Positions 1 through 64,000 of a stretch of DNA of 64,000 nt are shown here, piece by piece. Numbering within the stretch: the first letter of the stretch is position 1; each line of letters starts with the position of its first letter. This DNA is from Thermoplasmata archaeon (GTDB lineage Archaea; Thermoplasmatota; Thermoplasmata; Thermoplasmatales; Thermoplasmataceae), in NCBI GenBank assembly GCA_021810045.1, contig JAJZJR010000001.1:248001-312000 (forward strand). The letters run 5' to 3'. The position numbers were made by a program, and so were the translations under genes. The notes beneath the pieces were generated by a model. It made no database searches. It was not told the origin of the DNA and saw only the letters and a program-made list of their open reading frames with translations.

Positions 1-18
1 GATTTCAGGCCAGCTCAT
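1..18 (-). CDS. Start of a mobile-element gene, cut by the window edge
   Basis: Only the first six codons (MSWPEI) are inside the window. The ATG overlaps the TGA of the preceding 23-codon frame (CAATGA), the coupling pattern seen throughout the element, so the operon continues leftwards. Nothing can be said about function. Confidence 0.5.
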
Positions 19-86
19 TGACTGGTTTCCCCCTTGCTTGCAATTCCACTAATTACGTCCGTGATGGACTGCTCTCTTTTCTCCAA
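15..86 (-). CDS. 23-aa peptide in the left element operon
   Basis: TTG start preceded by GGAGTGAAATAAA, the element's characteristic ribosome-binding site. The frame encodes a short polar peptide beginning MEKREQS and ends in a TGA that overlaps the next ATG. It may be a real small protein or a coupling peptide that feeds ribosomes to the next gene. Support is the strong binding site and tight packing; there is no family match. Confidence 0.45.
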   Translation of the reverse strand: MEKREQSITDVISGIASKGETSQ

Positions 87-87
87 T

Positions 88-420
88 TTATTTCACTCCT
101 TTTTCTTTCAATCTTCCCTTTTCAATGGCCTTCAGCACAGTGTTAATCCTGTAAGTGGAATATGGCCGGACAATCCATTCACCCGGTTTTATGTCGTTTG
201 GCCTGTATTTCTTCCTGGCGAACGACTTGTCAGCCTTGCAGCCCTCCTTTATGGCCCGAATGAAAATTTTCCAGTCCCTGTCAAGCTCATACCTGCGCTC
301 CACTTCCCGTATGAACTCTTCGGGATACCTGTGAGCAAGGTCCATAAAATTGTCTGCGAATGAGAATAACGATGCTGTCTGCGGCAATGGAATCACGCTG
401 TTGCGGCTGAATCCTTCCAC
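88..420 (-). CDS. Hypothetical basic protein (110 aa) of the left element operon
   Basis: Unrecognised charged, mostly helical protein without membrane segments. A GTG start overlaps the end of the preceding 85-aa gene by about 27 nt, and its stop lies within the binding site of the next small frame, so it is the third gene of a minus-strand operon after the HTH protein and the 85-aa protein. The C-terminus is Lys/Arg-rich (KGRLKEKGVK), compatible with nucleic-acid binding, but this is inference only. Confidence 0.6.
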   Translation of the reverse strand: MEGFSRNSVIPLPQTASLFSFADNFMDLAHRYPEEFIREVERRYELDRDWKIFIRAIKEGCKADKSFARKKYRPNDIKPGEWIVRPYSTYRINTVLKAIEKGRLKEKGVK

Positions 421-650
421 TGAATGGACCTTATGGCTTTCAGCTTGGAACGGTCATCAGGTGCTGCAGCAATCGCGGCAATGAGCTCCGAATGCTCCAT
501 GCACACTTCCTTCTCGATGACTTCCATCTTTGGCAGCCCAAATCTCCCCCTTGTGGTGATAGAATAAGCTATGGTTGCTTCAGAGAGCTTGGGACAATTC
601 TTTTCCTGGCACTGTTCGTGGTCAGGTCTCCTTTCCTCTTTCAACTCCAT
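393..650 (-). CDS. Small cysteine-containing hypothetical protein (85 aa)
   Basis: The ATG is preceded by GGAGTGAAAAAACAAA, the element-type ribosome-binding site. The N-terminus has a DHEQCQEKNCPKL stretch with two Cys and a His, followed by another Cys (VCMEHSE), which could bind one metal ion, though a full zinc-finger pattern is not certain. It overlaps the preceding HTH gene by 29 nt. No family recognised. Confidence 0.6.
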   Translation of the reverse strand: MELKEERRPDHEQCQEKNCPKLSEATIAYSITTRGRFGLPKMEVIEKEVCMEHSELIAAIAAAPDDRSKLKAIRSIQWKDSAATA

Positions 651-891
651 TTTGTTTTTTCACTCCTTTGGTTATGCGGCTTATTTCGGATGCGGGGACT
701 CTGCGGTAACCATTAGGCAGCCTTATGCAGTGGATTTTTCCAGTGCGATCCCACCTCCTGATGGTTTCCTTGGACACCCTCAAAAACTCTGCGGCTTCAT
801 CGAGGGTATAGAGTCTATCCGTTTCGTCCATAAGCATGAGATAGAATGTATAGGAGTGTATAAGGTTTGTGGAGGTTGGCCATAGTAACAT
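622..891 (-). CDS. MerR/excisionase-type helix-turn-helix DNA-binding protein (89 aa)
   Basis: Residues about 27-70 match the small HTH_17/MerR fold: LYTLDEAAEFLRVSKETIRR, then a tryptophan, then NGYRRVPASEI, the usual wing. Such proteins act as excisionases or local repressors in mobile elements. It is the first gene of the minus-strand operon at the left edge, with a TATA-like ATATATAAAC about 45 nt upstream. The N-terminal 18 residues look non-conserved and translation might instead begin at the Met codon at 837 or 831; there is no clear ribosome-binding site to decide. Confidence 0.8.
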   Translation of the reverse strand: MLLWPTSTNLIHSYTFYLMLMDETDRLYTLDEAAEFLRVSKETIRRWDRTGKIHCIRLPNGYRRVPASEISRITKGVKKQNGVERGKET

Positions 892-929
892 ACGCTTGTT
901 AAGTTATCCCCATAGAATTGACTGGTTTG

Positions 930-946
930 TTTATATATCTCCTGTC
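930..946 (-). promoter_or_regulatory. TATA/BRE-like promoter for the left HTH operon
   Basis: Read on the minus strand the segment contains ATATATAAACAAA, an archaeal TATA box. Initiation about 25 nt downstream would fall 15-20 nt before the first possible ATG of the HTH gene. Confidence 0.45.
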
Positions 947-1015
947 CATGATTTCAGTGTCCGAAAAGGAAATCTTTTTTGGACAGATTTAAATCGATTG
1001 TTGTATTGAAATTCC

Positions 1016-1903
1016 ATGGCTCTTGACCTTGCCAGAAGCAAATACATGAACGATTTGGTTGGAATATTATGCAGCTGGTTGCCTGGGTCCAATCCTCCAT
1101 TTTCAAAACAATATACTTTTGGGGATGCCGCTGCCGAATATCGGCTTCACTGGAAGGGTGGAAGTAAATTGCCAGCTATTCAAAGTCTCTTAGAGGAAAG
1201 CGAGCAACAAGGGGTTTTCCCTAAGGTAGTTCTCAAAATAATAAGTGAAGGGTTGAAATACCGTTCGAAAGGGACAAATGCTGTAACAAGAGGTGAACTA
1301 GAAACCATTAATTCTCTTATGGGCAAACTGGGGTACAAGATCCTAGAACTTCATGATGAAATGTTTCTGTCTTCCTTTTCAGAATTAGATGGTAAGAGCA
1401 TATCAGTGGATAAAGTCAAATTAGCTGGTCTTGGCAACGAATACAGGAACATGAAAACAAATCCTGACATACAAGCCAGAGGTTATGAATTTCAAACATT
1501 TCTTGAGAATCTTTTCAAATTGTGGACATTGAATCCAAGAAGCGCTTTCAGGACAATTGGTGAGGAAATAGATGGCTCTTTCGAACTTGACAATGAAATA
1601 TACTTACTTGAAGCTAAATGGAGAAAAAAGCCAGCGGAAAAGAGTGACCTCGTAATATTCTCTTCAAAAATAGGTAGCAAAAGCGAGTGGACAAGAGGAA
1701 TATTAATTTCCGTGAACGGATTCATGGATTCTGCTATAGAAAATTTTACCATGGGTAGAAAGTTGAATATGATTGCAATGAACGGAAACGAAATAGAGCT
1801 TGTAATATCGGGCAAAGAAGATTTAGTAAATTTGTTGAGAAAAAAAGTTAGAAAGTCAGCAGAAGAGGGAAAACTCTACTTTCAAAACACCACGCCGACA
1901 TAA
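1016..1903 (+). CDS. Mrr-like PD-(D/E)XK nuclease (295 aa), candidate restriction enzyme
   Basis: The C-terminal half carries a PD-(D/E)XK core of the Mrr/restriction-endonuclease-like type: RGYEFQTFLENLF (the Glu of the first helix), then EIDGSFEL supplying the catalytic Asp, then YLLEAKW supplying the E-x-K pair. The N-terminal 150 residues look alpha-helical and are not recognised. Such proteins usually cleave foreign, often modified, DNA. It is the only plus-strand defence gene in this part and is followed by debris of other restriction and integrase genes, fitting a defence island. Single gene, own promoter; no methylase partner is intact beside it. Confidence 0.7.
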   Translation: MALDLARSKYMNDLVGILCSWLPGSNPPFSKQYTFGDAAAEYRLHWKGGSKLPAIQSLLEESEQQGVFPKVVLKIISEGLKYRSKGTNAVTRGELETINSLMGKLGYKILELHDEMFLSSFSELDGKSISVDKVKLAGLGNEYRNMKTNPDIQARGYEFQTFLENLFKLWTLNPRSAFRTIGEEIDGSFELDNEIYLLEAKWRKKPAEKSDLVIFSSKIGSKSEWTRGILISVNGFMDSAIENFTMGRKLNMIAMNGNEIELVISGKEDLVNLLRKKVRKSAEEGKLYFQNTTPT

Positions 1904-1953
1904 TTTTTCCCTTATTTATCCTCGTAAGCACAAATCTGACGATTCCTTGTTCT

Positions 1954-2031
1954 TTAAATATTGTATACTTTGGCAGTGCTGTGGCCAGAAATATGACCTA
2001 TAAGTACGGTCTGGAAAATGGCTACTAAAAC
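1954..2031 (-). pseudogene. Possible C-terminal scrap of a tyrosine integrase
   Basis: A 25-codon open stretch ends with GHISGHSTAKVYNI and a stop. The pattern LxGHxx(6-7)TxxVY resembles the last conserved box of tyrosine recombinases (His, then the nucleophilic Tyr about ten residues on). No upstream catalytic Arg or HxxR remains, so if the identification is right only the tail survives. The hit is short and could be chance. Confidence 0.35.
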
Positions 2032-2110
2032 CTGTCAGTTCTTATGAATTGTCAGGTTAATAAATGTCATCTAAATGAAAAACAAAATGTTAAAAACCTT
2101 TAGTCTACAA

Positions 2111-2302
2111 ATGGCAACCAAAGGCACAAAGACTAGTAAATTTAGGACTTCTAATAGTGAAAAGCAACAGATGTAGTTGAAATAGATACCTCCAGAAAAA
2201 ATAGGCCAAATTTACGCACGCAGCAGTCAAAAAATGGAGGGAATACCAGATTCTAGTGTTCACTTAATGGTAACTTCTCCACCTTTCAATTTAGTTTTAT
2301 AG
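2111..2302 (+). pseudogene. Degraded 5' part of a DNA methyltransferase gene
   Basis: A single frame starting at ATG 2111 reads MATKGTKTSKFRTSNSEKQQ, then two in-frame TAG stops, then IPPEKIGQIYARSSQKMEG and IPDSSVHLMVTSPPFN. The last part is the N-terminus of an amino-methyltransferase of the beta class: the xSSxxMxxIPDxSVHLMxTSPPYN stretch holds catalytic motif IV (SPPF). The gene is cut off right after motif IV and runs into the oppositely oriented S-subunit gene, whose 3' end it overlaps. It is a remnant of an older restriction-modification system replaced by the present one. Confidence 0.6.
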
Positions 2303-3362
2303 AGGTGTCTTCCAATTTATCAAGAAATCCTATGACATCAGATCTTATCCTTTCTAAATTTTTATAACTTTGAGCGATTTTCTTTTGTGTATGCAAATCA
2401 AAATTTCCAGCATTGTCGATAGGGATATCTATTGATACATTCATAATGTGCGTCTTTTTCAGTCTTTTATTCCCCTCACCAACGGAATATGATGGTAAGA
2501 TATTGTCAAGTAAGTATGCCAAGAATTCATAATCTAAACTATTGAGATATTCCTGTTTAATTCTCAATAGACCACAATGAGTTGTCATGCTGAATCTACC
2601 TTTTCTATGGAACGTTCTTCCTGCGTATCCATCTATTGTCCAAGTTATACCTTCGCATTCGTAATCAAATGTGTCAATCTTAGCAATTTCACCGTTATCT
2701 TTGGTTTGACCCGAGTATACTGGGTAAACTCCTCTATGTTTATCGAAGTATTTGTGATCATATTTCGAACTGCCTAGGTCTATATCAAAAATATCTGGAA
2801 TTGAGCTTTTAGAAATATTTTCGTAATTTCTTGTAATATCAATTCTAACATCATTTAATCGCTTTACATAATCCGACACTTTCAACTTCAATTCCCTGAC
2901 AGTCCCATAGTATTTTGCTAATTCCATTTGAGTATCTAGGTCAAATTCCCCATTTTCATCTGTTGGAATTCTCACTTTTACACCACTCATATTTTTGAGT
3001 GAAGCACGAAGACCTCTATCAAAACCATAATTGTCTTTAACCAAGTACAAAGAATACATAAGAAATTCTGGAAGTATCTTATTATCGAGTATTCGAATTG
3101 CCCCACAATGATCAGTTGTAATAAATTGATTTCCTCTCTTTATATAATTAAAATCAAAATTTCCATCTATACCCCATAAAATGTAATCCTTTGAAAAATC
3201 AGAAATGTTACTTGAACTACCATATCCTATAGGTACGTTGACATTTGCACTATAAATCGGTATTGTTCCGTTGAATTTTCTAATATTCTTCTTTAGTAAT
3301 CTCTTTCCAATTGAAAGTGAAAAATATTTTGCATCAGATAGAGAAATTTCAAAAGATTTCAT
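2286..3362 (-). CDS. hsdS: Type I/BcgI-like restriction-modification specificity (S) subunit
   Basis: 358 aa with two tandem target-recognition halves. Each has the S-subunit pattern of a variable beta domain (GxIPIYSANVN near residue 33; GVYPVYSGQTKDNGE near 210), a middle HCG motif (TTDHCGAIRI; TTHCGLLRI), and a helical spacer (TQMELAKYYGTVREL; TQKKIAQSYKNLER). Such subunits choose the DNA sequence that the partner methylates or cuts. The gene starts 4 nt after the stop of the 675-aa methylase/nuclease, so the two are co-transcribed and probably form one complex. Full length for the family. Confidence 0.85.
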   Translation of the reverse strand: MKSFEISLSDAKYFSLSIGKRLLKKNIRKFNGTIPIYSANVNVPIGYGSSSNISDFSKDYILWGIDGNFDFNYIKRGNQFITTDHCGAIRILDNKILPEFLMYSLYLVKDNYGFDRGLRASLKNMSGVKVRIPTDENGEFDLDTQMELAKYYGTVRELKLKVSDYVKRLNDVRIDITRNYENISKSSIPDIFDIDLGSSKYDHKYFDKHRGVYPVYSGQTKDNGEIAKIDTFDYECEGITWTIDGYAGRTFHRKGRFSMTTHCGLLRIKQEYLNSLDYEFLAYLLDNILPSYSVGEGNKRLKKTHIMNVSIDIPIDNAGNFDLHTQKKIAQSYKNLERIRSDVIGFLDKLEDTSIKLN

Positions 3363-3366
3363 TTTA

Positions 3367-5394
3367 TCATTTTCCTTGATTCTTTTCGTTTAAATTCTTA
3401 ATTTCTTCCTGATACTCATTAATAGTTGTTGAAATCTCATCTAGCAATGCAGAAAAATCAGTTAAACTAATAGTGTCCTCTTCTTCTATTATTCCAAGTT
3501 TCACTTTCTCATCTTTAGACCACCATCTATCGACAGACCAGTTTTTATCTGGCTCAAATGCAGATATGGGTTGTATTTTACATCTTAAAGATGGTGATTT
3601 AAAATATGTTCTAGAACCTTTGAATTGGTTGTATAAATTGACTGCTTCTATCAGATCGTTTTCTGGTATCTCAAATCTATAACTGTCAAGCGTTTCCCCT
3701 ATATCGTTAACAAGATAAGTGAATACTGGTGATGTTTGAACTGCTATTGTGTTATCTTTCTTTGTTAAAATTAAGATATAAGTCTTCTTCATGCTGGTAA
3801 AGAAGGCTTTTACTGGCAGGGATATTACTCCGTCAATGTAGCATTCATCCCTTATGAATTTTCGAAGACTTTTATCATTTATTCTGTTCATAATCCCATC
3901 TGGAACTACGATGAAAGCTTTACCGCCAGGTTTCAAAGCTCTCACTATCCACTCCATGAACAACCCCTCTACACCCATTGCATTAACTTTGTAGTACTTC
4001 TCTAGACCAGATTTTGTTATTTCCTCTTTCAAATTACTGCTTCCAGTAGTGACATAGGGGGGATTTGTAAGTATCCAATCGTATTCATCATAAACTGGGT
4101 CAGCTAATGTTCCCAGAATTGAGTTTGTCTTCAAAGTGAAAGATTTATTGAATAATTCTGCAAATTCTGAAGTTAACTGGGGATATTTCCGTATTAAGCT
4201 TGACATGTATATCAGCATATTTGCCTTGGCAAGTATAATCGTCTTTTGTTCCTCGTTATCAAATCCTTTATCATAACCAACAATTGTAATTTTATTTTCA
4301 ATACTGCTTTCTTTTATGGAGTAGTATTTGTTTAAATTTTTACCAATTACTTCGAGAAGAAATTTGCCAACTCCACAAGCAGGATCACAAATCTTGTCTT
4401 TCTCCTTAATGTCAGTCATATCAACTATAGCTTTGACGATCTTTAGTGGGGTGAAAAACTGGCCCCAATTTTTCTTGCTTATGCTTTGTTTCATGAAAGA
4501 TTCAAATAGTTTGCTCTTGAAGTCATTGTCAATATTTTCTAATCTCTCGTAGTCCCTAAACCTACCTAAAACCTTTTTGAATACGGTACTGTACCCTTGT
4601 ACTGCTTTCTGATCTTTGCTAACAAATATTGTTCCATTAATTATAGTAGTATGATCTATTGGGTTTTCTCTAAAAAGCGACTTGATCTTTTTCCTAATTT
4701 CCCCTGCATATCGCTCTAAGACTTCTTCATCTGTATTTTTTCCGTACATTTGAATTAAGTCATAAAAGCTGTACATTCCTTTCAAGACTTCTAAATCACT
4801 TAAATATTTGAAAATGAAAAGTTCAACGAAAGTATAAAGACAATTTTCAGGAGTTGCACCACTAACGATCCAAATATCCTGCCAAACAGTTTCAGCTAAT
4901 TTTGTTGGGTTAATTAATTCTATAGGTTTAAGTGATGAATTTTCCTCATTGATTGAATCATTTATTCTTGTTATCAGGTCTAGAGTATCAGAAATTTTAG
5001 GATCAAATACTGGTCTTATCTCCAGACCATTTTCATCGGTAATTATCTCCCCTGTTAACGCATTTACCCATATTGTTTCAGTAGTATCAGTCACGATCAA
5101 AAGTTTGGTTAACTTTTTTGCAACTTCTATTTCCTGCGATATGGCGGATTCTTTCTGTCTTTCTGTCTTAAATTTTCTTGGACTTTTGTTTTCTATCACA
5201 GCTATTACAGATTTTGCACTTGTGATTAAACCGTCAACTTTCTTGGTTTCTACATCTCCATAGTCTATGTTAATAATAATTCCATGCTCTTTCAAAGATT
5301 TAATTGTTGTAGAACCGATGTTATAGAAAGTCCATCCGTTAGACAATTTTTCAGGATTATTTATAAGGTCTCTCTGGAATAGTTCCTCACTCAT
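3367..5394 (-). CDS. Fused nuclease-N6-adenine DNA methyltransferase (BcgI-like RM subunit)
   Basis: 675 aa. The N-terminal 150 residues look like a restriction-endonuclease-like domain (KKVDGLI then VIAVIENK, the D...ExK signature). A helical connector follows, then a gamma-class N6_Mtase domain: motif I DPACGVGKFLLEV near residue 336 and motif IV NPPYVTTGSS near 446, then KPGGKAFIVVPDG. Fusion of nuclease and methylase with a separate S subunit downstream is the organisation of BcgI-type (Type IIB/IIG) systems; whether it cuts on both sides of its site cannot be told. Preceded by an AbrB-like gene in the same operon. Confidence 0.85.
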   Translation of the reverse strand: MSEELFQRDLINNPEKLSNGWTFYNIGSTTIKSLKEHGIIINIDYGDVETKKVDGLITSAKSVIAVIENKSPRKFKTERQKESAISQEIEVAKKLTKLLIVTDTTETIWVNALTGEIITDENGLEIRPVFDPKISDTLDLITRINDSINEENSSLKPIELINPTKLAETVWQDIWIVSGATPENCLYTFVELFIFKYLSDLEVLKGMYSFYDLIQMYGKNTDEEVLERYAGEIRKKIKSLFRENPIDHTTIINGTIFVSKDQKAVQGYSTVFKKVLGRFRDYERLENIDNDFKSKLFESFMKQSISKKNWGQFFTPLKIVKAIVDMTDIKEKDKICDPACGVGKFLLEVIGKNLNKYYSIKESSIENKITIVGYDKGFDNEEQKTIILAKANMLIYMSSLIRKYPQLTSEFAELFNKSFTLKTNSILGTLADPVYDEYDWILTNPPYVTTGSSNLKEEITKSGLEKYYKVNAMGVEGLFMEWIVRALKPGGKAFIVVPDGIMNRINDKSLRKFIRDECYIDGVISLPVKAFFTSMKKTYILILTKKDNTIAVQTSPVFTYLVNDIGETLDSYRFEIPENDLIEAVNLYNQFKGSRTYFKSPSLRCKIQPISAFEPDKNWSVDRWWSKDEKVKLGIIEEEDTISLTDFSALLDEISTTINEYQEEIKNLNEKNQGK

Positions 5395-5396
5395 TT

Positions 5397-5582
5397 TTAG
5401 ACCTCTTTGGAGTAGGGCATATCAGTAATACGCTTGATAACAAGACTATCTCTATCGATCATAATTACTAATTCATCTTCTTTGCTGAATGGGTATGCAC
5501 TATCGTTAATTAATTTCTTGGGAATATAAGCTGTTCCGCTACCATTCGAATAATTTATACGGAATCTGACCTTTGCTGTCAA
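5397..5582 (-). CDS. AbrB/SpoVT-like small protein heading the RM operon (61 aa)
   Basis: Short beta-rich protein with a swapped-hairpin-like pattern: VRFRINYSNGSGTAYIPKKL then DELVIMIDRDSLVIKRI. The Ile-Pro-Lys-Lys turn is typical of AbrB-fold DNA-binding proteins. It ends 2 nt before the methylase/nuclease start. The likely role is autoregulation of the restriction operon; this is an inference from fold and position. Confidence 0.55.
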   Translation of the reverse strand: MTAKVRFRINYSNGSGTAYIPKKLINDSAYPFSKEDELVIMIDRDSLVIKRITDMPYSKEV

Positions 5583-5631
5583 TAAAAGTCTTACTACATG
5601 CAGATATAAATGGTTTTGTGTATGAAAAACT

Positions 5632-5820
5632 TCATGAAAATTCCTTTACTTTTGGTATCATATATCTTAATCCACTTTCCATTTTATGCAAATTGAATTT
5701 TTCATCGCAGTTTTTACAGTGATACCTATCAACATCATGTTTTGCATAAGTCCAGCTGTTGATGATTTCAAGGCTATTTTCTTTCTCACAAAATGGGCAA
5801 ACAAACAATTCTTCAGACAT
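5632..5820 (-). CDS. Small zinc-ribbon protein (62 aa)
   Basis: Two CxxC knuckles (CPFCEKE near residue 8 and CKNCDEKF near 35) form a complete four-Cys zinc ribbon with little else. It lies just upstream of the AbrB/RM operon on the same strand, 49 nt away. It could be a transcription-associated or defence accessory protein; specific function unknown. Confidence 0.65.
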   Translation of the reverse strand: MSEELFVCPFCEKENSLEIINSWTYAKHDVDRYHCKNCDEKFNLHKMESGLRYMIPKVKEFS

Positions 5821-6038
5821 AGAATGACAAAATCAGAGAGATATAACAATATTTCTCTAGTAAAATTTTCCTCTTTGCCAATGAGGATAGTATTCCGAAT
5901 ATTGTGTAATACCTAGAGATAGTACTAGGATCATGAGGAAATTTCATGAAATTTGGAATGCTGCATCCAAAAGCGGCTCAGGATAAGGAGATAAATTGGA
6001 GAGGAGATTTAGTTAGAATGATCTCCCTTACTTAAAAT

Positions 6039-7625
6039 TCAAAAATCCTCATCAAATACGTTGTTGTAATGCCATTTAAGATATCTCTCACTTTTTTCTC
6101 CCTTTGGAAGGTTCACGAATGAGATCTTAGATAACTCATTGTATTGTTCATTTAAAAAATCACTTTCAGCCGAGATTAGGCCTTTACTTGGCATTACTGC
6201 ACCATCTTTTATGGTGATTAGACCCCTATCGAAAAGGTTGTGATGTATGGTGCACAAAGAAAGGCCATTTGCAAAGTCTCCGGCTGAGGAATGGTCGACA
6301 CTGAATGGTTTAATGTGTGCAGCCACTAATAAAAAATCTGAGTCGACATCACAGAATAGGCATTTGTGCTCAAACAGTGTTAAAATAGAATTTCGAAAGG
6401 CACTCTGAAAAAGTCTCGTTTCAACTACAGATTTCCCAGTCTGAGGGTCCACACCGTCTCCGACTATCTTGATCCCGTCCTCATCTTTCTCCAATGAATA
6501 TTGCCTTTGGCCAGATTGCCCTACTTTAGCTCTGCTAATAAGTCTCCCTTTATAATCATTGAATAAGCTATCGAACATATACTGCTTAAGATTGTATCTT
6601 GGTGTTTGGCCCCTTGCGAAACTTTCCAGCCCTGGTACGTTTCTAATAGTCTCCCTTGATATTGGCGGATCAAAGATAATTACTGAATTTGGAGAGATGG
6701 CATTCTTGTAGGGAAAATCTCCCGATCCCTGTTTCTTAACATTAGTAACTTCTGCTTGAATAGTTATACCTTCCCTACTTGGATCGTAAAGAAGTAATAA
6801 TCCTGGAGTTCCCCGCATATAATCTTTTGGGGTGTTCCAATGGTCCCATTCACCTCTAATGAATTCGTCTATGTACTTATCCGAATAAACTTGAGAAATA
6901 TCTCCAAATTTGATGAATGCAATTGCACCAATTAATTCGCTAGAGTAAGGGTCTACATCTCTCCAAAGGCCCTTGACTCCTCTGGAATATAGAAATTCAG
7001 CCTGTGTCCTAGCACTAGCTTGCAGCCCATAAGATTTCCCCAAGGAAAGGACGAGCTTATTGCTCTCTACTATTGTTTCTCCATAGGATTTCTCTTGCAA
7101 CTCTGAAGAATTACCTAGCCGAAAGTAATCGATTATGAGTTCCCTATCATAAAGGGACATGACCGAAGTGTACATTTCGGGATTGTACGCAAAAAGGAAA
7201 TCGTTTATCACCACTGCATTGATCCCTGTGAGCTTCTTAATAGGGTTGATTCTTTGGAGTTCATCAATTGTATTGATTACGGTGGCATCATCTTTTGAAG
7301 TAAGAATTTTATTAAGTTTTTCTCTTATCTCGGAATTTCCCTTAATTCCCCTGAAAATATTTTCCCAATCACCCTGGTAAATCTGAACAAATGCAGCTCC
7401 TTCGACTTCGGAGTCATTGGAATCCCTTCTTCCTTTTACATCAAGAATCCGAATTATCCTATTCAATTCGTTTTCAGAATAACTGGAACCAGTTGCCATA
7501 ATTTTATTTCGCCAGAATGCACGGAATTCTTCAGACTGCTTCTTCCAGACTTCATTAGTCCTTCTAGCATCGTGATTTTGAAGAAATTCATTGAACAAAT
7601 TTCGCACTGTGTCTCTTTTACTCAT
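6039..7625 (-). CDS. HNH restriction endonuclease (528 aa)
   Basis: The C-terminal 120 residues form an HNH_2-type nuclease: CLFCDVD, then LLVAAHIKPF with the first His of the motif, then NGLSLCTIHHNLFDRGL with the Asn/His pair. The large N-terminal region is unrecognised and probably reads or binds the target DNA. The C-terminal signature is that of predicted HNH restriction endonucleases that act without a dedicated methylase. AT-rich, minus strand, in the middle of the defence island; a winged-helix gene lies just upstream in the same direction. Confidence 0.8.
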   Translation of the reverse strand: MSKRDTVRNLFNEFLQNHDARRTNEVWKKQSEEFRAFWRNKIMATGSSYSENELNRIIRILDVKGRRDSNDSEVEGAAFVQIYQGDWENIFRGIKGNSEIREKLNKILTSKDDATVINTIDELQRINPIKKLTGINAVVINDFLFAYNPEMYTSVMSLYDRELIIDYFRLGNSSELQEKSYGETIVESNKLVLSLGKSYGLQASARTQAEFLYSRGVKGLWRDVDPYSSELIGAIAFIKFGDISQVYSDKYIDEFIRGEWDHWNTPKDYMRGTPGLLLLYDPSREGITIQAEVTNVKKQGSGDFPYKNAISPNSVIIFDPPISRETIRNVPGLESFARGQTPRYNLKQYMFDSLFNDYKGRLISRAKVGQSGQRQYSLEKDEDGIKIVGDGVDPQTGKSVVETRLFQSAFRNSILTLFEHKCLFCDVDSDFLLVAAHIKPFSVDHSSAGDFANGLSLCTIHHNLFDRGLITIKDGAVMPSKGLISAESDFLNEQYNELSKISFVNLPKGEKSERYLKWHYNNVFDEDF

Positions 7626-7650
7626 ACTATTTTTACAACATATATGTATT

Positions 7651-7887
7651 TTAATTTGTTGAAGAGATTGTTCTTTTTATCTCCACTAATTTATCCGCAA
7701 TCTTCCTTCCCTTCTCCGTAATCCCAATCAAATTCCTGTTCGGATAGCTTGACTTATCTATCCTCGAGGAGACTAGTTTCCAGTTCTTTGCCATCTCAAT
7801 ACTTGCATACAGCTGATGCACAGGTATGCCGGATCCATCAAGTATCTCTGTTATGGCCTGTTCGCCATGTTCATCCAAGTAGAGCAA
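7651..7887 (-). CDS. Winged-helix DNA-binding protein (78 aa), probable regulator
   Basis: Compact wHTH of the type used for single-domain archaeal regulators: LDEHGEQAITEILDGSGIP (helices 1-2), LYASIEMAKNWKLVSSRI (recognition helix region), then GITEKGRKIADKLVEI (wing and last helix). The only usable start in this frame is a TTG. The gene follows the HsdR-N nuclease after 45 nt and precedes the HNH endonuclease by 25 nt, so it may regulate either or both. Confidence 0.65.
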   Translation of the reverse strand: MLYLDEHGEQAITEILDGSGIPVHQLYASIEMAKNWKLVSSRIDKSSYPNRNLIGITEKGRKIADKLVEIKRTISSTN

Positions 7888-7932
7888 AAGTCTCAGGAAT
7901 CCAGACTGCTTCCCCGCTACAACAGTTTTTAA

Positions 7933-8976
7933 TTACTCAACTGACAACATTTTTGGGTCCATCCCATATCTCATAAGGAGCTTTCTCGCGTAAATAACAC
8001 AGTTGGGCTTGTTAAGATTTAGCATTATCCAATATCCATTGTACAATTTCTTTGCTGCAGGAAGTGGTCCCCCATACATGTTCTTATTCTCCTTATTAAG
8101 AAGGTATCTCTTTGGGCCAGCAGGGATTGGTAAAGACTTGTCGGTTATCTTTCCTTTTTTGATTAGCCATTCTGCTGTATTTATGAGGATTTGATTCGCT
8201 GCACTAATATCAAATCGTTCACTACCCAGATACATTCGTGTGTATTTTTCCGAGTCCTGCGAGTTTCTTGCAGCATCAACATGGTTCGTTTCTAAGGATA
8301 AATCATCCTTTGGCGAAAGAAGCTCTTCCAATTTCTCCTTTACAAATGATTCTATTTCCTCATCGTCATAAATGAAAGAAGACTCCTTAGATGCGAATCT
8401 CTTTAGTACAGGGGCAATTGCGTTTCCAAATGCATCAGTGTCTTCTACTAGAACCGACCATGCCTTGTACAGGTTGTTGAGTTTGGAGACTATTTCTTCC
8501 AGTTTTCCAATGTTTTGCCTATCCAAAAGATTAAGGTTCCTTAGCACGGTTTGCAAAGGGTCACTCTCAGCATCCACTCTCCAAATTACCCTTTCCTCTG
8601 TAGGCAATCCCTCTTCGAAAGATTTAATCAAAACAAAGATTACTCCATTTGTCAGAAGCCCATATTTCGTGCCCTCACTATAGCAGTACTTTCCTAATTG
8701 GGATAAGTGCTGATCCAATCCAGAAGATAACTTCTTTACTTCAATAATCATGATTTTCCTGCCTTTTTGATTGGGTTCTGTCAAGGTGTAATCTGGATAA
8801 CCTTCTGATGTCTTATTTTCAGGCACAACTAAATCTGGATCTTCTGGGTCCCATCCCAGTTTTCTCAACAGCGGATTAATTAAGTAATACCTGACCTGTT
8901 CCTCATTTTGCGAAAGGATGTCCCTATACTTCTCTATTCTTCCCAAAAACATCTGAATAAACTCGCTATCTAACAT
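7933..8976 (-). CDS. HsdR-N-like PD-(D/E)XK nuclease (347 aa)
   Basis: Residues 10-125 match the Type I restriction HsdR N-terminal nuclease domain: NEEQVRYYLINPLLRKLGWD, then EGYPDYTL (catalytic Asp), then IMIIEVKKL (ExK), then GLLTNGVIFVLI. No helicase domain follows, so this is a free-standing nuclease. The C-terminal 90 residues (PAGPKRYLLNKENK onward) look like a separate small reader-type domain. Its start is divergent from the 52-aa AbrB gene, with TATA-like AT-rich DNA between them. Confidence 0.75.
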   Translation of the reverse strand: MLDSEFIQMFLGRIEKYRDILSQNEEQVRYYLINPLLRKLGWDPEDPDLVVPENKTSEGYPDYTLTEPNQKGRKIMIIEVKKLSSGLDQHLSQLGKYCYSEGTKYGLLTNGVIFVLIKSFEEGLPTEERVIWRVDAESDPLQTVLRNLNLLDRQNIGKLEEIVSKLNNLYKAWSVLVEDTDAFGNAIAPVLKRFASKESSFIYDDEEIESFVKEKLEELLSPKDDLSLETNHVDAARNSQDSEKYTRMYLGSERFDISAANQILINTAEWLIKKGKITDKSLPIPAGPKRYLLNKENKNMYGGPLPAAKKLYNGYWIMLNLNKPNCVIYARKLLMRYGMDPKMLSVE

Positions 8977-9098
8977 TAATGGCCTCTATCAAATGTCTTA
9001 AGTCACAGTAGTTATAAACTTTTTTATACTCACATGATAATAATTCTCTAGGCCATTAAAAGGATCATTCATTTAATTATACGAAACAATACCAAAAA

Positions 9099-9257
9099 AT
9101 GCAACAACTGGTAGATGTATCTCATCTCTCAAAGAGGGGGTCTTCTTTAAGAATGACAGTTCCTAAGAAAGTCCAGGTTAAACTTGGGGTGAAAGAAGAG
9201 GATATTGTGGGATTTTATGAGGAAGATGGAAAGATTGTGTTGAAGAAAATGGATTAA
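9099..9257 (+). CDS. AbrB-family protein (52 aa)
   Basis: A short but complete AbrB/SpoVT swapped hairpin: SHLSKRGSSLRMTVPKKVQV followed by LGVKEEDIVGFYEEDGKIVL. It is clearly paralogous to the 52-aa protein at 27566-27724 (shared ISKRGxSxRxTxPKKV core and the same length). It is divergent from the HsdR-N nuclease gene and shares its intergenic region, so autoregulation or antitoxin-like control of that nuclease is plausible. Confidence 0.75.
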   Translation: MQQLVDVSHLSKRGSSLRMTVPKKVQVKLGVKEEDIVGFYEEDGKIVLKKMD

Positions 9258-9377
9258 TTTGCGAAACTTATCCCAAGTTCAACGTGAATTTTGAGTGGTG
9301 AGGATTGCCAAAAACTGGACAAAGTGGCATCCGAGCAGATCCATTTCTTCCCAGATCATGCCTTTCTACATAGTAAA

Positions 9378-9402
9378 GTTTAAAAATATATAATCATTAT
9401 CA
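9378..9402 (+). promoter_or_regulatory. Candidate promoter for the 279-aa gene
   Basis: AT-rich TTTAAAAATATATAAT forms a strong TATA box. Initiation about 25 nt downstream would leave a 5' leader of roughly 85 nt before the GTG start at 9504; this leader contains a 19-codon ATG frame (MLIREVDKS...) that ends before the gene. Confidence 0.4.
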
Positions 9403-9503
9403 AGATAATGCTTATCAGAGAGGTGGACAAATCCCTCGATATGCGCTTGATTTTGCGCCTGAGGTAGAACACTGAACTCTTCAATGCATCTTCTGAAATT
9501 GAA

Positions 9504-10343
9504 GTGCCCATTCCTGTATTTATATACGACATTGAGGACAAAGTTTTCATGAATACCTATTTTCCGAAAAACCGGAAAATTAGAAACCTGGACCTTATAC
9601 TCAAGAAATTTGAGGCCGTAGAGCTTGAAGATTCTTTTGTTACAACAACAAGGATCAATAACGTGAAAGACTTGGCCATAGTCAGGAAACTTTTACTTCT
9701 ACCATCTGTAATGCTCAACAGGGCGGACATGAGCAAAGGTTTCCTCAATCTTTATGTTAGGTTCCACAGCAGCATCCTTGAGGAGATATCGGCACTTCTT
9801 TCTGAGTACACTGTTGATACGGCAAATTCCAGGATAGAACTGCTTGGGCCCTCTCCCGGACTAATGGAAATCATGGATCTTATTAATTCTCAATATCCTG
9901 TTTCTCTCATAACATACGAGATTGAGGTGCCTGAAAATGACGAGAACCTGACCCCCATGCTTCAGCTCAATGCAGTTGCTGAAGTAAAGATATCTACAAC
10001 CGGCAGCGGAGGTTTCCTGGCCGTCATTTACACGGAAGATGTCATAGGAAAGCAACTGCCGAAAGGAATGGAGGAATTGTCTGTACAGGATGGGTTGTAT
10101 TCCTTCACAATCTCTAACGACATCCTGAGAACCATCAGAGAGGAATCGACCAAATTACATATAGTGAGGATGAGGTTTTTTGTGAAGCCTGGAGATGGGA
10201 AGCTGCAGGTAACGGTCTTTCTTCCCTCAAACCAAGTCTATGAATATTACACCGTCATTTTTAACGTTGCCAGGGCTTCAAATAACGTTGTGAGGATCAG
10301 GTATATACTCCCATATGGCAGAGATGTGTGGGATTTCCTCTAA
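9504..10343 (+). CDS. Hypothetical protein (279 aa)
   Basis: GTG start; soluble, alternating beta/alpha composition with no signal peptide, membrane segment or HTH that I recognise. The N-terminal half has a helix-rich segment (VKDLAIVRKLLLLPSVMLNR) and the C-terminal half looks beta-rich. Base composition is closer to the chromosomal genes than to the AT-rich defence genes on its left. Function not assigned. Confidence 0.6.
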   Translation: MPIPVFIYDIEDKVFMNTYFPKNRKIRNLDLILKKFEAVELEDSFVTTTRINNVKDLAIVRKLLLLPSVMLNRADMSKGFLNLYVRFHSSILEEISALLSEYTVDTANSRIELLGPSPGLMEIMDLINSQYPVSLITYEIEVPENDENLTPMLQLNAVAEVKISTTGSGGFLAVIYTEDVIGKQLPKGMEELSVQDGLYSFTISNDILRTIREESTKLHIVRMRFFVKPGDGKLQVTVFLPSNQVYEYYTVIFNVARASNNVVRIRYILPYGRDVWDFL

Positions 10344-10467
10344 CAGTACAGGAAAAACGACCGACCTAAGAGGGGCATGCAGTTCCATTCAGCAGGTCAT
10401 ATGCTCTGATAATGTACCATGCATTTATAGCGGTTGAGGTTATATCTATCGGAATAGAGGAATAAGA

Positions 10468-10629
10468 ATGGTCCAAATGCTATTTAGATGCGAAGGATGT
10501 GGAGCGGTCTATTCAGATCAGGAAATAGCCAATCGATGTGAGGTTCATTGCAGGACGAAGAACGCCTGCAGTGTGGAATACCTGAGAAAATCCGTTGGCA
10601 TCGTATCGAGAGTGGGGAATCAAGTGTAA
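10468..10629 (+). CDS. Small C2H2-like zinc-finger protein (53 aa)
   Basis: ATG 10468; reads MVQMLFRCEGCGAVY and CEVHCRTKNAC. The CxxC knuckle followed by C-x-x-x-C/H residues fits one zinc-binding module. Short stand-alone zinc fingers of this kind are common in archaeal mobile elements and often bind DNA. It lies between the 279-aa gene and the convergent integrase gene. Confidence 0.5.
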   Translation: MVQMLFRCEGCGAVYSDQEIANRCEVHCRTKNACSVEYLRKSVGIVSRVGNQV

Positions 10630-10806
10630 TCTGGCTATTCTTAGATCATTGATGATTTTGACGGTCGGTCTTTGCAACAACCAGTCTTTTTACGACAGCG
10701 GAGTGGGACTCTCCTTTTTCCAGATTATATCTATTAATTTTCTCCGCTGTCTGTTTTTTATGGCCTCATAACTTCAATTTACCTTCATTTTTGTCGATAT
10801 ATCTTG

Positions 10807-11625
10807 TCAATCTCGGTCTTGTCCCCGTTGTCTTCGCATAGATTCGTTGATTGGCCTGACCATATCAATGAAGCTTGAAGTATCTATGTCCCCTACCTGC
10901 TGGTAGATTGTCGTAACAAAAGGGTCCCCATGTCCCAGCCATCTCTGTGCAATTGTGATTGGGATCCCTCCCACGGCACACCTCACCCCAAAAGTGTGCC
11001 TGAACATGTGCGGATGAATCTTATGCAGCTGACCTTTCTTTTCCTTGGATTTCACATACTCAATCCCCGTGATGCCTGTCTCTTCCCCTATCTTCTCAAT
11101 GAACTTCTTGACGGCCGAATAAGTCATTGGGAACAGATAATCCCTGGAACTGGAGTCAATCGGGATTCCCGTGTATCTCCTTACGCGGTCCATGTATTCG
11201 TAGAGAGCGGTCTTCAGTTCCGACTGGATTGGAATTTTCCTAGTTGGCTGCACCCGTCTCTTCTTTTCGCTCTGGACATACAGGGTTCCATACTTGCCTT
11301 CATCGAGGGCAAAGTCAATGGGCCTAATGCCATATGTGAGGCCAAGTCTATTATCGTACCAATGAATGGCCTCCCCGACCCTCACCCCGGTACTCAGCAT
11401 TATTTCAAAAAGAAACCTGTATCGGTACATGTATAGTTTCTTCTTGCCGGAATATTGCTCTATTCTCTTATCAACGTATGCGAGGATCTGATCCACCTCA
11501 TCATCCTGGAAATAGGCATAGGTCAACCGACCCCTTAGTGAAGTCTTGATCTTGACCCCTCTTCCTGGGGCTATAACCGGCATCATGTTAAACTCCAGAA
11601 AACACCTATCTTTATAAACATTCAT
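10807..11625 (-). CDS. Tyrosine recombinase/integrase (272 aa)
   Basis: Catalytic pattern of phage-type integrases: Arg I in STGVRVGEAIHWYD (near residue 78), the HxxR box in HPHMFRHTFGVR (near 206), and the last His and nucleophilic Tyr in WLGHGDPFVTTIYQQVG (near 233-243). There is also an N-terminal SAM-like segment, somewhat short. It would integrate or excise a circular element by site-specific recombination. It is intact and lies between the defence island and the large element. No att core was recognised beside it, so which segment it mobilises is unclear. Confidence 0.9.
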   Translation of the reverse strand: MNVYKDRCFLEFNMMPVIAPGRGVKIKTSLRGRLTYAYFQDDEVDQILAYVDKRIEQYSGKKKLYMYRYRFLFEIMLSTGVRVGEAIHWYDNRLGLTYGIRPIDFALDEGKYGTLYVQSEKKRRVQPTRKIPIQSELKTALYEYMDRVRRYTGIPIDSSSRDYLFPMTYSAVKKFIEKIGEETGITGIEYVKSKEKKGQLHKIHPHMFRHTFGVRCAVGGIPITIAQRWLGHGDPFVTTIYQQVGDIDTSSFIDMVRPINESMRRQRGQDRD

Positions 11626-11731
11626 TCCGTTGACATTCTCGGGCCCTGAAACAAATCAACCCTTTCTTATATACTTAAGACCGGGACTTGAAAACAAGAC
11701 TCCATTTTTTCGCCAATAAACTATACTTTGC

Positions 11732-11830
11732 CTATAGAGATTTCAGGAGTAACTCAATCAGTTCGGATGCCCCCACCTTTGTCAACTCTCCCAGGTAAAT
11801 CTTCCCTCTGGGGTGGAGATGTATATCTAA
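11732..11830 (-). pseudogene. Fragment of a helical repeat domain related to the 189-aa host protein
   Basis: The open stretch reads GKIYLGELTKVGASELIELL and then a stop. This is the same pattern as the end of each repeat in the protein at 58051-58620 (LDELTRKEASELIELLKNA). There is no start codon in frame and the upstream part of the repeat is missing, so I take it as the 3' remnant of a related gene, left next to the integrase. Confidence 0.4.
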
Positions 11831-11832
11831 AA

Positions 11833-12627
11833 TCAGTAAGCCAATTCGATAATTAAGGAAGGGACGGTTTTGTTGCATAGCTCTGCAATTTCTGCATCAT
11901 CGGAAAGCTTTCCCTTCTGCTGAGCGTCAAACAAAGACTCGTAGTTTTTTCTAAATCCTTTATCCTCTGTAAAGAAAGTTAATTTTGAAAACGTTCTCTT
12001 TTCTGCCCCAAATGCCAGTATGATGATCAATTCAACCAGAATATCTTTATCCTGACCGTCGCTCCTTGGGTTGAAATGCTTCGAAACAACTTCATCGTCC
12101 AGTTTATTCCTCATCTCTGCCTTATGGTTTTCGAGCTTCGGATATGATATCGGGGGAAAAAGGCTCGTTATCTTTTTATCGATCTCATCGCTCAAATCTG
12201 CCGGGATATTGAACAATATTTCCTGAATTTCATCCAAAGTGCTCGTTGCAAAGAAACTTTCCAAATTCCGGTACCCGTCGAGAATAAAATCCAACCTGTT
12301 CTGCTTAATCAGTCCTTTATCCTTGTTAATGCTGTCTTCAATTGCGATCAGTTCCTTTCTCTTTTGCGAGGATGATAATGAATCCCATCCTCTTCCGGAC
12401 CTATCGAGATGCATCAAACTTTCCCGTATCCTAGTGGCTAAGGAAGAAAAGGACTCCGCTAGAATTTCATTTATTTCGATCAAGATTTTTCCCGAGATTT
12501 CAAGTGTCATTCCCCTGTGTTCCTGATAAAAGCTGAGTGCGGATTTGTGTCTCTTTCGGCCGGACAAAGCAACGTCAAAAGCGACATTGGTATCTACTAA
12601 TTTAGCTTCCTCAGTCAGGGGTTGCCA
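11833..12627 (-). CDS. PIN-like domain ribonuclease candidate with unusual start
   Basis: The first TTG in the frame is at 12567, but the frame is open up to 12627 and encodes KLVDTNVAFDVALSGRKRH. xVDTNVxxD is the first acidic motif of PIN nucleases, so the true start must lie upstream of the TTG, although no ATG, GTG or TTG exists there; CTG at 12618 is one option. The last acidic motif is probably LTFFTEDKGFRKNY near the C-terminus, again as in PIN domains. Directly downstream of a helical 246-aa gene that it overlaps, suggesting a two-gene toxin-antitoxin-like or RNA-targeting defence pair. Confidence 0.55.
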   Translation of the reverse strand, partial: WQPLTEEAKLVDTNVAFDVALSGRKRHKSALSFYQEHRGMTLEISGKILIEINEILAESFSSLATRIRESLMHLDRSGRGWDSLSSSQKRKELIAIEDSINKDKGLIKQNRLDFILDGYRNLESFFATSTLDEIQEILFNIPADLSDEIDKKITSLFPPISYPKLENHKAEMRNKLDDEVVSKHFNPRSDGQDKDILVELIIILAFGAEKRTFSKLTFFTEDKGFRKNYESLFDAQQKGKLSDDAEIAELCNKTVPSLIIELAY

Positions 12628-13351
12628 TCACTTCCTGAGATTCCGGAGGGCAGAGATTCCCTAAAGATTTTGTGATTTCTCTCCTGGTTGCGCTCCTCTT
12701 TTTCTGCTGTTCAAATGTAAATAAACCCAGTTCAGCATATCTTCTCAGCATAACGGCCTTACTCAGTTTGTCATTCAGATACGCGTAGATTACTACCTGA
12801 TACATGAATGAAACAAACGAAAGAATGTTGTTCTCTTCCTTGCTCAGCTTCTTACTTCGAGTTCTGGCGATAGCAACCATGTTCAGGAACTGCAAGTACC
12901 GGTCATAATATGAAGGAAAGAGGGCATCGATTTCTGTCCAGGTTTCTTTCTTCTTCACAATCGATACGAGATCCTTCTGATAGCCGCTAAGCCTGTGTAT
13001 TGTTTCATCCAGATTATCTCTTACGAGTTCATTCCTTTCTTTCTGGGTTAATTCGACCATGAATTTGTCAACATACTCAAATCTTTTATCCAGTTTCTCG
13101 AGTTTTTCCTTGAAGCCATCCACTATCTCTTTATCTGGTTCCCTGAAGCTAACTTCTGAGTTCATGAACTCTATAATGAAGTCTGCCAATGAAGTATAGA
13201 GGTCAGTGTTTCTTTCAATGTAGTCGTTAATGAGGTTCTGAACAGTATTCTTGTCATATATGTGATTTCGCTTTATTCTCCTCTCTATCGAATGGAGAGG
13301 AGCAGGAACTATGAGGCTACGATAAAATTCATTGCTGTCCATCTCAATCAT
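12611..13351 (-). CDS. Helical hypothetical protein (246 aa), partner of the PIN-like protein
   Basis: Strongly charged, almost entirely alpha-helical protein (for example KEKLEKLDKRFEYVDKFMVE) without known motifs or membrane segments. Its 3' end overlaps the PIN-like frame, implying translational coupling. It could neutralise or guide the PIN-like nuclease; this is position-based inference. Confidence 0.6.
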   Translation of the reverse strand: MIEMDSNEFYRSLIVPAPLHSIERRIKRNHIYDKNTVQNLINDYIERNTDLYTSLADFIIEFMNSEVSFREPDKEIVDGFKEKLEKLDKRFEYVDKFMVELTQKERNELVRDNLDETIHRLSGYQKDLVSIVKKKETWTEIDALFPSYYDRYLQFLNMVAIARTRSKKLSKEENNILSFVSFMYQVVIYAYLNDKLSKAVMLRRYAELGLFTFEQQKKRSATRREITKSLGNLCPPESQEVMATPD

Positions 13352-13514
13352 TACTCTATCTGATATTGCCTATACGTAATTATAAATTACAGCATATTAG
13401 TTTTTTCGCCAAAGGTTTTGGGCATTTTTGTTTTCGTTATCTGTATCATAAGTTCACAATGAGCACACAGCCAAGCGAAAGCAAACGATTTAACCCGTTC
13501 AACATAATACATAC

Positions 13515-14156
13515 ATGGGTATAGTCAGAGATGAAATTCTGAGACGGCTCCACGAAGACTTCTCAAAGAGCCTGAAAAATGACGTGGACATTGTCGTGTT
13601 CACCAACGACACAGCTGAACACTGTGACACTGCTCTTGCTATTGTGAAGGAACTTTCAAGGTTGAACGAGAGGATCCATTTCATTCACTACAACGTGGAC
13701 AAGAATCTGGAGGCTTCTGAAGCCTACAGGGTTTCAAGGGCCCCCACCACAATTGTGGCCAGGCATGGAGAAAAGGACGGCAGGATAAGGTTCTCGGGCC
13801 TTCCTTCAGGGTATGAGTTCACCTCCCTGGTTGAAGTCATAAAGAACATTTCAAGGAATGAGGCGTCCCTCACTGCTTCCACTCTCCAGAGGATTGCAGC
13901 AGTATCGATTCCCACTGAAATCCGGGTATTTGTGACCCCAACCTGCCCTTATTCCCCAAGGATTGTCCAGGCAGCACACAAGTTTGCGATGATGAATCCC
14001 CACATCAGGACAGACGTTATTGAGGCCCTTGAGTTCCACGACCTTGCCAGCGAAGCAGGAGTGAATTCGGTTCCTCACGTTACAATCAATAACGGAAAGG
14101 AATTTGAGGGAGCGTTCCCGGAAGAAACCTTTGCCTCCTACGTTGCAGGAGATTGA
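13515..14156 (+). CDS. Two-domain thioredoxin-fold protein (PDO-like) with monothiol sites
   Basis: 213 aa, the usual length of archaeal protein disulfide oxidoreductases with two thioredoxin folds. In the N-terminal half the expected CxxC is replaced by EHCDTA, and the C-terminal active site reads TPTCPYSP, i.e. CPYS instead of CPYC. Each half thus keeps a single Cys. The cis-Pro loops are present (SRAPTT near residue 76, NSVPHVT near 189). It probably retains glutaredoxin-like or isomerase rather than dithiol oxidase activity. Upstream DNA has a TATA-like box and no ribosome-binding site, as for host genes. Confidence 0.75.
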   Translation: MGIVRDEILRRLHEDFSKSLKNDVDIVVFTNDTAEHCDTALAIVKELSRLNERIHFIHYNVDKNLEASEAYRVSRAPTTIVARHGEKDGRIRFSGLPSGYEFTSLVEVIKNISRNEASLTASTLQRIAAVSIPTEIRVFVTPTCPYSPRIVQAAHKFAMMNPHIRTDVIEALEFHDLASEAGVNSVPHVTINNGKEFEGAFPEETFASYVAGD

Positions 14157-14167
14157 AAAGATAGGGA

Positions 14168-14198
14168 GTGGTGTACGGGGAGATGCCGTACACACCAC
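14168..14198. terminator. Strong GC-rich hairpin after the thioredoxin-fold gene
   Basis: GTGGTGTACGG and CCGTACACACCAC can pair around a 7-nt loop with a two-base bulge. It starts 12 nt after the stop codon of the preceding gene. It may end transcription or stabilise the 3' end of the mRNA. Confidence 0.4.
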
Positions 14199-14342
14199 AC
14201 GGGCTTGAAGGAGCGGGTAGCCCAGTTTAGGAAAGATTGCGGAGTCATAAACATTGCCATAAAAGTGCATCTGCAATAGCTTTTTCCTAGCGTCAATTTG
14301 CAAGTGATATATCACTCGTCAAAGCCACTACATCTGACATAT

Positions 14343-14621
14343 ATGAACAAAGGCAAGTTCAGTGAAAGGAACAGAAGATACGTTCTAAAGCGGTCCCAGA
14401 GGCATCGCCCTATCTGTACCTGCGGAACCTACCTAAAATCCTCGTATATATTGGAGAGGGTCAACGGATCCGCTAAATGGGTAAGGATAGGATATTTTTG
14501 CCCCTCATGCTTGAATTTCTATAGAACTCCGCCAGATTCTTCAATCGTTTTCAACGAAGTTATTGAACCAAAGAGTGTGGAAGAGCTAAAACACAACCTG
14601 GAAAAGCTCTTTCTAAATTGA
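14343..14621 (+). CDS. Zinc-ribbon-containing small protein (92 aa)
   Basis: Two Cys pairs (CTCGTY near residue 23 and CPSCLNFY near 56) make a zinc ribbon inside an otherwise basic protein. I chose the ATG at 14343 because GATATATC lies about 28 nt upstream, fitting leaderless initiation; an in-frame ATG at 14298 would precede that box. Function unknown. Confidence 0.6.
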   Translation: MNKGKFSERNRRYVLKRSQRHRPICTCGTYLKSSYILERVNGSAKWVRIGYFCPSCLNFYRTPPDSSIVFNEVIEPKSVEELKHNLEKLFLN

Positions 14622-14654
14622 GTGAAAAACTCTCTTATCGAGAGTTCCTGATGG

Positions 14655-15032
14655 TTATGTAATTGTTTTCTTAACAGACCTCGCCCTAGACAGACCAGAC
14701 ATTGCCAAGTATATTCCGAAAGCAGCAAGCAGTGCCAACGAAACCAAAGCCATTAAATGATTGTTAAGAACCACATACTCAGCCATGATTATCCATTTCT
14801 CGATAAATGGCATTGAACTGGGGAGAAGACTGCTTATGGTAGGTTGCTGATAATTTATCACCTGGTAATGAGTATTGTAATTGACAGCTCTAAGATAATA
14901 TTTGCCTATAAAGAACCAAGGGATTGTTTCGGACCTCTCATACGGTGCTAGTATGCCAAACAAATACACCATGTACAACCAGACAAAGAGCAGGAATGCT
15001 ATGATGTTGAGTCTAATCTTTAGTCTTTTCAT
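14655..15032 (-). CDS. Small membrane protein downstream of the G1 peptidase (125 aa)
   Basis: Starts at ATG 15032 behind AGAGGTGTCTA. Two membrane segments frame an outside loop: LNIIAFLLFVWLYMVYLFGI near the N-terminus and LMALVSLALLAAFGIYLAM near the C-terminus. The same gene order (G1 peptidase, then a 125-aa two-TM protein) occurs at 47178-48644, so the pair is a recurring cassette. The membrane protein may anchor, export or process the peptidase. Confidence 0.6.
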   Translation of the reverse strand: MKRLKIRLNIIAFLLFVWLYMVYLFGILAPYERSETIPWFFIGKYYLRAVNYNTHYQVINYQQPTISSLLPSSMPFIEKWIIMAEYVVLNNHLMALVSLALLAAFGIYLAMSGLSRARSVKKTIT

Positions 15033-15139
15033 TAGACACCTCTGATAATAATTAACGAAATTGTATGACAACTTTGCCTTGGTTAAGAATGCATGAAATT
15101 TTTCACCATAAAGAAAAAAGGAGAGAAAAGTATTTTGGA

Positions 15140-15940
15140 TCAACTCGGATTCTGCCAAGTCATTGTGAAGCTGCTCTGGTCACTCCCTAATGCATTTGGA
15201 TAAGCAAGCGTTGTCCCGCCACTATTCTTTATCGTTACCTCGTAATTTGGTAGTTGACCAATATTGAGATCGCTCCCATTTGCTTGATCCTGGACATTGT
15301 TGTAATTTCCAGAGGTATATGCTGGCCCAAAATCAATGACATTGAAGTCAGAAAGCGGCTCGCTTAGATTCTTCTCCACTATCCATTCTGCCGAGGTCTT
15401 GTCTGGTGAATAGGTGAAAGTGTGCTGAAAATAGTTATTATTAGTTGAATCGATAATGGATATTGTATAGCTGTTGCCAGTTCCAACCTCCTGTATAAAT
15501 GCGTTTATCACATCTCCGGGACTGACTGAGAAAACTTGAACTGCAGATGCGTTTCCCGGAACCATTTCATACCACGCAAAGTAAGAATTTCCTCCAATGG
15601 GGTAGGAGATTTCTTCCGTACCCACCTGTATGAGATTTCCGTCAGCAGCTAATGTAGATCCACCTATTCCAACCCATTCACTAACCCTGTTAGTTGTTCC
15701 ATAGAAAACGTTAGAAGGGATCGACGGGACAATCCAAGAGCCCATAACCGCATTAAATACTGGCTGCGGTGACAGGTAATTAGATACAACTACATATCCT
15801 CCCCAATTCTCATCGCTGCTTTGGATACTTTGTGTTCCTGTACCAGCCTGAGCTATTGTTGCCTGTGAAAGTGCCATCATCATAGAAAAAAATGCCAAAG
15901 CAACAAACAAGTGCGTGAACAATCGTCTTTTAGCTCGCAT
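15140..15940 (-). CDS. Secreted acid peptidase, family G1 (eqolisin-like)
   Basis: 266 aa from ATG 15940 (GGTGA five nt upstream; TATA TTTTATAA about 30 nt further). A signal peptide (LFTHLFVALAFFSMMMALSQ) precedes the G1 domain: NWGGYVV, SWIVPSI, WVGIGGS, then IQVGTEE with the candidate catalytic Gln and SAEWIVEK with the catalytic Glu. G1 peptidases cleave proteins outside the cell at low pH, which suits an acidophile. The partner membrane gene follows at once. Confidence 0.8.
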   Translation of the reverse strand: MRAKRRLFTHLFVALAFFSMMMALSQATIAQAGTGTQSIQSSDENWGGYVVVSNYLSPQPVFNAVMGSWIVPSIPSNVFYGTTNRVSEWVGIGGSTLAADGNLIQVGTEEISYPIGGNSYFAWYEMVPGNASAVQVFSVSPGDVINAFIQEVGTGNSYTISIIDSTNNNYFQHTFTYSPDKTSAEWIVEKNLSEPLSDFNVIDFGPAYTSGNYNNVQDQANGSDLNIGQLPNYEVTIKNSGGTTLAYPNALGSDQSSFTMTWQNPS

Positions 15941-15961
15941 TGATTCACCAAGAAGTAACAC

Positions 15962-16323
15962 TCTGGAATCAATTATAAAAGTTTCGTTTTATAATTATAA
16001 TGGAAAAAATTAATAAAGTGGTATGTGCAAGGCTGAAGTTTTCAGTACTAATCGAGACGGAATACTTTGTGTCAGTACCACATTTTTACGAATAAATCAA
16101 TGCCCTTGAAGGTTAGTCAAACATTTTCCCTTTAATCGACTGTTAAAACCAAAACCGTGACTGAAAATTCTTTCAGGACATTTTCCCCGGTTTTTGCATG
16201 CGATCAGGCGTAACGTAGCGTGCGTATAATAATTATATAGAGTATAGCAAGAAGCCCTGGCATAACAAGAAAAATTGAGGGATTAATTTTCCCTTTGATT
16301 GTGGTACTGCCACACTTTTGTGC
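15962..16323. other. Intergenic region between the G1 peptidase and the element core
   Basis: About 360 nt between the divergent-side promoter of the G1 peptidase (TTTATAATTATAAT near 15980) and the 3' end of the ATPase gene. No supported gene. AT-rich near both ends, with a GC-richer middle including GCGTAACGTAGCGTGCG near 16206; no clear repeat or att core was seen. Confidence 0.4.
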
Positions 16324-17376
16324 CTATAATTCATCATAGTCGTACTGTATGGGAGGATGGTATATCCCAACGTATCTCTTCAGAGCTTCTGGTATCTCAA
16401 TCTTCTCTCCGCACCTTGGGCACCTTGCCTTATGCCAGGAGGGTTTCTTGTAATCCCAGACATACTGACACGTAGGACAGTAGAGCTTGACTCCAAACTC
16501 CTTCTGCAGTACCACTTCGGCATCTGTCTTTTTCTGGGGCTGGGGCACAGGAGGCTGTTGGGTTGGAACTTCTTCGTCCTCTCCCAAAACCTGGCCGCCA
16601 TTGGTCAGGCTCCTTTCCATCCTGTCAAGCTCTTCAACTGCCTTTGTTTCGCTCACATAGACGTCCCTGAGCCAGACCTCTTTCCTTTCCTCATAGACCC
16701 TTGTGATGTGCCTGAACGGATGCCTGAAGTGTATGATGTTTTCCTCGATTATGATCTTCCTGTAGTTCTGGTATCTGACTATCCTGAAACGCCTGTACCA
16801 GTTGCCGTCCATGTTCCTGAATGCAGGCGGAATGACCCTGAAGACCTTCATCACGCCTTTGCGCTCCATCTCCTGGTCTGAATCAACCTTGGGAGTGGGG
16901 GATTCAAAGAGCACTGACATAAGCTTCCTTGTCTGGCTGTCGAGGTATTCCATCTTCGGGGTTGTAATGATAACGATGATCCCGAAGATCCTGAACGACT
17001 GGGCAACCTTTGCAAGCAGCTTGACCCTCTTTTCGTGCCAGTCCCTTGAGTTCGCGTCTACGCCTGCATCATCGAAAATGATGACGGATCCCCTGGGCAG
17101 CCTCGAGGTGATCTTCTTTGCGAATTCCCTCACGGTGAAGACAATGTTGTCTGCAGTGAAGTTGGGATCAATTGCCTGGGCAAGAGTGATTGCAGAATAG
17201 GACTTCCCGGATCCCATGGCCCCTACAAAGGCGATGATCAGGGGCCAACCGTTCTTGATTCGTGTAGCAACCCAATGGAGGAACCAGATTACGTGAGCCT
17301 TTGGAGAAACCTCCACGTCCGGGACAGAAGCGTCAGGACTGTAGTCAGGGTTGAAATCGTCCTGCGCCCCTATCAT
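16324..17376 (-). CDS. P-loop ATPase with C-terminal zinc ribbon (350 aa), element motor
   Basis: Walker A is FVGAMGSGKSYSAITLAQ (near residue 42) and Walker B is GSVIIFDDAG (near 92); a sensor-like VIITTPKMEYL follows. The C-terminus has CPTCQYVW and CPRCGEKIEI, a zinc ribbon. The overall plan resembles DNA-packaging or DNA-transfer ATPases of archaeal viruses and plasmids more than replication helicases. Start ATG 17376 was chosen because GGAGGACTCAAT precedes it and it overlaps the TGA of the upstream gene; an in-frame longer start lies inside that gene. It is the last gene of the operon that starts at 25203. Confidence 0.75.
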   Translation of the reverse strand: MIGAQDDFNPDYSPDASVPDVEVSPKAHVIWFLHWVATRIKNGWPLIIAFVGAMGSGKSYSAITLAQAIDPNFTADNIVFTVREFAKKITSRLPRGSVIIFDDAGVDANSRDWHEKRVKLLAKVAQSFRIFGIIVIITTPKMEYLDSQTRKLMSVLFESPTPKVDSDQEMERKGVMKVFRVIPPAFRNMDGNWYRRFRIVRYQNYRKIIIEENIIHFRHPFRHITRVYEERKEVWLRDVYVSETKAVEELDRMERSLTNGGQVLGEDEEVPTQQPPVPQPQKKTDAEVVLQKEFGVKLYCPTCQYVWDYKKPSWHKARCPRCGEKIEIPEALKRYVGIYHPPIQYDYDEL

Positions 17377-18041
17377 ATTGAGTCCTCCGGCCCGATGGTC
17401 TCGTTCTGCCTTATGACCTTTGGCGGAGCTACAAGACCCTTCCTGTTCAGCAACCCGGATAAGGCTGCAAGCCACTTCTGGCAGAAGTTGTACCTTGCCT
17501 CAAGATACTGTTCCTCATCTCTCATTGCGATAATCTTCCTGTCGTCGGAAACAAGCTCTGCGGCCATCTTGAAGTAAGGAGTGTCATACAGTTCCCCAAG
17601 CATGTCGTGGATGGTCTGGATGCTCCGGAGAAGATAGTTTACGTGGGCCCTCGACACTATGCCATTTGATGCTATCCCGGCAACCTTGTAGAATCTCCTG
17701 AGCGCCTTTGTCTCAATGTCCCACTTCTTCCTGTACAGCATGGAAGAGATGGAGCCAAACCACCTGTGGCTGAAATCATACCTGTTCGCCAGGTAGTCCT
17801 CATCATTGGCGAGTGCCATCAGCCGGTAGTCGTATTCCTCAAATTCCTTGCACTCATTCTTGTAGATGTCATCGAATTCATCATTCAGGAGGCCGTGCAC
17901 CGTGGCAAGGGACTTCAGGATGCTGTTCACGTGGGCCATGCCTGTGTGGCCTTCTGAGAGAAGCCCCGCAACAAGGTCGTAACGCTGCATGATGATCCAT
18001 TTGCCCCCGTTTCCCTGGTCCTGGGTCATGTTTTCCGTCAA
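17373..18041 (-). CDS. Hypothetical protein with an internal duplication (222 aa)
   Basis: Two halves repeat the same helical pattern: AHVNSILKSLATVHGLLNDE ... LANRYDFSHRWFGSISSMLY and AHVNYLLRSIQTIHDMLGEL ... LEARYNFCQKWLAALSGLLN. There is no membrane segment. The TTG start has AGGAAGTGAACAG before it. Its stop overlaps the ATPase start, so the two are translationally coupled and the protein may be an ATPase partner or adaptor. Confidence 0.65.
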   Translation of the reverse strand: MTENMTQDQGNGGKWIIMQRYDLVAGLLSEGHTGMAHVNSILKSLATVHGLLNDEFDDIYKNECKEFEEYDYRLMALANDEDYLANRYDFSHRWFGSISSMLYRKKWDIETKALRRFYKVAGIASNGIVSRAHVNYLLRSIQTIHDMLGELYDTPYFKMAAELVSDDRKIIAMRDEEQYLEARYNFCQKWLAALSGLLNRKGLVAPPKVIRQNETIGPEDSI

Positions 18042-18045
18042 CTGT

Positions 18046-18969
18046 TCACTTCCTTTTCAGGCTGACCCGCTTGACCTTCTTTTTCAACCGTGCATCGTTC
18101 TCAAGAGGCTTTATCCTGACCTTCCTCTTCTTCAGGAAATCTCCCAGCCTCCTGATTCTCCCCTTGTTCTCGTTGGACCTACCGGCCACGTAGTTAGTGA
18201 TTGGGGAACCGTTGCTCGATGTGCCCGGCTCCCCAAGGTTCTTGATCACCTTCTCCCAGAGGAGCCTTCTTTCAATCATTGCACTAACCTCAGGGCTGAC
18301 TGGAGGATGGTGATCAAAGCTATAACTGACAGGAATGAGCCCTTCAGCAGGCCCGTAATGCAACAACTCACTGGTCTGAAGGTTTATAACCGCCCATCTG
18401 TCATTTGCAAGGTAGACACCGGTGATCAGGGGCTCATAGCGGAGGATCCTGTAATTCCATAGATGCAAGGTTTCCCTGCCAAGCTTCGAAAGCGTCTGCA
18501 TATCGTATGCAGGCATTGACCCAAACGTGTCCGGAGATGGGACAAGCCTTGAATATGACAGTTTTCCCTTCCTGTAGGCGTTGAGAGTCCATGGAATGGG
18601 TTTCTTTCCCTTGCCTGGCGAATACCGAAGCCTGTGAGTGCCTTCATTCAGGACGTCCTCGATGAATGACCTCGTGGTCTTTTCCGGGTGAGTTGGAATG
18701 ACCCTGATTTCAACTCTCTCTAGTGGAGGTTCCCTGACCATTGAGATTGACCTTGCAACGGATATCCTTGGCTCCCTTTCATCCCTGTCAGCCTGTTCCC
18801 TGAAATTCTGCCTGATCTCCTGGAAGTATGGCAGCGTCCTGAGTTCCGGGTTCTCGTACTCCAGTTCCCTTAACTGGTTCTCAATGGGCCAGAATTCAGG
18901 GCGTTCAATGTTGTATGACTTATGGATGTGCCTGTTCCCCCCGATGGGAGTTGAGGGATGCTTAGGCAT
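18046..18969 (-). CDS. Hypothetical basic protein of the ATPase operon (307 aa)
   Basis: Soluble, Arg/Lys-rich protein with a strongly basic tail (LKKKVKRVSLKRK). The ATG at 18969 is favoured because GAGGAAT lies just before it and it overlaps the stop of the upstream gene; a longer frame begins inside that gene. The basic tail suggests contact with nucleic acid or acidic membrane surfaces. No family recognised. Confidence 0.6.
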   Translation of the reverse strand: MPKHPSTPIGGNRHIHKSYNIERPEFWPIENQLRELEYENPELRTLPYFQEIRQNFREQADRDEREPRISVARSISMVREPPLERVEIRVIPTHPEKTTRSFIEDVLNEGTHRLRYSPGKGKKPIPWTLNAYRKGKLSYSRLVPSPDTFGSMPAYDMQTLSKLGRETLHLWNYRILRYEPLITGVYLANDRWAVINLQTSELLHYGPAEGLIPVSYSFDHHPPVSPEVSAMIERRLLWEKVIKNLGEPGTSSNGSPITNYVAGRSNENKGRIRRLGDFLKKRKVRIKPLENDARLKKKVKRVSLKRK

Positions 18970-19852
18970 ATTCCTCTGGTCCCTCAATTTCTTCCTCTCC
19001 CTCATTGTACGAGGGTGTCTGTCCCTTTAGCAGGTTGTCGTTGTCTTTCAGGAGCCTCGTAATGTTCCCCATCAGGGCGTTCTTTTCGTCTTCAAGTGCT
19101 TCATATTCGAGGGACTTGGCCTTGTCAATGGTCTTGAACCTCTCCTTGGTCATTTCCCTTGCTGCAGCTATGGAAAGGAACTTGCCAAGTTCTGTCTGCT
19201 TGTCAGATATGATGACGAGCCTCTCCAGGTACTCCTTCATTATGCTGTACATTTCCTTTTTCAACATGAATTCGAGTTCAGGGAACTGCATCCAGGTGAA
19301 CCTGATCCTTGCGGGATAGCCGAAGTCGTCGTATTCAACGTCTTCAGCCATGTAGACTCCCGGGCCATACCTCAAATCGTGTATGGAAGGGGCAACTCCC
19401 TCGGTCTCTATGTGGCCGAACATGCTGACCGGAATGTGCAGGTATCCGTACACGACAGGCGAGCCCCTACCGGTCCTTGAAGGCTTCATCTTGACAAGCA
19501 GTATGTGGATGTATGATGGGGTGTAGAGCCTTGTGAGCCAGAAATACAGTGCCAGGACCATTACCAACATGGTTCCAAGGGTGTACAACGGGCCCGCAAT
19601 GAAGATCTCTGCTATTAAGATCAGGACACCTATGAACACAAAGCCAACGTTGTTCCTGAGTATGGACTTAAGTGAAGCCATTTCCCGAATGGCACTGGAA
19701 TTCACGTTCCCTCGTGTGTCCTCTCCCTCTGCCTGCTGGGTGAGATCTTCCCTTGCGGCTTTTGTCCTCTCCTCTACTGCAAGGTTTATCTTGACCCTGC
19801 TCTCAACTTCCTTTTCCTCTCTCCTGGATAATTTGTCTCCGCGCCCGAACAA
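18962..19852 (-). CDS. Membrane protein with cytoplasmic coiled-coil tail (296 aa)
   Basis: A charged N-terminal 65 residues, then a hydrophobic hairpin (VGFVFIGVLILIAEIFIAG and LGTMLVMVLALYFWLT), then a soluble domain with a helical tail (SLEYEALEDEKNALMGNITR). This layout recalls small inner-membrane subunits of secretion/conjugation machines such as VirB3-like proteins, but no sequence motif proves it. TTG start with AAGGAG 8-10 nt upstream. Confidence 0.6.
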   Translation of the reverse strand: MFGRGDKLSRREEKEVESRVKINLAVEERTKAAREDLTQQAEGEDTRGNVNSSAIREMASLKSILRNNVGFVFIGVLILIAEIFIAGPLYTLGTMLVMVLALYFWLTRLYTPSYIHILLVKMKPSRTGRGSPVVYGYLHIPVSMFGHIETEGVAPSIHDLRYGPGVYMAEDVEYDDFGYPARIRFTWMQFPELEFMLKKEMYSIMKEYLERLVIISDKQTELGKFLSIAAAREMTKERFKTIDKAKSLEYEALEDEKNALMGNITRLLKDNDNLLKGQTPSYNEGEEEIEGPEEYA

Positions 19853-19856
19853 GATG

Positions 19857-20711
19857 TCAGCTCCTTATCCTGGTGTCGATGTACGACTTCCCGACCGTTC
19901 CCACCACGAGGAGAGATACCACAAGAGACATCACGGCGGCAATGTACAGCCTGACCTGGAGAATGTCCTGCTCCAACTGCGTGTAGATCAGCTGTTGCTG
20001 CGGACTGGTCTTTTTCTGCTGCAAGGGAACCTTGGCTATGGGCATGTTGTCAAAGTTGTAGAGCTTCCCTCCAAGGTATACCGTTACGGAAACAGAGGTT
20101 GTGTTCTCGAAGAGGGGAACGTAATAGGTTGGCGTGGTTATGTTCCCGCTCTGGTAGAACTGGCTGTCCACATAGATCTTGTATGTGGCCGGGGTGGACG
20201 AGATTATCTGGATCTTCATGTGGGCGTAGGTCACAACCCCTGTCTGGTTGTTGTAGACTATAAGCTGCTGGTTTACCCCCGGATATGTGGATTCAATGTA
20301 AACGGACTGGTAGGGCTGCGTCGCAATCCCGTATATGATGTGCACGTCCTTGAAGTTGTAGGCGGTCTGCCCCAGGAATACGGTCACATTGTGCTCACCC
20401 AGGGCAAAGTTATAGTGGAAGGTTCCAGTTCCTATGTTTACTCCCTCCTGCACCAGGAGGCCGTCGATGTAGATCTTGTAAGTGGTGTTCCCGTATATCC
20501 AGAAAGTCCATTCAGGAAACACGATGGATCCGTTTGTTCCAGGCATCAGGGTAAGGGAAACGTTGTTCTGGGTTGGAGTGGTGGTTGAAACAAACACTCC
20601 TGAGTCCTGGGTTGTGGAAGTGTTAATTCCTGATGCGGTTGCCACTGGTGAAAGGACTATGCTGGTGAAAGCGGCTGCTAATAGCAGTGCCGTTAAGGCT
20701 GTTTTGCTCAT
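19857..20711 (-). CDS. Secreted, C-terminally anchored beta-sandwich protein (284 aa)
   Basis: Signal peptide (TALTALLLAAAFTSIVLSPV), a Thr/Ser-rich spacer, then two similar beta modules (YKIYIDGLLVQEG ... HNVTVFLGQTAYNFKDV and YKIYVDSQFYQSG ... VSVTVYLGGKLYNFDNM), then one C-terminal membrane helix (LYIAAVMSLVVSLLVVGTVG). It would sit on the outer face of the membrane. Start behind GGAGCGGGG. Part of the ATPase operon, probably a surface component of the same apparatus. Confidence 0.65.
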   Translation of the reverse strand: MSKTALTALLLAAAFTSIVLSPVATASGINTSTTQDSGVFVSTTTPTQNNVSLTLMPGTNGSIVFPEWTFWIYGNTTYKIYIDGLLVQEGVNIGTGTFHYNFALGEHNVTVFLGQTAYNFKDVHIIYGIATQPYQSVYIESTYPGVNQQLIVYNNQTGVVTYAHMKIQIISSTPATYKIYVDSQFYQSGNITTPTYYVPLFENTTSVSVTVYLGGKLYNFDNMPIAKVPLQQKKTSPQQQLIYTQLEQDILQVRLYIAAVMSLVVSLLVVGTVGKSYIDTRIRS

Positions 20712-20722
20712 CCCCGCTCCGC

Positions 20723-20875
20723 CTACAACCCAAACGGCAAATGCACGTGATAGCCTGACCAGAAGTTATGCCAGTAAGTCTGCAGGTTCAGTGCCGTTAC
20801 GTGTGCTGCACCAAGCCCCATAATGATCAGGAATACTATGATCAAGACAATGGCAAGGTCTTTGAGAAGCCCCAT
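20723..20875 (-). CDS. Small single-span membrane protein (50 aa)
   Basis: Frame starts at ATG 20875, overlapping the TGA of the 120-aa gene (ATGA), and ends 11 nt before the next gene. The sequence has one membrane helix (LLKDLAIVLIIVFLIIMGLG) followed by a short aromatic tail (YWHNFWSGYH). Tight packing and coupling support its reality despite its size. Confidence 0.6.
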   Translation of the reverse strand: MGLLKDLAIVLIIVFLIIMGLGAAHVTALNLQTYWHNFWSGYHVHLPFGL

Positions 20876-21237
20876 CAGCTTCGTCCTCCCCTATTCCTGT
20901 TTCTGACCACCAACGGGCCTTCCATCAGCGTGAAGGTCTTTTTGTCGGTATCTGTGGGAATCCCCATTCTCCTGGCATACCTGTTGACATAGGCTTTGTC
21001 TTCAGCAGGGATTCCATTGAACCTGGTATGCTTGTTGAACCCTACGAGTGCTGACAGTTTCTCCCTCACCTTCTTGACTCCGTACGCTTTGACGGCTTCC
21101 CTCAGTGCTTTCTCTCTAACCTGGTCTGTTTCGTCCAGATGGTAACCGAACACAATCAGGCTGTTTGGATGCTTGATTATAGACTCCCCGGTTCCATCCA
21201 TTGCCCAGTTTTCCGGGCTCTCCAATTTCTGTTTCAT
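20875..21237 (-). CDS. Small soluble protein (120 aa) with a virus-like ALREAVKAYG motif
   Basis: Preceded by GGAGTGAAATAA. The middle region (KALREAVKAYGVKKVREKLS then ALVGFNKHTRF) resembles, by eye, a short domain found in proteins of large DNA viruses and phages; I cannot confirm the match here. No catalytic motif is visible. Belongs to the ATPase operon. Confidence 0.6.
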   Translation of the reverse strand: MKQKLESPENWAMDGTGESIIKHPNSLIVFGYHLDETDQVREKALREAVKAYGVKKVREKLSALVGFNKHTRFNGIPAEDKAYVNRYARRMGIPTDTDKKTFTLMEGPLVVRNRNRGGRS

Positions 21238-21261
21238 TTATTTCACTCCTTTTCCCTTTGC

Positions 21262-22353
21262 TCAATTCTTGTTGTGCGTGCTGCCGTAAATCTCCACAGC
21301 ACGATCATAAGCCAATCTCCTGGCCTGTTTTTCCGGCCTTCCGGTCCGCAGATAATAGGGAACAAGCCCGTTTCTTATGGCCTGTATCTGGAAGACCTTG
21401 TTTGCAGTGGCATATCCAATGCTCCTTGCTTCGTCTGCCGGAAGACCCTTCTTCTCATAGGACTCAGCTGTTGCCAGGGCAAACTGGTTGAAGTCCTTGC
21501 CTCCAACGGTCATCTGGGGAGGTGAAAGGCTTTCTGGGGTCGGGTTCCCTTCCATTGTCTGGTCGTACAGTATCTGCTCCCCATGCCACCGTTCGTTGGA
21601 TTGCTGCAGGGGATTCCCGTTTTCATTTGCTTCATCGTAATCGATTTGCCGTTCATGCCAGTCTATGTTCTGCTGCTGAACAGGCCCGATTGGGATTCCC
21701 GACTTCTCGAATTCCGTCCTGGCCGCCTCAAAGGTGGTCAGGGCGTTCTCTGCAAGGCGACAGGCTGTTTCCATTGACCTCCCTGCTTCATTCAGGATTT
21801 CAATGTCTTCCCGTCCATTCCTGTGGCTGACCACGCCATCAAAGTGCATCTGCATTGCCCTGATGGCATTGGAAAGGTCATTCATCCCTCCTTTGAGTTT
21901 GGCCAGCAGGGCATTGTCAACCTCTATGGCACTTCCTATGTGCTCCAGGTGCTGTATCGGAGTCATGTCTGAATTAAGCTCCAGGACCCTTCCCACTCCG
22001 CCTATGAGCTGCTTTGAGCTGCTGCAGATGGAGATTACCCTGTTGAGTTCGTCCCTGTAAATCTCGATCTCTGACGGGGAAAGCACTCCTTCCATATAGC
22101 CATCGATGCTGTCCACTACGGACTTCACCTTGTTGCCCGCAATTGTGAGGTTCTCACCTGCTTCCTGCAGATCGGTTTCTGCCGCTACGATTTTGGCGTT
22201 CAGCTTTTCCTCATAGTAATCGAAGAGCCTGTCTTCCCTTTCCTCTTCGGTTAACGCCGGGGTGCTGCGGCTTTTCCTCCCGAGGATTGGGATAACCCTG
22301 TTGCCCGTTCCTCTCCGTATGGTCCTGAAGACCAGCCTGTCCTTGTTTGTCAC
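21262..22353 (-). CDS. Coiled-coil protein with IPILGR N-terminal motif (363 aa)
   Basis: GTG start with AGAGGGAAACAG upstream. The N-terminus RVIPILGRKSRST resembles the N-termini of the 449-aa and 81-aa element proteins (KRIPIFGR, RRIPIIGR). Long helical stretches follow (AETDLQEAGENLTIAGNKVK), and the C-terminal 70 residues show a twice-repeated pattern GLPADEARSIGYATA / GRPEKQARRLAYDRAVEIYG. A structural or scaffold role is plausible; no family recognised. Confidence 0.6.
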   Translation of the reverse strand: MTNKDRLVFRTIRRGTGNRVIPILGRKSRSTPALTEEEREDRLFDYYEEKLNAKIVAAETDLQEAGENLTIAGNKVKSVVDSIDGYMEGVLSPSEIEIYRDELNRVISICSSSKQLIGGVGRVLELNSDMTPIQHLEHIGSAIEVDNALLAKLKGGMNDLSNAIRAMQMHFDGVVSHRNGREDIEILNEAGRSMETACRLAENALTTFEAARTEFEKSGIPIGPVQQQNIDWHERQIDYDEANENGNPLQQSNERWHGEQILYDQTMEGNPTPESLSPPQMTVGGKDFNQFALATAESYEKKGLPADEARSIGYATANKVFQIQAIRNGLVPYYLRTGRPEKQARRLAYDRAVEIYGSTHNKN

Positions 22354-22364
22354 CTGTTTCCCTC

Positions 22365-22517
22365 TTACGGGTCCTGAAGATATTGTTCGTTCTCTGCCTT
22401 CCTTTCGGCCCTCTTTTGCTGCTTGCTGTTAACGAACTTTCTCCCCCTGGAGACTATGTTCTTCGCGCTGGCTTTTCTTACTGCTTTGAACCTCGTGTTC
22501 TTCTTCCTTCCAAACAT
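22365..22517 (-). CDS. Very basic 50-aa protein
   Basis: ATG 22517 is preceded by AAAAAGGAGTGAAAAA, the element's standard binding site. The product (starts MFGRKKNTRFKAVRKASAKN) is Lys/Arg-rich and would bind nucleic acid or act as a small virion/condensation protein. It sits 11 nt before the 363-aa gene. Too short for family assignment, but the ribosome-binding site is excellent. Confidence 0.65.
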   Translation of the reverse strand: MFGRKKNTRFKAVRKASAKNIVSRGRKFVNSKQQKRAERKAENEQYLQDP

Positions 22518-22573
22518 TTTTTCACTCCTTTTTCCTCAAATTTTGGTACTACTGTTCCAATTTGCCCGAATAA

Positions 22574-23467
22574 TTATTTGGCGGGCGAAATCATCACCGT
22601 TAAAGTTCCTGCGTAACCTCCCGATCCGCTTGGCTGGTACACCGGCGTATCCAGAATCAGCGGCTTATCGTCACCGAACATGAATGAAATGTTCGGGGGC
22701 GTGAATTTCTCATATAGTTTCAGGGCCTGCTTGAGTTGCCTTGCCTTCACGAATGTGTAGACGGGATTCTCATTGTTTGAAACCGTGGCCCCTTCCACTG
22801 TGAGCACCGGTCCATTCTGGCTGTACGGGAATATCTTGAATTCCTCATAAACAGGGTCCCACTCAATCTGTACAAGTGTGTCACCCGGAACCTTCTCAAG
22901 GCCGGCCAGGAGAACTCCTGCGGAATTGTCCGGGAGATATCCCTGCACTTCAGTTACGTTCTTCACTCCCTTTACCTGGGTCTTGATTTCCTGCAGCTTC
23001 AGGCTCGGGTTGGACTCTTCCCTGACCCCACCATTGCTGTTGACGTAGAGAACCCTGTTTCCATCGTCAAGAGGGTACATCCTGAACCATTCCATAGCCA
23101 CGAAAATGTCATTGTTGGGGCTTGCTGAGCCTACCAGGATGTTTCCGTCCTCGAAGTAGATGGCTGTCTGGTAATCCGGCAGAGATTGGTACAGCTCCTT
23201 TGCCACAAATGGAACCATTTCGAGGTTGGTCGCCTTGGTTCCCCGCTGGTCAAAGTACTTGAATTGCGTCATGAAGGGAGCCCAGAGATTCAGGGATTTG
23301 CTTGTCTGCAGAACCTGCACCTGTTCTTCCGGAAACTCTTCCCTCAGAACGTCGGCAAGCATATTCGCCTTCGCCTTTGGGTATCCCACTCCATTGTTCA
23401 GGGGGTACTTGTAGGTCTCCCCATTTGCCTTCCTCTTGGTCCTTACAGGTCTCTTGATTGATGCCAT
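22574..23467 (-). CDS. Hypothetical protein with a clamp-like C-terminus (297 aa)
   Basis: Start behind GAGGTGACTGG. A basic N-terminal tail is followed by a globular alpha/beta protein. The C-terminal end (NISFMFGDDKPLILDTPVYQ then GTLTVMISPAK) looks like the last strands of archaeal PCNA sliding clamps (xxFGxDxPLxL...GxLxFxxAP). The rest does not match obviously, so this is a suggestion only; a capsid or other structural role is equally possible. Second gene after the frameshift cassette. Confidence 0.55.
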   Translation of the reverse strand: MASIKRPVRTKRKANGETYKYPLNNGVGYPKAKANMLADVLREEFPEEQVQVLQTSKSLNLWAPFMTQFKYFDQRGTKATNLEMVPFVAKELYQSLPDYQTAIYFEDGNILVGSASPNNDIFVAMEWFRMYPLDDGNRVLYVNSNGGVREESNPSLKLQEIKTQVKGVKNVTEVQGYLPDNSAGVLLAGLEKVPGDTLVQIEWDPVYEEFKIFPYSQNGPVLTVEGATVSNNENPVYTFVKARQLKQALKLYEKFTPPNISFMFGDDKPLILDTPVYQPSGSGGYAGTLTVMISPAK

Positions 23468-23476
23468 CCAGTCACC

Positions 23477-23857
23477 TCAATCGTATGCCTCATCGTCTGA
23501 GTCCTCTATGGCCTCCTGAAGCTCCTTGACAATGTCCTTCGACACTTCAGGAGTAATCTTTTCACTTGGATCGTCCATGTACTCCCCGTTCTTGTAGTAA
23601 TACTCAAAGATCTCATTGACAGAAACGGGGTCAAGGCCGGTCATTGAATTCTTGTAAGCATTCATCATAAGCTGCCTCTGCTTTGATGAGGGCATATAGG
23701 CCATTGCCGCAATCCAGTTTCCGCCGTTGAATGGAGCCGAAGAAGCGGAGAATGGCTCGAAGAGGTCCATTGCCGTCTTTGAAGCTGGCGAAGTTGGAGT
23801 TGGCTTTTCCCTTGAAGGTTTCGCTTCACGTTCGGGGGTTTGGCTACCCCCTGTCAG
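23477..23857 (-). CDS. -1 frameshift extension / 97-aa downstream frame
   Basis: The frame is open from the shift site to 23477. Its first ATG (23770) gives a 97-aa acidic helical protein (MDLFEPFSASSAP..., ending EDSDDEAYD), but no ribosome-binding site precedes it, unlike its neighbours. The 29 codons before that ATG encode a stop-free Pro/Ser/Thr-rich linker (LTGGSQTPEREAKPSREKPT onward). The simplest reading is that it is translated mainly as a C-terminal extension of the 449-aa protein by -1 frameshifting, giving a product of about 575 aa. Confidence 0.65.
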   Translation of the reverse strand: MTGGSQTPEREAKPSREKPTPTSPASKTAMDLFEPFSASSAPFNGGNWIAAMAYMPSSKQRQLMMNAYKNSMTGLDPVSVNEIFEYYYKNGEYMDDPSEKITPEVSKDIVKELQEAIEDSDDEAYD

Positions 23858-23863
23858 TTTTTT
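23834..23863 (-). promoter_or_regulatory. Programmed -1 ribosomal frameshift signal
   Basis: Reading on the minus strand: GGA AAA AAC TGA. The heptamer A AAA AAC (23863-23857) is in the correct zero-frame phase for tandem -1 slippage, directly before the stop codon. After a 5-nt spacer (TGACA) comes a perfect hairpin GGGGGT-AGCCAA-ACCCCC (23851-23834). The -1 frame has a stop (TGA) only four codons upstream of the site and none downstream until 23477. Confidence 0.7.
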
Positions 23864-25203
23864 CCATCGTCCTCATCGTCGCTGTCGTCCCTTGAATCCA
23901 GGAAATCTTCGTATGCATCAGCGGTTTCAGCAGTATCAGATGTGAATTCAGTCCACTGTTCCCTCAACTTCTGGTCGGATTGCATGAGCCTTGCAAACTC
24001 AATCGGGTTTGCAGGAAGGTTTTCACCGCGATGATCCTTGGCAAACTGTGTAACGAGACCTTTCTGTATCCTGTTCACGAATCGGTTTGCACCGTTGAAC
24101 TTCCCTCTCTTAAGCTGCTCTCCGATGCTGTTGAGGTTTCTGCCAAGTTCAGTGGCAGACGTTTTTCCTCCGTACAGGTATGTCGCAGCTTCATTTGGCG
24201 TTATGTTGTATGCCAGGGCAGCATAGGCAGCCACATTCCTGGCAACCTTTGAACCTTTGCCGAGCCTTTCCCTCAGGGTATCTGAATAAGTCCCGTTGAC
24301 CTTGAGGTCGTCCGAACCAGAAATGAGAGTTCTTGTGGCCTCCCTTATCCCGAAATCCGGCTCTCCGCCTGAGGGTGTTCCCTGAGATTCTCCCCCTCCT
24401 GGCGCCGCAAGTTCCGGAGAAAAAGGTGGAGCTACGGGATTTGTGACCGGGCTCTCGAAATTAAACGAACCACCGGGTCCCAGACTACCTGGGTTGTTTT
24501 CCTGTAACTTGACACCTGAACCCACAAGCCCCCCAACATGCCTGTTGAACTGCTGCAGGCTGACGAGCACGTTATCGAGAAAGGTCGCGTTTCCAAGTTG
24601 TGCAAGGATTTTAGAAAGTTCGGAAGACTTGAGTGTCCCCACCGGGTACAATACTCCTGGAGAGTCCTTGGATGGCCTTGAGAGGTAATAGAAAGTGCTG
24701 TTGTCAGCAAGGCCCATGTAAAGATTCGGAGCTATGGGAATGATGCCAAGGTTCGCAACGGGAACAGCCGATTTCTGGAAATTTGTTGATCCAATCAGGT
24801 TTGTTCTTCCTGGAGCGTATGCAGCATCTGCCACGCTCACGTTGCTTAGGCCCATCTGCTTTATGAACGCAGCTGCACTCTGCGGGTTGCCTATCAGGAG
24901 CTGGTGAACCGCGTGCATATCAATCCCCTTCAGTAGCAGACTGTGGAGATAGTTCAGGTCTTCCATTGCAAGTTTATAATTTGCTGAATAGAGCTGCTGA
25001 TGCTGCTGAATCTGCCCGGCCGCAGCCAGGATTGCCTGACGGTGCTGTTCCGTGTATCCGGATATGTTCTGGATACTCTCTTCACTCAACTGGAACTGCT
25101 CGTCCCTCTTCCTCTCTTCGCGACTGATCATTCTTCCAAAAATAGGAATTCTCTTCTTTCCCACTTGGGTTTCTTTCGTGATGAACTTGACGTCATTCGC
25201 CAT
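23854..25203 (-). CDS. Operon-leading structural-type protein (449 aa), frameshift donor
   Basis: Begins MANDVKFITKETQVGKKRIP with an IPIFGR motif and then a charged helix; the middle has Gln-rich helices (AAAGQIQQHQQLYSAN), a Gly/Pro/Ser-rich linker near residues 245-280, a helical domain (YAALAYNITPNEAATYLYGG) and a very acidic end (DSRDDSDDEDDGKN). Its first 43 residues recur in the 81-aa protein at 46793-47038. It is expressed from promoter-module copy 1 with GGAGTGAAAGCC as ribosome-binding site, and its last codons form the -1 frameshift site. Abundant structural or assembly protein is the best guess. Confidence 0.65.
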   Translation of the reverse strand: MANDVKFITKETQVGKKRIPIFGRMISREERKRDEQFQLSEESIQNISGYTEQHRQAILAAAGQIQQHQQLYSANYKLAMEDLNYLHSLLLKGIDMHAVHQLLIGNPQSAAAFIKQMGLSNVSVADAAYAPGRTNLIGSTNFQKSAVPVANLGIIPIAPNLYMGLADNSTFYYLSRPSKDSPGVLYPVGTLKSSELSKILAQLGNATFLDNVLVSLQQFNRHVGGLVGSGVKLQENNPGSLGPGGSFNFESPVTNPVAPPFSPELAAPGGGESQGTPSGGEPDFGIREATRTLISGSDDLKVNGTYSDTLRERLGKGSKVARNVAAYAALAYNITPNEAATYLYGGKTSATELGRNLNSIGEQLKRGKFNGANRFVNRIQKGLVTQFAKDHRGENLPANPIEFARLMQSDQKLREQWTEFTSDTAETADAYEDFLDSRDDSDDEDDGKN

Positions 25204-25260
25204 TAGGCTTTCACTCCGGTTAACAATAAGATCGTAAAGTTATAAACATTCTCAAAAAAG
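25204..25260 (-). promoter_or_regulatory. Repeated promoter/leader module, copy 1
   Basis: On the minus strand: TATA box GTTTATAACTTT, then ACGATCTTATTGTTAAC, then the binding site GGAGTGAAAGCC and the ATG of the 449-aa gene. The same arrangement recurs near 36300, 47075 and 52290 with few changes. Confidence 0.75.
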
Positions 25261-25618
25261 GGCAGATTGCCTACTTCCCGAATAGATATTTTTCGAGGTG
25301 AGGCCTTCTTTAACAGATTCATTTATTATTGTAAAACATGAACTTCAGGAGCAACTTTTATTTTCACAAAGAGCCTGTTATTATCGGTATTCTACGTAAA
25401 CTTAATACAGAAATGCACAGAAGGATCAATTGTAGATCAAGTCTTGCCTGAACTAGTAATTTATCGTGAAAGACCTTTCAAATCACACTTTAGGGCGGAG
25501 AGACTATCGTGAAAATCCAATTGGACAGCGACTTAAGAATGAACCAGTTCTTGAATTAGTGCAATAAGTTATGTCCTACACTATAAAAATAGAAAGATGA
25601 AGAAAAGCATCACCTCTT
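25261..25618. other. AT-rich gap between the GmrSD gene and the ATPase operon promoter
   Basis: About 360 nt without a supported gene. Only very short frames occur, and none has the element-type binding site. It probably marks the left junction of the inserted restriction cassette (GmrSD plus AbrB), since its base composition matches that cassette rather than the element core. Confidence 0.4.
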
Positions 25619-27484
25619 CTAAGCAATTTCTGAAAAGACCCTTGGATTGTAGATTTCCCTGAGTATTTCTTCATACAAATCCTGCCTTTGATCAACACTT
25701 GCTTTTTCAAAGTGCGGATATGACTTGAATGGTAATTTCACATTCGTGATGTATCTAAGAAACGCAGGGTTGTTCTCATAGCATTTAGAATTAAGGGATT
25801 TGGCAAGCAAGTTCTGGCCAAAATAATGCTCAACTTTTTGTTCGTATGGCATCGCCCCATAACTTCTATTGAAGCTAAATGGCAATAGCAAGAGACCGCC
25901 AAGACTATTCCGGTAATCCATGAACTCTTCTTCGTCCTCAAACTCACTCTGGTGGTTTTCATAGTAATTTGCTGGCATAATGTGTTCTATGTCAAATTTA
26001 CCCCTAAGATAATCCACGAACTGATAACTAAGTCCGGACGCTTTCTCGAGATGTGCGGTCATCTTCGCCAAGAGGAAGCGTATAAAATTCTTGTTTTGCC
26101 CGTGAAGAACCAACTCATTTACTTTGTCCAAGTTGTACTCCATCTTTGAAACTCTATCTTTGAATATCTCCGCTAATTCCTTAACATTCTTATTTCTAAT
26201 TTCTTTAGTAAGCGAATACATAGTATATCTTATCGAACTTTGGTAGTACCCCTTGTAGTTTACCGCCCTAAACACAACGAAAAATTCTAGATATGCTGAT
26301 GCAAGTCTTAGTTTCTTGTCGATAGTGTCAACGTCATCGTCTATTGTGATAGGTGCCATAAGAAATGGATAGAAAATTGAAAATGCCAGACCTCTTTCGT
26401 TTATGTTATAAATACTCTCAAATTCGGGGTAGAAATTGTCTTGATAGTGAATTATCTTACGGTATATATCAAGATAAAAGGGAACATCTCGTTTGATGAA
26501 ATTTGCGAAATCCTGGGACTTATTTAAACCAATGACATCTTTCTCGTTTTCTCGGAACCACTGATGGAAACGGGTACCAATTTTTTCAAAATCTTCATTT
26601 TCAGCGCCTTCCCTACCTTGCCTGATTGTTACTGCATATTTAGCTCGTAGAAATGCCCTAAAAAATTCGTTGAACTCTTCGTTGAGATATCTGGAATCGA
26701 CAATTTCACTAAGTTTTGATTTCTGTTCCCTCCAGATTTCGTTCAGGTCACTTCTTTCTGCGCGTGGAGACTTCGCCAGTACGTATCCTTTCAGCATATC
26801 TGAAGGTGATAATTGTAATCCTCTGTCATTCATAGCCTCAAAAATGGTATAGGCATCCTCCTCAGAAAAGGTGAAAATTTCTACAAAGGATACTTTCTCT
26901 GTCAACCAGTCTATAAAATATGGCAATGCAATTCCATCTATTTCGGTGGGGAAAAAATCTTGAATCTCTCCGTAACGCTCCAAAATGCTGCTAACTGATT
27001 CATCGACAGGATCGTTACCACTTGGTAATCTATATTCTCCTGATTCCAAGAGACTTTTCATGCAATCCTTTCTATCCTCTATGTTTAGGTTGAAGGATTT
27101 TTCACCATACTTCTCTGAAAATATAAGTTGGTCAATTGGAACCGGATTCGGGGAATCCTCTTGAAGATGGTGTAAGTATATTAACAAAAGAGTCAGGGAG
27201 GTTAATCTCTGTTGACCATCCACTATTGACATCTGCCCATCTTTTGAATTGATAATTATTGGGCCAAGAAAATACCCTCCATAGTCTTTTACTTCGCTCC
27301 TAGTATGCGTTGGTTTATAACTCTCAAGGAATTTTTCTGTCAAATCCCCTATAAATTGTTGCATGTGCTTTGTCTCCCATAGGTATTCCCTTTGGTAGTA
27401 GTCCAATGTGTACTTATTCTTAGCGAGTACTTCCCAGACCGACCTCGGTTTTGCATCGACGATTCTAAATGTATCTCTTTCCAT
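25619..27484 (-). CDS. GmrSD-type (DUF262/DUF1524) modification-dependent restriction protein
   Basis: 621 aa in one chain. The N-terminal DUF262 (ParB/sulfiredoxin-like) domain carries the diagnostic DGQQRLTSLTLLL near residue 90, preceded by YQREYLWE. The C-terminal DUF1524 HNH nuclease shows FDIEHIMPANYY and the later NSLGGLLLLPFSFNRSYG. Such proteins cut DNA with modified bases (glucosylated cytosines in the type member) in an NTP-dependent manner. It is AT-rich compared with the flanking element genes and sits between two structural operons, so it is probably inserted cargo. An AbrB-type gene lies 81 nt upstream. Confidence 0.85.
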   Translation of the reverse strand: MERDTFRIVDAKPRSVWEVLAKNKYTLDYYQREYLWETKHMQQFIGDLTEKFLESYKPTHTRSEVKDYGGYFLGPIIINSKDGQMSIVDGQQRLTSLTLLLIYLHHLQEDSPNPVPIDQLIFSEKYGEKSFNLNIEDRKDCMKSLLESGEYRLPSGNDPVDESVSSILERYGEIQDFFPTEIDGIALPYFIDWLTEKVSFVEIFTFSEEDAYTIFEAMNDRGLQLSPSDMLKGYVLAKSPRAERSDLNEIWREQKSKLSEIVDSRYLNEEFNEFFRAFLRAKYAVTIRQGREGAENEDFEKIGTRFHQWFRENEKDVIGLNKSQDFANFIKRDVPFYLDIYRKIIHYQDNFYPEFESIYNINERGLAFSIFYPFLMAPITIDDDVDTIDKKLRLASAYLEFFVVFRAVNYKGYYQSSIRYTMYSLTKEIRNKNVKELAEIFKDRVSKMEYNLDKVNELVLHGQNKNFIRFLLAKMTAHLEKASGLSYQFVDYLRGKFDIEHIMPANYYENHQSEFEDEEEFMDYRNSLGGLLLLPFSFNRSYGAMPYEQKVEHYFGQNLLAKSLNSKCYENNPAFLRYITNVKLPFKSYPHFEKASVDQRQDLYEEILREIYNPRVFSEIA

Positions 27485-27565
27485 CTGAAGAATAACTACC
27501 GAAAGGTTATATAATTACCCGATTAATTTTGATATCTGAGAAATTACAAAATCCCCGCATATTTA

Positions 27566-27724
27566 CTATTCCATCAATTGGATGTAAACTCTTTCCCCGT
27601 CCCTGTAGTAACCAATTATCTTCTCCTCCTTGGCTCCGATCAATTCCGCGACCTTTTTTGGTAAGGTTAACCTCATTGAAGCTCCCCGCTTGGATATGTG
27701 TGCTACATCAATCAATTCTGGCAT
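27566..27724 (-). CDS. AbrB-family protein beside the GmrSD gene (52 aa)
   Basis: Swapped-hairpin pattern: ISKRGASMRLTLPKKVAELI then IIGYYRDGERVYIQLME. Same length and core as the 52-aa gene at 9099-9257 next to another restriction nuclease. Same strand as and upstream of GmrSD; a likely repressor of the cassette. Confidence 0.75.
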   Translation of the reverse strand: MPELIDVAHISKRGASMRLTLPKKVAELIGAKEEKIIGYYRDGERVYIQLME

Positions 27725-27767
27725 ACAATGGGATTATTGAAAGATATTAAGAAATTACAATAAGTGC

Positions 27768-28421
27768 TCAGTCTCTTTCTTCTCTTTGAATATACCTGTT
27801 GATTGCTCCTCTTTTCAGGTGCTCAAAATCCTTGCTGTCTCTCTGGTTGTCATAGGGTATCGAGACACCCTGGAAGTCCTTCAAGCCATTGACTGCGTTC
27901 CATGACTCGTTGAGCCTTTCAAGGATAAGGGCTTCTGACCTTATCAGGTCTAACCCTTCCGGTGTTGCCGCCTCCGGCAGCTTCTCGAAGTATCCCTTCA
28001 GTAGCTCATTTTCCTTGATTAGGGCAGAGACCCGTGTCTCAAGGTACTTGGTGCTGAACCCTTCAGAAACCCCTTTATTGTTGAGATTCCTGATTCTCTG
28101 TTTCAGTTGAACCAGGCTGTCGAACACGACATCGACCATGTCCATCAGCTGCTCAAATGCTTCATGGTCACCGAAGTCCTGTTCAAGGTCCCTCAAAGTT
28201 TCCTTGACATGCAGGATATAATCTACTTCGAATCCAGTGTAAGAGGAAAGTTTGCTGATGCCATTCTGCAAGGCTTCTATTTCTGTGTCTGGAAATGGGT
28301 ACTCGAGTACGGATGTTTCATTCTCCTCTTCAAGATCAGTAATGCGGTTGGATCTGCTGTCCTGGACCATTATGTGCTTCGCATCTGTGCCCCTTCCTTG
28401 CGTTATCCACTTCCCTGGCAT
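27768..28421 (-). CDS. Helical hypothetical protein (217 aa) after the giant surface protein
   Basis: Charged helical protein with leucine-rich segments (MDVVFDSLVQLKQRIRNLNN, NELLKGYFEKLPEAATPEG). ATG 28421 is favoured because AAGGTGAAAACC precedes it; a GTG nine nt upstream is also possible. It is the last gene of the operon headed by the 2511-aa protein and may be a cytoplasmic partner of that membrane protein. Confidence 0.6.
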   Translation of the reverse strand: MPGKWITQGRGTDAKHIMVQDSRSNRITDLEEENETSVLEYPFPDTEIEALQNGISKLSSYTGFEVDYILHVKETLRDLEQDFGDHEAFEQLMDMVDVVFDSLVQLKQRIRNLNNKGVSEGFSTKYLETRVSALIKENELLKGYFEKLPEAATPEGLDLIRSEALILERLNESWNAVNGLKDFQGVSIPYDNQRDSKDFEHLKRGAINRYIQREERD

Positions 28422-28426
28422 GGTTT

Positions 28427-28642
28427 TCACCTTTCCTTGCTTTTAGCTTTCTTCTTGGCCTTCTTTTCCTTTTTCCTGTGAACCTTGTATTCTTTCCAGG
28501 TCATTCCCATGGCAAACCTCCTCATGTCGTGCCACCAGTGGTGCACTAAAGGTATCACTGCAGACAGTGAAGCCAGTATGTAGAGGAAAGCCGCCCCCAG
28601 ATTGAACACGGATGACCCCAATATGAACGTCGAGAAACTCAC
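28427..28642 (-). CDS. Small membrane protein with highly basic tail (71 aa)
   Basis: Two hydrophobic segments (FILGSSVFNLGAAFLYILAS and LSAVIPLVHHWW) and a Lys-rich cytoplasmic tail (HRKKEKKAKKKAKSKER). The start overlaps the stop of the 2511-aa gene (ATGA), so translation is coupled. Likely accessory of the giant surface protein. Confidence 0.7.
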   Translation of the reverse strand: MSFSTFILGSSVFNLGAAFLYILASLSAVIPLVHHWWHDMRRFAMGMTWKEYKVHRKKEKKAKKKAKSKER

Positions 28643-31600
28643 GGGAGTCCACCCCCTCCGAATCCTCCCGGACCGCCTCGATTTCCAAGCCCAAGGTCAC
28701 TCTTCATCTCACTCTCTTCTTTCAATTTCCTCATTCTCCTGAATTTTGGTGTCTTGATTCCCCTAACTTCTACGTTTCCTCCAAGGTTGACGTATTCTGT
28801 ATTCCTGCTCTTGTGCCAGAGTGCAATCATTATAAGGAGCCCAACAGCAACAATCACTACAAATACGAAAATCAGGAAATTCGTGAAGCCTCCAAAGTAT
28901 GTGTAGATTGTTGCCTGATGGACACCATACTGTGAGGAAACGGTGAAATTGACAGGGATCGAATTGCTCTGTCCGTTGGATGCATAAGCAATGAGGTTGA
29001 TGGCATAGGTTCCAACGTCATACTGTCCCTGATTCAGGGTCAAGTTGTACCAGGCTCCGTTGGTGTTATTGGTGTGTGTGAGGTTGAAGTACTGGTTTTC
29101 AAGGTACGCGTTGACTTCCACTATATGGTAGGGACTGACCACGTGAACCTCGTAGGTTGTTATGGGCCCACTGTGAACCTGGGTTACCTCGACAACGATT
29201 GAAGATGAAGTACCGGCATTCTCCACCTGCAGAGTTTCCGTTAGTGTCTTTGAATTTCCTAGTGAACTTGTGGCCGTAACCGAAACTGTGTAGTTGCCAG
29301 GATTGTTGAACAGAAGAACCTGATCAGCCCCATAGAATATCTGGCCTCCAATGCTCCATTGGTACGTGTATTGGGCTGCATCTGTGCTTGATGCCACTGC
29401 AGAAACGTTCACGATCCTCCCAGTTTCCAGAATGTTTGGGACATTCCATTTCAGCGTGATTGGGTTGGGTACCATGTCTACAGTTAGATCTTCAGTTATA
29501 GTATGAGTTCCATAATTGAAAGTGCCCTTCACTGTGTTAGTTGGGTTGTATGTTGGGAAAGTATAGTTCACTGAGAGCCCATCCATAGTCTGACCGTTGG
29601 GGAATAGCCAGCTCATGCCGTAGGTTGAGCCTGCATCCCAATTTGGTTTGGCTTTGAAGTTTACGGAAGTGACTGTGGTTACGTTAGCTGTTGGGCTGTA
29701 TTCAAGTTGCACCGGTTGCGGCAGGGAAGTAATGGAGATGTTTGCAGAACCTGTTGCTCCTGACTGGCTGGTAGCGGTAAGCTCCACAGAATAGTTTCCT
29801 ACCTGAAAGGTCTGAGTTGGATATGGCAGGATAGAGCTGTTCCCGTTGCCGAATGTCCAGTTGTAAGAATAGCTGCTTCCTCCTATCACTGAGGAATAGA
29901 ACTGCACAGCAAGTGGTCCAAAGCCGCTTGATTCGTTTGCTGCCACTTCCACATAAAGTTGCACTTCGACTGTGTAGTTATAGACCTTTTCAAACCCGCT
30001 GGAATCAGATACTTCGATGCTGAAACTCTGTTTCCCAGCTGTTGAAAATATGTATGAAGCATTTGCCCCGGAAATCTGTTCATTCGGGAAGAACCACTGG
30101 TACTTATATGGTGCAAGTCCCCCAGAAACCGTGGCTTTTACGTTGAAAGGCTGAGACACTTCGGCGGTATTAAGGAAAGTTACACTCACCTTGGGGGCAG
30201 TGAAAACCTCCACCACCAGTGAAGTCGCTGAGTCTTTCCCAAAGGCGTCCACCACGGTGAGTTGGATGGTATAATTGCCAGTATTCGAGAAAGTATAAGC
30301 CTCAGAAGATGAGTTGTAGGAATGACCGTTTATGATCCATTCATAGGTGTAGGGCCCAGTGCCGCCATTTATTGAGGCCTTGAAGGTTGTTGCAACACCG
30401 ACGTCCGTTTTGTTCGATGCCGATACAATTTCAACTGTCGGGTTTCCCCTGACGGTTATGGTGAATGTCTGTGTCTGGGATTCACCCAGGCTGTCTGTAA
30501 CCGTCACCGTGACATTGTACTTACCTGGAGTCGTGAACGAATGCTGGAAACTCTGAGAACTGCTGACAACCTGCCCTTCAATGTTCCATGAATAAGTGTA
30601 TGGCCCTGTTCCTCCAGATACGGATGCAGATATAGGATCTGACACGTTAGTATCGACTGTTGGATAAGCGGGCGTTGGGGATACACTAAGGGGTTCTGCA
30701 ACAGTGATTGTCACAGTGTAGCTTGCATCTTTCCCATAAAGGTCTGACATCTTCAAGGTCACGGAGTATATTCCTGGGCTTGATTCACTGAAATTAAGGG
30801 TTGAAGCCGATGAGACTGCTGTATCTCCAATGTACCACGTAAATTGGTAAGGGGAAGTTCCGCCAGTCACATCCGAAGAGAGAATATCCGTGAAGCTCGG
30901 ATCGATTGTTGTGTACGCAGGGTCTATGAAATCGGACAATGATGGGTTCACTGTGATAACCCGATATGTTGTTGAACTCAATCCAAATGAATCCACAACT
31001 GTAAAGGAAACGTTGTACTGGCCTGATGCTAGGAAAGAATACTGGAAGTATGAGCCATATGAGATCGTTGTACCATTAATGGCCCAGGTGTAGTTGTAGG
31101 GTGCAACACCCCCGCTCACTGAGCCATAGAATGAGACTGTTGAATTCAGGTCAGCCGTGATCTCTGATGCGATCATCTTAGCCTGGGGAGGTGCAAGGAC
31201 ATCTACAGAGTAAGTTCCTTTCCCATAAATTCCGTCGCTGTCCCTCGCCTGGACCGTTACCAGGGCACTGCCTATGTCTGAACTTGGGAAAGGATAAGTT
31301 ATGCTCTGTCCATACCCGATAACAGTGGGGCCAACATACCAGGTATAGTTAAATGGACCTACTCCGCCTGTGGTTGAAGCCGACAGTGTGTCTGGAACTC
31401 CGGAATCTATGCTGCCATTGCTCGTGGAAATTGACACGATGAGATTCGACTCTACAGTAATGTTCTCGTATGCACTGGCAGTGTTTCCTGCGGCGTCCTT
31501 GACGGTCAGCACGACCTCAAATATACCCGGACTGCTGAAAGTGTAATCCAGTGTGGGTGAAGTCCCAACAACATTGCTATCCACAGACCACCTGTAGGAC

Positions 31601-34600
31601 AATGGAGAAGCACCTCCTGACTCTGATGAAGCGAGCTGGTCTGAAATTCCTGTATCAAGGGTAACGTATGACGGGATGATGGTCACTGTTGGAAGCGGAT
31701 TGACCGTGATGATCAGGTAGGTCGAATTGGTGCTGCCTCCGGAATCGGTGACATAAACTGACAGGTTATAAGTTCCGGTGTCTGGGACCGTTAATTCAAG
31801 GAAAAGGCCACTATCTACCAGCCCGGTGGTAATTTTCTGTCCTGAAAGATACCAGGTGGTGTTCACCACCTTGTCGCCGGGGGAAAGAGTAGCATTCGCC
31901 TCATAGACCGTTTGTGTGTTTACGTCTGTGCTTGACGGTCCGTAGATATTCACTCCAACTCTTGGTTCCACATTAATTGTCAGGGATGAGGAATTTGTTT
32001 CACCATACTTGTCGACTATCTGGACCTCCACCGTATAAGTTCCTGTAGAGCTGAAAGCATATCCAAAGGATGAGGAGTAATTTACAGCCTTTCCACCCAC
32101 GTACCAGGTATAATTGTACCCTGGAACTCCGCCATTCACGCTTGCAGACAGGCTGTCATTGACATTAACGTCAACTGTGTTTCCGTATTCTGAATTTATC
32201 CTCACTGAAGGGCTTGGGTTAACTGTTTCAGTATATGAGGCACTTGCTGTCTGTGAGACGTTATCAACAATCATGAGTCCAATCTGGTAGGTTCCAGATG
32301 ATTGGAAGGTGTAGTTCACATCCTTTCCATAGAGCGTGTGGCCGTCCATAGTCCACGTATAGTTGAAGGGTCCAACGCCATTCGATGCCAGTGCCTCAAA
32401 CTCGCTCCTCAGGTTTGCATCAGTCGGGCTATTGACGGCATATATGCTAACCGTTGGATCTGCGGCAATCGTTTCATTAAAAGAAGCTTTGGCTGAGTTT
32501 CCATTTGCGTCAGTGGCCGTTACATTGACCACATATGTTCCCTGGGAGCCAAACGAAGTTGTAAGGGTATTTAACGTCGTGGCCTGGTTTGCACCATTAA
32601 TTGTCCAGGCATAACTGTCGGTTCCTGTACCCCCGCTTACTCCAGCAGTGAACGTGATTTGGTTGCCCACGTCCGTCGGGTCCTGCGAACTTGTTATTGA
32701 AACTGTTGGGTCTGCATTTACTATCTCACTCAAACTGGAATTGGCTTGATTGCCAGTTCCATCTGTGACCTGAACCGACACATTAAAAGTGCCCGTGGAA
32801 GAGAATGTGTGTTGGAATGAGGAGGAAGTTGCTCCTGAAACTAAGGTTCCTCCAATGTACCACTGGTAGCTGTAAGAACCGCTTCCTCCTGAAGGATTTG
32901 CTGTGAATGTTACAGAATTCCCCACATCTGTGGGATTCTGTGAACTTGTTATCGTTACAGACGGATCAGCATTCACAGTTTCGGTGAACGACTGAGTTTG
33001 GGTATTGCCAAGAGAGTCAGTAATGGTCAGGAAAACAAGCTGTGAACCGGAGGATCCGAATGAAGTGGAATAGGTGGAATTATACCCGGCCTTCACGCCA
33101 TTTAGTTCCCAGGTATAATTGAAGGGGGCAGTTCCTCCTGATTCTGAAGATGAGAATGTCACAGTGTTCCCAACATCTGTGGGATTTTGGCTTGAGTTGA
33201 GCGTAATCGAAGGGTCACTGTTGACCGTCTCATTGAAATATGCTGTTGCGGTGATAGAATCTGAGTCCGTGGCAACTACCTTTATCTCGTAAGTTCCTGC
33301 AGACTGGAAGGAAGTTGAATCGGTAGTGCTGGTTGTTTCAGAACCTCCATTGATTGTCCAGACATAGGAAACGCTTCCAGTTCCATACTGGTAATTAGGG
33401 CTGAATGTAACGGAGTTTCCCACATCTGTCGGGTCTTGAGAGCTATTAATCGATACCATGGGATCTGGATTTATAGTCACTGTTACGGAGGCGCTCGCTG
33501 TTTTTCCCACACCATCGGTCAGAGTCATGGTGAGTGTCTTAGAGCCTGCTGAATTGAAGGCATGATAAAAGTCCTGGGAAGTCGAGAGCTGATTTCCATT
33601 GTACGTCCAGGAGAAACTGTAGGGAGAAGTTCCATAGGATGGGCTAGATGTGAAATATATCTGGTAGCCTACATCTGCTGTTGTTGTGCTGGCGGAAACT
33701 GTCACCTGAGGGTCCGGGTTAACAGTGACTTGGGTCGTGGCTGGCTGGGAAGACGCCCCAAGATTATCGGTAACCGTAAGTGAGAAGGTGTATGTTTCCG
33801 GAGATGTTGAACTGCTTGATGCAATTGTATAGGTCGGATTTTGAACCGTAGTGGATGAGAATGAACCACCGTTGGCGGCAGGATCTGATGCTGACCAGGC
33901 GTAAGAGTATGTTATTGTTGAAGGCTCTACAGATCCAACTGAAACACCAAGTTGAGCACTGACGAGACTTGATGTTGAGACCTGAACATCGAATACGTAT
34001 CCAAAGAACTGATTCCCTGAATTCCCATATACCGAGGTATCACCAATCTGAAGATTTCCAGTGGTGGCCGTGATAGACGAGTCGGTATAGACCGAAGCTC
34101 CATTTACATAAACAGTGAAACTTGACGAGGTGGAGTAAACTACCACGTGATATAATTCTCCATTTGGCATCGCGTAACCGGTATTCTTCCAACTACCAGC
34201 TGCATTAACATATAAATTTCCGCCCTGAAGAGCAGTTTCCATGTATGACTTGTCCGCTGCAGAAGTGGCTATCATACGCGAATATTGCGAACTGTCAGAA
34301 CCACTTGTTGTGGGATAAAAATACCCCGAATAATACGTGCTGCTTCCGGACACTGTGACAGAAGGGTAATTTACATATTCCCTATCTGAACTTGAACCAT
34401 TAAGATCAAGAAGAGCCGCACCGGTGTTGGAATAAGTTCCGTTGACAAGATTGCCCGAAAGACCATTGTAATTGTACCCTATTGTTGAACTAGGGTTTGA
34501 AGGAAGATTTGTTCCTGCTTGTTCATTACCTGTTGTGGATAGGAAATCTGTAGATGTTGAAGCAAATCCAGCGTAAACAGTTGCACTTCCTCCGGAAGAT

Positions 34601-36174
34601 ATGGCTAGCGGGACATTTAGCCAATAATACGTAGATGTGGCAGTATTGGATTGGTTAGAGAAGATATAGCTCGGAATGATTGCACCCGAAGTCGTAAACC
34701 ATTCGACATTTTGCAGATTACTTGCCTCGTAAGATGAATAGCTGCTTGAATCGAATACCACAAGTTGTTCAAATGGGTTTGTCGTGGTGTACGAGTAAGA
34801 ATTTGTTAGAGTCACGGGAGCATAATCTGTGATTCCGCTCGGTATCGTCTGGGGTGCGTTGGCAGGTGTTCCTCCTGCCGCATTTCCGCTTAGGCCGACT
34901 GCACTTCCGTAATCAGTTGTTGTCGGATTGGCATTTGCACTTGCTGTTACCGCTGTCCCAACAGACTCTGAAAGAATGTAGCTTGCCGTCCCCCCTCCTT
35001 GATCAGTGACCGCTACCTTGACCGAATATGTCCCCGAAGAGCTGAAAGAAGTTGAATATGTGTTGCTCGAACCGCTTTGTTCCTGCGTGGAACCAATGTA
35101 AAAGGCATAACTGTAAGATCCGTATCCTCCGCTTGCTGAAGCTGTGAAAGTTATCTGCGTTCCAGGCGTGGTTGGATTTGCAGATGACGTTAGACTGACC
35201 GTTGGGGCACTGTAAATATAAAGAGTCAGGGTATTCGACGATGAGAAAGAGTCTCCTGCACTGTCCTTGGCAGAGAAGCTGATAGAAGCACCGGTCGTGT
35301 CTGCTGAAGAGAAAGAGTAAGATGGATTCTGTGCAGTAGAAAACTGATTTCCATTCTCTGTCCAGCTGTAGGATCCGTATGAGCCAGTACCCCCGGAGAG
35401 ACTTGCCGTGAAGGAAACCGGGACCCCTACGTCAACGTAAGTCCTGTTTTCAGAAATGGAAGCGGAAGGAGTTGGATCCACCGTCATGGTAAATGAACCA
35501 CTTTTTGATACCCCGTTGCTATCAGTTCCCGTGACAGAAACGGTGTATGTCCCGCCTGCACTGTAAGAATGCGTTGGGTTTTCAGCGGTTGAAGTGCCGC
35601 CATCGCCAAAATTCCAGCTGAAGGTGTCCCCAACTCCTCCTGTTGGGTTTGCATAGAATTGGATAGTCTGGCCCGCATCGCCTGGATTCGGAGAAGCAGA
35701 TGGAGAAACTGATGTTATGTCCGTGGTCCAGGTCACTGTGTTGGAAGTGATGGAACCTCCATCGCCATCACTGTCTCCGTCATTGAGCGTGAAGGTGACG
35801 TGAATCGAGGTAGAACTACTAGGCGCAACTGTATAGGAAGTAGCGTAACCCGAAGCACCATTTGAGGCGGAATAATGGATGTCTGAAGTTGTTTCGTCGT
35901 CTGCAGACAAGGAAACTGACCATGTTTCGGAAGTTCCAACATAGACTGTCCCCCCGGGGTTGCTCGACCAGTAGATATAATCTCCATCGCCTCCAGGTCC
36001 AGTTACCCCGGCGGTCTTGACGATAGGTGATGGAGCGAAGGCACCCGTGGTATGCTGGGCCTGATAGGTCATGAGACCCACAATAGCCCCAGAAAACATC
36101 ATAGAAACAGCAATGAACACGAAGAGAAGCTTGCTCTTCTTCACTTCGAGTGTCCTTTTAATAGGGGATCTCAT
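28639..36174 (-). CDS. Giant PKD-repeat surface protein (2511 aa)
   Basis: N-terminal signal anchor (LLFVFIAVSMMFSGAIVGLM), a beta-rich head, PKD domains (FSWNFGDGGTSTAENPTHSY near residue 185 is the classic form), a DUF2341-type module and a LamG/concanavalin-like module (residues about 440-755), then roughly twenty tandem PKD-like repeats of 85-90 residues, many starting NPTDVGNSVTF. Near the C-terminus is a single membrane helix (FLIFVFVVIVAVGLLIMIAL) and a Gly-rich cytoplasmic tail (GGPGGFGGGGLP). It would form a long fibre or stalk on the outside, for adhesion or host recognition. It is coupled to a 30-codon leader frame upstream and to two small genes downstream. Confidence 0.85.
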   Translation of the reverse strand: MRSPIKRTLEVKKSKLLFVFIAVSMMFSGAIVGLMTYQAQHTTGAFAPSPIVKTAGVTGPGGDGDYIYWSSNPGGTVYVGTSETWSVSLSADDETTSDIHYSASNGASGYATSYTVAPSSSTSIHVTFTLNDGDSDGDGGSITSNTVTWTTDITSVSPSASPNPGDAGQTIQFYANPTGGVGDTFSWNFGDGGTSTAENPTHSYSAGGTYTVSVTGTDSNGVSKSGSFTMTVDPTPSASISENRTYVDVGVPVSFTASLSGGTGSYGSYSWTENGNQFSTAQNPSYSFSSADTTGASISFSAKDSAGDSFSSSNTLTLYIYSAPTVSLTSSANPTTPGTQITFTASASGGYGSYSYAFYIGSTQEQSGSSNTYSTSFSSSGTYSVKVAVTDQGGGTASYILSESVGTAVTASANANPTTTDYGSAVGLSGNAAGGTPANAPQTIPSGITDYAPVTLTNSYSYTTTNPFEQLVVFDSSSYSSYEASNLQNVEWFTTSGAIIPSYIFSNQSNTATSTYYWLNVPLAISSGGSATVYAGFASTSTDFLSTTGNEQAGTNLPSNPSSTIGYNYNGLSGNLVNGTYSNTGAALLDLNGSSSDREYVNYPSVTVSGSSTYYSGYFYPTTSGSDSSQYSRMIATSAADKSYMETALQGGNLYVNAAGSWKNTGYAMPNGELYHVVVYSTSSSFTVYVNGASVYTDSSITATTGNLQIGDTSVYGNSGNQFFGYVFDVQVSTSSLVSAQLGVSVGSVEPSTITYSYAWSASDPAANGGSFSSTTVQNPTYTIASSSSTSPETYTFSLTVTDNLGASSQPATTQVTVNPDPQVTVSASTTTADVGYQIYFTSSPSYGTSPYSFSWTYNGNQLSTSQDFYHAFNSAGSKTLTMTLTDGVGKTASASVTVTINPDPMVSINSSQDPTDVGNSVTFSPNYQYGTGSVSYVWTINGGSETTSTTDSTSFQSAGTYEIKVVATDSDSITATAYFNETVNSDPSITLNSSQNPTDVGNTVTFSSSESGGTAPFNYTWELNGVKAGYNSTYSTSFGSSGSQLVFLTITDSLGNTQTQSFTETVNADPSVTITSSQNPTDVGNSVTFTANPSGGSGSYSYQWYIGGTLVSGATSSSFQHTFSSTGTFNVSVQVTDGTGNQANSSLSEIVNADPTVSITSSQDPTDVGNQITFTAGVSGGTGTDSYAWTINGANQATTLNTLTTSFGSQGTYVVNVTATDANGNSAKASFNETIAADPTVSIYAVNSPTDANLRSEFEALASNGVGPFNYTWTMDGHTLYGKDVNYTFQSSGTYQIGLMIVDNVSQTASASYTETVNPSPSVRINSEYGNTVDVNVNDSLSASVNGGVPGYNYTWYVGGKAVNYSSSFGYAFSSTGTYTVEVQIVDKYGETNSSSLTINVEPRVGVNIYGPSSTDVNTQTVYEANATLSPGDKVVNTTWYLSGQKITTGLVDSGLFLELTVPDTGTYNLSVYVTDSGGSTNSTYLIITVNPLPTVTIIPSYVTLDTGISDQLASSESGGASPLSYRWSVDSNVVGTSPTLDYTFSSPGIFEVVLTVKDAAGNTASAYENITVESNLIVSISTSNGSIDSGVPDTLSASTTGGVGPFNYTWYVGPTVIGYGQSITYPFPSSDIGSALVTVQARDSDGIYGKGTYSVDVLAPPQAKMIASEITADLNSTVSFYGSVSGGVAPYNYTWAINGTTISYGSYFQYSFLASGQYNVSFTVVDSFGLSSTTYRVITVNPSLSDFIDPAYTTIDPSFTDILSSDVTGGTSPYQFTWYIGDTAVSSASTLNFSESSPGIYSVTLKMSDLYGKDASYTVTITVAEPLSVSPTPAYPTVDTNVSDPISASVSGGTGPYTYSWNIEGQVVSSSQSFQHSFTTPGKYNVTVTVTDSLGESQTQTFTITVRGNPTVEIVSASNKTDVGVATTFKASINGGTGPYTYEWIINGHSYNSSSEAYTFSNTGNYTIQLTVVDAFGKDSATSLVVEVFTAPKVSVTFLNTAEVSQPFNVKATVSGGLAPYKYQWFFPNEQISGANASYIFSTAGKQSFSIEVSDSSGFEKVYNYTVEVQLYVEVAANESSGFGPLAVQFYSSVIGGSSYSYNWTFGNGNSSILPYPTQTFQVGNYSVELTATSQSGATGSANISITSLPQPVQLEYSPTANVTTVTSVNFKAKPNWDAGSTYGMSWLFPNGQTMDGLSVNYTFPTYNPTNTVKGTFNYGTHTITEDLTVDMVPNPITLKWNVPNILETGRIVNVSAVASSTDAAQYTYQWSIGGQIFYGADQVLLFNNPGNYTVSVTATSSLGNSKTLTETLQVENAGTSSSIVVEVTQVHSGPITTYEVHVVSPYHIVEVNAYLENQYFNLTHTNNTNGAWYNLTLNQGQYDVGTYAINLIAYASNGQSNSIPVNFTVSSQYGVHQATIYTYFGGFTNFLIFVFVVIVAVGLLIMIALWHKSRNTEYVNLGGNVEVRGIKTPKFRRMRKLKEESEMKSDLGLGNRGGPGGFGGGGLP

Positions 36175-36263
36175 CGCTGGCCTCCTGTAATTCTCTTTAA
36201 AATTGTCTGGACTTGAATGACATGATTACTCCTACCGATTGACTGCAGATATGGCATTGCCAC
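36171..36263 (-). CDS. Leader peptide (30 aa) coupled to the giant PKD gene
   Basis: Directly after promoter-module copy 2 and its GGAGTGAAAGCCA binding site, a GTG opens a 30-codon frame (MAMPYLQSIGRSNHVIQVQT...) ending CGATGA, whose TGA overlaps the ATG of the 2511-aa gene. In the other module copies this position holds the start of MAN... proteins. The frame may be a degenerate relict that now couples translation; GGAGG also precedes the PKD start itself. Confidence 0.45.
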   Translation of the reverse strand: MAMPYLQSIGRSNHVIQVQTILKRITGGQR

Positions 36264-36264
36264 T

Positions 36265-36338
36265 GGCTTTCACTCCAACTTAACAATAAGATCGTAAAGT
36301 TATAAACATTCTCAAAAAAGTTGAAAATTAAGGCTTAC
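36265..36338 (-). promoter_or_regulatory. Repeated promoter/leader module, copy 2
   Basis: TATA box GTTTATAACTTT, then ACGATCTTATTGTTAAG, then TTGGAGTGAAAGCC. Similarity to copy 3 continues upstream of the TATA box (AACTTTTTTGAGAAT and TAAGCCTTAATTTTC), covering about 74 nt. It drives the leader frame and the giant PKD gene and starts at the 3' end of the 116-aa gene. Confidence 0.75.
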
Positions 36339-36685
36339 GGAATGAATTTGATGATCACTTTCACCGTGGTGATAATGCCCAGGAACAGGCCAATCAAGAC
36401 CAGGATTCCAAGAACTGCACCGAACAGGCCAAGGGAACTCACCGCAATCACTCCGATTTGAATGACTGAATTGTATGCAACAGCTATGGCATTAAATACA
36501 GTGCCTAAAACCGTAAGGAATGCTGCAACTGCATCCTTGACGAAGCCTTCAACGGTCGAGAGAGCAGCATTACCAAGCCAATTTGTTAAATTACCAACAG
36601 TGTCATTATAAATAGTGCTTGGGCCCACCCAGAAGGTTGCTACGATTGAAGACCAGAATGCTGAAACAATAGACCAGCCTGACAA
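36335..36685 (-). CDS. Membrane protein of the small-membrane-protein cluster (116 aa)
   Basis: Three hydrophobic segments: an N-terminal one (SIVSAFWSSIVATFWVG), a central amphipathic helix (VEGFVKDAVAAFLTVLGTVF) and a C-terminal pair (IAVSSLGLFGAVLGILVLIG and LGIITTVKVII). TTG start with GGAGTG 9 nt upstream. A truncated second copy of its C-terminal 80 residues exists at 48823-49068, so it belongs to the duplicated part of the element. Likely forms an oligomeric membrane component, e.g. a viral membrane or channel protein. Confidence 0.65.
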   Translation of the reverse strand: MSGWSIVSAFWSSIVATFWVGPSTIYNDTVGNLTNWLGNAALSTVEGFVKDAVAAFLTVLGTVFNAIAVAYNSVIQIGVIAVSSLGLFGAVLGILVLIGLFLGIITTVKVIIKFIP

Positions 36686-36691
36686 AAGGCA

Positions 36692-36949
36692 TCACTCCAG
36701 GAAGCTGTTGATCGTAGTCGTGATCAATAGCATCACGTAGACTGCCATCACCAGTATCCCTATGGTGAGGACCAGGAAAATAGGCATCAGCATCCCAAAA
36801 GAAAGCAGTCCATGCGCATAAGAAATCAGAACCTGCTGTATTGCATTTCCTGTATCAGAGAATATGGTGTCGGCAAATGAACCGTAAATAGCTAAAACTG
36901 AACCAAAAAAGTAAAGAAAAATTTGGGAAATGAAGGTTAAGGTATCCAA
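36692..36949 (-). CDS. Small two-span membrane protein (85 aa)
   Basis: Hydrophobic segments FISQIFLYFFGSVLAIYGSF and GMLMPIFLVLTIGILVMAVY surround a short polar loop. TTG start directly after the stop of the 152-aa gene. Same operon as its neighbours; no family recognised. Confidence 0.65.
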   Translation of the reverse strand: MDTLTFISQIFLYFFGSVLAIYGSFADTIFSDTGNAIQQVLISYAHGLLSFGMLMPIFLVLTIGILVMAVYVMLLITTTINSFLE

Positions 36950-37408
36950 TCAGACATCCTCTACTTCTTCCGCCACGTCCTTTTCACCTGCATAGAGAGC
37001 CATGAACATCTGGAGCACGAAGAATGTCATTGCCAGGATCGCTACCATAACCAGAGGGGCAAAAATGCCTGTCTGGGATACTACGGCGAATCCCCAGCCC
37101 TGAAATACTTCAGTGAACGACGTTCCGATCCCGTTCAGGATATCTGAAATCAGGCCTTCGATGCCCTTCAGGATCGAGTTGGCGAACCCGATGGCCATCT
37201 GGTAAAGACTCTGCCAGATACTGGAACCGTTTATTCCTGTGGAGTTGGAATTGGTAGACGATGCCTGCACTATCACTGCAAGGTGGACCTCCACCATCTG
37301 AGGTGCGGTTCCCTGTGAGTGCACACCTGCAGTGCCCATTCCTGCAACCCCGAAGGTTACAAGGACGAGCAGAGCAATTGGGATAAGCGCAATCGCCAAC
37401 CTTTTCAA
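36950..37408 (-). CDS. Exported membrane-anchored protein (152 aa)
   Basis: A signal peptide (LAIALIPIALLVLVTFGVAG), a Ser/Thr/Asn-rich outer region (ASSTNSNSTGINGSS), an amphipathic helix (SILKGIEGLISDILNGIG) and a C-terminal membrane helix (FAPLVMVAILAMTFFVLQMF) with acidic cytoplasmic end. TTG 37408 was chosen because GGGAG lies about 10 nt upstream and the preceding gene ends 6 nt before it; longer frames would run into that gene. Confidence 0.6.
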   Translation of the reverse strand: MKRLAIALIPIALLVLVTFGVAGMGTAGVHSQGTAPQMVEVHLAVIVQASSTNSNSTGINGSSIWQSLYQMAIGFANSILKGIEGLISDILNGIGTSFTEVFQGWGFAVVSQTGIFAPLVMVAILAMTFFVLQMFMALYAGEKDVAEEVEDV

Positions 37409-37413
37409 GACCT

Positions 37414-37881
37414 TCAGCTCCCTGCTGCCTTCTTGGAAGAGACAATGTACGTCGAGTTGTGATTCCACACTGCTGAAATCAACAGGACAAAGAACAGTAC
37501 CAGCACCGTCACCAGGAAGAACATGGCAAGGTAATTGCCGTGTGCGACCGGTACAAGCACGTACTGTCCAAAGTAGAATTCCTGACCAAGGAAGCCCCCG
37601 AGGAAGCCGCCTATGATCAGGGCTGTAAAGAACCTTATCACGAGTGACAAGAATCCTGCTCCAGGCGGGGTGTACATCTCAATGACTGCCCAGAAGAAGG
37701 CAAACACGAGAAGCCCGAACCCCATGGAGCCCTGTGAGACAACGTAAGCGTGGTTCAGGAACTCGATTTGAGGTGGAAGCAGGATTATCCCGACCATTCC
37801 GAGACCGATGATGCCTCCGAAGAGAAGGGCAAAAGCATCGAGCCTTCCGTTCCTCAGCTTATATTTCTGAACCTTTGACAT
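37414..37881 (-). CDS. Polytopic membrane protein (155 aa)
   Basis: Four hydrophobic segments (ALLFGGIIGLGMVGIILL, FGLLVFAFFWAVIEMY, LVIRFFTALIIGGFLGGFLG, YLAMFFLVTVLVLFFVLLIS) and short loops. ATG behind AGAGGTCAAGGCA. It looks like a membrane core subunit of the apparatus encoded between 36 and 40 kb. Confidence 0.65.
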   Translation of the reverse strand: MSKVQKYKLRNGRLDAFALLFGGIIGLGMVGIILLPPQIEFLNHAYVVSQGSMGFGLLVFAFFWAVIEMYTPPGAGFLSLVIRFFTALIIGGFLGGFLGQEFYFGQYVLVPVAHGNYLAMFFLVTVLVLFFVLLISAVWNHNSTYIVSSKKAAGS

Positions 37882-37892
37882 TGCCTTGACCT

Positions 37893-38099
37893 CTATTTCT
37901 TTCTCTTCTTTGCTGACCAGGTGAAACCTTTCTTGCCTTTCGCCTTCTTTCCGTTGGCGCTGTCAACCTGCCTGTCGTGGGTTGTGATGTCGTACTTGTC
38001 GGGCCTCTCCTTCTTTCCGTCGTGGACCTCGATCCAGTACTCATCCATGCCCTTGGACATGTTTTTCCTGCCTGCGGCTCCTACTGAAAATTTCTTCAT
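37893..38099 (-). CDS. Small basic protein (68 aa)
   Basis: Starts at ATG 38099, eight nt after AGGTGAT, a perfect match to the 16S anti-Shine-Dalgarno; a GTG nine nt upstream is less likely. Sequence is Lys-rich (SANGKKAKGKKGFTW then KKRKK) with one DEYWIEVHDG segment. The next gene upstream (70 aa) has a similar NGKxAKGxTW motif, so the two may be diverged duplicates. Confidence 0.6.
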   Translation of the reverse strand: MKKFSVGAAGRKNMSKGMDEYWIEVHDGKKERPDKYDITTHDRQVDSANGKKAKGKKGFTWSAKKRKK

Positions 38100-38108
38100 C
38101 CAGATCAC

Positions 38109-38321
38109 CTACTTCTTGTGCAGGACGATTCTTGTGCCGTCCGCAGCAATTACTTCCCTGGATTCTCCTTTCTTCATCTTCGTCCAGGTACTCCCTTTAG
38201 CCAGCTTTCCATTCTGTGAGTCAATCTCCCTCAGCTTTGATCCCTCCGGGCCGCTGTAGTCGGCCCGAAGCGCCTGGGAAATTGCCTCGTCAGTCGCTTT
38301 TGAGAATTTGTGATATCCCAT
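38109..38321 (-). CDS. Small basic protein (70 aa), possible paralogue of its neighbour
   Basis: Preceded by TTAGGAGTGAAATAAGT, a strong element-type site. Begins MGYHKFSKATDEAISQALRA and contains SQNGKLAKGSTWTKMKKG, like SANGKKAKGKKGFTW in the next gene, then VIAADGTRIVLHKK. Soluble; possibly nucleic-acid binding. Confidence 0.6.
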   Translation of the reverse strand: MGYHKFSKATDEAISQALRADYSGPEGSKLREIDSQNGKLAKGSTWTKMKKGESREVIAADGTRIVLHKK

Positions 38322-38349
38322 ACTTATTTCACTCCTAACTTTCTATTCC

Positions 38350-39153
38350 TTACTTGCTCGATCTCTTCTTCCGGCTCTCCGGAAATGCTTCCTGCTTCAC
38401 CTTTGAGACGGTGAGCCTGAAGAAAGGCAGAATCATGACTGTTAGGGCCAACAGTCCAATTCCGCCTCCAACGTACCCTACGTCCTCACCAATCTGGTAG
38501 AGATCAGAGGACGAGGATGCTCCGTACACATAGTTGTGCACCGTGAATGCAGTCGCCGGTGCCTGGCTGAAATTCAGAACAACAAAGATGTTGCTGCTCT
38601 GGTTTCCCGTCAGCATCATTGCCTGTACATCCATGGTGGCAGTGAACCCTGCTGTGCTGTTCCCGGTTATGTTCCCCTGCACCATGGCGGTGAGGTTTAC
38701 ATTGTCGCCTGAAGCGGAACCGTATTCAAGTGTCGCGGAGGACAGGTTTGCAGCTCCCGTAATGTTCTCAACGAACTGAGAAACGCTGTGGGAGTTGAGG
38801 TTTCCGACCGTCAGGTTGGTTTCCAGAACAATCGTGGTTGGGTACACTGTCTTGGAAGTCGTGGTGTTGTTCACCCCTGCAACTGTCACTGTATATGACG
38901 GGGTCACAGTGGTCGTCCCGTTCACCGATGCAAGCACCAGTGGGTGGTACGAACCGTTGCCCTGGCCATATGCAAAGTCAACTGCAGACTGGTTGGTCAA
39001 CACCAGGTGGCTGGCATTTCCGGAGAGAAAGGTCATCCCAGAGACTGATGCAGGAACTACACCAACCGCTACAATGACCGCGAGAAGAGCAACGTAAGCA
39101 ATCCGTCTTGCTCTCGGATCTATTCTTGTCTTAGGTCCTTTCGCTTTTGCCAT
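38350..39153 (-). CDS. Secreted Thr/Asn-rich membrane-anchored protein (267 aa)
   Basis: From ATG 39153 behind GGAGGAAAGCCTTA. Basic N-terminus, signal anchor (YVALLAVIVAVGVVPASVSG), a Thr/Ser/Asn-rich outer domain with many N-glycosylation sequons (NGT, NTT, NIT, NLS), a C-terminal membrane helix (GGGIGLLALTVMILPFF) and a basic tail (SRKKRSSK). Probably a glycosylated surface component. Confidence 0.65.
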   Translation of the reverse strand: MAKAKGPKTRIDPRARRIAYVALLAVIVAVGVVPASVSGMTFLSGNASHLVLTNQSAVDFAYGQGNGSYHPLVLASVNGTTTVTPSYTVTVAGVNNTTTSKTVYPTTIVLETNLTVGNLNSHSVSQFVENITGAANLSSATLEYGSASGDNVNLTAMVQGNITGNSTAGFTATMDVQAMMLTGNQSSNIFVVLNFSQAPATAFTVHNYVYGASSSSDLYQIGEDVGYVGGGIGLLALTVMILPFFRLTVSKVKQEAFPESRKKRSSK

Positions 39154-39226
39154 TAAGGCTTTCCTCCAGTACAAAGAATGAAGTGGTTTGCTGATATAGT
39201 TGCTTATTGAATTTTAAGGGGAAAAA

Positions 39227-39490
39227 TTAACTGGAGATATCGGAATCTCCCTTGTCCCGTGAAAAAAACGAATAAAACCTGGTGAGCCCTTTTCCTCTCC
39301 GGGATCTCTTCCTGACTACAAGAAAACCTTCAAGGTAAAGCATTTCAAGGATTGCTGAGACCTTGTTCGTGCTCACTTCAAGGTCATACATATCCAGAAG
39401 CAGCTTCTTGATTTCTGCTGCGGAAACGTACTTTTGCGTTTCCCACAACAGCTCTGCAATCCTCTCGATGATTTCCTCATCAAAAGTCAT
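39227..39490 (-). CDS. Winged-helix DNA-binding protein (87 aa)
   Basis: A compact wHTH: FDEEIIERIAELLWETQKYV, then SAAEIKKLLLDMYDLEVSTN (recognition helix region), then LEMLYLEGFLVVRKRSRRGK with a basic wing. Likely regulates one of the membrane-protein operons; it is the last gene of the 40.5-39.2 kb operon. Confidence 0.7.
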   Translation of the reverse strand: MTFDEEIIERIAELLWETQKYVSAAEIKKLLLDMYDLEVSTNKVSAILEMLYLEGFLVVRKRSRRGKGLTRFYSFFSRDKGDSDISS

Positions 39491-39761
39491 TTCTTCGTGC
39501 AGACTCCCGGGATTTCCTGTTTTTCTCTGCGTAGAATTCCTTGGTTTTCTTCATCTGCGTCCTGAAGTTGAGCCTGTAATAGATCAGATACACGAAAAAA
39601 ACACCAAGGGTAACTGGAATCAGGTGCCAGGGAACTTCTACAGCCCAGAGGTAAAGGTGATAACCCGTAAAAAGGCCGACCCAGAAAATCATGACACTTA
39701 TGAGGCCAAGAAGAACTGCAATCCTGTTGGAAAATTCCCTTTCACTCTTGTTAAGCTTCAT
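39480..39761 (-). CDS. Two-span membrane protein (93 aa)
   Basis: Segments IAVLLGLISVMIFWVGLFTG and HLIPVTLGVFFVYLIYYRL, then a charged cytoplasmic tail. The ATG overlaps the stop of the upstream gene (ATGA). No family recognised. Confidence 0.65.
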   Translation of the reverse strand: MKLNKSEREFSNRIAVLLGLISVMIFWVGLFTGYHLYLWAVEVPWHLIPVTLGVFFVYLIYYRLNFRTQMKKTKEFYAEKNRKSRESARRNDF

Positions 39762-40012
39762 ACATTCTCCAGTTCCCTTGTATACCTGTACCTCAGGAAC
39801 CTTGAACCGGTGTCCACTTCCTCTATTCCGTCGATCTTCATGATGAGTGAGCGGATCTTCTTTCCATTGACGAACTTCTTGCTTCTGCCTATGTGGTATT
39901 TCTTCTTGAGCCTGCTCGTAACGTTGAACACTGAAAGCTGTCCGGAGCTGTGCTCGAAGATCTCCCTGATGTCGTTGAGCAATTCTTCCTCTCTGATGAC
40001 AGCTTCACCCAT
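39758..40012 (-). CDS. Small wHTH-like protein (84 aa)
   Basis: Start ATG 40012 is fixed by GGAGGAAAGATCT directly upstream; the longer frame starting at 40036 has no such site. The sequence (REEELLNDIREIFEHSSGQL, VFNVTSRLKKKYHIGRSKKF) fits a winged-helix fold with a basic recognition part. Cotranscribed with small membrane proteins. Confidence 0.6.
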   Translation of the reverse strand: MGEAVIREEELLNDIREIFEHSSGQLSVFNVTSRLKKKYHIGRSKKFVNGKKIRSLIMKIDGIEEVDTGSRFLRYRYTRELENV

Positions 40013-40106
40013 AGATCTTTCCTCCGCCCGCTCCAATGACGAAGAAGACCAGCACGGCGACTATGATAACCGCAATGTCAAAGATAGGTATGTCCCAGAG
40101 GGGCAT
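40005..40106 (-). CDS. 33-aa single-span membrane peptide
   Basis: ATG 40106 overlaps the stop of the preceding gene (ATGA); the product is one hydrophobic helix (FDIAVIIVAVLVFFVIGAGG) with short ends, and its stop overlaps the next gene. Reality is supported by the tight coupling on both sides. Confidence 0.55.
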   Translation of the reverse strand: MPLWDIPIFDIAVIIVAVLVFFVIGAGGGKIYG

Positions 40107-40534
40107 CACACGACCTCGCTGATGTGCTCATAGAGAGGGACGGATTCTAACCTGGCTGCTTTAAGAGCATCATTCCACTTTGCTGTGCATTCCCTTGCAG
40201 CCCTCAGGTACAGAATCGCTGCGAGATAGGCCAACAGGAACGGAACAACTATGACAAACATCTCTCCATTTGCACCCAGATGTGCCGCCGAGGATATGCC
40301 CGCGCCAACAAACACCCAGATCATCCCTGCTATGAAAAGCCATCCTCCCCCTCTGTCAAGCAGCAGCGATCTTCTTCCAAGCTCGCTTCTTAACGCTTTT
40401 AGCTGTTCCGGCAACCTGTCTATGCTTGTACGGAGTTCAGCATTCCGCGTCCTCTCTTTCTCAATCCCTCTCTGGACCCACCCAAGATAAAGTTCCTCAA
40501 ATCGCCTTAAAAGGTTTACTCCATTTCCCTCCAT
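40106..40534 (-). CDS. Coiled-coil membrane protein (142 aa)
   Basis: ATG 40534 follows GGAGTGAAACCG. An N-terminal charged coil (NAELRTSIDRLPEQLKALRS) is followed by two membrane segments (WLFIAGMIWVFVGAGISSAA and MFVIVVPFLLAYLAAILYL). First gene of the 40.5-39.2 kb operon, with ATATAAATC as a TATA candidate about 50 nt upstream. Confidence 0.6.
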   Translation of the reverse strand: MEGNGVNLLRRFEELYLGWVQRGIEKERTRNAELRTSIDRLPEQLKALRSELGRRSLLLDRGGGWLFIAGMIWVFVGAGISSAAHLGANGEMFVIVVPFLLAYLAAILYLRAARECTAKWNDALKAARLESVPLYEHISEVV

Positions 40535-40605
40535 CGGTTTCACTCCTTATCCCCGGAAGAGATTTGCTCTTCCAGGTTTTAATTGATTTATATGGCGTAG
40601 GGTAT

Positions 40606-40955
40606 TTATTTTCTGCTCATCGCGACCAGGAAGAAGCCGAAAATCTTCTTCTCGAAGGTGATGAGGTTATGTCGCATTTTACCCTGCCACAGCTCGTGGT
40701 GTACCCATTTGTGGTCCTGTGCCTTGACCTTCCAGTGTCCGGATACCTGACAGGGAAATCTGGATATCTCGGGACTTCCCTGATGATTTCCCTGACTATG
40801 ACCTTCTGACCTGCTTTCCCAGATTCTGGGCACTCCGGCAGGTGTTCTTCCAGGTTTCCTGCAGGTATGACGGCTCCACACTGTGGGCAGTAGTCATTCC
40901 TCCCTTCGACCTGAATAACCCCTGGTCCCTTTTCTACTTCCAAAACAGTTTCCAT
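40606..40955 (-). pseudogene. Zinc-finger protein gene with an apparent frameshift
   Basis: From ATG 40955 (GGAGTGAAATCA upstream) the first frame encodes METVLEVEKGPGVIQVEGRN and a zinc knuckle (CPQCGAVIPAGNLEEHLPEC), then becomes low-quality after VRYPDTG. The -1 frame continues convincingly from there: HWKVKAQDHKWVHHELWQGK ... KKIFGFFLVAMSRK to a stop at 40606. So there is either a recent one-base indel near 40745, a sequence error, or a shift event; no slippery heptamer is present at the junction. Confidence 0.5.
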
Positions 40956-40960
40956 TGATT

Positions 40961-41107
40961 TCACTCCTTTATTTCTGCCCATTCTGGCGGGCTCGCCTTT
41001 ACTGGCATAAGTCCTACGTTCAGTTCAAGCCTCATATGTTCGGTTGGGTAGTATTCCTCAACTCCTACAATAATGTCATGGAGAAATTCTTCGGTATCGA
41101 ACCCCAT
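40961..41107 (-). CDS. Acidic 48-aa protein
   Basis: ATG 41107 behind GGAGGCATAA, overlapping the end of the C2H2 gene; stop overlaps the GGAGTGAAA site of the next gene. Reads MGFDTEEFLHDIIVGVEEYY..., acidic, with one MRLELNVGLMPVKA beta-like stretch. Function unknown; expression signals are excellent. Confidence 0.6.
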   Translation of the reverse strand: MGFDTEEFLHDIIVGVEEYYPTEHMRLELNVGLMPVKASPPEWAEIKE

Positions 41108-41416
41108 TTATGCCTCCAGCTCTAACTCAATTGTGTGCTCAAGGGCAGTGTTGTAGAACCTGACAAGCTCTTCCCTCCTGCCCCGGATTCCCTTGAAAGG
41201 CTTCTCTCCAGTTGCCCTGGGTTGTGGCATCTTTCTGATCATCTGATTTCTCGCAGCGTCGTAGATCTTGATGTGGTAGCCCTTGAAGTGCCTCCAGATG
41301 ACCTTTCTGGGCATGTCTCTTGCATCACAGCCCTGGACAAGGCAGTCATAGGATCTGTCGTTCCCGTTTTTCCTCATCCTCAAATATTTCAGGAGAGGGC
41401 CAAGACTCAACACCAT
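41108..41416 (-). CDS. C2H2 zinc-finger DNA-binding protein (102 aa)
   Basis: A classical finger: YDCLVQGCDARDMPRKVIWR then HFKGYH, i.e. C-x4-C-x12-H-x4-H, flanked by basic residues. Such single-finger proteins are typical of archaeal viruses and plasmids and act as transcription factors. Packed between ASCH and 48-aa genes. Confidence 0.7.
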   Translation of the reverse strand: MVLSLGPLLKYLRMRKNGNDRSYDCLVQGCDARDMPRKVIWRHFKGYHIKIYDAARNQMIRKMPQPRATGEKPFKGIRGRREELVRFYNTALEHTIELELEA

Positions 41417-41724
41417 TAGTTTTCCGACCTCCGGAAGAAATGAACGAACACCTCCTGGAATGGCTCATACCCTTTCCTGGGGTGAAGCTTCTTCCAGGTG
41501 TTGATAAACTCGAATTCGTCCTCTACGCCCTCCTCTTTCAGGAGATTGTTGAAGACCTCACAAAGCAGCATTTTTTTGACTTTTGTGATCTCAAACTTTG
41601 TGTTGCCCAGGACAAAGTAGTCTCCTTCCTTTCCATACCTCTTTGTCCGGCTTGTTGCAGTCTTTGTTCCATTCAGTATCTTTGGATAGAACTTCTCAAG
41701 GAAAGGTAGCTGAACCTCTGCCAA
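41416..41724 (-). CDS. ASCH-domain protein (102 aa)
   Basis: Residues 5-100 match the ASCH/PUA-like fold: LPFLEKFYPKILNGTKTATS (the RNA/ligand-binding loop region), YGKEGDYFVLG, then FINTWKKLHPRKGYEPFQEV. ASCH proteins bind RNA or modified nucleosides. TTG 41724 is likely because GGGGGTCGCTGAT precedes it and the upstream gene ends two nt earlier; the longer frame lies inside that gene. Confidence 0.7.
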   Translation of the reverse strand: MAEVQLPFLEKFYPKILNGTKTATSRTKRYGKEGDYFVLGNTKFEITKVKKMLLCEVFNNLLKEEGVEDEFEFINTWKKLHPRKGYEPFQEVFVHFFRRSEN

Positions 41725-41725
41725 A

Positions 41726-42244
41726 TCAGCGACCCCCTGTTTCGACGAACTTGATGGCTTTCTCGTAGTTGGCCTGCAGCCTGATGAAATCTCCCGGGCT
41801 GCCTCCATTGTCCGGATGCATCACCTTGCAGAGGTCCCTGTACTTTGCACTGACCTGACCCGCATTCATGGGAATGGTCTGGAACCCCATTTCCTTGAGG
41901 AATGAGGGCAGTTCTATGTGTGGTAGTTGAATTAACCCTTGGGTCAGGGTAGCAAATGTGTATATGCCCCTTTCTGAAGCCCTGGCGAGGTCTTCAAGCG
42001 TATACACTACCTGTGCCAGTATCTGGAACGGGAAGGCATAATCGAAACCATGTGCCCGCGCCTTCTCAATAGAGTGGTAGAATTCGTGCTTCTCTCCTCC
42101 AACGGTGAATTCTATCTTCACTTCACTCCTTGAAGTATAGAGCCTGTAGTCCGACTCCGGAACTCCAAGCCTCTTCATCACTTTGGCCAGCTTTTTCCTG
42201 TATGTCTCCAAATCTCCTTTGTAGTCTCCTGTCTTTTTTGGCAT
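41726..42244 (-). CDS. Protein with C-terminal J-domain (172 aa)
   Basis: The C-terminal 50 residues form a J-like domain: YRDLCKVMHPDNGGSPGDFI with the invariant HPD, and a following helix (LQANYEKAIKFV). J domains stimulate Hsp70 (DnaK). The N-terminal part is unrecognised. Standard GGAGTGAAATGA site. A viral or plasmid protein that recruits the host DnaK for replication or assembly is a plausible role. Confidence 0.75.
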   Translation of the reverse strand: MPKKTGDYKGDLETYRKKLAKVMKRLGVPESDYRLYTSRSEVKIEFTVGGEKHEFYHSIEKARAHGFDYAFPFQILAQVVYTLEDLARASERGIYTFATLTQGLIQLPHIELPSFLKEMGFQTIPMNAGQVSAKYRDLCKVMHPDNGGSPGDFIRLQANYEKAIKFVETGGR

Positions 42245-42285
42245 TCATTTCACTCCTTCTAAACATTTATTCTCAATTTTCGGTA

Positions 42286-42870
42286 CTAATGTACAGCAAA
42301 TTCTGAAAAATTCTCTGTAGTAGTTTTAACTGGTTCCTGAGCCAGGATGTGTCTTGCGAGAGTTTCAAGCTTCATCATCACGAGATCGTTCTGCTTTCCC
42401 TTGACGTGCATTCCCACGAGCGGAACCTTGTTCTCTGCTTCTGCCTTCTCAACGGTTTCCCAGAACAGTGTCTTTCCGGGATAGTCCTTGTCGTACAGAT
42501 GCACTATGTAGAACCTGTCTGAAAGGAAAACTTCCCCATAAACGGGTTCGTGCGGCGATGGTTCGGGCGCATTAACTATCCTTGAGAACTCCTTGAACAG
42601 CATTACGGCCAGTTTCTCCTCCCCTGACTCTATGATGTACAGTGGTGTTCTGTTGGAACCTGTTCTCAGGTTAACTGACCTTACCTTTGACTGAAGCTCA
42701 TTGAAAACCTCGAAGAAAGGGAACTTCCCCCTTAATTTGCTTTCAACAAACCAGTAGTCAGACAAAGTATCTGACCTTGTTATCTTGCTATTTCCTCCAC
42801 TGAGCGGCGTCCTCGTGGACCCAACCAGTTTTCCGTGTCTCATTTCGTTCTCCTTGAATGCTTTCGCCAT
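42286..42870 (-). CDS. Hypothetical soluble protein (194 aa)
   Basis: ATG 42870 lies just after GGAGTGAA, which also contains the stop of the previous gene; the frame is open further upstream but those starts lie inside that gene. Alpha/beta sequence with GEVFLSDRFYIVHLYDKDYP and GMHVKGKQNDLVMMKLETL. No family recognised. Part of the 44.7-40.6 kb operon. Confidence 0.6.
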   Translation of the reverse strand: MAKAFKENEMRHGKLVGSTRTPLSGGNSKITRSDTLSDYWFVESKLRGKFPFFEVFNELQSKVRSVNLRTGSNRTPLYIIESGEEKLAVMLFKEFSRIVNAPEPSPHEPVYGEVFLSDRFYIVHLYDKDYPGKTLFWETVEKAEAENKVPLVGMHVKGKQNDLVMMKLETLARHILAQEPVKTTTENFSEFAVH

Positions 42871-42871
42871 T

Positions 42872-43135
42872 TCACTCCTTCCTGTCTCCCCTTGCGTTTC
42901 TTTGCTTCTGTAGAAATGAAGCCAGTCCCCTGCCAACGAGGATATTGGCAAGTTCGCTGTCCAGTTCAACACTTGTGTCTTTCCGCAGATACCAGTCTCC
43001 ATCTTTCCAGGCAACATTGAAGTCTGAAACGATTATGACTGATTCCAGCGGCTTCTGGGGTTTGGTGTTGACCTGCAGCTCCTCGATTTTGCTATCCTCC
43101 GGTAAAAAGTCAATTAAGGTGGTCTGAGGCTGCAT
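42872..43135 (-). CDS. Hypothetical protein (87 aa)
   Basis: Starts one nt into the stop of the 506-aa gene (TAATG) behind GAGGTGAAG. Acidic first half, then NVAWKDGDWYLRKDTSVELD and a basic end. Function unknown. Confidence 0.6.
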   Translation of the reverse strand: MQPQTTLIDFLPEDSKIEELQVNTKPQKPLESVIIVSDFNVAWKDGDWYLRKDTSVELDSELANILVGRGLASFLQKQRNARGDRKE

Positions 43136-44655
43136 TACTTCACCTCAATGTCCTCGGGGTTCACGAGCTCCTTCACTCCAAACTTCAGCTTTCCCTTCAG
43201 CTTTACCACTTTTCCCTGCTTTACCAGAGCCTCTATGCACTTGTATATGTCAGCGGGTTCCCACTGGACTCCAAGAGGCAACATCTTTTCCAGTTCTGTC
43301 ACTGCGCGGAACTTCTGGCTTGAGTTGTACGTGCAGTCTATGAGATGACTGAAAACGCTGTCAGGGGTTGGTTTGAGCCCGTAAGCTTCGTTTGATTGCC
43401 CCTTTACTTCTGAGACAGCAGCACTAGTTTTCACAGTTACCCTTGTTTCGGTTTTTCCCATTTCAGGAGCTTTCTTCACTGGGCTCTGACGAACCTTGGA
43501 CTTGTGCTTTGGATCCATAAGGTGTTCGGGATATTCGTCAGAAGCCAGCAGCAAGTCACAGTCCCCGCAGAACAGCCTGTCGATAGGATCAGTCACCATA
43601 TTCTTCTCAAAGTGAGCAAGATAAAGGACCTCCTCGAAAACCCTGCCACAGTGTTCGCAAAGCAGGTAATTGGCCTGCTCTACCATGCTTTCGTTCCCCA
43701 GAGTTTCATTGGAAACCCTGACAGAGCCTATGTTTGTGAAGTCATCTTCCTCAACAGCGACTTCCATATCTATCCTGATGTCTTTCAGCTGTGGGAAGGA
43801 AATGCAGAGCTTATCCCAATCATAGGGCCAGAACCTGACCACTTCGCCGTGAAGTTTCACCTGCTTTGAGGACTTTTCAACCAGGTGTTTTTCCATGTAC
43901 TGCCTCATCTTACGGGTCGAAACGTTGTACTTTTCCCCAATGGCTCCATAGATCTTGGCAGGTACGTGAAGCGTCCTGTCTGCCTGCAGCCAGAATATTG
44001 AGGCGGCCCCCCTCGAGACGTTCATGACATCCTCCTCGCTCATTGACCTCACGATCCGGTTCTTGACAATCCTATTGACAAGGTCTTCAAGGACAGGGGG
44101 TGCAAGTGAATCTTCGGACGAGTCTGCGACGGTAGCACTCTGTAGCCAAAGGTCGAGAAGCGCTTTCCAGTCCACTTCATCGATTGTAAGGGTTTTCCTG
44201 AACACCGTGGCGTACCAGATCATGAAGTTCTTTGGTGTCAGGAAGTCGTCATTCTTCATCCTGAAAACAGTGTTTCCGATGAAAAGGTCTGCACCTCCCG
44301 CAGGGCCGTAGAGAACCAGCTGATTGAACTTGTTGATGATGTCGGTGATCGGGGCCATCTGGGATCTCGTCTCTTGATATCGTTTGTTCAAACCGGATAA
44401 GATATCGTCTTCGACTATCCTGTTGTCAATTTCCCTTCGCAGGAAATCCCTGAGAGCACCTATCTCCTTGAAGTCCACCTTGGTTTCCATGAATGTTTCC
44501 CCGCCAGAGAAGGTGTCCCCAATCCCCGTAGGGTCGTCGCCAATGGATGCCTGGACTGAAACCGTGATGGTCGACTTCCTGGTGCTCACGGTGACAAAGG
44601 CTCTGAACGGCTTTATCCGGCCCTCGTCCATGTAGATGAAGCTCACTTTGTCCAT
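43135..44655 (-). CDS. Large Zn-binding, winged-helix protein (506 aa), replication/regulatory candidate
   Basis: A soluble N-terminal domain (about 260 aa); a wHTH-like segment (IYGAIGEKYNVSTRKMRQYM) followed by FWPYDWDKL; a zinc module (LLCEHCGRVF, LFCGDCDLLL, YPEHLMDPKHKSK; four Cys plus His); and a C-terminal winged helix (DIYKCIEALVKQGKVVKLKG). It heads its operon behind GGAGGGGCTTCA and adjoins the iteron-like repeats at 44.8-45.06 kb. Position and domains suggest an origin-binding initiator or master regulator; no polymerase or helicase motif is visible. Confidence 0.6.
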   Translation of the reverse strand: MDKVSFIYMDEGRIKPFRAFVTVSTRKSTITVSVQASIGDDPTGIGDTFSGGETFMETKVDFKEIGALRDFLRREIDNRIVEDDILSGLNKRYQETRSQMAPITDIINKFNQLVLYGPAGGADLFIGNTVFRMKNDDFLTPKNFMIWYATVFRKTLTIDEVDWKALLDLWLQSATVADSSEDSLAPPVLEDLVNRIVKNRIVRSMSEEDVMNVSRGAASIFWLQADRTLHVPAKIYGAIGEKYNVSTRKMRQYMEKHLVEKSSKQVKLHGEVVRFWPYDWDKLCISFPQLKDIRIDMEVAVEEDDFTNIGSVRVSNETLGNESMVEQANYLLCEHCGRVFEEVLYLAHFEKNMVTDPIDRLFCGDCDLLLASDEYPEHLMDPKHKSKVRQSPVKKAPEMGKTETRVTVKTSAAVSEVKGQSNEAYGLKPTPDSVFSHLIDCTYNSSQKFRAVTELEKMLPLGVQWEPADIYKCIEALVKQGKVVKLKGKLKFGVKELVNPEDIEVK

Positions 44656-44780
44656 TGAAGCCCCTCCCTGTGGTGTTTGTGAGCAATTACTATACAGAAA
44701 ACCCCTGAAATAGCCGTTTTCCAGATGTTGGAAAGGACTTTTCCAAAAACCCCTAAGGTATCATGCATGAGAGAAAAATC

Positions 44781-45057
44781 AGGGTAACGCCAAAAGTTGC
44801 TTCGACTTGTTTTTACTGTTACCTCTGTAGAATCAGTATTTTCAGTACTCATCAAGTAATAGGTAACAGGAGTAACAGAAGTAACAGCAATATCTGAATT
44901 GAAACTGTTTTTTCCATGTGCATGATCCCTTAGGGCAGATTTTTTTCCACGGGATTTTCCTGTTACTTCTGTTACCTTTCGGTTAGCCAAGGCTGAAATA
45001 GGGCTTCGTGAGAGGTAACAGAAAGGGGAACAGGTAATGAGTCTGCCTGTTACCCCG
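44781..45057. repeat. Iteron-like GTAACAG repeat cluster, candidate origin or operator
   Basis: Non-coding stretch between the 506-aa gene and the helicase with about nine copies of GTAACAG or close variants in both orientations: GGTAACAGGAGTAACAGAAG plus GTAACAGC at 44862-44888 (three units spaced 9 nt), the inverted CCTGTTACTTCTGTTACC at 44959-44976, GAGGTAACAGAAA at 45013, CCTGTTACC at 45046, and outliers near 44783 and 44816. An AT-rich stretch (GATTTTTTTCC near 44938) lies between the inverted blocks. This is the geometry of plasmid/viral replication origins. Confidence 0.6.
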
Positions 45058-45063
45058 TAAAGG

Positions 45064-46650
45064 CTATACTGCATACGCCCCTCTCCCTATGCCAAGAGAA
45101 ATCAGCGATGCAGACTCCGAGGCGCGTGTCACACCAGTGTAAAAAACCCTGTGCTCCTCCGATGGATTTGCTGCCAGGTTGGCAATGGCCCTGGATGTCA
45201 GATCAGTAACAATTGCCACATGTTTCCCCTCCAGTCCCTTGGCCGCATGAATGGTGTCCAGTCTCACTATATCCTCTTCCTTGAGTCCGTGTTCAATGTG
45301 CGGTGCTACGAGGTCTTTCTTCAGGGTTTTCAGTTCGAGGCTCCTCAGGACGTCATCCAGGGATGGAAATTCCTTGAACAGGTGGGATGCGTCAAAGGAA
45401 CCGTACAACCCCCTCGAGTACTCCTCCATCAGCTTGGAGGTTTCACCATTCTTTACCCTGGTCTTTACGCCTCTTATCAGGACATTTCCGGGAAGAAGCT
45501 TGATCACCTCCTCCACCTGCCTGGCATTGAGATTTGGCCAGGCGTGAAGTGCATTGACCAAGCTGATGTCCTCTCTTGTCCATGGCGAAAACCCACGATG
45601 CCTGATGTTAAGAGGCAGGAAAGGGATGTCATACATTATCAGCAGCCGGTTGACCTTTTCGGCAACAAATCCTGTTCGACAAAGGATCCATTTCTCTCCC
45701 CTGAGGGCCAGGAAATCTTCAAGGCTCCACTGATAAACTGCTCCTTTCTTGCCATTCGATTCAAACTTTACGTCCTCGGTTATGGCAACCCTGGAAGATA
45801 TCTGGTCACTGAAATTCTTGACCTCGCTTGGCAGCCTGTACGACTTTGACAGGTGGAAAACCTTTGCATCCTTTCTCTGCAGCAGGAAGTCGATGGGTGA
45901 CGCTCCCCTGAAGGAATAGATACTCTGCATATCATCCCCTGCGAGGACTACCTTTGATGCGTATTGTCTAATCCTCCTAACGATCGCCCACATCAATGGG
46001 GTCAGATCCTGCGCTTCATCGATTATAAGGAAGTCAATAGGGGAAAAATCAACATCAAGGGAAGAGACCAGAATGTCGGTGTAGTCGTGTTTCCCGGATT
46101 GTTCTTTCAGTTTCTCAAGTTGTTCTACAAGATAGTCGGTGTCGAACTTTTTACTGTCAAAGTAGTCTGTGGCACTGGAACCGTCCATTCTGTTTCTCGC
46201 CATATCATAGGCAGAAACAATCTGGGAGAACTCATCTGTGCCCTCCGGGTCGTCATAGTCAGTCCGGAATGAGCTCGAGGCAAATTTCTGTATTCCAAAT
46301 TTACCGCAGAATTCTTCTATCATCCTTTCGGTAAGGAAGTCATTGTTCTCGTCGTCCCCCCTTCTCGAAGCGTGCCAGCCAAGGAACTTGGATCCGATGG
46401 AATGGAAAGTCCCCACCATTGCTCCGCTTTTTGGGTCAAGGCCGAATCTCTGTTTTGCCTGGTTAGCCATGCTCCTGCTGTATGTAAGATAGGCGATCCC
46501 GGAAGGCCTGTTCCCCTCTGCAATGTACCCATTTATCAGGTTCGAGAGGGTAGTGGTTTTTCCGGTTCCCGGCCTTCCAATAACTACATTCTTTTTCCCA
46601 AGATCCCCAACAGCGATCCCTCCTGATGTTACAGAAACGGGAAAATCCAT
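45064..46650 (-). CDS. UvrD/Rep-like superfamily 1 helicase (528 aa)
   Basis: SF1 motifs in order: Walker A VVIGRPGTGKTTTLSNLI (residue 23), motif Ia IAYLTYSRSMANQAK, motif Ic VGTFHSIGSKFL, motif II FLIIDEAQDLTPL, motif III VVLAGDDMQSIYSFRGA, motif IV FHLSKSYRLP, motif V VRLDTIHAAKGLEGKHV, motif VI HRVFYTGVTRASES. It unwinds DNA 3'-5' with ATP and is the likely replicative or repair helicase of the element. GTG three nt before the ATG is an alternative start; GGAGGT lies upstream. Adjoins the iteron-like cluster. Confidence 0.9.
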   Translation of the reverse strand: MDFPVSVTSGGIAVGDLGKKNVVIGRPGTGKTTTLSNLINGYIAEGNRPSGIAYLTYSRSMANQAKQRFGLDPKSGAMVGTFHSIGSKFLGWHASRRGDDENNDFLTERMIEEFCGKFGIQKFASSSFRTDYDDPEGTDEFSQIVSAYDMARNRMDGSSATDYFDSKKFDTDYLVEQLEKLKEQSGKHDYTDILVSSLDVDFSPIDFLIIDEAQDLTPLMWAIVRRIRQYASKVVLAGDDMQSIYSFRGASPIDFLLQRKDAKVFHLSKSYRLPSEVKNFSDQISSRVAITEDVKFESNGKKGAVYQWSLEDFLALRGEKWILCRTGFVAEKVNRLLIMYDIPFLPLNIRHRGFSPWTREDISLVNALHAWPNLNARQVEEVIKLLPGNVLIRGVKTRVKNGETSKLMEEYSRGLYGSFDASHLFKEFPSLDDVLRSLELKTLKKDLVAPHIEHGLKEEDIVRLDTIHAAKGLEGKHVAIVTDLTSRAIANLAANPSEEHRVFYTGVTRASESASLISLGIGRGAYAV

Positions 46651-46799
46651 CACTCAATGACCTCCAGAAGCTCCCCAAACGTTTTGGGAGTCCTGCCAAA
46701 TTCACCCTCATAGGCTTCTATGAGTTCTTTAACAGTGTTTTCAGATAACTTATGGACTCTGGCCTCCTCAAAAATTTCCTCGAAGGGAGCCTTCAGCAT
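46650..46799 (-). CDS. Acidic 49-aa protein before the helicase
   Basis: ATG 46799 behind GAGGTGGTCCC; the stop overlaps the helicase start. Reads MLKAPFEEIFEEARVHKLSE ... TPKTFGELLEVIE, an acidic helical peptide. Coupled on both sides, so probably genuine; function unknown. Confidence 0.6.
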   Translation of the reverse strand: MLKAPFEEIFEEARVHKLSENTVKELIEAYEGEFGRTPKTFGELLEVIE

Positions 46800-47038
46800 G
46801 GGACCACCTCAGGTGCAAATCCAATATGGGAAAAATCGACTGTAGAACCCCGTATCTCAACGGTCCCATCATATTCATGTTCAGTCCCATATTTTATTTG
46901 AACTAAAATGTTCTCATCATTTAGCTGGAACTGTTCTTCTCTCTTCTTTTCTTCGTGAGTGAGGATCCTTCCGATGATTGGTATCCTCCTCTTCTTACCC
47001 TCTGTTTCCTTTGTGATAAACTTAACGTCATTTGCCAT
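46793..47038 (-). CDS. Short paralogue of the 449-aa protein's N-terminus (81 aa)
   Basis: First 43 residues (MANDVKFITKETEGKKRRIP, IPIIGR, EEKKREEQFQL) are nearly the same as in the 449-aa protein at 23854-25203; the rest (about 38 residues) is unrelated. Driven by promoter-module copy 3 with the same GGAGTGAAAGCC site. It looks like a duplicated promoter plus 5' gene end fused to new sequence, now heading the helicase operon. Confidence 0.65.
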   Translation of the reverse strand: MANDVKFITKETEGKKRRIPIIGRILTHEEKKREEQFQLNDENILVQIKYGTEHEYDGTVEIRGSTVDFSHIGFAPEVVPC

Positions 47039-47040
47039 CA

Positions 47041-47115
47041 GGCTTTCACTCCAAACTATCAATAAGATCGTGAAGTTATAAACATTCTCAAAAAAGTTGG
47101 AAATTAAGGCTTATA
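47041..47115 (-). promoter_or_regulatory. Repeated promoter/leader module, copy 3
   Basis: GTTTATAACTTCACGATCTT, then ATTGATAGTTT, then GGAGTGAAAGCC before the 81-aa gene. Shares about 74 nt with copy 2 including TAAGCCTTAATTTCC upstream of the TATA box, and is almost identical to copy 4 downstream of it. Confidence 0.75.
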
Positions 47116-47177
47116 GAGCTAATTTGGTATGTTTAAGGTAACTATTTATTAAATGGGTTCATGAAATTTTAACGACT

Positions 47178-48245
47178 TTGAAAAAAATATTTGTTTTAAT
47201 CGCCTTGGCTTTCTTTGTGACGCCATCCTTGCTGTATTCTATTCCGATTGAGTCTCAAGGATCAGCCAGTAGCAGTACTGACAACACATTCAGTGCGGTT
47301 CATTCGTTCGAGACGCTAAAAAACAGCACATCAACTTCATCTTCACCAGAGGAACCTGCCCCTTGCCCGAACTGTGGAGGAGGCGGTGGCGGGGGAGGCG
47401 GACTCCCTCCAACTGTATCCTATAGCATTGATATACTAGGAAATGCGAAGGTGCAGATAGATAGCAGCACATATTCAAATGGTCAGTCAGTTACCCTCTA
47501 TGCCTCGACAACCTACGAAATACAGGCAGTCTCCATTGAAAGTGGATTCAAGTTCTTCCAATGAGAAACAAATTCAGGGAGTATTGACAGCTATGAAAGT
47601 TCTGCCACATATCTAAATACAGGCACTAGTTCCGGAACCCTCGTGCTTGTCTTGAACCTAACAGATAAAAATTGGGCAGGATTTATTCAATCCGGATTAA
47701 CGAGCCACGTGACTGGGGAATTTTACGTTCCTAGTGCCTCATACGTGGGCACAACTGTGGCCAAGGATGCTGTCGGCATATGGGTCGGGATAGGCGGCGT
47801 TAGCGTTGATCCCCTTTGGCAGGCGGGAGTGGCCGTAAATGTATCGTATAACAATATAGAGACTGTGACGCCTTGGTACGAGGCGTATCCATCGAATCCA
47901 GTTTATAGCAATAGTATGCATTTCAACCCGGGTGATTTGGTTCAAGTGTGGACAAATTACAGTAATGGGGCGTCGACTTTCGAAATTAAGGATTATTCTA
48001 CCGGACAGTCATGGGGAAAAAGCATAAGTTTTACCCGTAATACTTCCACTGGAGAATGGGTTGCAGAGAGCATTGGATATACCCTGCCTAATTTCACAGA
48101 TATCACTTGGACCAGCTCATCCTCAAATACTGGTAATTTGATCTCTTCAATTCAGGCTAGAGCTCAAGCAATTTCTGGGGTAACCGAAATGTACTGTGGA
48201 TTCATAACTGAACCCACTCAATTCACTGTGGAGCATGTGGGTTAA
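47178..48245 (+). pseudogene. G1-family secreted peptidase interrupted by an in-frame TGA
   Basis: A single frame from TTG 47178 with a signal peptide (FVLIALAFFVTPSLLYSIPI), a Gly-rich CPNCGGGGGGGG linker and a beta domain, broken by TGA at 47562 and continuing in the same frame as NWAGFIQSGLTSHVTG, WVGIGG, WQAGV (candidate Gln) and GEWVAESIG (catalytic Glu). The stop follows FKFFQ; one base change from TGG would restore it. Otherwise the domain is intact, so it is a recent nonsense allele, a sequence error, or two proteins. Its membrane partner follows. Confidence 0.65.
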
Positions 48246-48266
48246 ATGAAAGGGTGACAGGAAGAG

Positions 48267-48644
48267 ATGACGGACATGAAACTCAAAATAGCATGCATTC
48301 TCTTGGTCCTCCTCATTACCATCGAGCTTATCCTAAGAGCTGACTATTTCTGGATCAGATTAATGGTTCCGCTTGCCAGTGATTGGGGACAGCCCCCCAT
48401 ATCTTACGGGATTTTTAAATTCAGGTTTCCATCCACACCGGTCTGGTTCCAATGGGACGAATTGAACGCGTTATACCTCTTGTTCACTTACTACGCAATA
48501 ATCCTCCTTTCCTTGATTGTACTACTTGCGATCGCACTGTTCTTGACATTTGTTCGAAAACGTGGTCATGGGAGTAGAGATGAAAAAAATACTGCAACTG
48601 GGAAAGAACTGATATATGTTTTCCTCAAAGAACCTAAACATTAG
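48267..48644 (+). CDS. Small membrane companion of the G1 peptidase (125 aa)
   Basis: Same length and layout as the protein at 14655-15032: N-terminal membrane helix (IACILLVLLITIELIL), an outside loop with many aromatic residues, and a second helix (YYAIILLSLIVLLAIALFL) with basic end. It starts 21 nt after the peptidase stop. Repetition of the pair elsewhere supports a functional link. Confidence 0.6.
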   Translation: MTDMKLKIACILLVLLITIELILRADYFWIRLMVPLASDWGQPPISYGIFKFRFPSTPVWFQWDELNALYLLFTYYAIILLSLIVLLAIALFLTFVRKRGHGSRDEKNTATGKELIYVFLKEPKH

Positions 48645-48673
48645 CAGATAACCTCTATACTTCTGTAGCTAGT

Positions 48674-48796
48674 TTGAAAAAGTTTTACAAAAATATGGGC
48701 CCCAACAAGGAAGAAATAGATGACGCCATTTACAAGATGTACGTTGAGATAATTAGTGCGTTGTACTCAAAAACTATTTCTATAGATGGAATTTAA
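48674..48796 (+). CDS. Possible 40-aa peptide
   Basis: TTG 48674 (or ATG 48695) opens a short frame with a coding-like sequence (MGPNKEEIDDAIYKMYVEII). No ribosome-binding site or neighbour coupling is visible, so it may be a scrap of a larger gene. Confidence 0.25.
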   Translation: MKKFYKNMGPNKEEIDDAIYKMYVEIISALYSKTISIDGI

Positions 48797-48822
48797 GGGT
48801 TAAAATGCAATAACTTTTTGAA

Positions 48823-49068
48823 TCACGGAATGAACTTTATGATTACTTTCACGGTGGTGATAATCCCAAAGAACAGTCCAATCAGGACCAGGATCCCAAG
48901 AACTGCACCGAACAGGCCGAGGGAGCTTACCGCAATGACGCATGTCTGTATGACTGAATTGTATGCGACAGCTATGGCGTTAAACACAGTACCCAGAACT
49001 GTCAGGAATGCTGCAACAGCATCCTTGACGAAACCCTCAACTGTGGAGAGTGTTGCATTGCCAAGCCA
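48823..49068 (-). pseudogene. Truncated second copy of the 116-aa membrane protein
   Basis: On the minus strand it encodes WLGNATLSTVEGFVKDAVAA through IITTVKVIIKFIP, nearly identical to residues 35-116 of the protein at 36335-36685. The part upstream is unrelated and has no start codon before a stop at about 49165. It is therefore a decayed partial duplication of an element gene. Confidence 0.75.
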
Positions 49069-49189
49069 TGAATGGCATATGGAGTTACTAAAGTTGAATG
49101 ATTGTTCTAAGAGTATGGCTATGCAAGTTAATGATTCATTCTTAGCCTCAGTATCTGGGCATGATTAGAATACTCATAAAAAGTTGAAG

Positions 49190-51274
49190 TTATGGAAGGC
49201 GATCATTCATAAGGTTTGTCCAAGCAATGTAGTCGTGGTTCCCGCTCACAAAGAAATCATACATCGTGTAACTGCCATGTTCAGTTACCACAGAATGGAC
49301 ACGCAAGTATTTTCCGCTGTTCACATTGTATAGCGAGTCATTGGAAGTCAGATTCTGAGCCTGTATGTATCCGTGATTCGTTAGAACGTCCTGATCTCCT
49401 GCCAACTGTAAGTAGCCATTAACAACAACCATCGACGTATGTTGGGAGATGAAGACCTCCAGAACAGTTCCTACCTGCATCTTGCTTGTAGACATATTGT
49501 ATGTCATTATCAGGTCCCCGGGAGCCACATTCTTTGCATGTATGGACGTGCCGTTCCCCATGAGGATAGGGGCATTTTTATATACACAAGACCCTGGTGA
49601 CTGCTGAACGCCGTAAAATTGTACGCTTACAGTCTGGCTGCCAGGAGGAACAAAGTTTCCATTGCCAGGTGAAGGCTCATACCATAAAGTCGTAGAGTAA
49701 TACACGTATGGAGTGGACCAGGGGTTATTTCCAGCGGGCTCACTGAATGAGATGCTGGTTCCAGTTGAACTCTTCTGGACGCCATCAACTTTCACGTTCC
49801 ACTGCTGTCCCGACGGGAGACCTGATTCATCAAAGGTGATTGCCCAATACTGAGTTGGTGAAAACGATATGCTAATCGCTTTTGGAGAGGTTCCCAGATT
49901 GAAGCTACTGCTTGACGGGTTAGATGAGTAGTATTGTACGTTCCCGATGGTGAATGAGTATGTTCCAGGCGGTTCTGTAAACTGAATCTGGCTGCCTGAT
50001 GTTGATTGTTCATAGCCATTCAGTGTGACCGACCAGGTCTGGCCATGGAGCCCCGACTCCTGGAATGTTACCGTGCTGGTATAAAAGTTAACTGAGTTGT
50101 TTCCTCCCACGTTTCCAAGTGCAACGTTTACGCTCTGAATGCCAGAGTCAGAACCCGGCACTTGAACAGTGTAATCTTGCCCAGGCTGTCCGAAAAATCT
50201 GTACTGGCCGGAACTATTTGTTTCAACAAAATAGTTATCATTTACGTACTCCCCCAGTGAAGGGTAATAATACTGCGTGCTGATTTCCACCTGCTTGTTT
50301 GCCTGTGGTTGATCATTTACGTAAACCGTTCCTCCGATAGAATAAGCCGGGACTGTGTTAAGTTGCAATCTTGATACTGCGCCGGTACCATACACTGGAC
50401 CTGTCGGCCCGTCTCCAATAACACGATTTGCTCCGTAAAGATTTATCAGCCCTGTGTCATTAAAATCTATGGAAGGAACTTGCAATTCAATGAATTCGTA
50501 TCCTCCAAAATTATTATACCCATTACCATTGCTCACAATTGTGCCATTTACAACTCCATAGGTCTCTGAGATATTTCCAATTGGACCTATACCGCCTACG
50601 TCTATCACATTCTCAACTTTGCTGTCTCCCATGTATTGCCCAAACAGTTGGCCTGCCCCTATTACGATGCCTACGTAGGGTATCGAGGACATCAGATACT
50701 CCAAAGTTTGATTCAGGGCTTTTGAATAAACATATCCTCCATAGTATGTACCAGTGACATTAAGCCCTCCATTGTATTGAGTGAACAGATTGCTGTTAGA
50801 CCCCGGAACCGAGACATTGTAGGCGATCGTCAAACCATTTACCCCTGCCGCGTATTGATCATATGTGGCCCAACTGTTGTTTGACGCGCCAACAGCTACA
50901 ATTGGGATGTCAACAAGCATTGCCTTATTGGAACTTTGATAATTTTCACTGTAAAGATAAGACAAAGATCCACTGCTTGAAGTCAGTTTGGATGCAAGAC
51001 CAACCATGACTGTATTGGGGTAGAAATAGCCGTTATGCCTTAGATATGAATTAGCTCCGGAAATCACCGGTGGCAAATAGGGATCACTTGCAATTGCAGT
51101 GCTAAGATAGATCGAGTTATTGCCATTGTAACCAGGCCACTGATGATAATTGTTAGTTATGGTCTGGGCCGTTGCAACTTGGGAAAAAAATGAGATACCA
51201 ACTGTAGCAAACAAAATAAAGGCGACGGCTGCTGTCCTAATTTTTCCTATTTTGAAACTATTCTTTTGAAGCAT
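49190..51274 (-). CDS. Secreted multi-domain protein with C-terminal Hint (intein-like) domain
   Basis: 694 aa. Signal peptide (AAVAFILFATVGISFFSQVA), a large beta-rich region, a carboxypeptidase-regulatory-like module (YSIGGTVYVNDQPQANKQVE), two repeats with the pattern FxESGLPxGxxWxVxxxG common in Thermoplasmata surface proteins, then a Hint domain of about 130 residues: GSCVYKNAPILMGNG, VAPGDLIMTYN, AGDQDVLTNHGYIQAQNLTS and FFVSGNHDYIAWTN. Hint domains cleave their own chain at the leading Cys. Here it is C-terminal, as in bacterial/archaeal Hint toxins or Hedgehog-type processing, so the N-terminal part may be released or attached to another molecule. Confidence 0.7.
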   Translation of the reverse strand: MLQKNSFKIGKIRTAAVAFILFATVGISFFSQVATAQTITNNYHQWPGYNGNNSIYLSTAIASDPYLPPVISGANSYLRHNGYFYPNTVMVGLASKLTSSSGSLSYLYSENYQSSNKAMLVDIPIVAVGASNNSWATYDQYAAGVNGLTIAYNVSVPGSNSNLFTQYNGGLNVTGTYYGGYVYSKALNQTLEYLMSSIPYVGIVIGAGQLFGQYMGDSKVENVIDVGGIGPIGNISETYGVVNGTIVSNGNGYNNFGGYEFIELQVPSIDFNDTGLINLYGANRVIGDGPTGPVYGTGAVSRLQLNTVPAYSIGGTVYVNDQPQANKQVEISTQYYYPSLGEYVNDNYFVETNSSGQYRFFGQPGQDYTVQVPGSDSGIQSVNVALGNVGGNNSVNFYTSTVTFQESGLHGQTWSVTLNGYEQSTSGSQIQFTEPPGTYSFTIGNVQYYSSNPSSSSFNLGTSPKAISISFSPTQYWAITFDESGLPSGQQWNVKVDGVQKSSTGTSISFSEPAGNNPWSTPYVYYSTTLWYEPSPGNGNFVPPGSQTVSVQFYGVQQSPGSCVYKNAPILMGNGTSIHAKNVAPGDLIMTYNMSTSKMQVGTVLEVFISQHTSMVVVNGYLQLAGDQDVLTNHGYIQAQNLTSNDSLYNVNSGKYLRVHSVVTEHGSYTMYDFFVSGNHDYIAWTNLMNDRLP

Positions 51275-51997
51275 TTAGTTCTCCACGATGGAAAATGCAA
51301 TCTCGGAAGAGACAGGTTCACTCAGCCCATTCAGTTTCGCTCCCATTGAAAACTGTGGAGCACTGTTCACGTACAATAAGTCGATATAGAGTTCAGCATA
51401 AAAACTGAAATGATATGCTTGATTTGAAGAGCTCTGGTTCAACAGGTTCAGCGTTGCATTGTCTACCAGGTGAAGCGGTACATTTAATTCACCAAGATCG
51501 TCCAGTCCATTCCCCCCATATGCAGATCCGGAAACGTTAGTGTTGGGAAAAGGCGTTCCGGGTATCGGCATTAAAAGCATTATGAAGCTGCTATCAGTAG
51601 AGTTAGTAACTGCCGAATAAAAAACAGTCAGGCTAGCAGGATCCAACGAATGATTTAGCGTGCCGGTAAGGGACAAGTACTCCATAAAAACAAGGTCTTT
51701 ATTGTCGGTGTAATACATTATACCCCCTTCCCAGAAAGATAAATTAAGGTAGGAATCGGTCTGTCCCTTAGTAGTGATGGTAGAATTAGCGCTTAAGTGT
51801 GGAATGAGATAAGTCTCATTGGTAAAATTTCCAGTAAAGGTTGCATATTGGTAGCCACCACTTACACTAATGGATACCTTACTGGGATAAAAGTCCTGAT
51901 ACACATGAAGAAGTGGCATAATAACGCCAAAGTTCAGTGCCAAGACTGTAACAACTGCGAACACGACAATCTTGGACTTCTTACTTGATCCTGACAT
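51275..51997 (-). CDS. Membrane-anchored extracellular protein upstream of the Hint protein (240 aa)
   Basis: An N-terminal membrane anchor (IVVFAVVTVLALNFGVIMPL) and a Ser/Asn-rich beta exterior domain. ATG 51997 is preferred because GGGGATAATAAA precedes it; the frame extends further. Ends right at the start of the Hint gene, so the two are probably co-expressed and may interact on the cell surface. Confidence 0.6.
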   Translation of the reverse strand: MSGSSKKSKIVVFAVVTVLALNFGVIMPLLHVYQDFYPSKVSISVSGGYQYATFTGNFTNETYLIPHLSANSTITTKGQTDSYLNLSFWEGGIMYYTDNKDLVFMEYLSLTGTLNHSLDPASLTVFYSAVTNSTDSSFIMLLMPIPGTPFPNTNVSGSAYGGNGLDDLGELNVPLHLVDNATLNLLNQSSSNQAYHFSFYAELYIDLLYVNSAPQFSMGAKLNGLSEPVSSEIAFSIVEN

Positions 51998-52161
51998 TTT
52001 ATTATCCCCAAATTGGAAATATATTATCACAATGCCATATAACTTTTCCTATGTTAGCCCCTTTTTTGCGATTTCTGTGGGTCAGGATAGCATGGGACGA
52101 TAAAGATAGCGATTTACAGTGAACAATGTTCAGAGAGAATTATGTAGGATTTGAAAAAATC

Positions 52162-52260
52162 TTAGGGGTCTCGCAAGAATGGTTTTCTGACTGCTTGTCG
52201 TTCAAGAAAGAATTTATAAATGTCGTGGACATAATTGATGGAGGCGGGCATGTTTGCCAT
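52162..52260 (-). CDS. 32-aa remnant frame behind promoter-module copy 4
   Basis: Begins MANMPASINYVHDIYKFF right after GGAGTGAAAGCCTG, i.e. it keeps the MAN start of the family but nothing else. Likely a broken duplicate of the 449/81-aa genes' 5' end; whether it is expressed is unknown. Confidence 0.35.
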   Translation of the reverse strand: MANMPASINYVHDIYKFFLERQAVRKPFLRDP

Positions 52261-52262
52261 CA

Positions 52263-52318
52263 GGCTTTCACTCCAAACTATCAATAAGATCGTGAAGTTA
52301 TAAACATTCCCGGAAAAG
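52263..52318 (-). promoter_or_regulatory. Repeated promoter/leader module, copy 4
   Basis: Nearly identical to copy 3 from GTTTATAACTTCACGATCTT through GGAGTGAAAGCCTGATGGCA. It stands before only a remnant frame and so marks a duplication scar. Confidence 0.7.
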
Positions 52319-52320
52319 TG

Positions 52321-52763
52321 ACAGGTTCCCATTTTTCAATATTTAAGTCAGGGAGGTCAAGACTTAACCATCACTAGTTTTCCGGCCATTACCGTTATGA
52401 ATAACTTCAAAGGATTACGCGAAATCTGGTAGTGACGTGAAGAAAACTATTTCTCTTGTTGCTGCTCTTATGCTCTTACTAAGCGGGATAGGTGCTTAAA
52501 TCTCTGGAAAACTAGGTTGAACGTTTTCCGCATACGTTTCTGAAAGCAGTGTCGAAATTAGCATTCCTGCGGTTGAAATGTAGGTCGCTGTCATAGGCTG
52601 AATATGCATGTTGTGCACCCATCGTCTCCACTCAGTCCTTGTCCCCCCAGGCCCCATACCAGATTACTTCTTTTTACATTTTTGAGTCTTTCGTTTATAG
52701 TGTAAATGCTACCAAAGAAATCTTTTAAAATGTCACTGCAAGTGTTTATCAGGGAATAATTTC
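52321..52763. other. Scar-rich gap between the element and host genes
   Basis: Contains CAAGACTTAACCATCACTAG (near 52359), resembling CAAGACTCAACACCATTAGT at 41402 inside the ASCH/C2H2 gene junction, a 20-codon signal-peptide-like frame from GTG 52437 (MKKTISLVAALMLLLSGIGA) followed by stops, and AT-rich sequence near 52700 before the host peptidase. No intact gene. Probably the decayed right end of the element. Confidence 0.45.
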
Positions 52764-52772
52764 TTGCAGAAC

Positions 52773-54554
52773 ATGGATGACCCTTATCAATTTGTAGAAT
52801 CACTTGACGAAAGAACCCTTTCATATGTAAATGAAAAAAATGAAGAGTTTTTCAAAATTTATAGTAAATCCAGCAAAAACATAATGGGCAAGGTTGCTAA
52901 ATATATACAGACAAAGGCTGTTTTACAAGCTTTGGTTTCTGGAAACACCTATGCCATTATGTTCAGGGAGAACAACAAATACAGCGTTTCCCTGAATGAC
53001 AAGATCATCTATTCAACAGACAGTGTGATAACATGGATAAGTCTGAGTGATGATGGAAAAAGACTCGCTGTTTTTGAAACTTCAGGATCTGACATGGGGA
53101 CTGCAAAGATCCTCATAGGTGAAAAAATTGTACAGGAAATAAAAGGAAACATAACACAACTGGTGTTCACAGATGATTCTTACTACCTCGTGAAGACATA
53201 TGTGGAAGCTCCTCCGCCTGACGGTGGTGAACTGAATTCCCACAGAGTGATCCTGAATGGAGAAATTGTTTTTGGAACTGGTTTTGGTAGCACACAATTC
53301 ATTCATCTACTCAGCAGCAAAGGAAAGATCATTGCAGATGTAGGCAACTGGAATGAATCAACAATCTATTCCGGGGACATTCATGAACCTGGGTCCTGGA
53401 AAAAGCTCTATGATCTTGATTCCCCTGTTGAGCTTGTGGGAATTGTAAATGAGAAAGTATGTTACCTTCTTAAAGAGGGAAATGGAATCCTGAAAATCGG
53501 TGAAAATACTGTAGTTGACTTTCAATCACCCGTAGAGAACGTAATTCTCGTGAAGGATGGCTTTGTGGTTTCTTATCTCGAAGAAGCAAAGATAAACGTT
53601 TCACTTTATGACTTCACGGGAAAGAAGATCAAGGATTTCCCATTGAAAGAACCCATGGGACTACTCATATCAGATTCCGACGAAGAAAGAGCTGTTATGG
53701 TCTTCCAGTCATTTGGAACCCCGTATTCACTTTGGGAGTATGAGAACTCAAATCTCACCATGATGGAAGAAAACAGGCTTCTGGACCTTGAAATTGGTGA
53801 TCATTTTGTACAATCAACTGGAGCCAGAATTCACTATTTTCTTGTGAACCCTAAAAATCATGATGGAAAGAAAGTGTTAGTTACCGGATATGGCGGATTC
53901 AATATCTCACTCACCCCGAGATATGTCCCATTTTATGCAACACTACTTTCTGAAGGTATTACACTAGCTCAGGCGAACCTTCGTGGAGGAGGCGAATATG
54001 GGAAAAAATGGCATGAAGATGGGATGCTTGAACGGAAACAAAATGTGTTTGATGATTTTATATCTGTTTTAGATGAACTGAAAAAGCACGGATACAGGAT
54101 AGTAGCACAGGGACGCAGCAATGGTGGCTTACTGGTTGGAGCTATGGTCACACAGAGGCCAGAACTGCTTGCTGGTGCGGTCATAGGTGTACCGGTTCTG
54201 GACATGATGAGGTTTCATCTAATGTCGGTAGGTAAGTTCTGGGTAACTGAATTTGGAAATCCGGAAAACGAGGAAGATGCAAAAGTCCTCATGAAGTATT
54301 CGCCATACCACAACATTACCCACAGGGAATATCCAAAGACACTTATCTGGGGCTTGTGGAATGATGATAGAGTACACCCGGCTCATAGCATAAAATTCCA
54401 CATGAAACTCAGTGAATACACAGGAAATGCTTTTCTTCGCATTGGTATGAGCGGCGGCCATGTGGGTATTTCACCATTGGAGGAAATCCAGATGGATTCA
54501 GATATGTGCTGTTTCATACTTGAGTGCCTTGACACATCCGCTGAAAGAAAATAA
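52773..54554 (+). CDS. Prolyl oligopeptidase family (S9) peptidase (593 aa)
   Basis: N-terminal beta-propeller-like half and a C-terminal alpha/beta-hydrolase half with the catalytic triad: Ser in GRSNGGLLVGAM, Asp in GLWNDDRVHPAHS, His in SGGHVGISP. The motif LRGGGEYGKKWHEDG is typical of S9A enzymes. It degrades short peptides in the cytoplasm. ATG 52773 chosen over an in-frame TTG nine nt upstream. First clear host gene to the right of the element; TATA-type promoter without ribosome-binding site. Confidence 0.9.
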   Translation: MDDPYQFVESLDERTLSYVNEKNEEFFKIYSKSSKNIMGKVAKYIQTKAVLQALVSGNTYAIMFRENNKYSVSLNDKIIYSTDSVITWISLSDDGKRLAVFETSGSDMGTAKILIGEKIVQEIKGNITQLVFTDDSYYLVKTYVEAPPPDGGELNSHRVILNGEIVFGTGFGSTQFIHLLSSKGKIIADVGNWNESTIYSGDIHEPGSWKKLYDLDSPVELVGIVNEKVCYLLKEGNGILKIGENTVVDFQSPVENVILVKDGFVVSYLEEAKINVSLYDFTGKKIKDFPLKEPMGLLISDSDEERAVMVFQSFGTPYSLWEYENSNLTMMEENRLLDLEIGDHFVQSTGARIHYFLVNPKNHDGKKVLVTGYGGFNISLTPRYVPFYATLLSEGITLAQANLRGGGEYGKKWHEDGMLERKQNVFDDFISVLDELKKHGYRIVAQGRSNGGLLVGAMVTQRPELLAGAVIGVPVLDMMRFHLMSVGKFWVTEFGNPENEEDAKVLMKYSPYHNITHREYPKTLIWGLWNDDRVHPAHSIKFHMKLSEYTGNAFLRIGMSGGHVGISPLEEIQMDSDMCCFILECLDTSAERK

Positions 54555-54621
54555 GTTATTTCTATTATCATAAAATGGAAAAAGAACTGCCATAAATGCA
54601 GTTTCACAAATTAACTTCTTT

Positions 54622-55881
54622 TTAGTATGCAATTGAAACCAGGGCTGTGGATACAATGACAACGAAAGTTGACCAATATATTGCCTGATACCGTCTTGTA
54701 TTGGAAAATCTGCCCATTATAGACCGGTTTTTGCCAATTATACCAAGTATCAGCATTGGGCCTATGAGAACTACAACAAATGCCACGAGAAGATACAGGG
54801 TGGCATTCACCAGCAATCCGGATGGAATCACCATGGCAGCGATTACTGCCGGAAGGCTTTCAATTACATAGATAATCCAGACTGATTCCTTTTTTACCTT
54901 GAGCGATTCAGCCAGTCCCCATGCACTTGCCAATGAAATGACCACAAGGGCCACAAAACTGGCAGATATGAGGCCTATCCCAAATACGAGAAGTGAATAT
55001 TCTCCAGCTATTGGCGATAACACTGAACCAAGCTGGGATGCAGTTGCAAATACACCTGTGTTACTTGCACCCTTCATTCCAGTGAATGTCATTTCTATAA
55101 TGACCATGAGGATTTCAGTTACAATGGCACCCAACAGGGTTTCTTTTCTCATTATACTGAGGGATCGCCTCTTTTCCACTATTGAGTCTTCAAGTCTGAG
55201 TTCCTTGGATTTTATGCCGGTTGCAGATGCCTGAAAGAATATCATGAATGGCATAACAACTGCCCCCACATTTGCGGCCAGGATAAAGAAGAAAGTGGAT
55301 GAATCCTGAAACTGAAACGGATCTGCCAGGGGTGAGCTGAAGGGCTCAATTCCCCTCATTATGAGCGTCAGGGTAAGGCTTCCAAGGAGGAGGAGACTTA
55401 CAAGGATGAGTGGTTTTTCAGCCTTGGTATACCGCCTCTTGGTTACCAGGAGAATATGAATAACATAAATGATAGGGATGGTCAGGTATATGGATAAACC
55501 AATTATCTCCAGTCCCACAGCTATACCAATGTATTCTATTGCATATGTTACAACATCTGTAATGGCCATTGGCACTGTCATAAAAAGGGACATTTTCTTG
55601 CCGTAATTATCCCTTATAACACTTCCAAGACCCTTCCTGGTGGCAATACTTATCCTTCCAGCAAGTTCCTGGACAATATACAGGGGGATGATGAGAACCA
55701 GGAACAGCCATATGAGACCATATCCGTAAATTGCACCTGTCTGCGCTCCTCCTATTATGCAGGCTGCGTCCACATCAGCCATCATTACAAGCCAGGCTGG
55801 CCCGAATTGTCTTAGAAACCCTCCTTTTTTGAGGGAGAAACCTGGAACATTATCCTGCTCTGTTATACCTGGAAGTGTCAT
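54622..55881 (-). CDS. Nramp-related divalent metal transporter (419 aa)
   Basis: About eleven membrane segments in the Nramp arrangement. The first segment reads GPAWLVMMADVDAACIIGG, where classical Nramp has GPGxxxxxxxxDPGN, and the sixth carries VMPFMIFFQASAT in place of MPHN. Both halves of the metal site are thus altered, as in Nramp-related (NRMT-like) proteins that may carry Mg2+ or other ions. AT-rich 180-nt gap to the next gene suggests its own promoter. Confidence 0.8.
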   Translation of the reverse strand: MTLPGITEQDNVPGFSLKKGGFLRQFGPAWLVMMADVDAACIIGGAQTGAIYGYGLIWLFLVLIIPLYIVQELAGRISIATRKGLGSVIRDNYGKKMSLFMTVPMAITDVVTYAIEYIGIAVGLEIIGLSIYLTIPIIYVIHILLVTKRRYTKAEKPLILVSLLLLGSLTLTLIMRGIEPFSSPLADPFQFQDSSTFFFILAANVGAVVMPFMIFFQASATGIKSKELRLEDSIVEKRRSLSIMRKETLLGAIVTEILMVIIEMTFTGMKGASNTGVFATASQLGSVLSPIAGEYSLLVFGIGLISASFVALVVISLASAWGLAESLKVKKESVWIIYVIESLPAVIAAMVIPSGLLVNATLYLLVAFVVVLIGPMLILGIIGKNRSIMGRFSNTRRYQAIYWSTFVVIVSTALVSIAY

Positions 55882-56065
55882 ATATCAACTCCGTATGTGA
55901 ACTATCCTTAAATTAGGTATACCTAAAAAATGTTATTGCCAAACCAAAATTAATCTATTTATAACAAAAATTAAATTATAATTATCATTGTGATTTGATA
56001 AAGACACCTTATCTCTTAATTTGAAATAAAAAAGAAAATAATTGATTCGTAATATCCGTTAATTA

Positions 56066-56743
56066 ATGAAAACAGACAACAGACCAAGAGCAGCAATGTC
56101 TTGGAGTTCGGGAAAAGATTCTTCAATGGCCCTTTACAAGATTCTAGAATCCGAAAAATTCAATGTTGTAACCCTTCTGACCACCGTTAACATAGATTAT
56201 GAAAGAGTTTCTATGCACGGTGTTAGAGAAGAATTACTTCAAATGCAGGCCGATGCTTGCGATCTTCCAATGCTCAAAGTGAAAATCCCCAAAGAAAGCA
56301 CCAATGAGGTTTATGAAGAAGCCATGCAGAAATCCATCGATGAACTTAAACGTCAAAAGGTGGAATATATGATTTTTGGAGACATATTCCTCCAGGATGT
56401 GCGTGACTATCGCATGAAGATGATGAAGGGGACCGGAATTGAGCCTGTGTTCCCTCTCTGGGGCGAAAACACATCAAAACTTGCACGTGAGATAATAGAT
56501 GCAGGAATAAGAGCCAGAATATCAACCCTCGATCCCAGAAAAATCAGTACGGATCTTGGAGGGACAGATTTTAACTATGAATTTCTTTCAAAACTTCCCG
56601 AAGATGTTGATCCGTGCGGAGAAAATGGAGAATTTCATTCTTTTGTGTACAACGCCCCATTCTTCCGTCAGCCAATAAATATTAGAACCGGGGAGTCCGT
56701 AATGAGAGATGGATTCTATTTCACAGATTTGGTTCCAGCCTAA
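56066..56743 (+). CDS. dph6: Diphthine-ammonia ligase (Dph6-type, PP-loop ATP pyrophosphatase)
   Basis: 225 aa. The N-terminal PP-loop SWSSGKDSSMALYKI, then VSMHGVREELL and GDIFLQDVRDYR, and GIEPVFPLWGENT match the Dph6/MJ0570 family, which amidates diphthine to diphthamide on elongation factor 2. Full length. The ATG is directly preceded by AT-rich DNA and no Shine-Dalgarno, as expected for a leaderless mRNA. Confidence 0.85.
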   Translation: MKTDNRPRAAMSWSSGKDSSMALYKILESEKFNVVTLLTTVNIDYERVSMHGVREELLQMQADACDLPMLKVKIPKESTNEVYEEAMQKSIDELKRQKVEYMIFGDIFLQDVRDYRMKMMKGTGIEPVFPLWGENTSKLAREIIDAGIRARISTLDPRKISTDLGGTDFNYEFLSKLPEDVDPCGENGEFHSFVYNAPFFRQPINIRTGESVMRDGFYFTDLVPA

Positions 56744-56804
56744 GTCAATTTCCAAAACATCACATTTTTTTGAATAACTGTTAAATGTTTAGACTGCATA
56801 AATA

Positions 56805-57977
56805 ATGGTGAAATCTTCCGAGGACTTTTTACATATTAATCAGTGGGATGTTGCCTTAAAAATACATGAATTCAATGAGATTGGTAGCCAGGAGTTTAAA
56901 TCTGCACAATACCTGGCCAACATTCTTAGAGCAAGAGGTTTCCAGGTGAAGGATGGATATGCTGGAATACCTACTGCATTCAGGGCAGAGAAAATAATCG
57001 GAAAAGGTGGTCCAGTAATTGCTTTTCTTGCAGAGTACGATGCGCTCCCGGGAATCGGACATGCCTGTGGACATAACCTCATTGCAGCCTCTGCTCTCTT
57101 TTCTGCAATACGCGCAACAGAAAAGCTCAGGAACGGGAAAATAGTTGTGATTGGAACCCCCGATGAAGAGGGAAGCGGGGAATTTTCCGGCTCGAAAATT
57201 CTTATGGCGAACAAAGGATATTTAGATGACATCGATCTGGTTCTCGGGTCCCATCCTGGAGACAGTTGGGACGTGGGAAGACAATCTCTGGCAGTTCAGG
57301 ACTTTGAAATTACATTCAGCGGAATAGCTTCCCATGAGGCAGCAGACCCGGATAGTGGGAGGAGTGCTCTTGATGCTGCGATTTTAACCTATACAGGAGT
57401 AAATATGATGAGACAGCATGTTAGACGTGACCTGAATGTTGTCATACATGGCATAGTCAAGGAAGGGGGGACAGCATCGAATGTTACACCGGAAAAAGCT
57501 GTTCTGGTTTATGGAATCCGATCATCCAGTGTGAAATACCACGGTGAACTTGTGAAGAGATTCAAGAAGATTGTTGAAGGGTGTGCCAATGCCACTGAGA
57601 CAACATACAAGATAAAGGAAATAGGACCCCTCTTTGCAACGACCAAGATTAACCCAACGCTTTCAAATTTTATCAGGGACAGGCTGTTGGATAAGGGCGT
57701 TCAATGTCCCGCACTCGAAGAAACGTTTTCAAAACAGCCAGGTGGCTCAACAGATTTTGCTAATGTTTCCCAGGTTAAGCCCGCCCTTGAGGTTGATTTC
57801 CAGATTGCAGATGAGGGTACACCCTGGCATTCACATGTATCCTTGGAAGCCGCCATATCATCAAGAGCCAAAAAAATTCTTGACATTGTTATTGAAGTTC
57901 TCAGTGACACCGCCTACAAATTCTCGGAAGACGTTGGTTTCAGGGAACGGATAAAAATTGATTTTCTGTCTCCTTGA
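56805..57977 (+). CDS. M20-family amidohydrolase/peptidase (390 aa)
   Basis: Metal-binding core of the M20D group: FLAEYDALPGIGHACGHNLI, then IGTPDEEGSGEFSG, then VLGSHPGDSWDV, and the dimerisation (lid) domain with FSGIASHEAADPDSGRSALD. These enzymes hydrolyse N-acyl amino acids or aminobenzoyl-type amides using two metal ions in the cytoplasm. Exact substrate cannot be told. Starts 61 nt after Dph6. Confidence 0.85.
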   Translation: MVKSSEDFLHINQWDVALKIHEFNEIGSQEFKSAQYLANILRARGFQVKDGYAGIPTAFRAEKIIGKGGPVIAFLAEYDALPGIGHACGHNLIAASALFSAIRATEKLRNGKIVVIGTPDEEGSGEFSGSKILMANKGYLDDIDLVLGSHPGDSWDVGRQSLAVQDFEITFSGIASHEAADPDSGRSALDAAILTYTGVNMMRQHVRRDLNVVIHGIVKEGGTASNVTPEKAVLVYGIRSSSVKYHGELVKRFKKIVEGCANATETTYKIKEIGPLFATTKINPTLSNFIRDRLLDKGVQCPALEETFSKQPGGSTDFANVSQVKPALEVDFQIADEGTPWHSHVSLEAAISSRAKKILDIVIEVLSDTAYKFSEDVGFRERIKIDFLSP

Positions 57978-58050
57978 TTTTTCAATCACTTCTCTTTTTA
58001 AGCAAGACTGCACAACTTGCTTAAATGTTAACAAGATGTAAGATCTAATC

Positions 58051-58620
58051 ATGTCAGAGAGAGGAGCTTCACCGACAAAGAAACAGTTGGATTTCATTGA
58101 TAAATTAAGAGGTGCATCCCCTGAAAGAGAAGAGACTGTAATGAAATTCCTTCAAACGAAGGAAAAATCCAGTATCAGTGAGCTGACTGTGCCTGAAACT
58201 TCTGAGCTTATAGACCGCCTTAAGGCAATTAAAGTCGAGGGCGAAAATATCTCTGCTGGCTTTGCCACAGGAAAGCAAATTAGCTTCCTAACAAACTTGC
58301 AGGATACTGAAGAACGTAGAGCAACAGCAAGGGATTTCCTGAGTAACCTTGGAAAAACCTCTGTAAATGAGCTTTCCATCAATGAAGCATCAGAATTAAT
58401 AGATACTCTCATGAAGATGCCCAGAGGGGAACGATTGGACGCATCTGAGCTTGCACCAACATCAAAGCAGTTGAAATTTATTCAGAGTTTACAGAAGTCA
58501 CCAAATGGTTCCGCTATAGCAAGCTCATTCCTGAAGAAGATTAGAAAGGCTATGCTGGACGAATTGACCAGAAAAGAGGCAAGCGAACTCATTGAATTGT
58601 TGAAAAACGCCCCACAATGA
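58051..58620 (+). CDS. Protein of three tandem helical repeats (189 aa)
   Basis: Three repeats of about 60 residues, each with an xTxKQxxFIxxL start (SPTKKQLDFIDKLRG, ATGKQISFLTNLQD, PTSKQLKFIQSLQK) and an ELTxxEASELIDxLK end. This helical module occurs singly or in tandem in many small prokaryotic proteins and may bind nucleic acid or protein. A fragment of the same type lies at 11732-11830 near the integrase. Soluble; function unknown. Confidence 0.7.
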   Translation: MSERGASPTKKQLDFIDKLRGASPEREETVMKFLQTKEKSSISELTVPETSELIDRLKAIKVEGENISAGFATGKQISFLTNLQDTEERRATARDFLSNLGKTSVNELSINEASELIDTLMKMPRGERLDASELAPTSKQLKFIQSLQKSPNGSAIASSFLKKIRKAMLDELTRKEASELIELLKNAPQ

Positions 58621-58717
58621 TAAGAATAGGATTTCGTTAACTTCTTTCTCAAAAGAAAGCGAAAAAAGTGTTCCATTGTACCAATACTATTACTATATAC
58701 CCATTGTATGACCGGAC

Positions 58718-59152
58718 ATGAGTTCGGTATTGGACCTTATGTTCTCTTCAGAGAAGCTAAAATTCGTTGCGGATGGAATCAAATCTGCCGGAATACTTGA
58801 TATTTTAGAAGGAGAGGGGCCTTTTACCGTGTTTGCACCTACAGATCCGGCTGTCGCTCATGCTGCGGCTGGAAAATTCAAAACTATTCAAAAAGATAAT
58901 GAAAAATTTCGTAATCTAGCCAAGTGTCACATAGTTCGCGGATATTATCCCACTAATGTGATTATAGAATCACTTAAAAAGAGCGATTGCCTGGAACTTA
59001 CCGCCGTTTGTGGAGAGAAACTGACGTTAAAATCTTCTGGCTTCTTCCGAACCCACATTTGGATAAATGATGCAACTATTGTAACTGGAGATCTTTTGGC
59101 AGACAACGGTGTTGTGCACACAATAGATGCGGTTTTATTCCTGCATCAGTAA
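58718..59152 (+). CDS. Fasciclin (FAS1) domain protein (144 aa)
   Basis: One FAS1 domain: ILEGEGPFTVFAPTDPAVAH (H1 box FAPTD), then LAKCHIVRGYYPTNVII and the H2 box NGVVHTIDAVLFLHQ. FAS1 domains mediate adhesion or small-molecule binding. No signal peptide is present, so it may be cytoplasmic or exported by other means. Start chosen at ATG 58718, 3' of a TATA-like stretch. Confidence 0.8.
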   Translation: MSSVLDLMFSSEKLKFVADGIKSAGILDILEGEGPFTVFAPTDPAVAHAAAGKFKTIQKDNEKFRNLAKCHIVRGYYPTNVIIESLKKSDCLELTAVCGEKLTLKSSGFFRTHIWINDATIVTGDLLADNGVVHTIDAVLFLHQ

Positions 59153-59170
59153 TTCGATTTTCATTGGCCA

Positions 59171-59917
59171 TTATAGGCCTATTCCCCCATCCACAGCAAG
59201 TGTATGGCCAGTTATGAATGAATTGGAGGGATTAATCAAAAATGAAACTGCCCTACCTATGTCTTCAGGTTCACCCCACCTTTTCATCGGGGTTGACTTT
59301 GTTATCCATTTGCTGAATGATTCACTTTCCCATCCACCTCTGTTCATATCCGTTTTTATATAACCTGGTGCAACAGCATTGACTCTGATTCTGGGTGCAA
59401 GTTCCTTTGCAAGACCCCTTGTCAGGTGAATCAATGCAGCCTTTGAGGCCTGATAACCGTGTGCCCACGGATCTGCCCTGAACCCATACACTGATGATAT
59501 ATTCACAATGGAGCCCCCCTCTGCAATGCTATTGTTAAGGTTTCTTGACAGATAAAATGGAGCGGACAGGTTCAGACCGATGATCTTCTCCCACTCCTCA
59601 TCCTTGATTTCGTTGAGTGTGCTTCCATCATATATTCCGGCATTGTTCACAAGTGCAAAAATTCTGATCCCTTTTTCAAGGAACTTTGTCGTGAAGCTTT
59701 CTATCTGTGACCTGGAAGAAAGATCAACCTGCATAGAATCTGCCATGACGCCTAAAGCGGAAATTTCTGAAGCAGTTCTTTCAGCTTCCTTACTGTCGGA
59801 GTTGTAGGTAAATAAAATATCATATCCTTTCCCGGCCAGCTCTAATGATATTGCCTTCCCTATTCCCCTGCTTCCACCGGTTACAAGGATTGTTTTTGCT
59901 TTATCATCTGATGACAT
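59171..59917 (-). CDS. SDR-family dehydrogenase (FabG-like, 248 aa)
   Basis: Rossmann signature TGGSRGIGKAISLELAGKG (residues 14-32), NNAGIYDGS, the Ser of NISSVYGF, and the YQASK catalytic Tyr/Lys pair, ending INPSNSFITGHTLAVDGGIG as in 3-oxoacyl-ACP or sugar dehydrogenases. Uses NAD(P)H; substrate unknown. The 3' end faces the fasciclin gene. Confidence 0.9.
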   Translation of the reverse strand: MSSDDKAKTILVTGGSRGIGKAISLELAGKGYDILFTYNSDSKEAERTASEISALGVMADSMQVDLSSRSQIESFTTKFLEKGIRIFALVNNAGIYDGSTLNEIKDEEWEKIIGLNLSAPFYLSRNLNNSIAEGGSIVNISSVYGFRADPWAHGYQASKAALIHLTRGLAKELAPRIRVNAVAPGYIKTDMNRGGWESESFSKWITKSTPMKRWGEPEDIGRAVSFLINPSNSFITGHTLAVDGGIGL

Positions 59918-59948
59918 ATATCATCCGATACACAACACCAATTTAGTG

Positions 59949-60422
59949 TTATGCAGAAGATTCGTCTCCACTTTCTCGTAGTTTTTTCAATGCAGATAGG
60001 GCTTCGTCGACGTGATGTTTTGCATTCATCTGGGAATTATAAACATGAACTATTTTCCCATCTCTGGAAATTACGAAGGTTGTTCTTGGTGGTAAAATTG
60101 AACCTTTGACATCGTACAATCTCCTGATCTCCTTTCCCTGATCGCTCACAAGAGTAAACTGTAGTTTGTGATTCTCCTTGAATTTCCTGTGTGATTCTGT
60201 TGTGTCGGAACTCACACCAATTACTTCTGCTCCGAGTTCCCTTATGGAATCCCAGTTATCTCTGAATGTGCAAGCTTCTGCTGTACAACCGGGGGTTTCG
60301 TCTTTTGGGTAGAAATAAAGAATTACTTCTTTTTCCTTTAAAACTTCACTGAGCTTTAGCTTATCTCCATTATCAGTTTGAGCTTCAAAATCAGGCGCAG
60401 AATCGCCAATATTCAATGCCAT
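59949..60422 (-). CDS. bcp: Peroxiredoxin of the PrxQ/Bcp type (157 aa)
   Basis: Active site YPKDETPGCTAEACTFRDNW with the peroxidatic Cys and a second Cys five residues later, the PrxQ/Bcp hallmark; VIGVSSDTTESHRKF and PRTTFVISRDGKIVH follow. It reduces hydrogen peroxide and organic peroxides with a thioredoxin-like donor. ATG 60422 is favoured because the TATA-like TTAAATAG lies about 25 nt upstream (leaderless); an in-frame GTG at 60443 would lie too close to the box. Confidence 0.85.
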   Translation of the reverse strand: MALNIGDSAPDFEAQTDNGDKLKLSEVLKEKEVILYFYPKDETPGCTAEACTFRDNWDSIRELGAEVIGVSSDTTESHRKFKENHKLQFTLVSDQGKEIRRLYDVKGSILPPRTTFVISRDGKIVHVYNSQMNAKHHVDEALSALKKLRESGDESSA

Positions 60423-60488
60423 TGAAATACCAGCATAAACCACTATTTAAGAATTGATAAAATAATAAAATTGAAAACTGGAATTTGT

Positions 60489-60920
60489 TTACTCTGTGTT
60501 TTTTGCCTTTTCTATTTCTGCCCACTTCTTTTCAAGTGACGCTTTGAGATTGGTCGTCTTGGCACTCTTGTCTTCTTTCTTCCGTAATTCTTCGGGAGAT
60601 CTCAGACCACTTTCAACATCATACCTGAAGTTTATGATAGAAGATTTGGTTGTCTTATATCTGTTGGAAAGTTCTGCTATCCTCGAATCCACAGAGCTGA
60701 GCACGTGTTTCATGACTCCATATTCAAGGGAATCCTGAAGAGCCCTTCTTATGACATCCAGTGCAGATTCATTTTCCTGTCTAAGAAGGTTTATAGCGGA
60801 AAGCTCCTCTAAACCCAAGGTTATGTTAACCTCTTCCAGGTCATCCATTCCCTGCAGTTCATCGGGATTTTCCCGTTCTGCTTCCGTCTTTTTCCCTTTT
60901 TTTGAAACCATGACATTCAT
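60489..60920 (-). CDS. Hypothetical protein next to the actin homologue (143 aa)
   Basis: A basic N-terminal tail, a ribbon-helix-helix-like segment (VNITLGLEELSAINLLRQEN), then helices with a Lys-rich end (LEKKWAEIEKAK). Starts at ATG 60920; an ATG nine nt later is possible. Downstream of the Ta0583-type actin gene on the same strand, so it may act with the filament (as an adaptor for DNA or membrane), but there is no direct evidence. Confidence 0.55.
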   Translation of the reverse strand: MNVMVSKKGKKTEAERENPDELQGMDDLEEVNITLGLEELSAINLLRQENESALDVIRRALQDSLEYGVMKHVLSSVDSRIAELSNRYKTTKSSIINFRYDVESGLRSPEELRKKEDKSAKTTNLKASLEKKWAEIEKAKNTE

Positions 60921-61000
60921 CCTTAAAGATTCAAAGGATGATTTCCATTAATCTTCTCTATAAATAGTTTCAGGCTAAATGTAAGCGACAAGCAGATCAC

Positions 61001-61978
61001 TTACTTTGATCTGCCTGCAGCATCCCTGTAACCAAGTGCGTTGGCGAACTGGATATCCTCTGATGGGATTTTTATCATTGCACCTGGGGCAAGAGCTTCA
61101 AGTTTGTCTCCAATTAGAGATGAGCCTCCACCTACTGGGATAAGTGCGGTTATCCTGTCCAGTTCTTCTCTAAGGTTCTCTCTGAGTTTATCGAGAATCT
61201 TTGATGCAAGATTGTTAAGAATCGGTTCTGAAACTGCCGGTCCACCAACTTCTCTCTGCTTGAAAACCACTGTTTGAGAGATTGCTTCTCTTGCAATATC
61301 TGTCGGCACGATGAATCCCGTTTCCTTCGCAATCGCCTTACTTATGCCTGAAACAACATCTCCGACACCGGCCTGTATACTGAAGGACATCCCAACAATT
61401 GGCTCCATATTCTTGAGGTTCACTGTAAGAACATCAGTTGTTCTTGAACCGATATCCACTACGACGCCGTAACCGTACTGTGTCTTTATGAGACCCTGGT
61501 CGAGAAGGAACAGTGCTGCTCCTACACCCTGTGGTCTCATGACAAGTTTTGAGATTTTGAATTTCCTCTCTTCCCCTGATGCGGCCTTAAGAGTGATTTC
61601 CTTACCTTCAAGAAATGCCTTTGCGTCAGCAAGTTCACGTTCAAATGTTCCCAGAGGGGTTCCGCTGCCTATTGTAAGTTCTGTAAGGTTTCCGTCCGTA
61701 CCTGCTCCACTGAGCCAAAGAGCTCCTGCTAGCAGAGGGAGTGAATCAGGATCTGAAAGTCTTCCGTCACCCTGGGGTTCCCTTACATTTGATCCTGTTG
61801 CGTCTTCTCCAAAGAAGAATGGTTCTCCGCCATCTATGCTAAGAACGGTTGTTGTTCCTCCAAATCCCCAACCCTTTGATTCTGTAGGGGCCCACCTGGA
61901 TGGGAACTTATCTCTCTTTCCGTCGACTCCTATGACTTTTGTATCTCCGTATCCCAAGTCAACTCCAATTGTTACCAA
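61001..61978 (-). CDS. Archaeal actin-like ATPase of the Ta0583 type (325 aa)
   Basis: Actin-fold motifs: phosphate-1 GVDLGYGDTKVIGVDGK, phosphate-2 VVVDIGSRTTDVLTV, connect motifs and adenosine loop LIPVGGGSSLIGDKLEA. Length equals Thermoplasma acidophilum Ta0583 (326 aa), which forms ATP-dependent filaments and is related to ParM. Likely a cytoskeletal or DNA-segregation filament. It strengthens the assignment of the host to Thermoplasmata. Confidence 0.9.
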   Translation of the reverse strand: MVTIGVDLGYGDTKVIGVDGKRDKFPSRWAPTESKGWGFGGTTTVLSIDGGEPFFFGEDATGSNVREPQGDGRLSDPDSLPLLAGALWLSGAGTDGNLTELTIGSGTPLGTFERELADAKAFLEGKEITLKAASGEERKFKISKLVMRPQGVGAALFLLDQGLIKTQYGYGVVVDIGSRTTDVLTVNLKNMEPIVGMSFSIQAGVGDVVSGISKAIAKETGFIVPTDIAREAISQTVVFKQREVGGPAVSEPILNNLASKILDKLRENLREELDRITALIPVGGGSSLIGDKLEALAPGAMIKIPSEDIQFANALGYRDAAGRSK

Positions 61979-62307
61979 ATATCCTCACCTTTTCCATAAT
62001 CCCGGAACCGTAACATGGTGCATTGGCAAACATGGACATCTTGAGGCTGTTTTCCAGGCAGCCCATAAGGTCTCTGTCAGTAAATTGTATTTCCATGCCA
62101 CTTTGTTCCAAGCTCACATCAATTGTCAAGAACGCATTTAAATTTTTGCATAGTCATCATGAAAGTTCGCCTTTATACATTGCGTGTTTTCTAAGTTCCA
62201 TATAAAATATATACCTTAAGTACATTTTTAACAATTATCTGATACTTTTCAACCTAGAGCGTTGTAAGGCTGCATATCTAATTTATATTTTTCTTGTATT
62301 ACAAGGC
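61979..62307. promoter_or_regulatory. Divergent promoter region between actin homologue and prpD
   Basis: 329 nt without a supported gene. For the plus strand, TTTATATTT (62282-62290) lies about 25 nt before the ATG of prpD, indicating a leaderless transcript. The segment around 62195-62240 is very AT-rich. No clear operator repeat seen. Confidence 0.55.
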
Positions 62308-63642
62308 ATGGACAAAATTGTAAGCCAGCTCTATGAACACAGTGCTGAAGTCGGTTCCAAGGGACTTGATCCTAAGGTTCTTGACGAAATCAAGAAGAGA
62401 ATTGCTGATTCCATTATTACATCATATGGGGCAATGAATGCTCCTCCTGTCTCAATTGAGAAAAGAGCACTTCTTCCATCATCCGGTAAGCTAAATTCCC
62501 CTGTCTACTTCACCGGGAAGGAAGCTTCTGTTGATCTCGCTACCTTCATAAATGGATCAATGACAAGATATCTGGACTATAATGATACGTACCTTTCCAA
62601 GGAAGCCCTCCACCCTTCAGATAATGTTCCTCCAATACTTTCCATGGCATATGCCAACGATCTCATGGGCATGGATGCTGTAAAAGCTGTTTCTGTAGCA
62701 TATGATGTGGTTGGGGCCCTCTCCGATGCAGTCTCAATCAGGGATCGTGGATGGGATCATGTCACATATATTTCCATTTCATCAGCTGCTGGCCTTGGCC
62801 TCCTGCTTGAGTTTGACCAGACAAAATACGAAAACCTCATTAATCTCGCAATCAACAACAACATCAGTCTCAGACAGACCAGGGCAGGAGAGCTTAGCAT
62901 GTGGAAAGGTTGCACCGCTTCAGATGCCAGCAGAAACTCAGTGTTTGCAGCGTTGCTATCCCTTGAGGGTTTCACGGGACCTTCTCCAATATTTACTGGT
63001 GAAATGGGATTCTTCAAACAGGTATCAGGAGAATTTGATCTTGACCTTAAACCAGGGAAAGTCCTCAGAACCATGATTAAGAATTTCCCAGTGGAGTATC
63101 ACGCCATGAGTGCCGCTGAAGTTGCCTTTAACCTCAGATCTGAAATAAAGGGAAAAATAGAGAAAGTTGAAGTGGAAACCTTTGAAGTTGCACATAAGAT
63201 CATAATCAAGGATCCGGAGAAGCTAAGACCTAAGACAAGGGAGACTGCGGATCACAGCATGCCGTATATTGTGGCATACACGCTTAAGAACGGAGCACCA
63301 AATCCAACCTCATATGACGATGCATATCTCAATGATCCGGAAATCATGAGAATCATTGATGTATCTGCATACAAGGTTACACAGAGGTTCAATGAGATGT
63401 ACCCGGAAAATCTGCCTGTCAAGATCAAGGTAAGTACTGATAAGGGAGTTTACGAAGAGGAAATGGATGTCCCCAAAGGCCATTTCAAGAAACCATATAC
63501 CTGGGAGGACCTTGAAAACAAGGGGAAAGCCGTAATGGGAGAATCAAATGCGAAAATACTTGTTGATTTTGCCAAGAAACTTGAAACTAGAAGTGTGAGG
63601 GAACTCTTTGAGGTGATTTCAGATGTCAATTTTAAAGGATAA
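62308..63642 (+). CDS. prpD: MmgE/PrpD family dehydratase (2-methylcitrate dehydratase, 444 aa)
   Basis: Full-length PrpD fold: FINGSMTRYLDYNDTYLSKE, HPSDNVPPILSMAYA, RDRGWDHVTYISISSAAGLG, and VEYHAMSAAEVAF. It dehydrates 2-methylcitrate in propionate breakdown. The methylisocitrate lyase gene overlaps its end by 20 nt, so the pathway assignment is well supported by context. Confidence 0.88.
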   Translation: MDKIVSQLYEHSAEVGSKGLDPKVLDEIKKRIADSIITSYGAMNAPPVSIEKRALLPSSGKLNSPVYFTGKEASVDLATFINGSMTRYLDYNDTYLSKEALHPSDNVPPILSMAYANDLMGMDAVKAVSVAYDVVGALSDAVSIRDRGWDHVTYISISSAAGLGLLLEFDQTKYENLINLAINNNISLRQTRAGELSMWKGCTASDASRNSVFAALLSLEGFTGPSPIFTGEMGFFKQVSGEFDLDLKPGKVLRTMIKNFPVEYHAMSAAEVAFNLRSEIKGKIEKVEVETFEVAHKIIIKDPEKLRPKTRETADHSMPYIVAYTLKNGAPNPTSYDDAYLNDPEIMRIIDVSAYKVTQRFNEMYPENLPVKIKVSTDKGVYEEEMDVPKGHFKKPYTWEDLENKGKAVMGESNAKILVDFAKKLETRSVRELFEVISDVNFKG

Positions 63643-64000
63643 TGTGAATCAGGGCCCCGGTAAACTCAGGGAAATTCTGAAGAATGAGTTTGTTGTGGCA
63701 CCGGGAGTCTTCAATGGCATTTCTGCCTTGCTTGCCGAAAGGTCAGGATTCAAGGCCACGTATTTATCTGGATCAGGAGTGGCTGGTGCAATGGGTCTGC
63801 CCGACCTTTCTGTAACAACCTCAACTGAGGTTGCAGAAGAGATAAGAAGGATAACTTCTGTCAGCAGACTCCCACTCATAGTTGATGCAGATACCGGTTT
63901 CGGGGAGCCGGTCAATGTAACCCGTACGGTTAGATTGTTCGAGGGAGCCGGAGCATCTGCAATACATCTTGAAGACCAGGTTCTTCCCAAAAGATGTGGC
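63623..64000 (+). CDS. prpB: Methylisocitrate lyase (PEP mutase/ICL family), 5' part
   Basis: ATG 63623 follows GAGGTGATTTC within the end of prpD (translational coupling). The visible 126 residues have the family signature: FVVAPGVFNGISALLAERSG, LIVDADTGFGEP (Mg2+-binding Asp) and HLEDQVLPKRCG, the start of the K-K/R-C-G-H catalytic loop. It splits 2-methylisocitrate into pyruvate and succinate. Cut by the window edge. Confidence 0.88.
   Translation, partial: MSILKDNVNQGPGKLREILKNEFVVAPGVFNGISALLAERSGFKATYLSGSGVAGAMGLPDLSVTTSTEVAEEIRRITSVSRLPLIVDADTGFGEPVNVTRTVRLFEGAGASAIHLEDQVLPKRCG

What the first reader, a model, noticed from the sequence alone, without database searches (positions are those of the whole stretch)
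23477..25203. Complete -1 programmed ribosomal frameshift cassette in an archaeal mobile element
Seen directly: zero frame ends GGA AAA AAC TGA, so the heptamer A AAA AAC is in the classic X XXY YYZ phase and abuts the stop. Five nt later a 6-bp hairpin of five G-C pairs and one A-T pair (GGGGGT/ACCCCC, 6-nt loop) follows. The -1 frame is closed four codons upstream but open for 126 codons downstream, through a Pro/Thr-rich linker into a 97-codon frame that lacks a ribosome-binding site in an operon where neighbours have strong ones. Known analogue: phage tail-chaperone G/GT genes and IS transposases. Inference: the element makes 449-aa and 575-aa forms in a fixed ratio, probably for assembly. 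I know of few archaeal examples; I cannot run a search.
Basis: partly seen in the sequence, partly recalled or inferred. Interest (0 to 1): 0.92.

Follow-up and report, generated by a model that had tools for sequence, protein, structure and literature searches.

The report
Ribosomal frameshift gene in archaeal provirus
A virus-like element in an acid-loving archaeon carries a gene whose sequence tells some ribosomes to slip back one letter and make a longer protein; a distant relative has evolved different letters for the same signal, so it is very probably real, and only one such case has been proven by experiment in archaea.

Summary
The 449-codon gene ends GGA AAA AAC TGA, with an in-phase A_AAA_AAC heptamer, 5 nt, then a 6-bp G-C hairpin. 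A -1 shift gives 575 aa.

Only three other loci carry this gene family in the sampled Thermoplasmata. A same-genus relative keeps the cassette. A different genus (G098, ~20% identity) has its own version: C_CCA_AAC abutting TGA, the same 5-nt gap, a 13-bp hairpin (-24 to -26 kcal/mol; strongest of 1,112 local windows) and a 206-codon -1 frame. Ca. Sysuiplasma (G167) has one uninterrupted 645-aa gene. In 87 non-overlapping genes checked, only three heptamers abut a stop, all in this family.

The next gene is a probable sliding-clamp (PCNA) fold. The element looks like an integrated spindle-virus-like provirus: SSV/LSV-type ATPase, giant PKD/Hoc-like surface protein, integrase.

Slippage, product ratio and protein function are not shown. 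Sequence homology of the C-terminal extension across the family could not be demonstrated. Canonical -1 frameshifting in a new archaeal gene family, outside tailed viruses.

The parts
23854..25203 (-). zero-frame gene, 449 aa, no known family; its own shared promoter and Shine-Dalgarno
   Evidence: homologues in G079 (89%), G167 (BLASTP E about 1e-12) and G098 (position and motifs)
23871..23874 (-). possible upstream Shine-Dalgarno-like GAGG, 7 nt before the heptamer; the same 7-nt spacing in G098
   Evidence: weak: 15% (window) and 5% (G098) of background codons score as well
23857..23863 (-). slippery heptamer A_AAA_AAC, in phase, abutting TGA
23854..23856 (-). zero-frame stop TGA
23834..23851 (-). 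6-bp stem-loop GGGGGT/AGCCAA/ACCCCC starting 5 nt after the heptamer
   Evidence: (about -12 kcal/mol)
23771..23857 (-). -1 frame linker (LTGGSQTPEREAKPSREKPTPTSPASKTA), Pro/Thr/Ser-rich, 29 codons without an ATG/GTG/TTG start
23477..23770 (-). -1 frame extension, 97 codons; coding in that frame (differences from G079 at codon positions 1/2/3 = 4/1/18)
22574..23467 (-). next gene, 297 aa, probable divergent sliding-clamp (PCNA-like) fold; neighbour of the frameshift gene in all four loci
   Evidence: AlphaFold2 pLDDT 55; all listed Foldseek hits are clamps
25205..25290 (-). promoter/leader repeat (TTTTGAGAATGTTTATAACTT...) shared with the giant PKD gene unit and a third unit of the element

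Best explanation
This is a canonical -1 programmed ribosomal frameshift signal in a gene of an integrated virus-like element of Thermoplasmata. Most ribosomes read GGA AAA AAC and stop at TGA, giving a 449-aa body. A fraction, paused by the GC hairpin 5 nt downstream, re-pair the P- and A-site tRNAs from A_AAA_AAC to AAA_AAA in the -1 frame and continue through a flexible Pro/Thr/Ser linker and a 97-aa domain, giving 575 aa. The sequence anatomy is shown. That slippage happens, and how often, is inferred from anatomy and comparison. The likely role is to set a minority of long forms of a protein of the element's morphogenesis or DNA-handling module, next to a clamp-like protein; this role is a guess (about 0.35), and one relative makes only the long form.
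For: Anatomy exact. Independent second cassette in G098: CGC CCA AAC TGA = C_CCA_AAC abutting the stop, the same 5-nt spacer, a 13-bp hairpin that is the strongest of 1,112 local windows, and a -1 frame of 206 codons. G167 encodes one continuous 645-aa protein in the same operon position, with an A6 tract read AAA AAA near the junction. Stop-abutting heptamers occur only in this family among 87 genes. The 97-codon frame has no Shine-Dalgarno yet evolves as coding sequence. Gene order 449/645/650 then clamp-like gene holds in all four loci.
Against: No expression, proteomic or ribosome-profiling data. Only four loci are known, two of them about 86% identical in DNA over a stretch that includes a suspicious 334-nt identical block. 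The window hairpin alone is only about the 3rd percentile. The C-terminal extensions of the three lineages are not demonstrably homologous in sequence (97 aa against G098 p=0.017; against G167 p=0.14). In G098 the second frame also begins with ATG in TGATG, so ordinary coupling could make it.
Confidence: 0.85

Rival explanations
1. Two separate genes: translation stops at TGA and the downstream frame is started independently by reinitiation or coupling.
For: In G098 the second frame begins with ATG overlapping the stop (TGATG), a classic coupling arrangement.
Against: In the window the first ATG is 83 nt past the stop with no Shine-Dalgarno, although neighbours have strong ones; the frame is open right back to the slip site; coupling does not predict in-phase heptamers and hairpins at the same spacing in both lineages; G167 is fused.
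Confidence: 0.08
2. Frame restored by RNA polymerase slippage on the A6 run (transcriptional slippage), not by the ribosome.
For: The window has six A; adding one A restores the frame (sequence).
Against: The G098 site CCCAAAC has no long homopolymer; a run of six is short for known slippage (own knowledge); a hairpin at fixed spacing is not needed for it.
Confidence: 0.03
3. Assembly error or a disrupted gene (pseudogene): the relative G167 shows the intact form and a 1-nt indel broke it here.
For: G167 has an intact fused gene; homopolymers are error-prone; the flank is identical to a low-coverage relative.
Against: Two assemblies share the sequence, a third lineage has the same architecture with different letters, and the downstream frame is maintained as coding (4/1/18 differences by codon position).
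Confidence: 0.04

Closest known systems
Saccharolobus solfataricus fucA1 alpha-fucosidase -1 frameshift (A_AAA_AAT), PMC8211752
   Same: X_XXY_YYZ A-rich heptamer plus a stem-loop in an archaeon; other species carry the full-length fused gene
   Different: cellular enzyme inactive without the shift; here a mobile-element gene whose zero-frame product is itself most of the protein, with the stop abutting the heptamer and a second, independently built cassette in another genus
Tail-assembly chaperone frameshift of haloarchaeal tailed viruses (HVTV-1, HCTV-1/2/5, Hardycor1), PMC8211752 and PMC7911831
   Same: -1 frameshift near the end of a viral gene, giving a C-terminally extended minority protein
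   Different: no tail, tape-measure, portal or terminase neighbours detected; no sequence relation; the gene lies next to a clamp-like gene
Bacterial dnaX (gamma/tau) frameshift (own knowledge)
   Same: A_AAA_AAN heptamer, hairpin, possible upstream Shine-Dalgarno-like element; replication-clamp context by neighbourhood
   Different: in dnaX the shift shortens the protein; no AAA+ clamp-loader domain was detected in the body here
Spindle-shaped viruses (SSV group, Haloferax virus LSV-48N, PMC12714723)
   Same: DnaA-like/B251-type ATPase (E 4.5e-11; LSV-48N E 4e-14), integrase, large Ig/PKD-like surface protein, small hydrophobic proteins
   Different: only the ATPase is clearly homologous in sequence; no frameshift gene is reported there

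Membership tests
-1 programmed ribosomal frameshift signal | X_XXY_YYZ heptamer in zero-frame phase | tested here: met
   A_AAA_AAC in window and G079, C_CCA_AAC in G098
-1 programmed ribosomal frameshift signal | stimulatory RNA structure 5-9 nt downstream | tested here: met
   5-nt spacer, 6-bp stem (window), 13-bp stem (G098)
-1 programmed ribosomal frameshift signal | -1 frame open downstream and coding | tested here: met
   126 codons; substitutions 4/1/18 by codon position over the 97-codon frame
-1 programmed ribosomal frameshift signal | conserved in independent homologues | tested here: met
   G098 with a different heptamer; G167 fused instead
-1 programmed ribosomal frameshift signal | long product made in vivo | not testable with these tools
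   needs proteomics or a reporter
tail-assembly chaperone G/GT | lies between major tail protein and tape-measure genes of a tailed virus | tested here: not met
   no such families detected among the neighbouring proteins scanned
IS transposase OrfAB | DDE or other transposase domain | tested here: not met
   no Pfam or PHROG hit of that kind on the 449- or 97-aa proteins
sliding clamp (PCNA) for the neighbouring 297-aa protein | clamp fold | tested here: inconclusive
   all 50 listed Foldseek hits are PCNA or clamp chains, best E 1e-7, but TM 0.37-0.47 and pLDDT 55; no sequence match
spindle-shaped virus (SSV/LSV group) | B251-type (DnaA-like) ATPase | tested here: met
spindle-shaped virus (SSV/LSV group) | VP1/VP3-type major capsid protein | tested here: inconclusive
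   a small hydrophobic 116-aa candidate at 36335-36685, no PHROG match

The most novel reading that the evidence does not exclude
A protein family of archaeal spindle-virus-like proviruses uses -1 frameshifting, built independently at least twice, to dose a C-terminal extension of a protein that works with its own viral sliding clamp: a dnaX-like arrangement of frameshift gene and clamp, but with a non-AAA+ protein and in a virion or genome-handling module.
Probability: 0.12. Interest if true: 0.85.

Novelty: new member of a known kind. Interest (0 to 1): 0.66.

Why it matters
A 2021 review (PMC8211752) counts one -1 frameshift shown by experiment in archaea (fucA1) plus predicted ones in haloarchaeal tailed viruses. 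This adds a gene family, outside tailed viruses and halophiles, with two differently spelled cassettes of identical geometry and one natural fusion. That makes a clean comparative and reporter test of whether ribosomes of thermoacidophilic archaea use simple slip-site plus hairpin signals.

Tried and rejected
Homologue searches of IMG/VR with the 449-, 297-, 343- and 383-aa proteins and with alignments gave nothing; phage and plasmid records had no match to the 449-aa protein, and plasmids none to the 650-aa protein. More Thermoplasmatota genomes with the clamp profile gave only the same four loci as convincing matches. Homology of the 97-aa domain to the G167 and G098 extensions could not be shown. 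The structure of the long protein failed (pLDDT 38), so no fold claim is made for it. The 334-nt identical run around the slip site was first taken as constraint, but lowered divergence extends well upstream, which fits recombination or co-assembly, so it is not counted as evidence. The upstream GAGG as a stimulator is only suggestive. No Rfam match.

Full report
Observation. The sequence is as described. On the minus strand the 449-codon frame (23854-25203) ends GGA AAA AAC TGA, followed after TGACA by GGGGGT-AGCCAA-ACCCCC. Shifting back one base at A_AAA_AAC gives 575 aa: 449 aa, a Pro/Thr/Ser-rich linker and the 97-codon frame 23477-23770. That frame has no Shine-Dalgarno at its ATG (-1.4 kcal/mol), while most other genes of the element score between about -6 and -11.

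Chance. In-frame X_XXY_YYZ heptamers occur at 0.4% of codons. In 87 non-overlapping genes from the window and related loci only three abut the stop, and all three are members of this family. The window hairpin is better than 97% of same-length windows in neighbouring genes.

Relatives. Searches of Thermoplasmatota genomes (several hundred distinct genomes, in overlapping draws) found four loci: the window; G079 (Thermoplasmata archaeon YP3.bin51), same genus; G098, same family but another genus; and G167 (Ca. Sysuiplasma superficiale), another family. In all four, the gene next downstream is a homologue of the 297-aa protein.

G079 keeps the heptamer, stop, hairpin and -1 frame exactly. A 334-nt block around the site is identical while the surroundings differ by about 14%. 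Reduced divergence begins some 400 nt upstream, so recombination or co-assembly is as likely as constraint; I do not lean on it. Beyond the block the 97-codon frame differs at codon positions 1/2/3 in 4/1/18 places, as a translated frame would.

G098 is the key test. Its 650-codon homologue ends CGC CCA AAC TGA TGG GGG GAG, that is C_CCA_AAC in phase and abutting TGA. A 13-bp hairpin starts 5 nt later (-24 to -26 kcal/mol, none of 1,112 comparable windows as strong), and a 206-codon -1 frame follows. The letters differ but the geometry is the same. Because the -1 frame there also begins with ATG in TGATG, coupling alone remains possible for G098. The homology of the G098 650-aa protein to the window's 449-aa protein rests on gene position and shared motifs, not on a significant BLAST score.

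G167 has a single 645-codon gene in the same place of a collinear operon. Its N-terminal part aligns with the 449-aa protein (E about 1e-12). Beyond that comes a Ser/Thr/Pro-rich stretch and a predicted helical end (low confidence). It has an A6 tract read AAA AAA near the junction. This parallels fucA1, where other Sulfolobales carry the full-length gene (PMC8211752). Sequence homology of the last ~100 residues between lineages could not be shown.

Context. The element runs from an integrase (10807-11625) to at least the helicase near 46.6 kb. Its ATPase (16324-17475) matches the PHROG of DnaA-like proteins (E 4.5e-11) and the Haloferax lemon-shaped virus LSV-48N (E 4e-14). A 2,511-aa PKD protein matches Hoc-like decoration families. 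G167 shares the gene order. This points to a spindle-virus-like provirus (inference). G098's cassette sits in a different element, integrated at tRNA-Asp, that shares only the frameshift gene, the clamp-like gene and perhaps the 220-aa gene. The neighbour of the frameshift gene folds in silico as a sliding clamp: all 50 listed PDB hits are clamps, best E 1e-7, but model confidence is low. The 449-aa protein has no known family.

Mechanism. Best supported: simultaneous slippage of two tRNAs at A_AAA_AAC, stimulated by the hairpin, giving a minority 575-aa form. Shown: anatomy, family-specific recurrence, coding nature of the -1 frame, a fused relative. Inferred: slippage itself, its frequency, and a role in setting a ratio. 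The tail-chaperone and transposase analogies fail on gene context. Possible roles are a structural component with a minority extension, or a DNA-handling partner of the clamp-like protein; neither is tested.

Verdict. A very likely genuine -1 programmed frameshift in a new archaeal mobile-element gene family; canonical in mechanism, unusual in host and gene.

Noticed in passing
window 22574-23467; L013 10695-11726; L012 7560-8525: A divergent sliding-clamp-like protein with no sequence match to known clamps; the G098 element also has a second protein that by eye resembles PCNA (L026 8712-9509), without a database match.
   Followed up: partly
window 25205-25290, 36265-36350, 47041-47126 and about 52294: A near-identical promoter/leader repeat heads several transcription units of the element; a truncated copy of the first 54 codons of the frameshift gene follows one (46877-47038). 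G098 shows the same habit with its own repeat (upstream of the 650-aa and 170-aa genes).
   Followed up: partly
window 25619-27484; L007 1325-7444: Cargo inserted at the same place of the element: a GmrSD restriction gene in the window, a set of metabolic-looking genes in the relative; a possible insertion hotspot.
   Followed up: partly
window 20875-21237; L012 8552-8821: Small protein matching DUF5771 slightly below the curated cut-off in two elements; by memory, relatives occur in large eukaryotic DNA viruses.
   Followed up: no
window 49190-51274 and 48823-48987: A 694-aa surface-like protein with a weak C-terminal HINT-type match, next to a truncated copy of the small hydrophobic 116-aa gene at 36335-36685.
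   Followed up: no
window 16324-17475: ATPase related to the haloarchaeal lemon-shaped virus LSV-48N; fused to the preceding gene in G167 (586 aa).
   Followed up: partly
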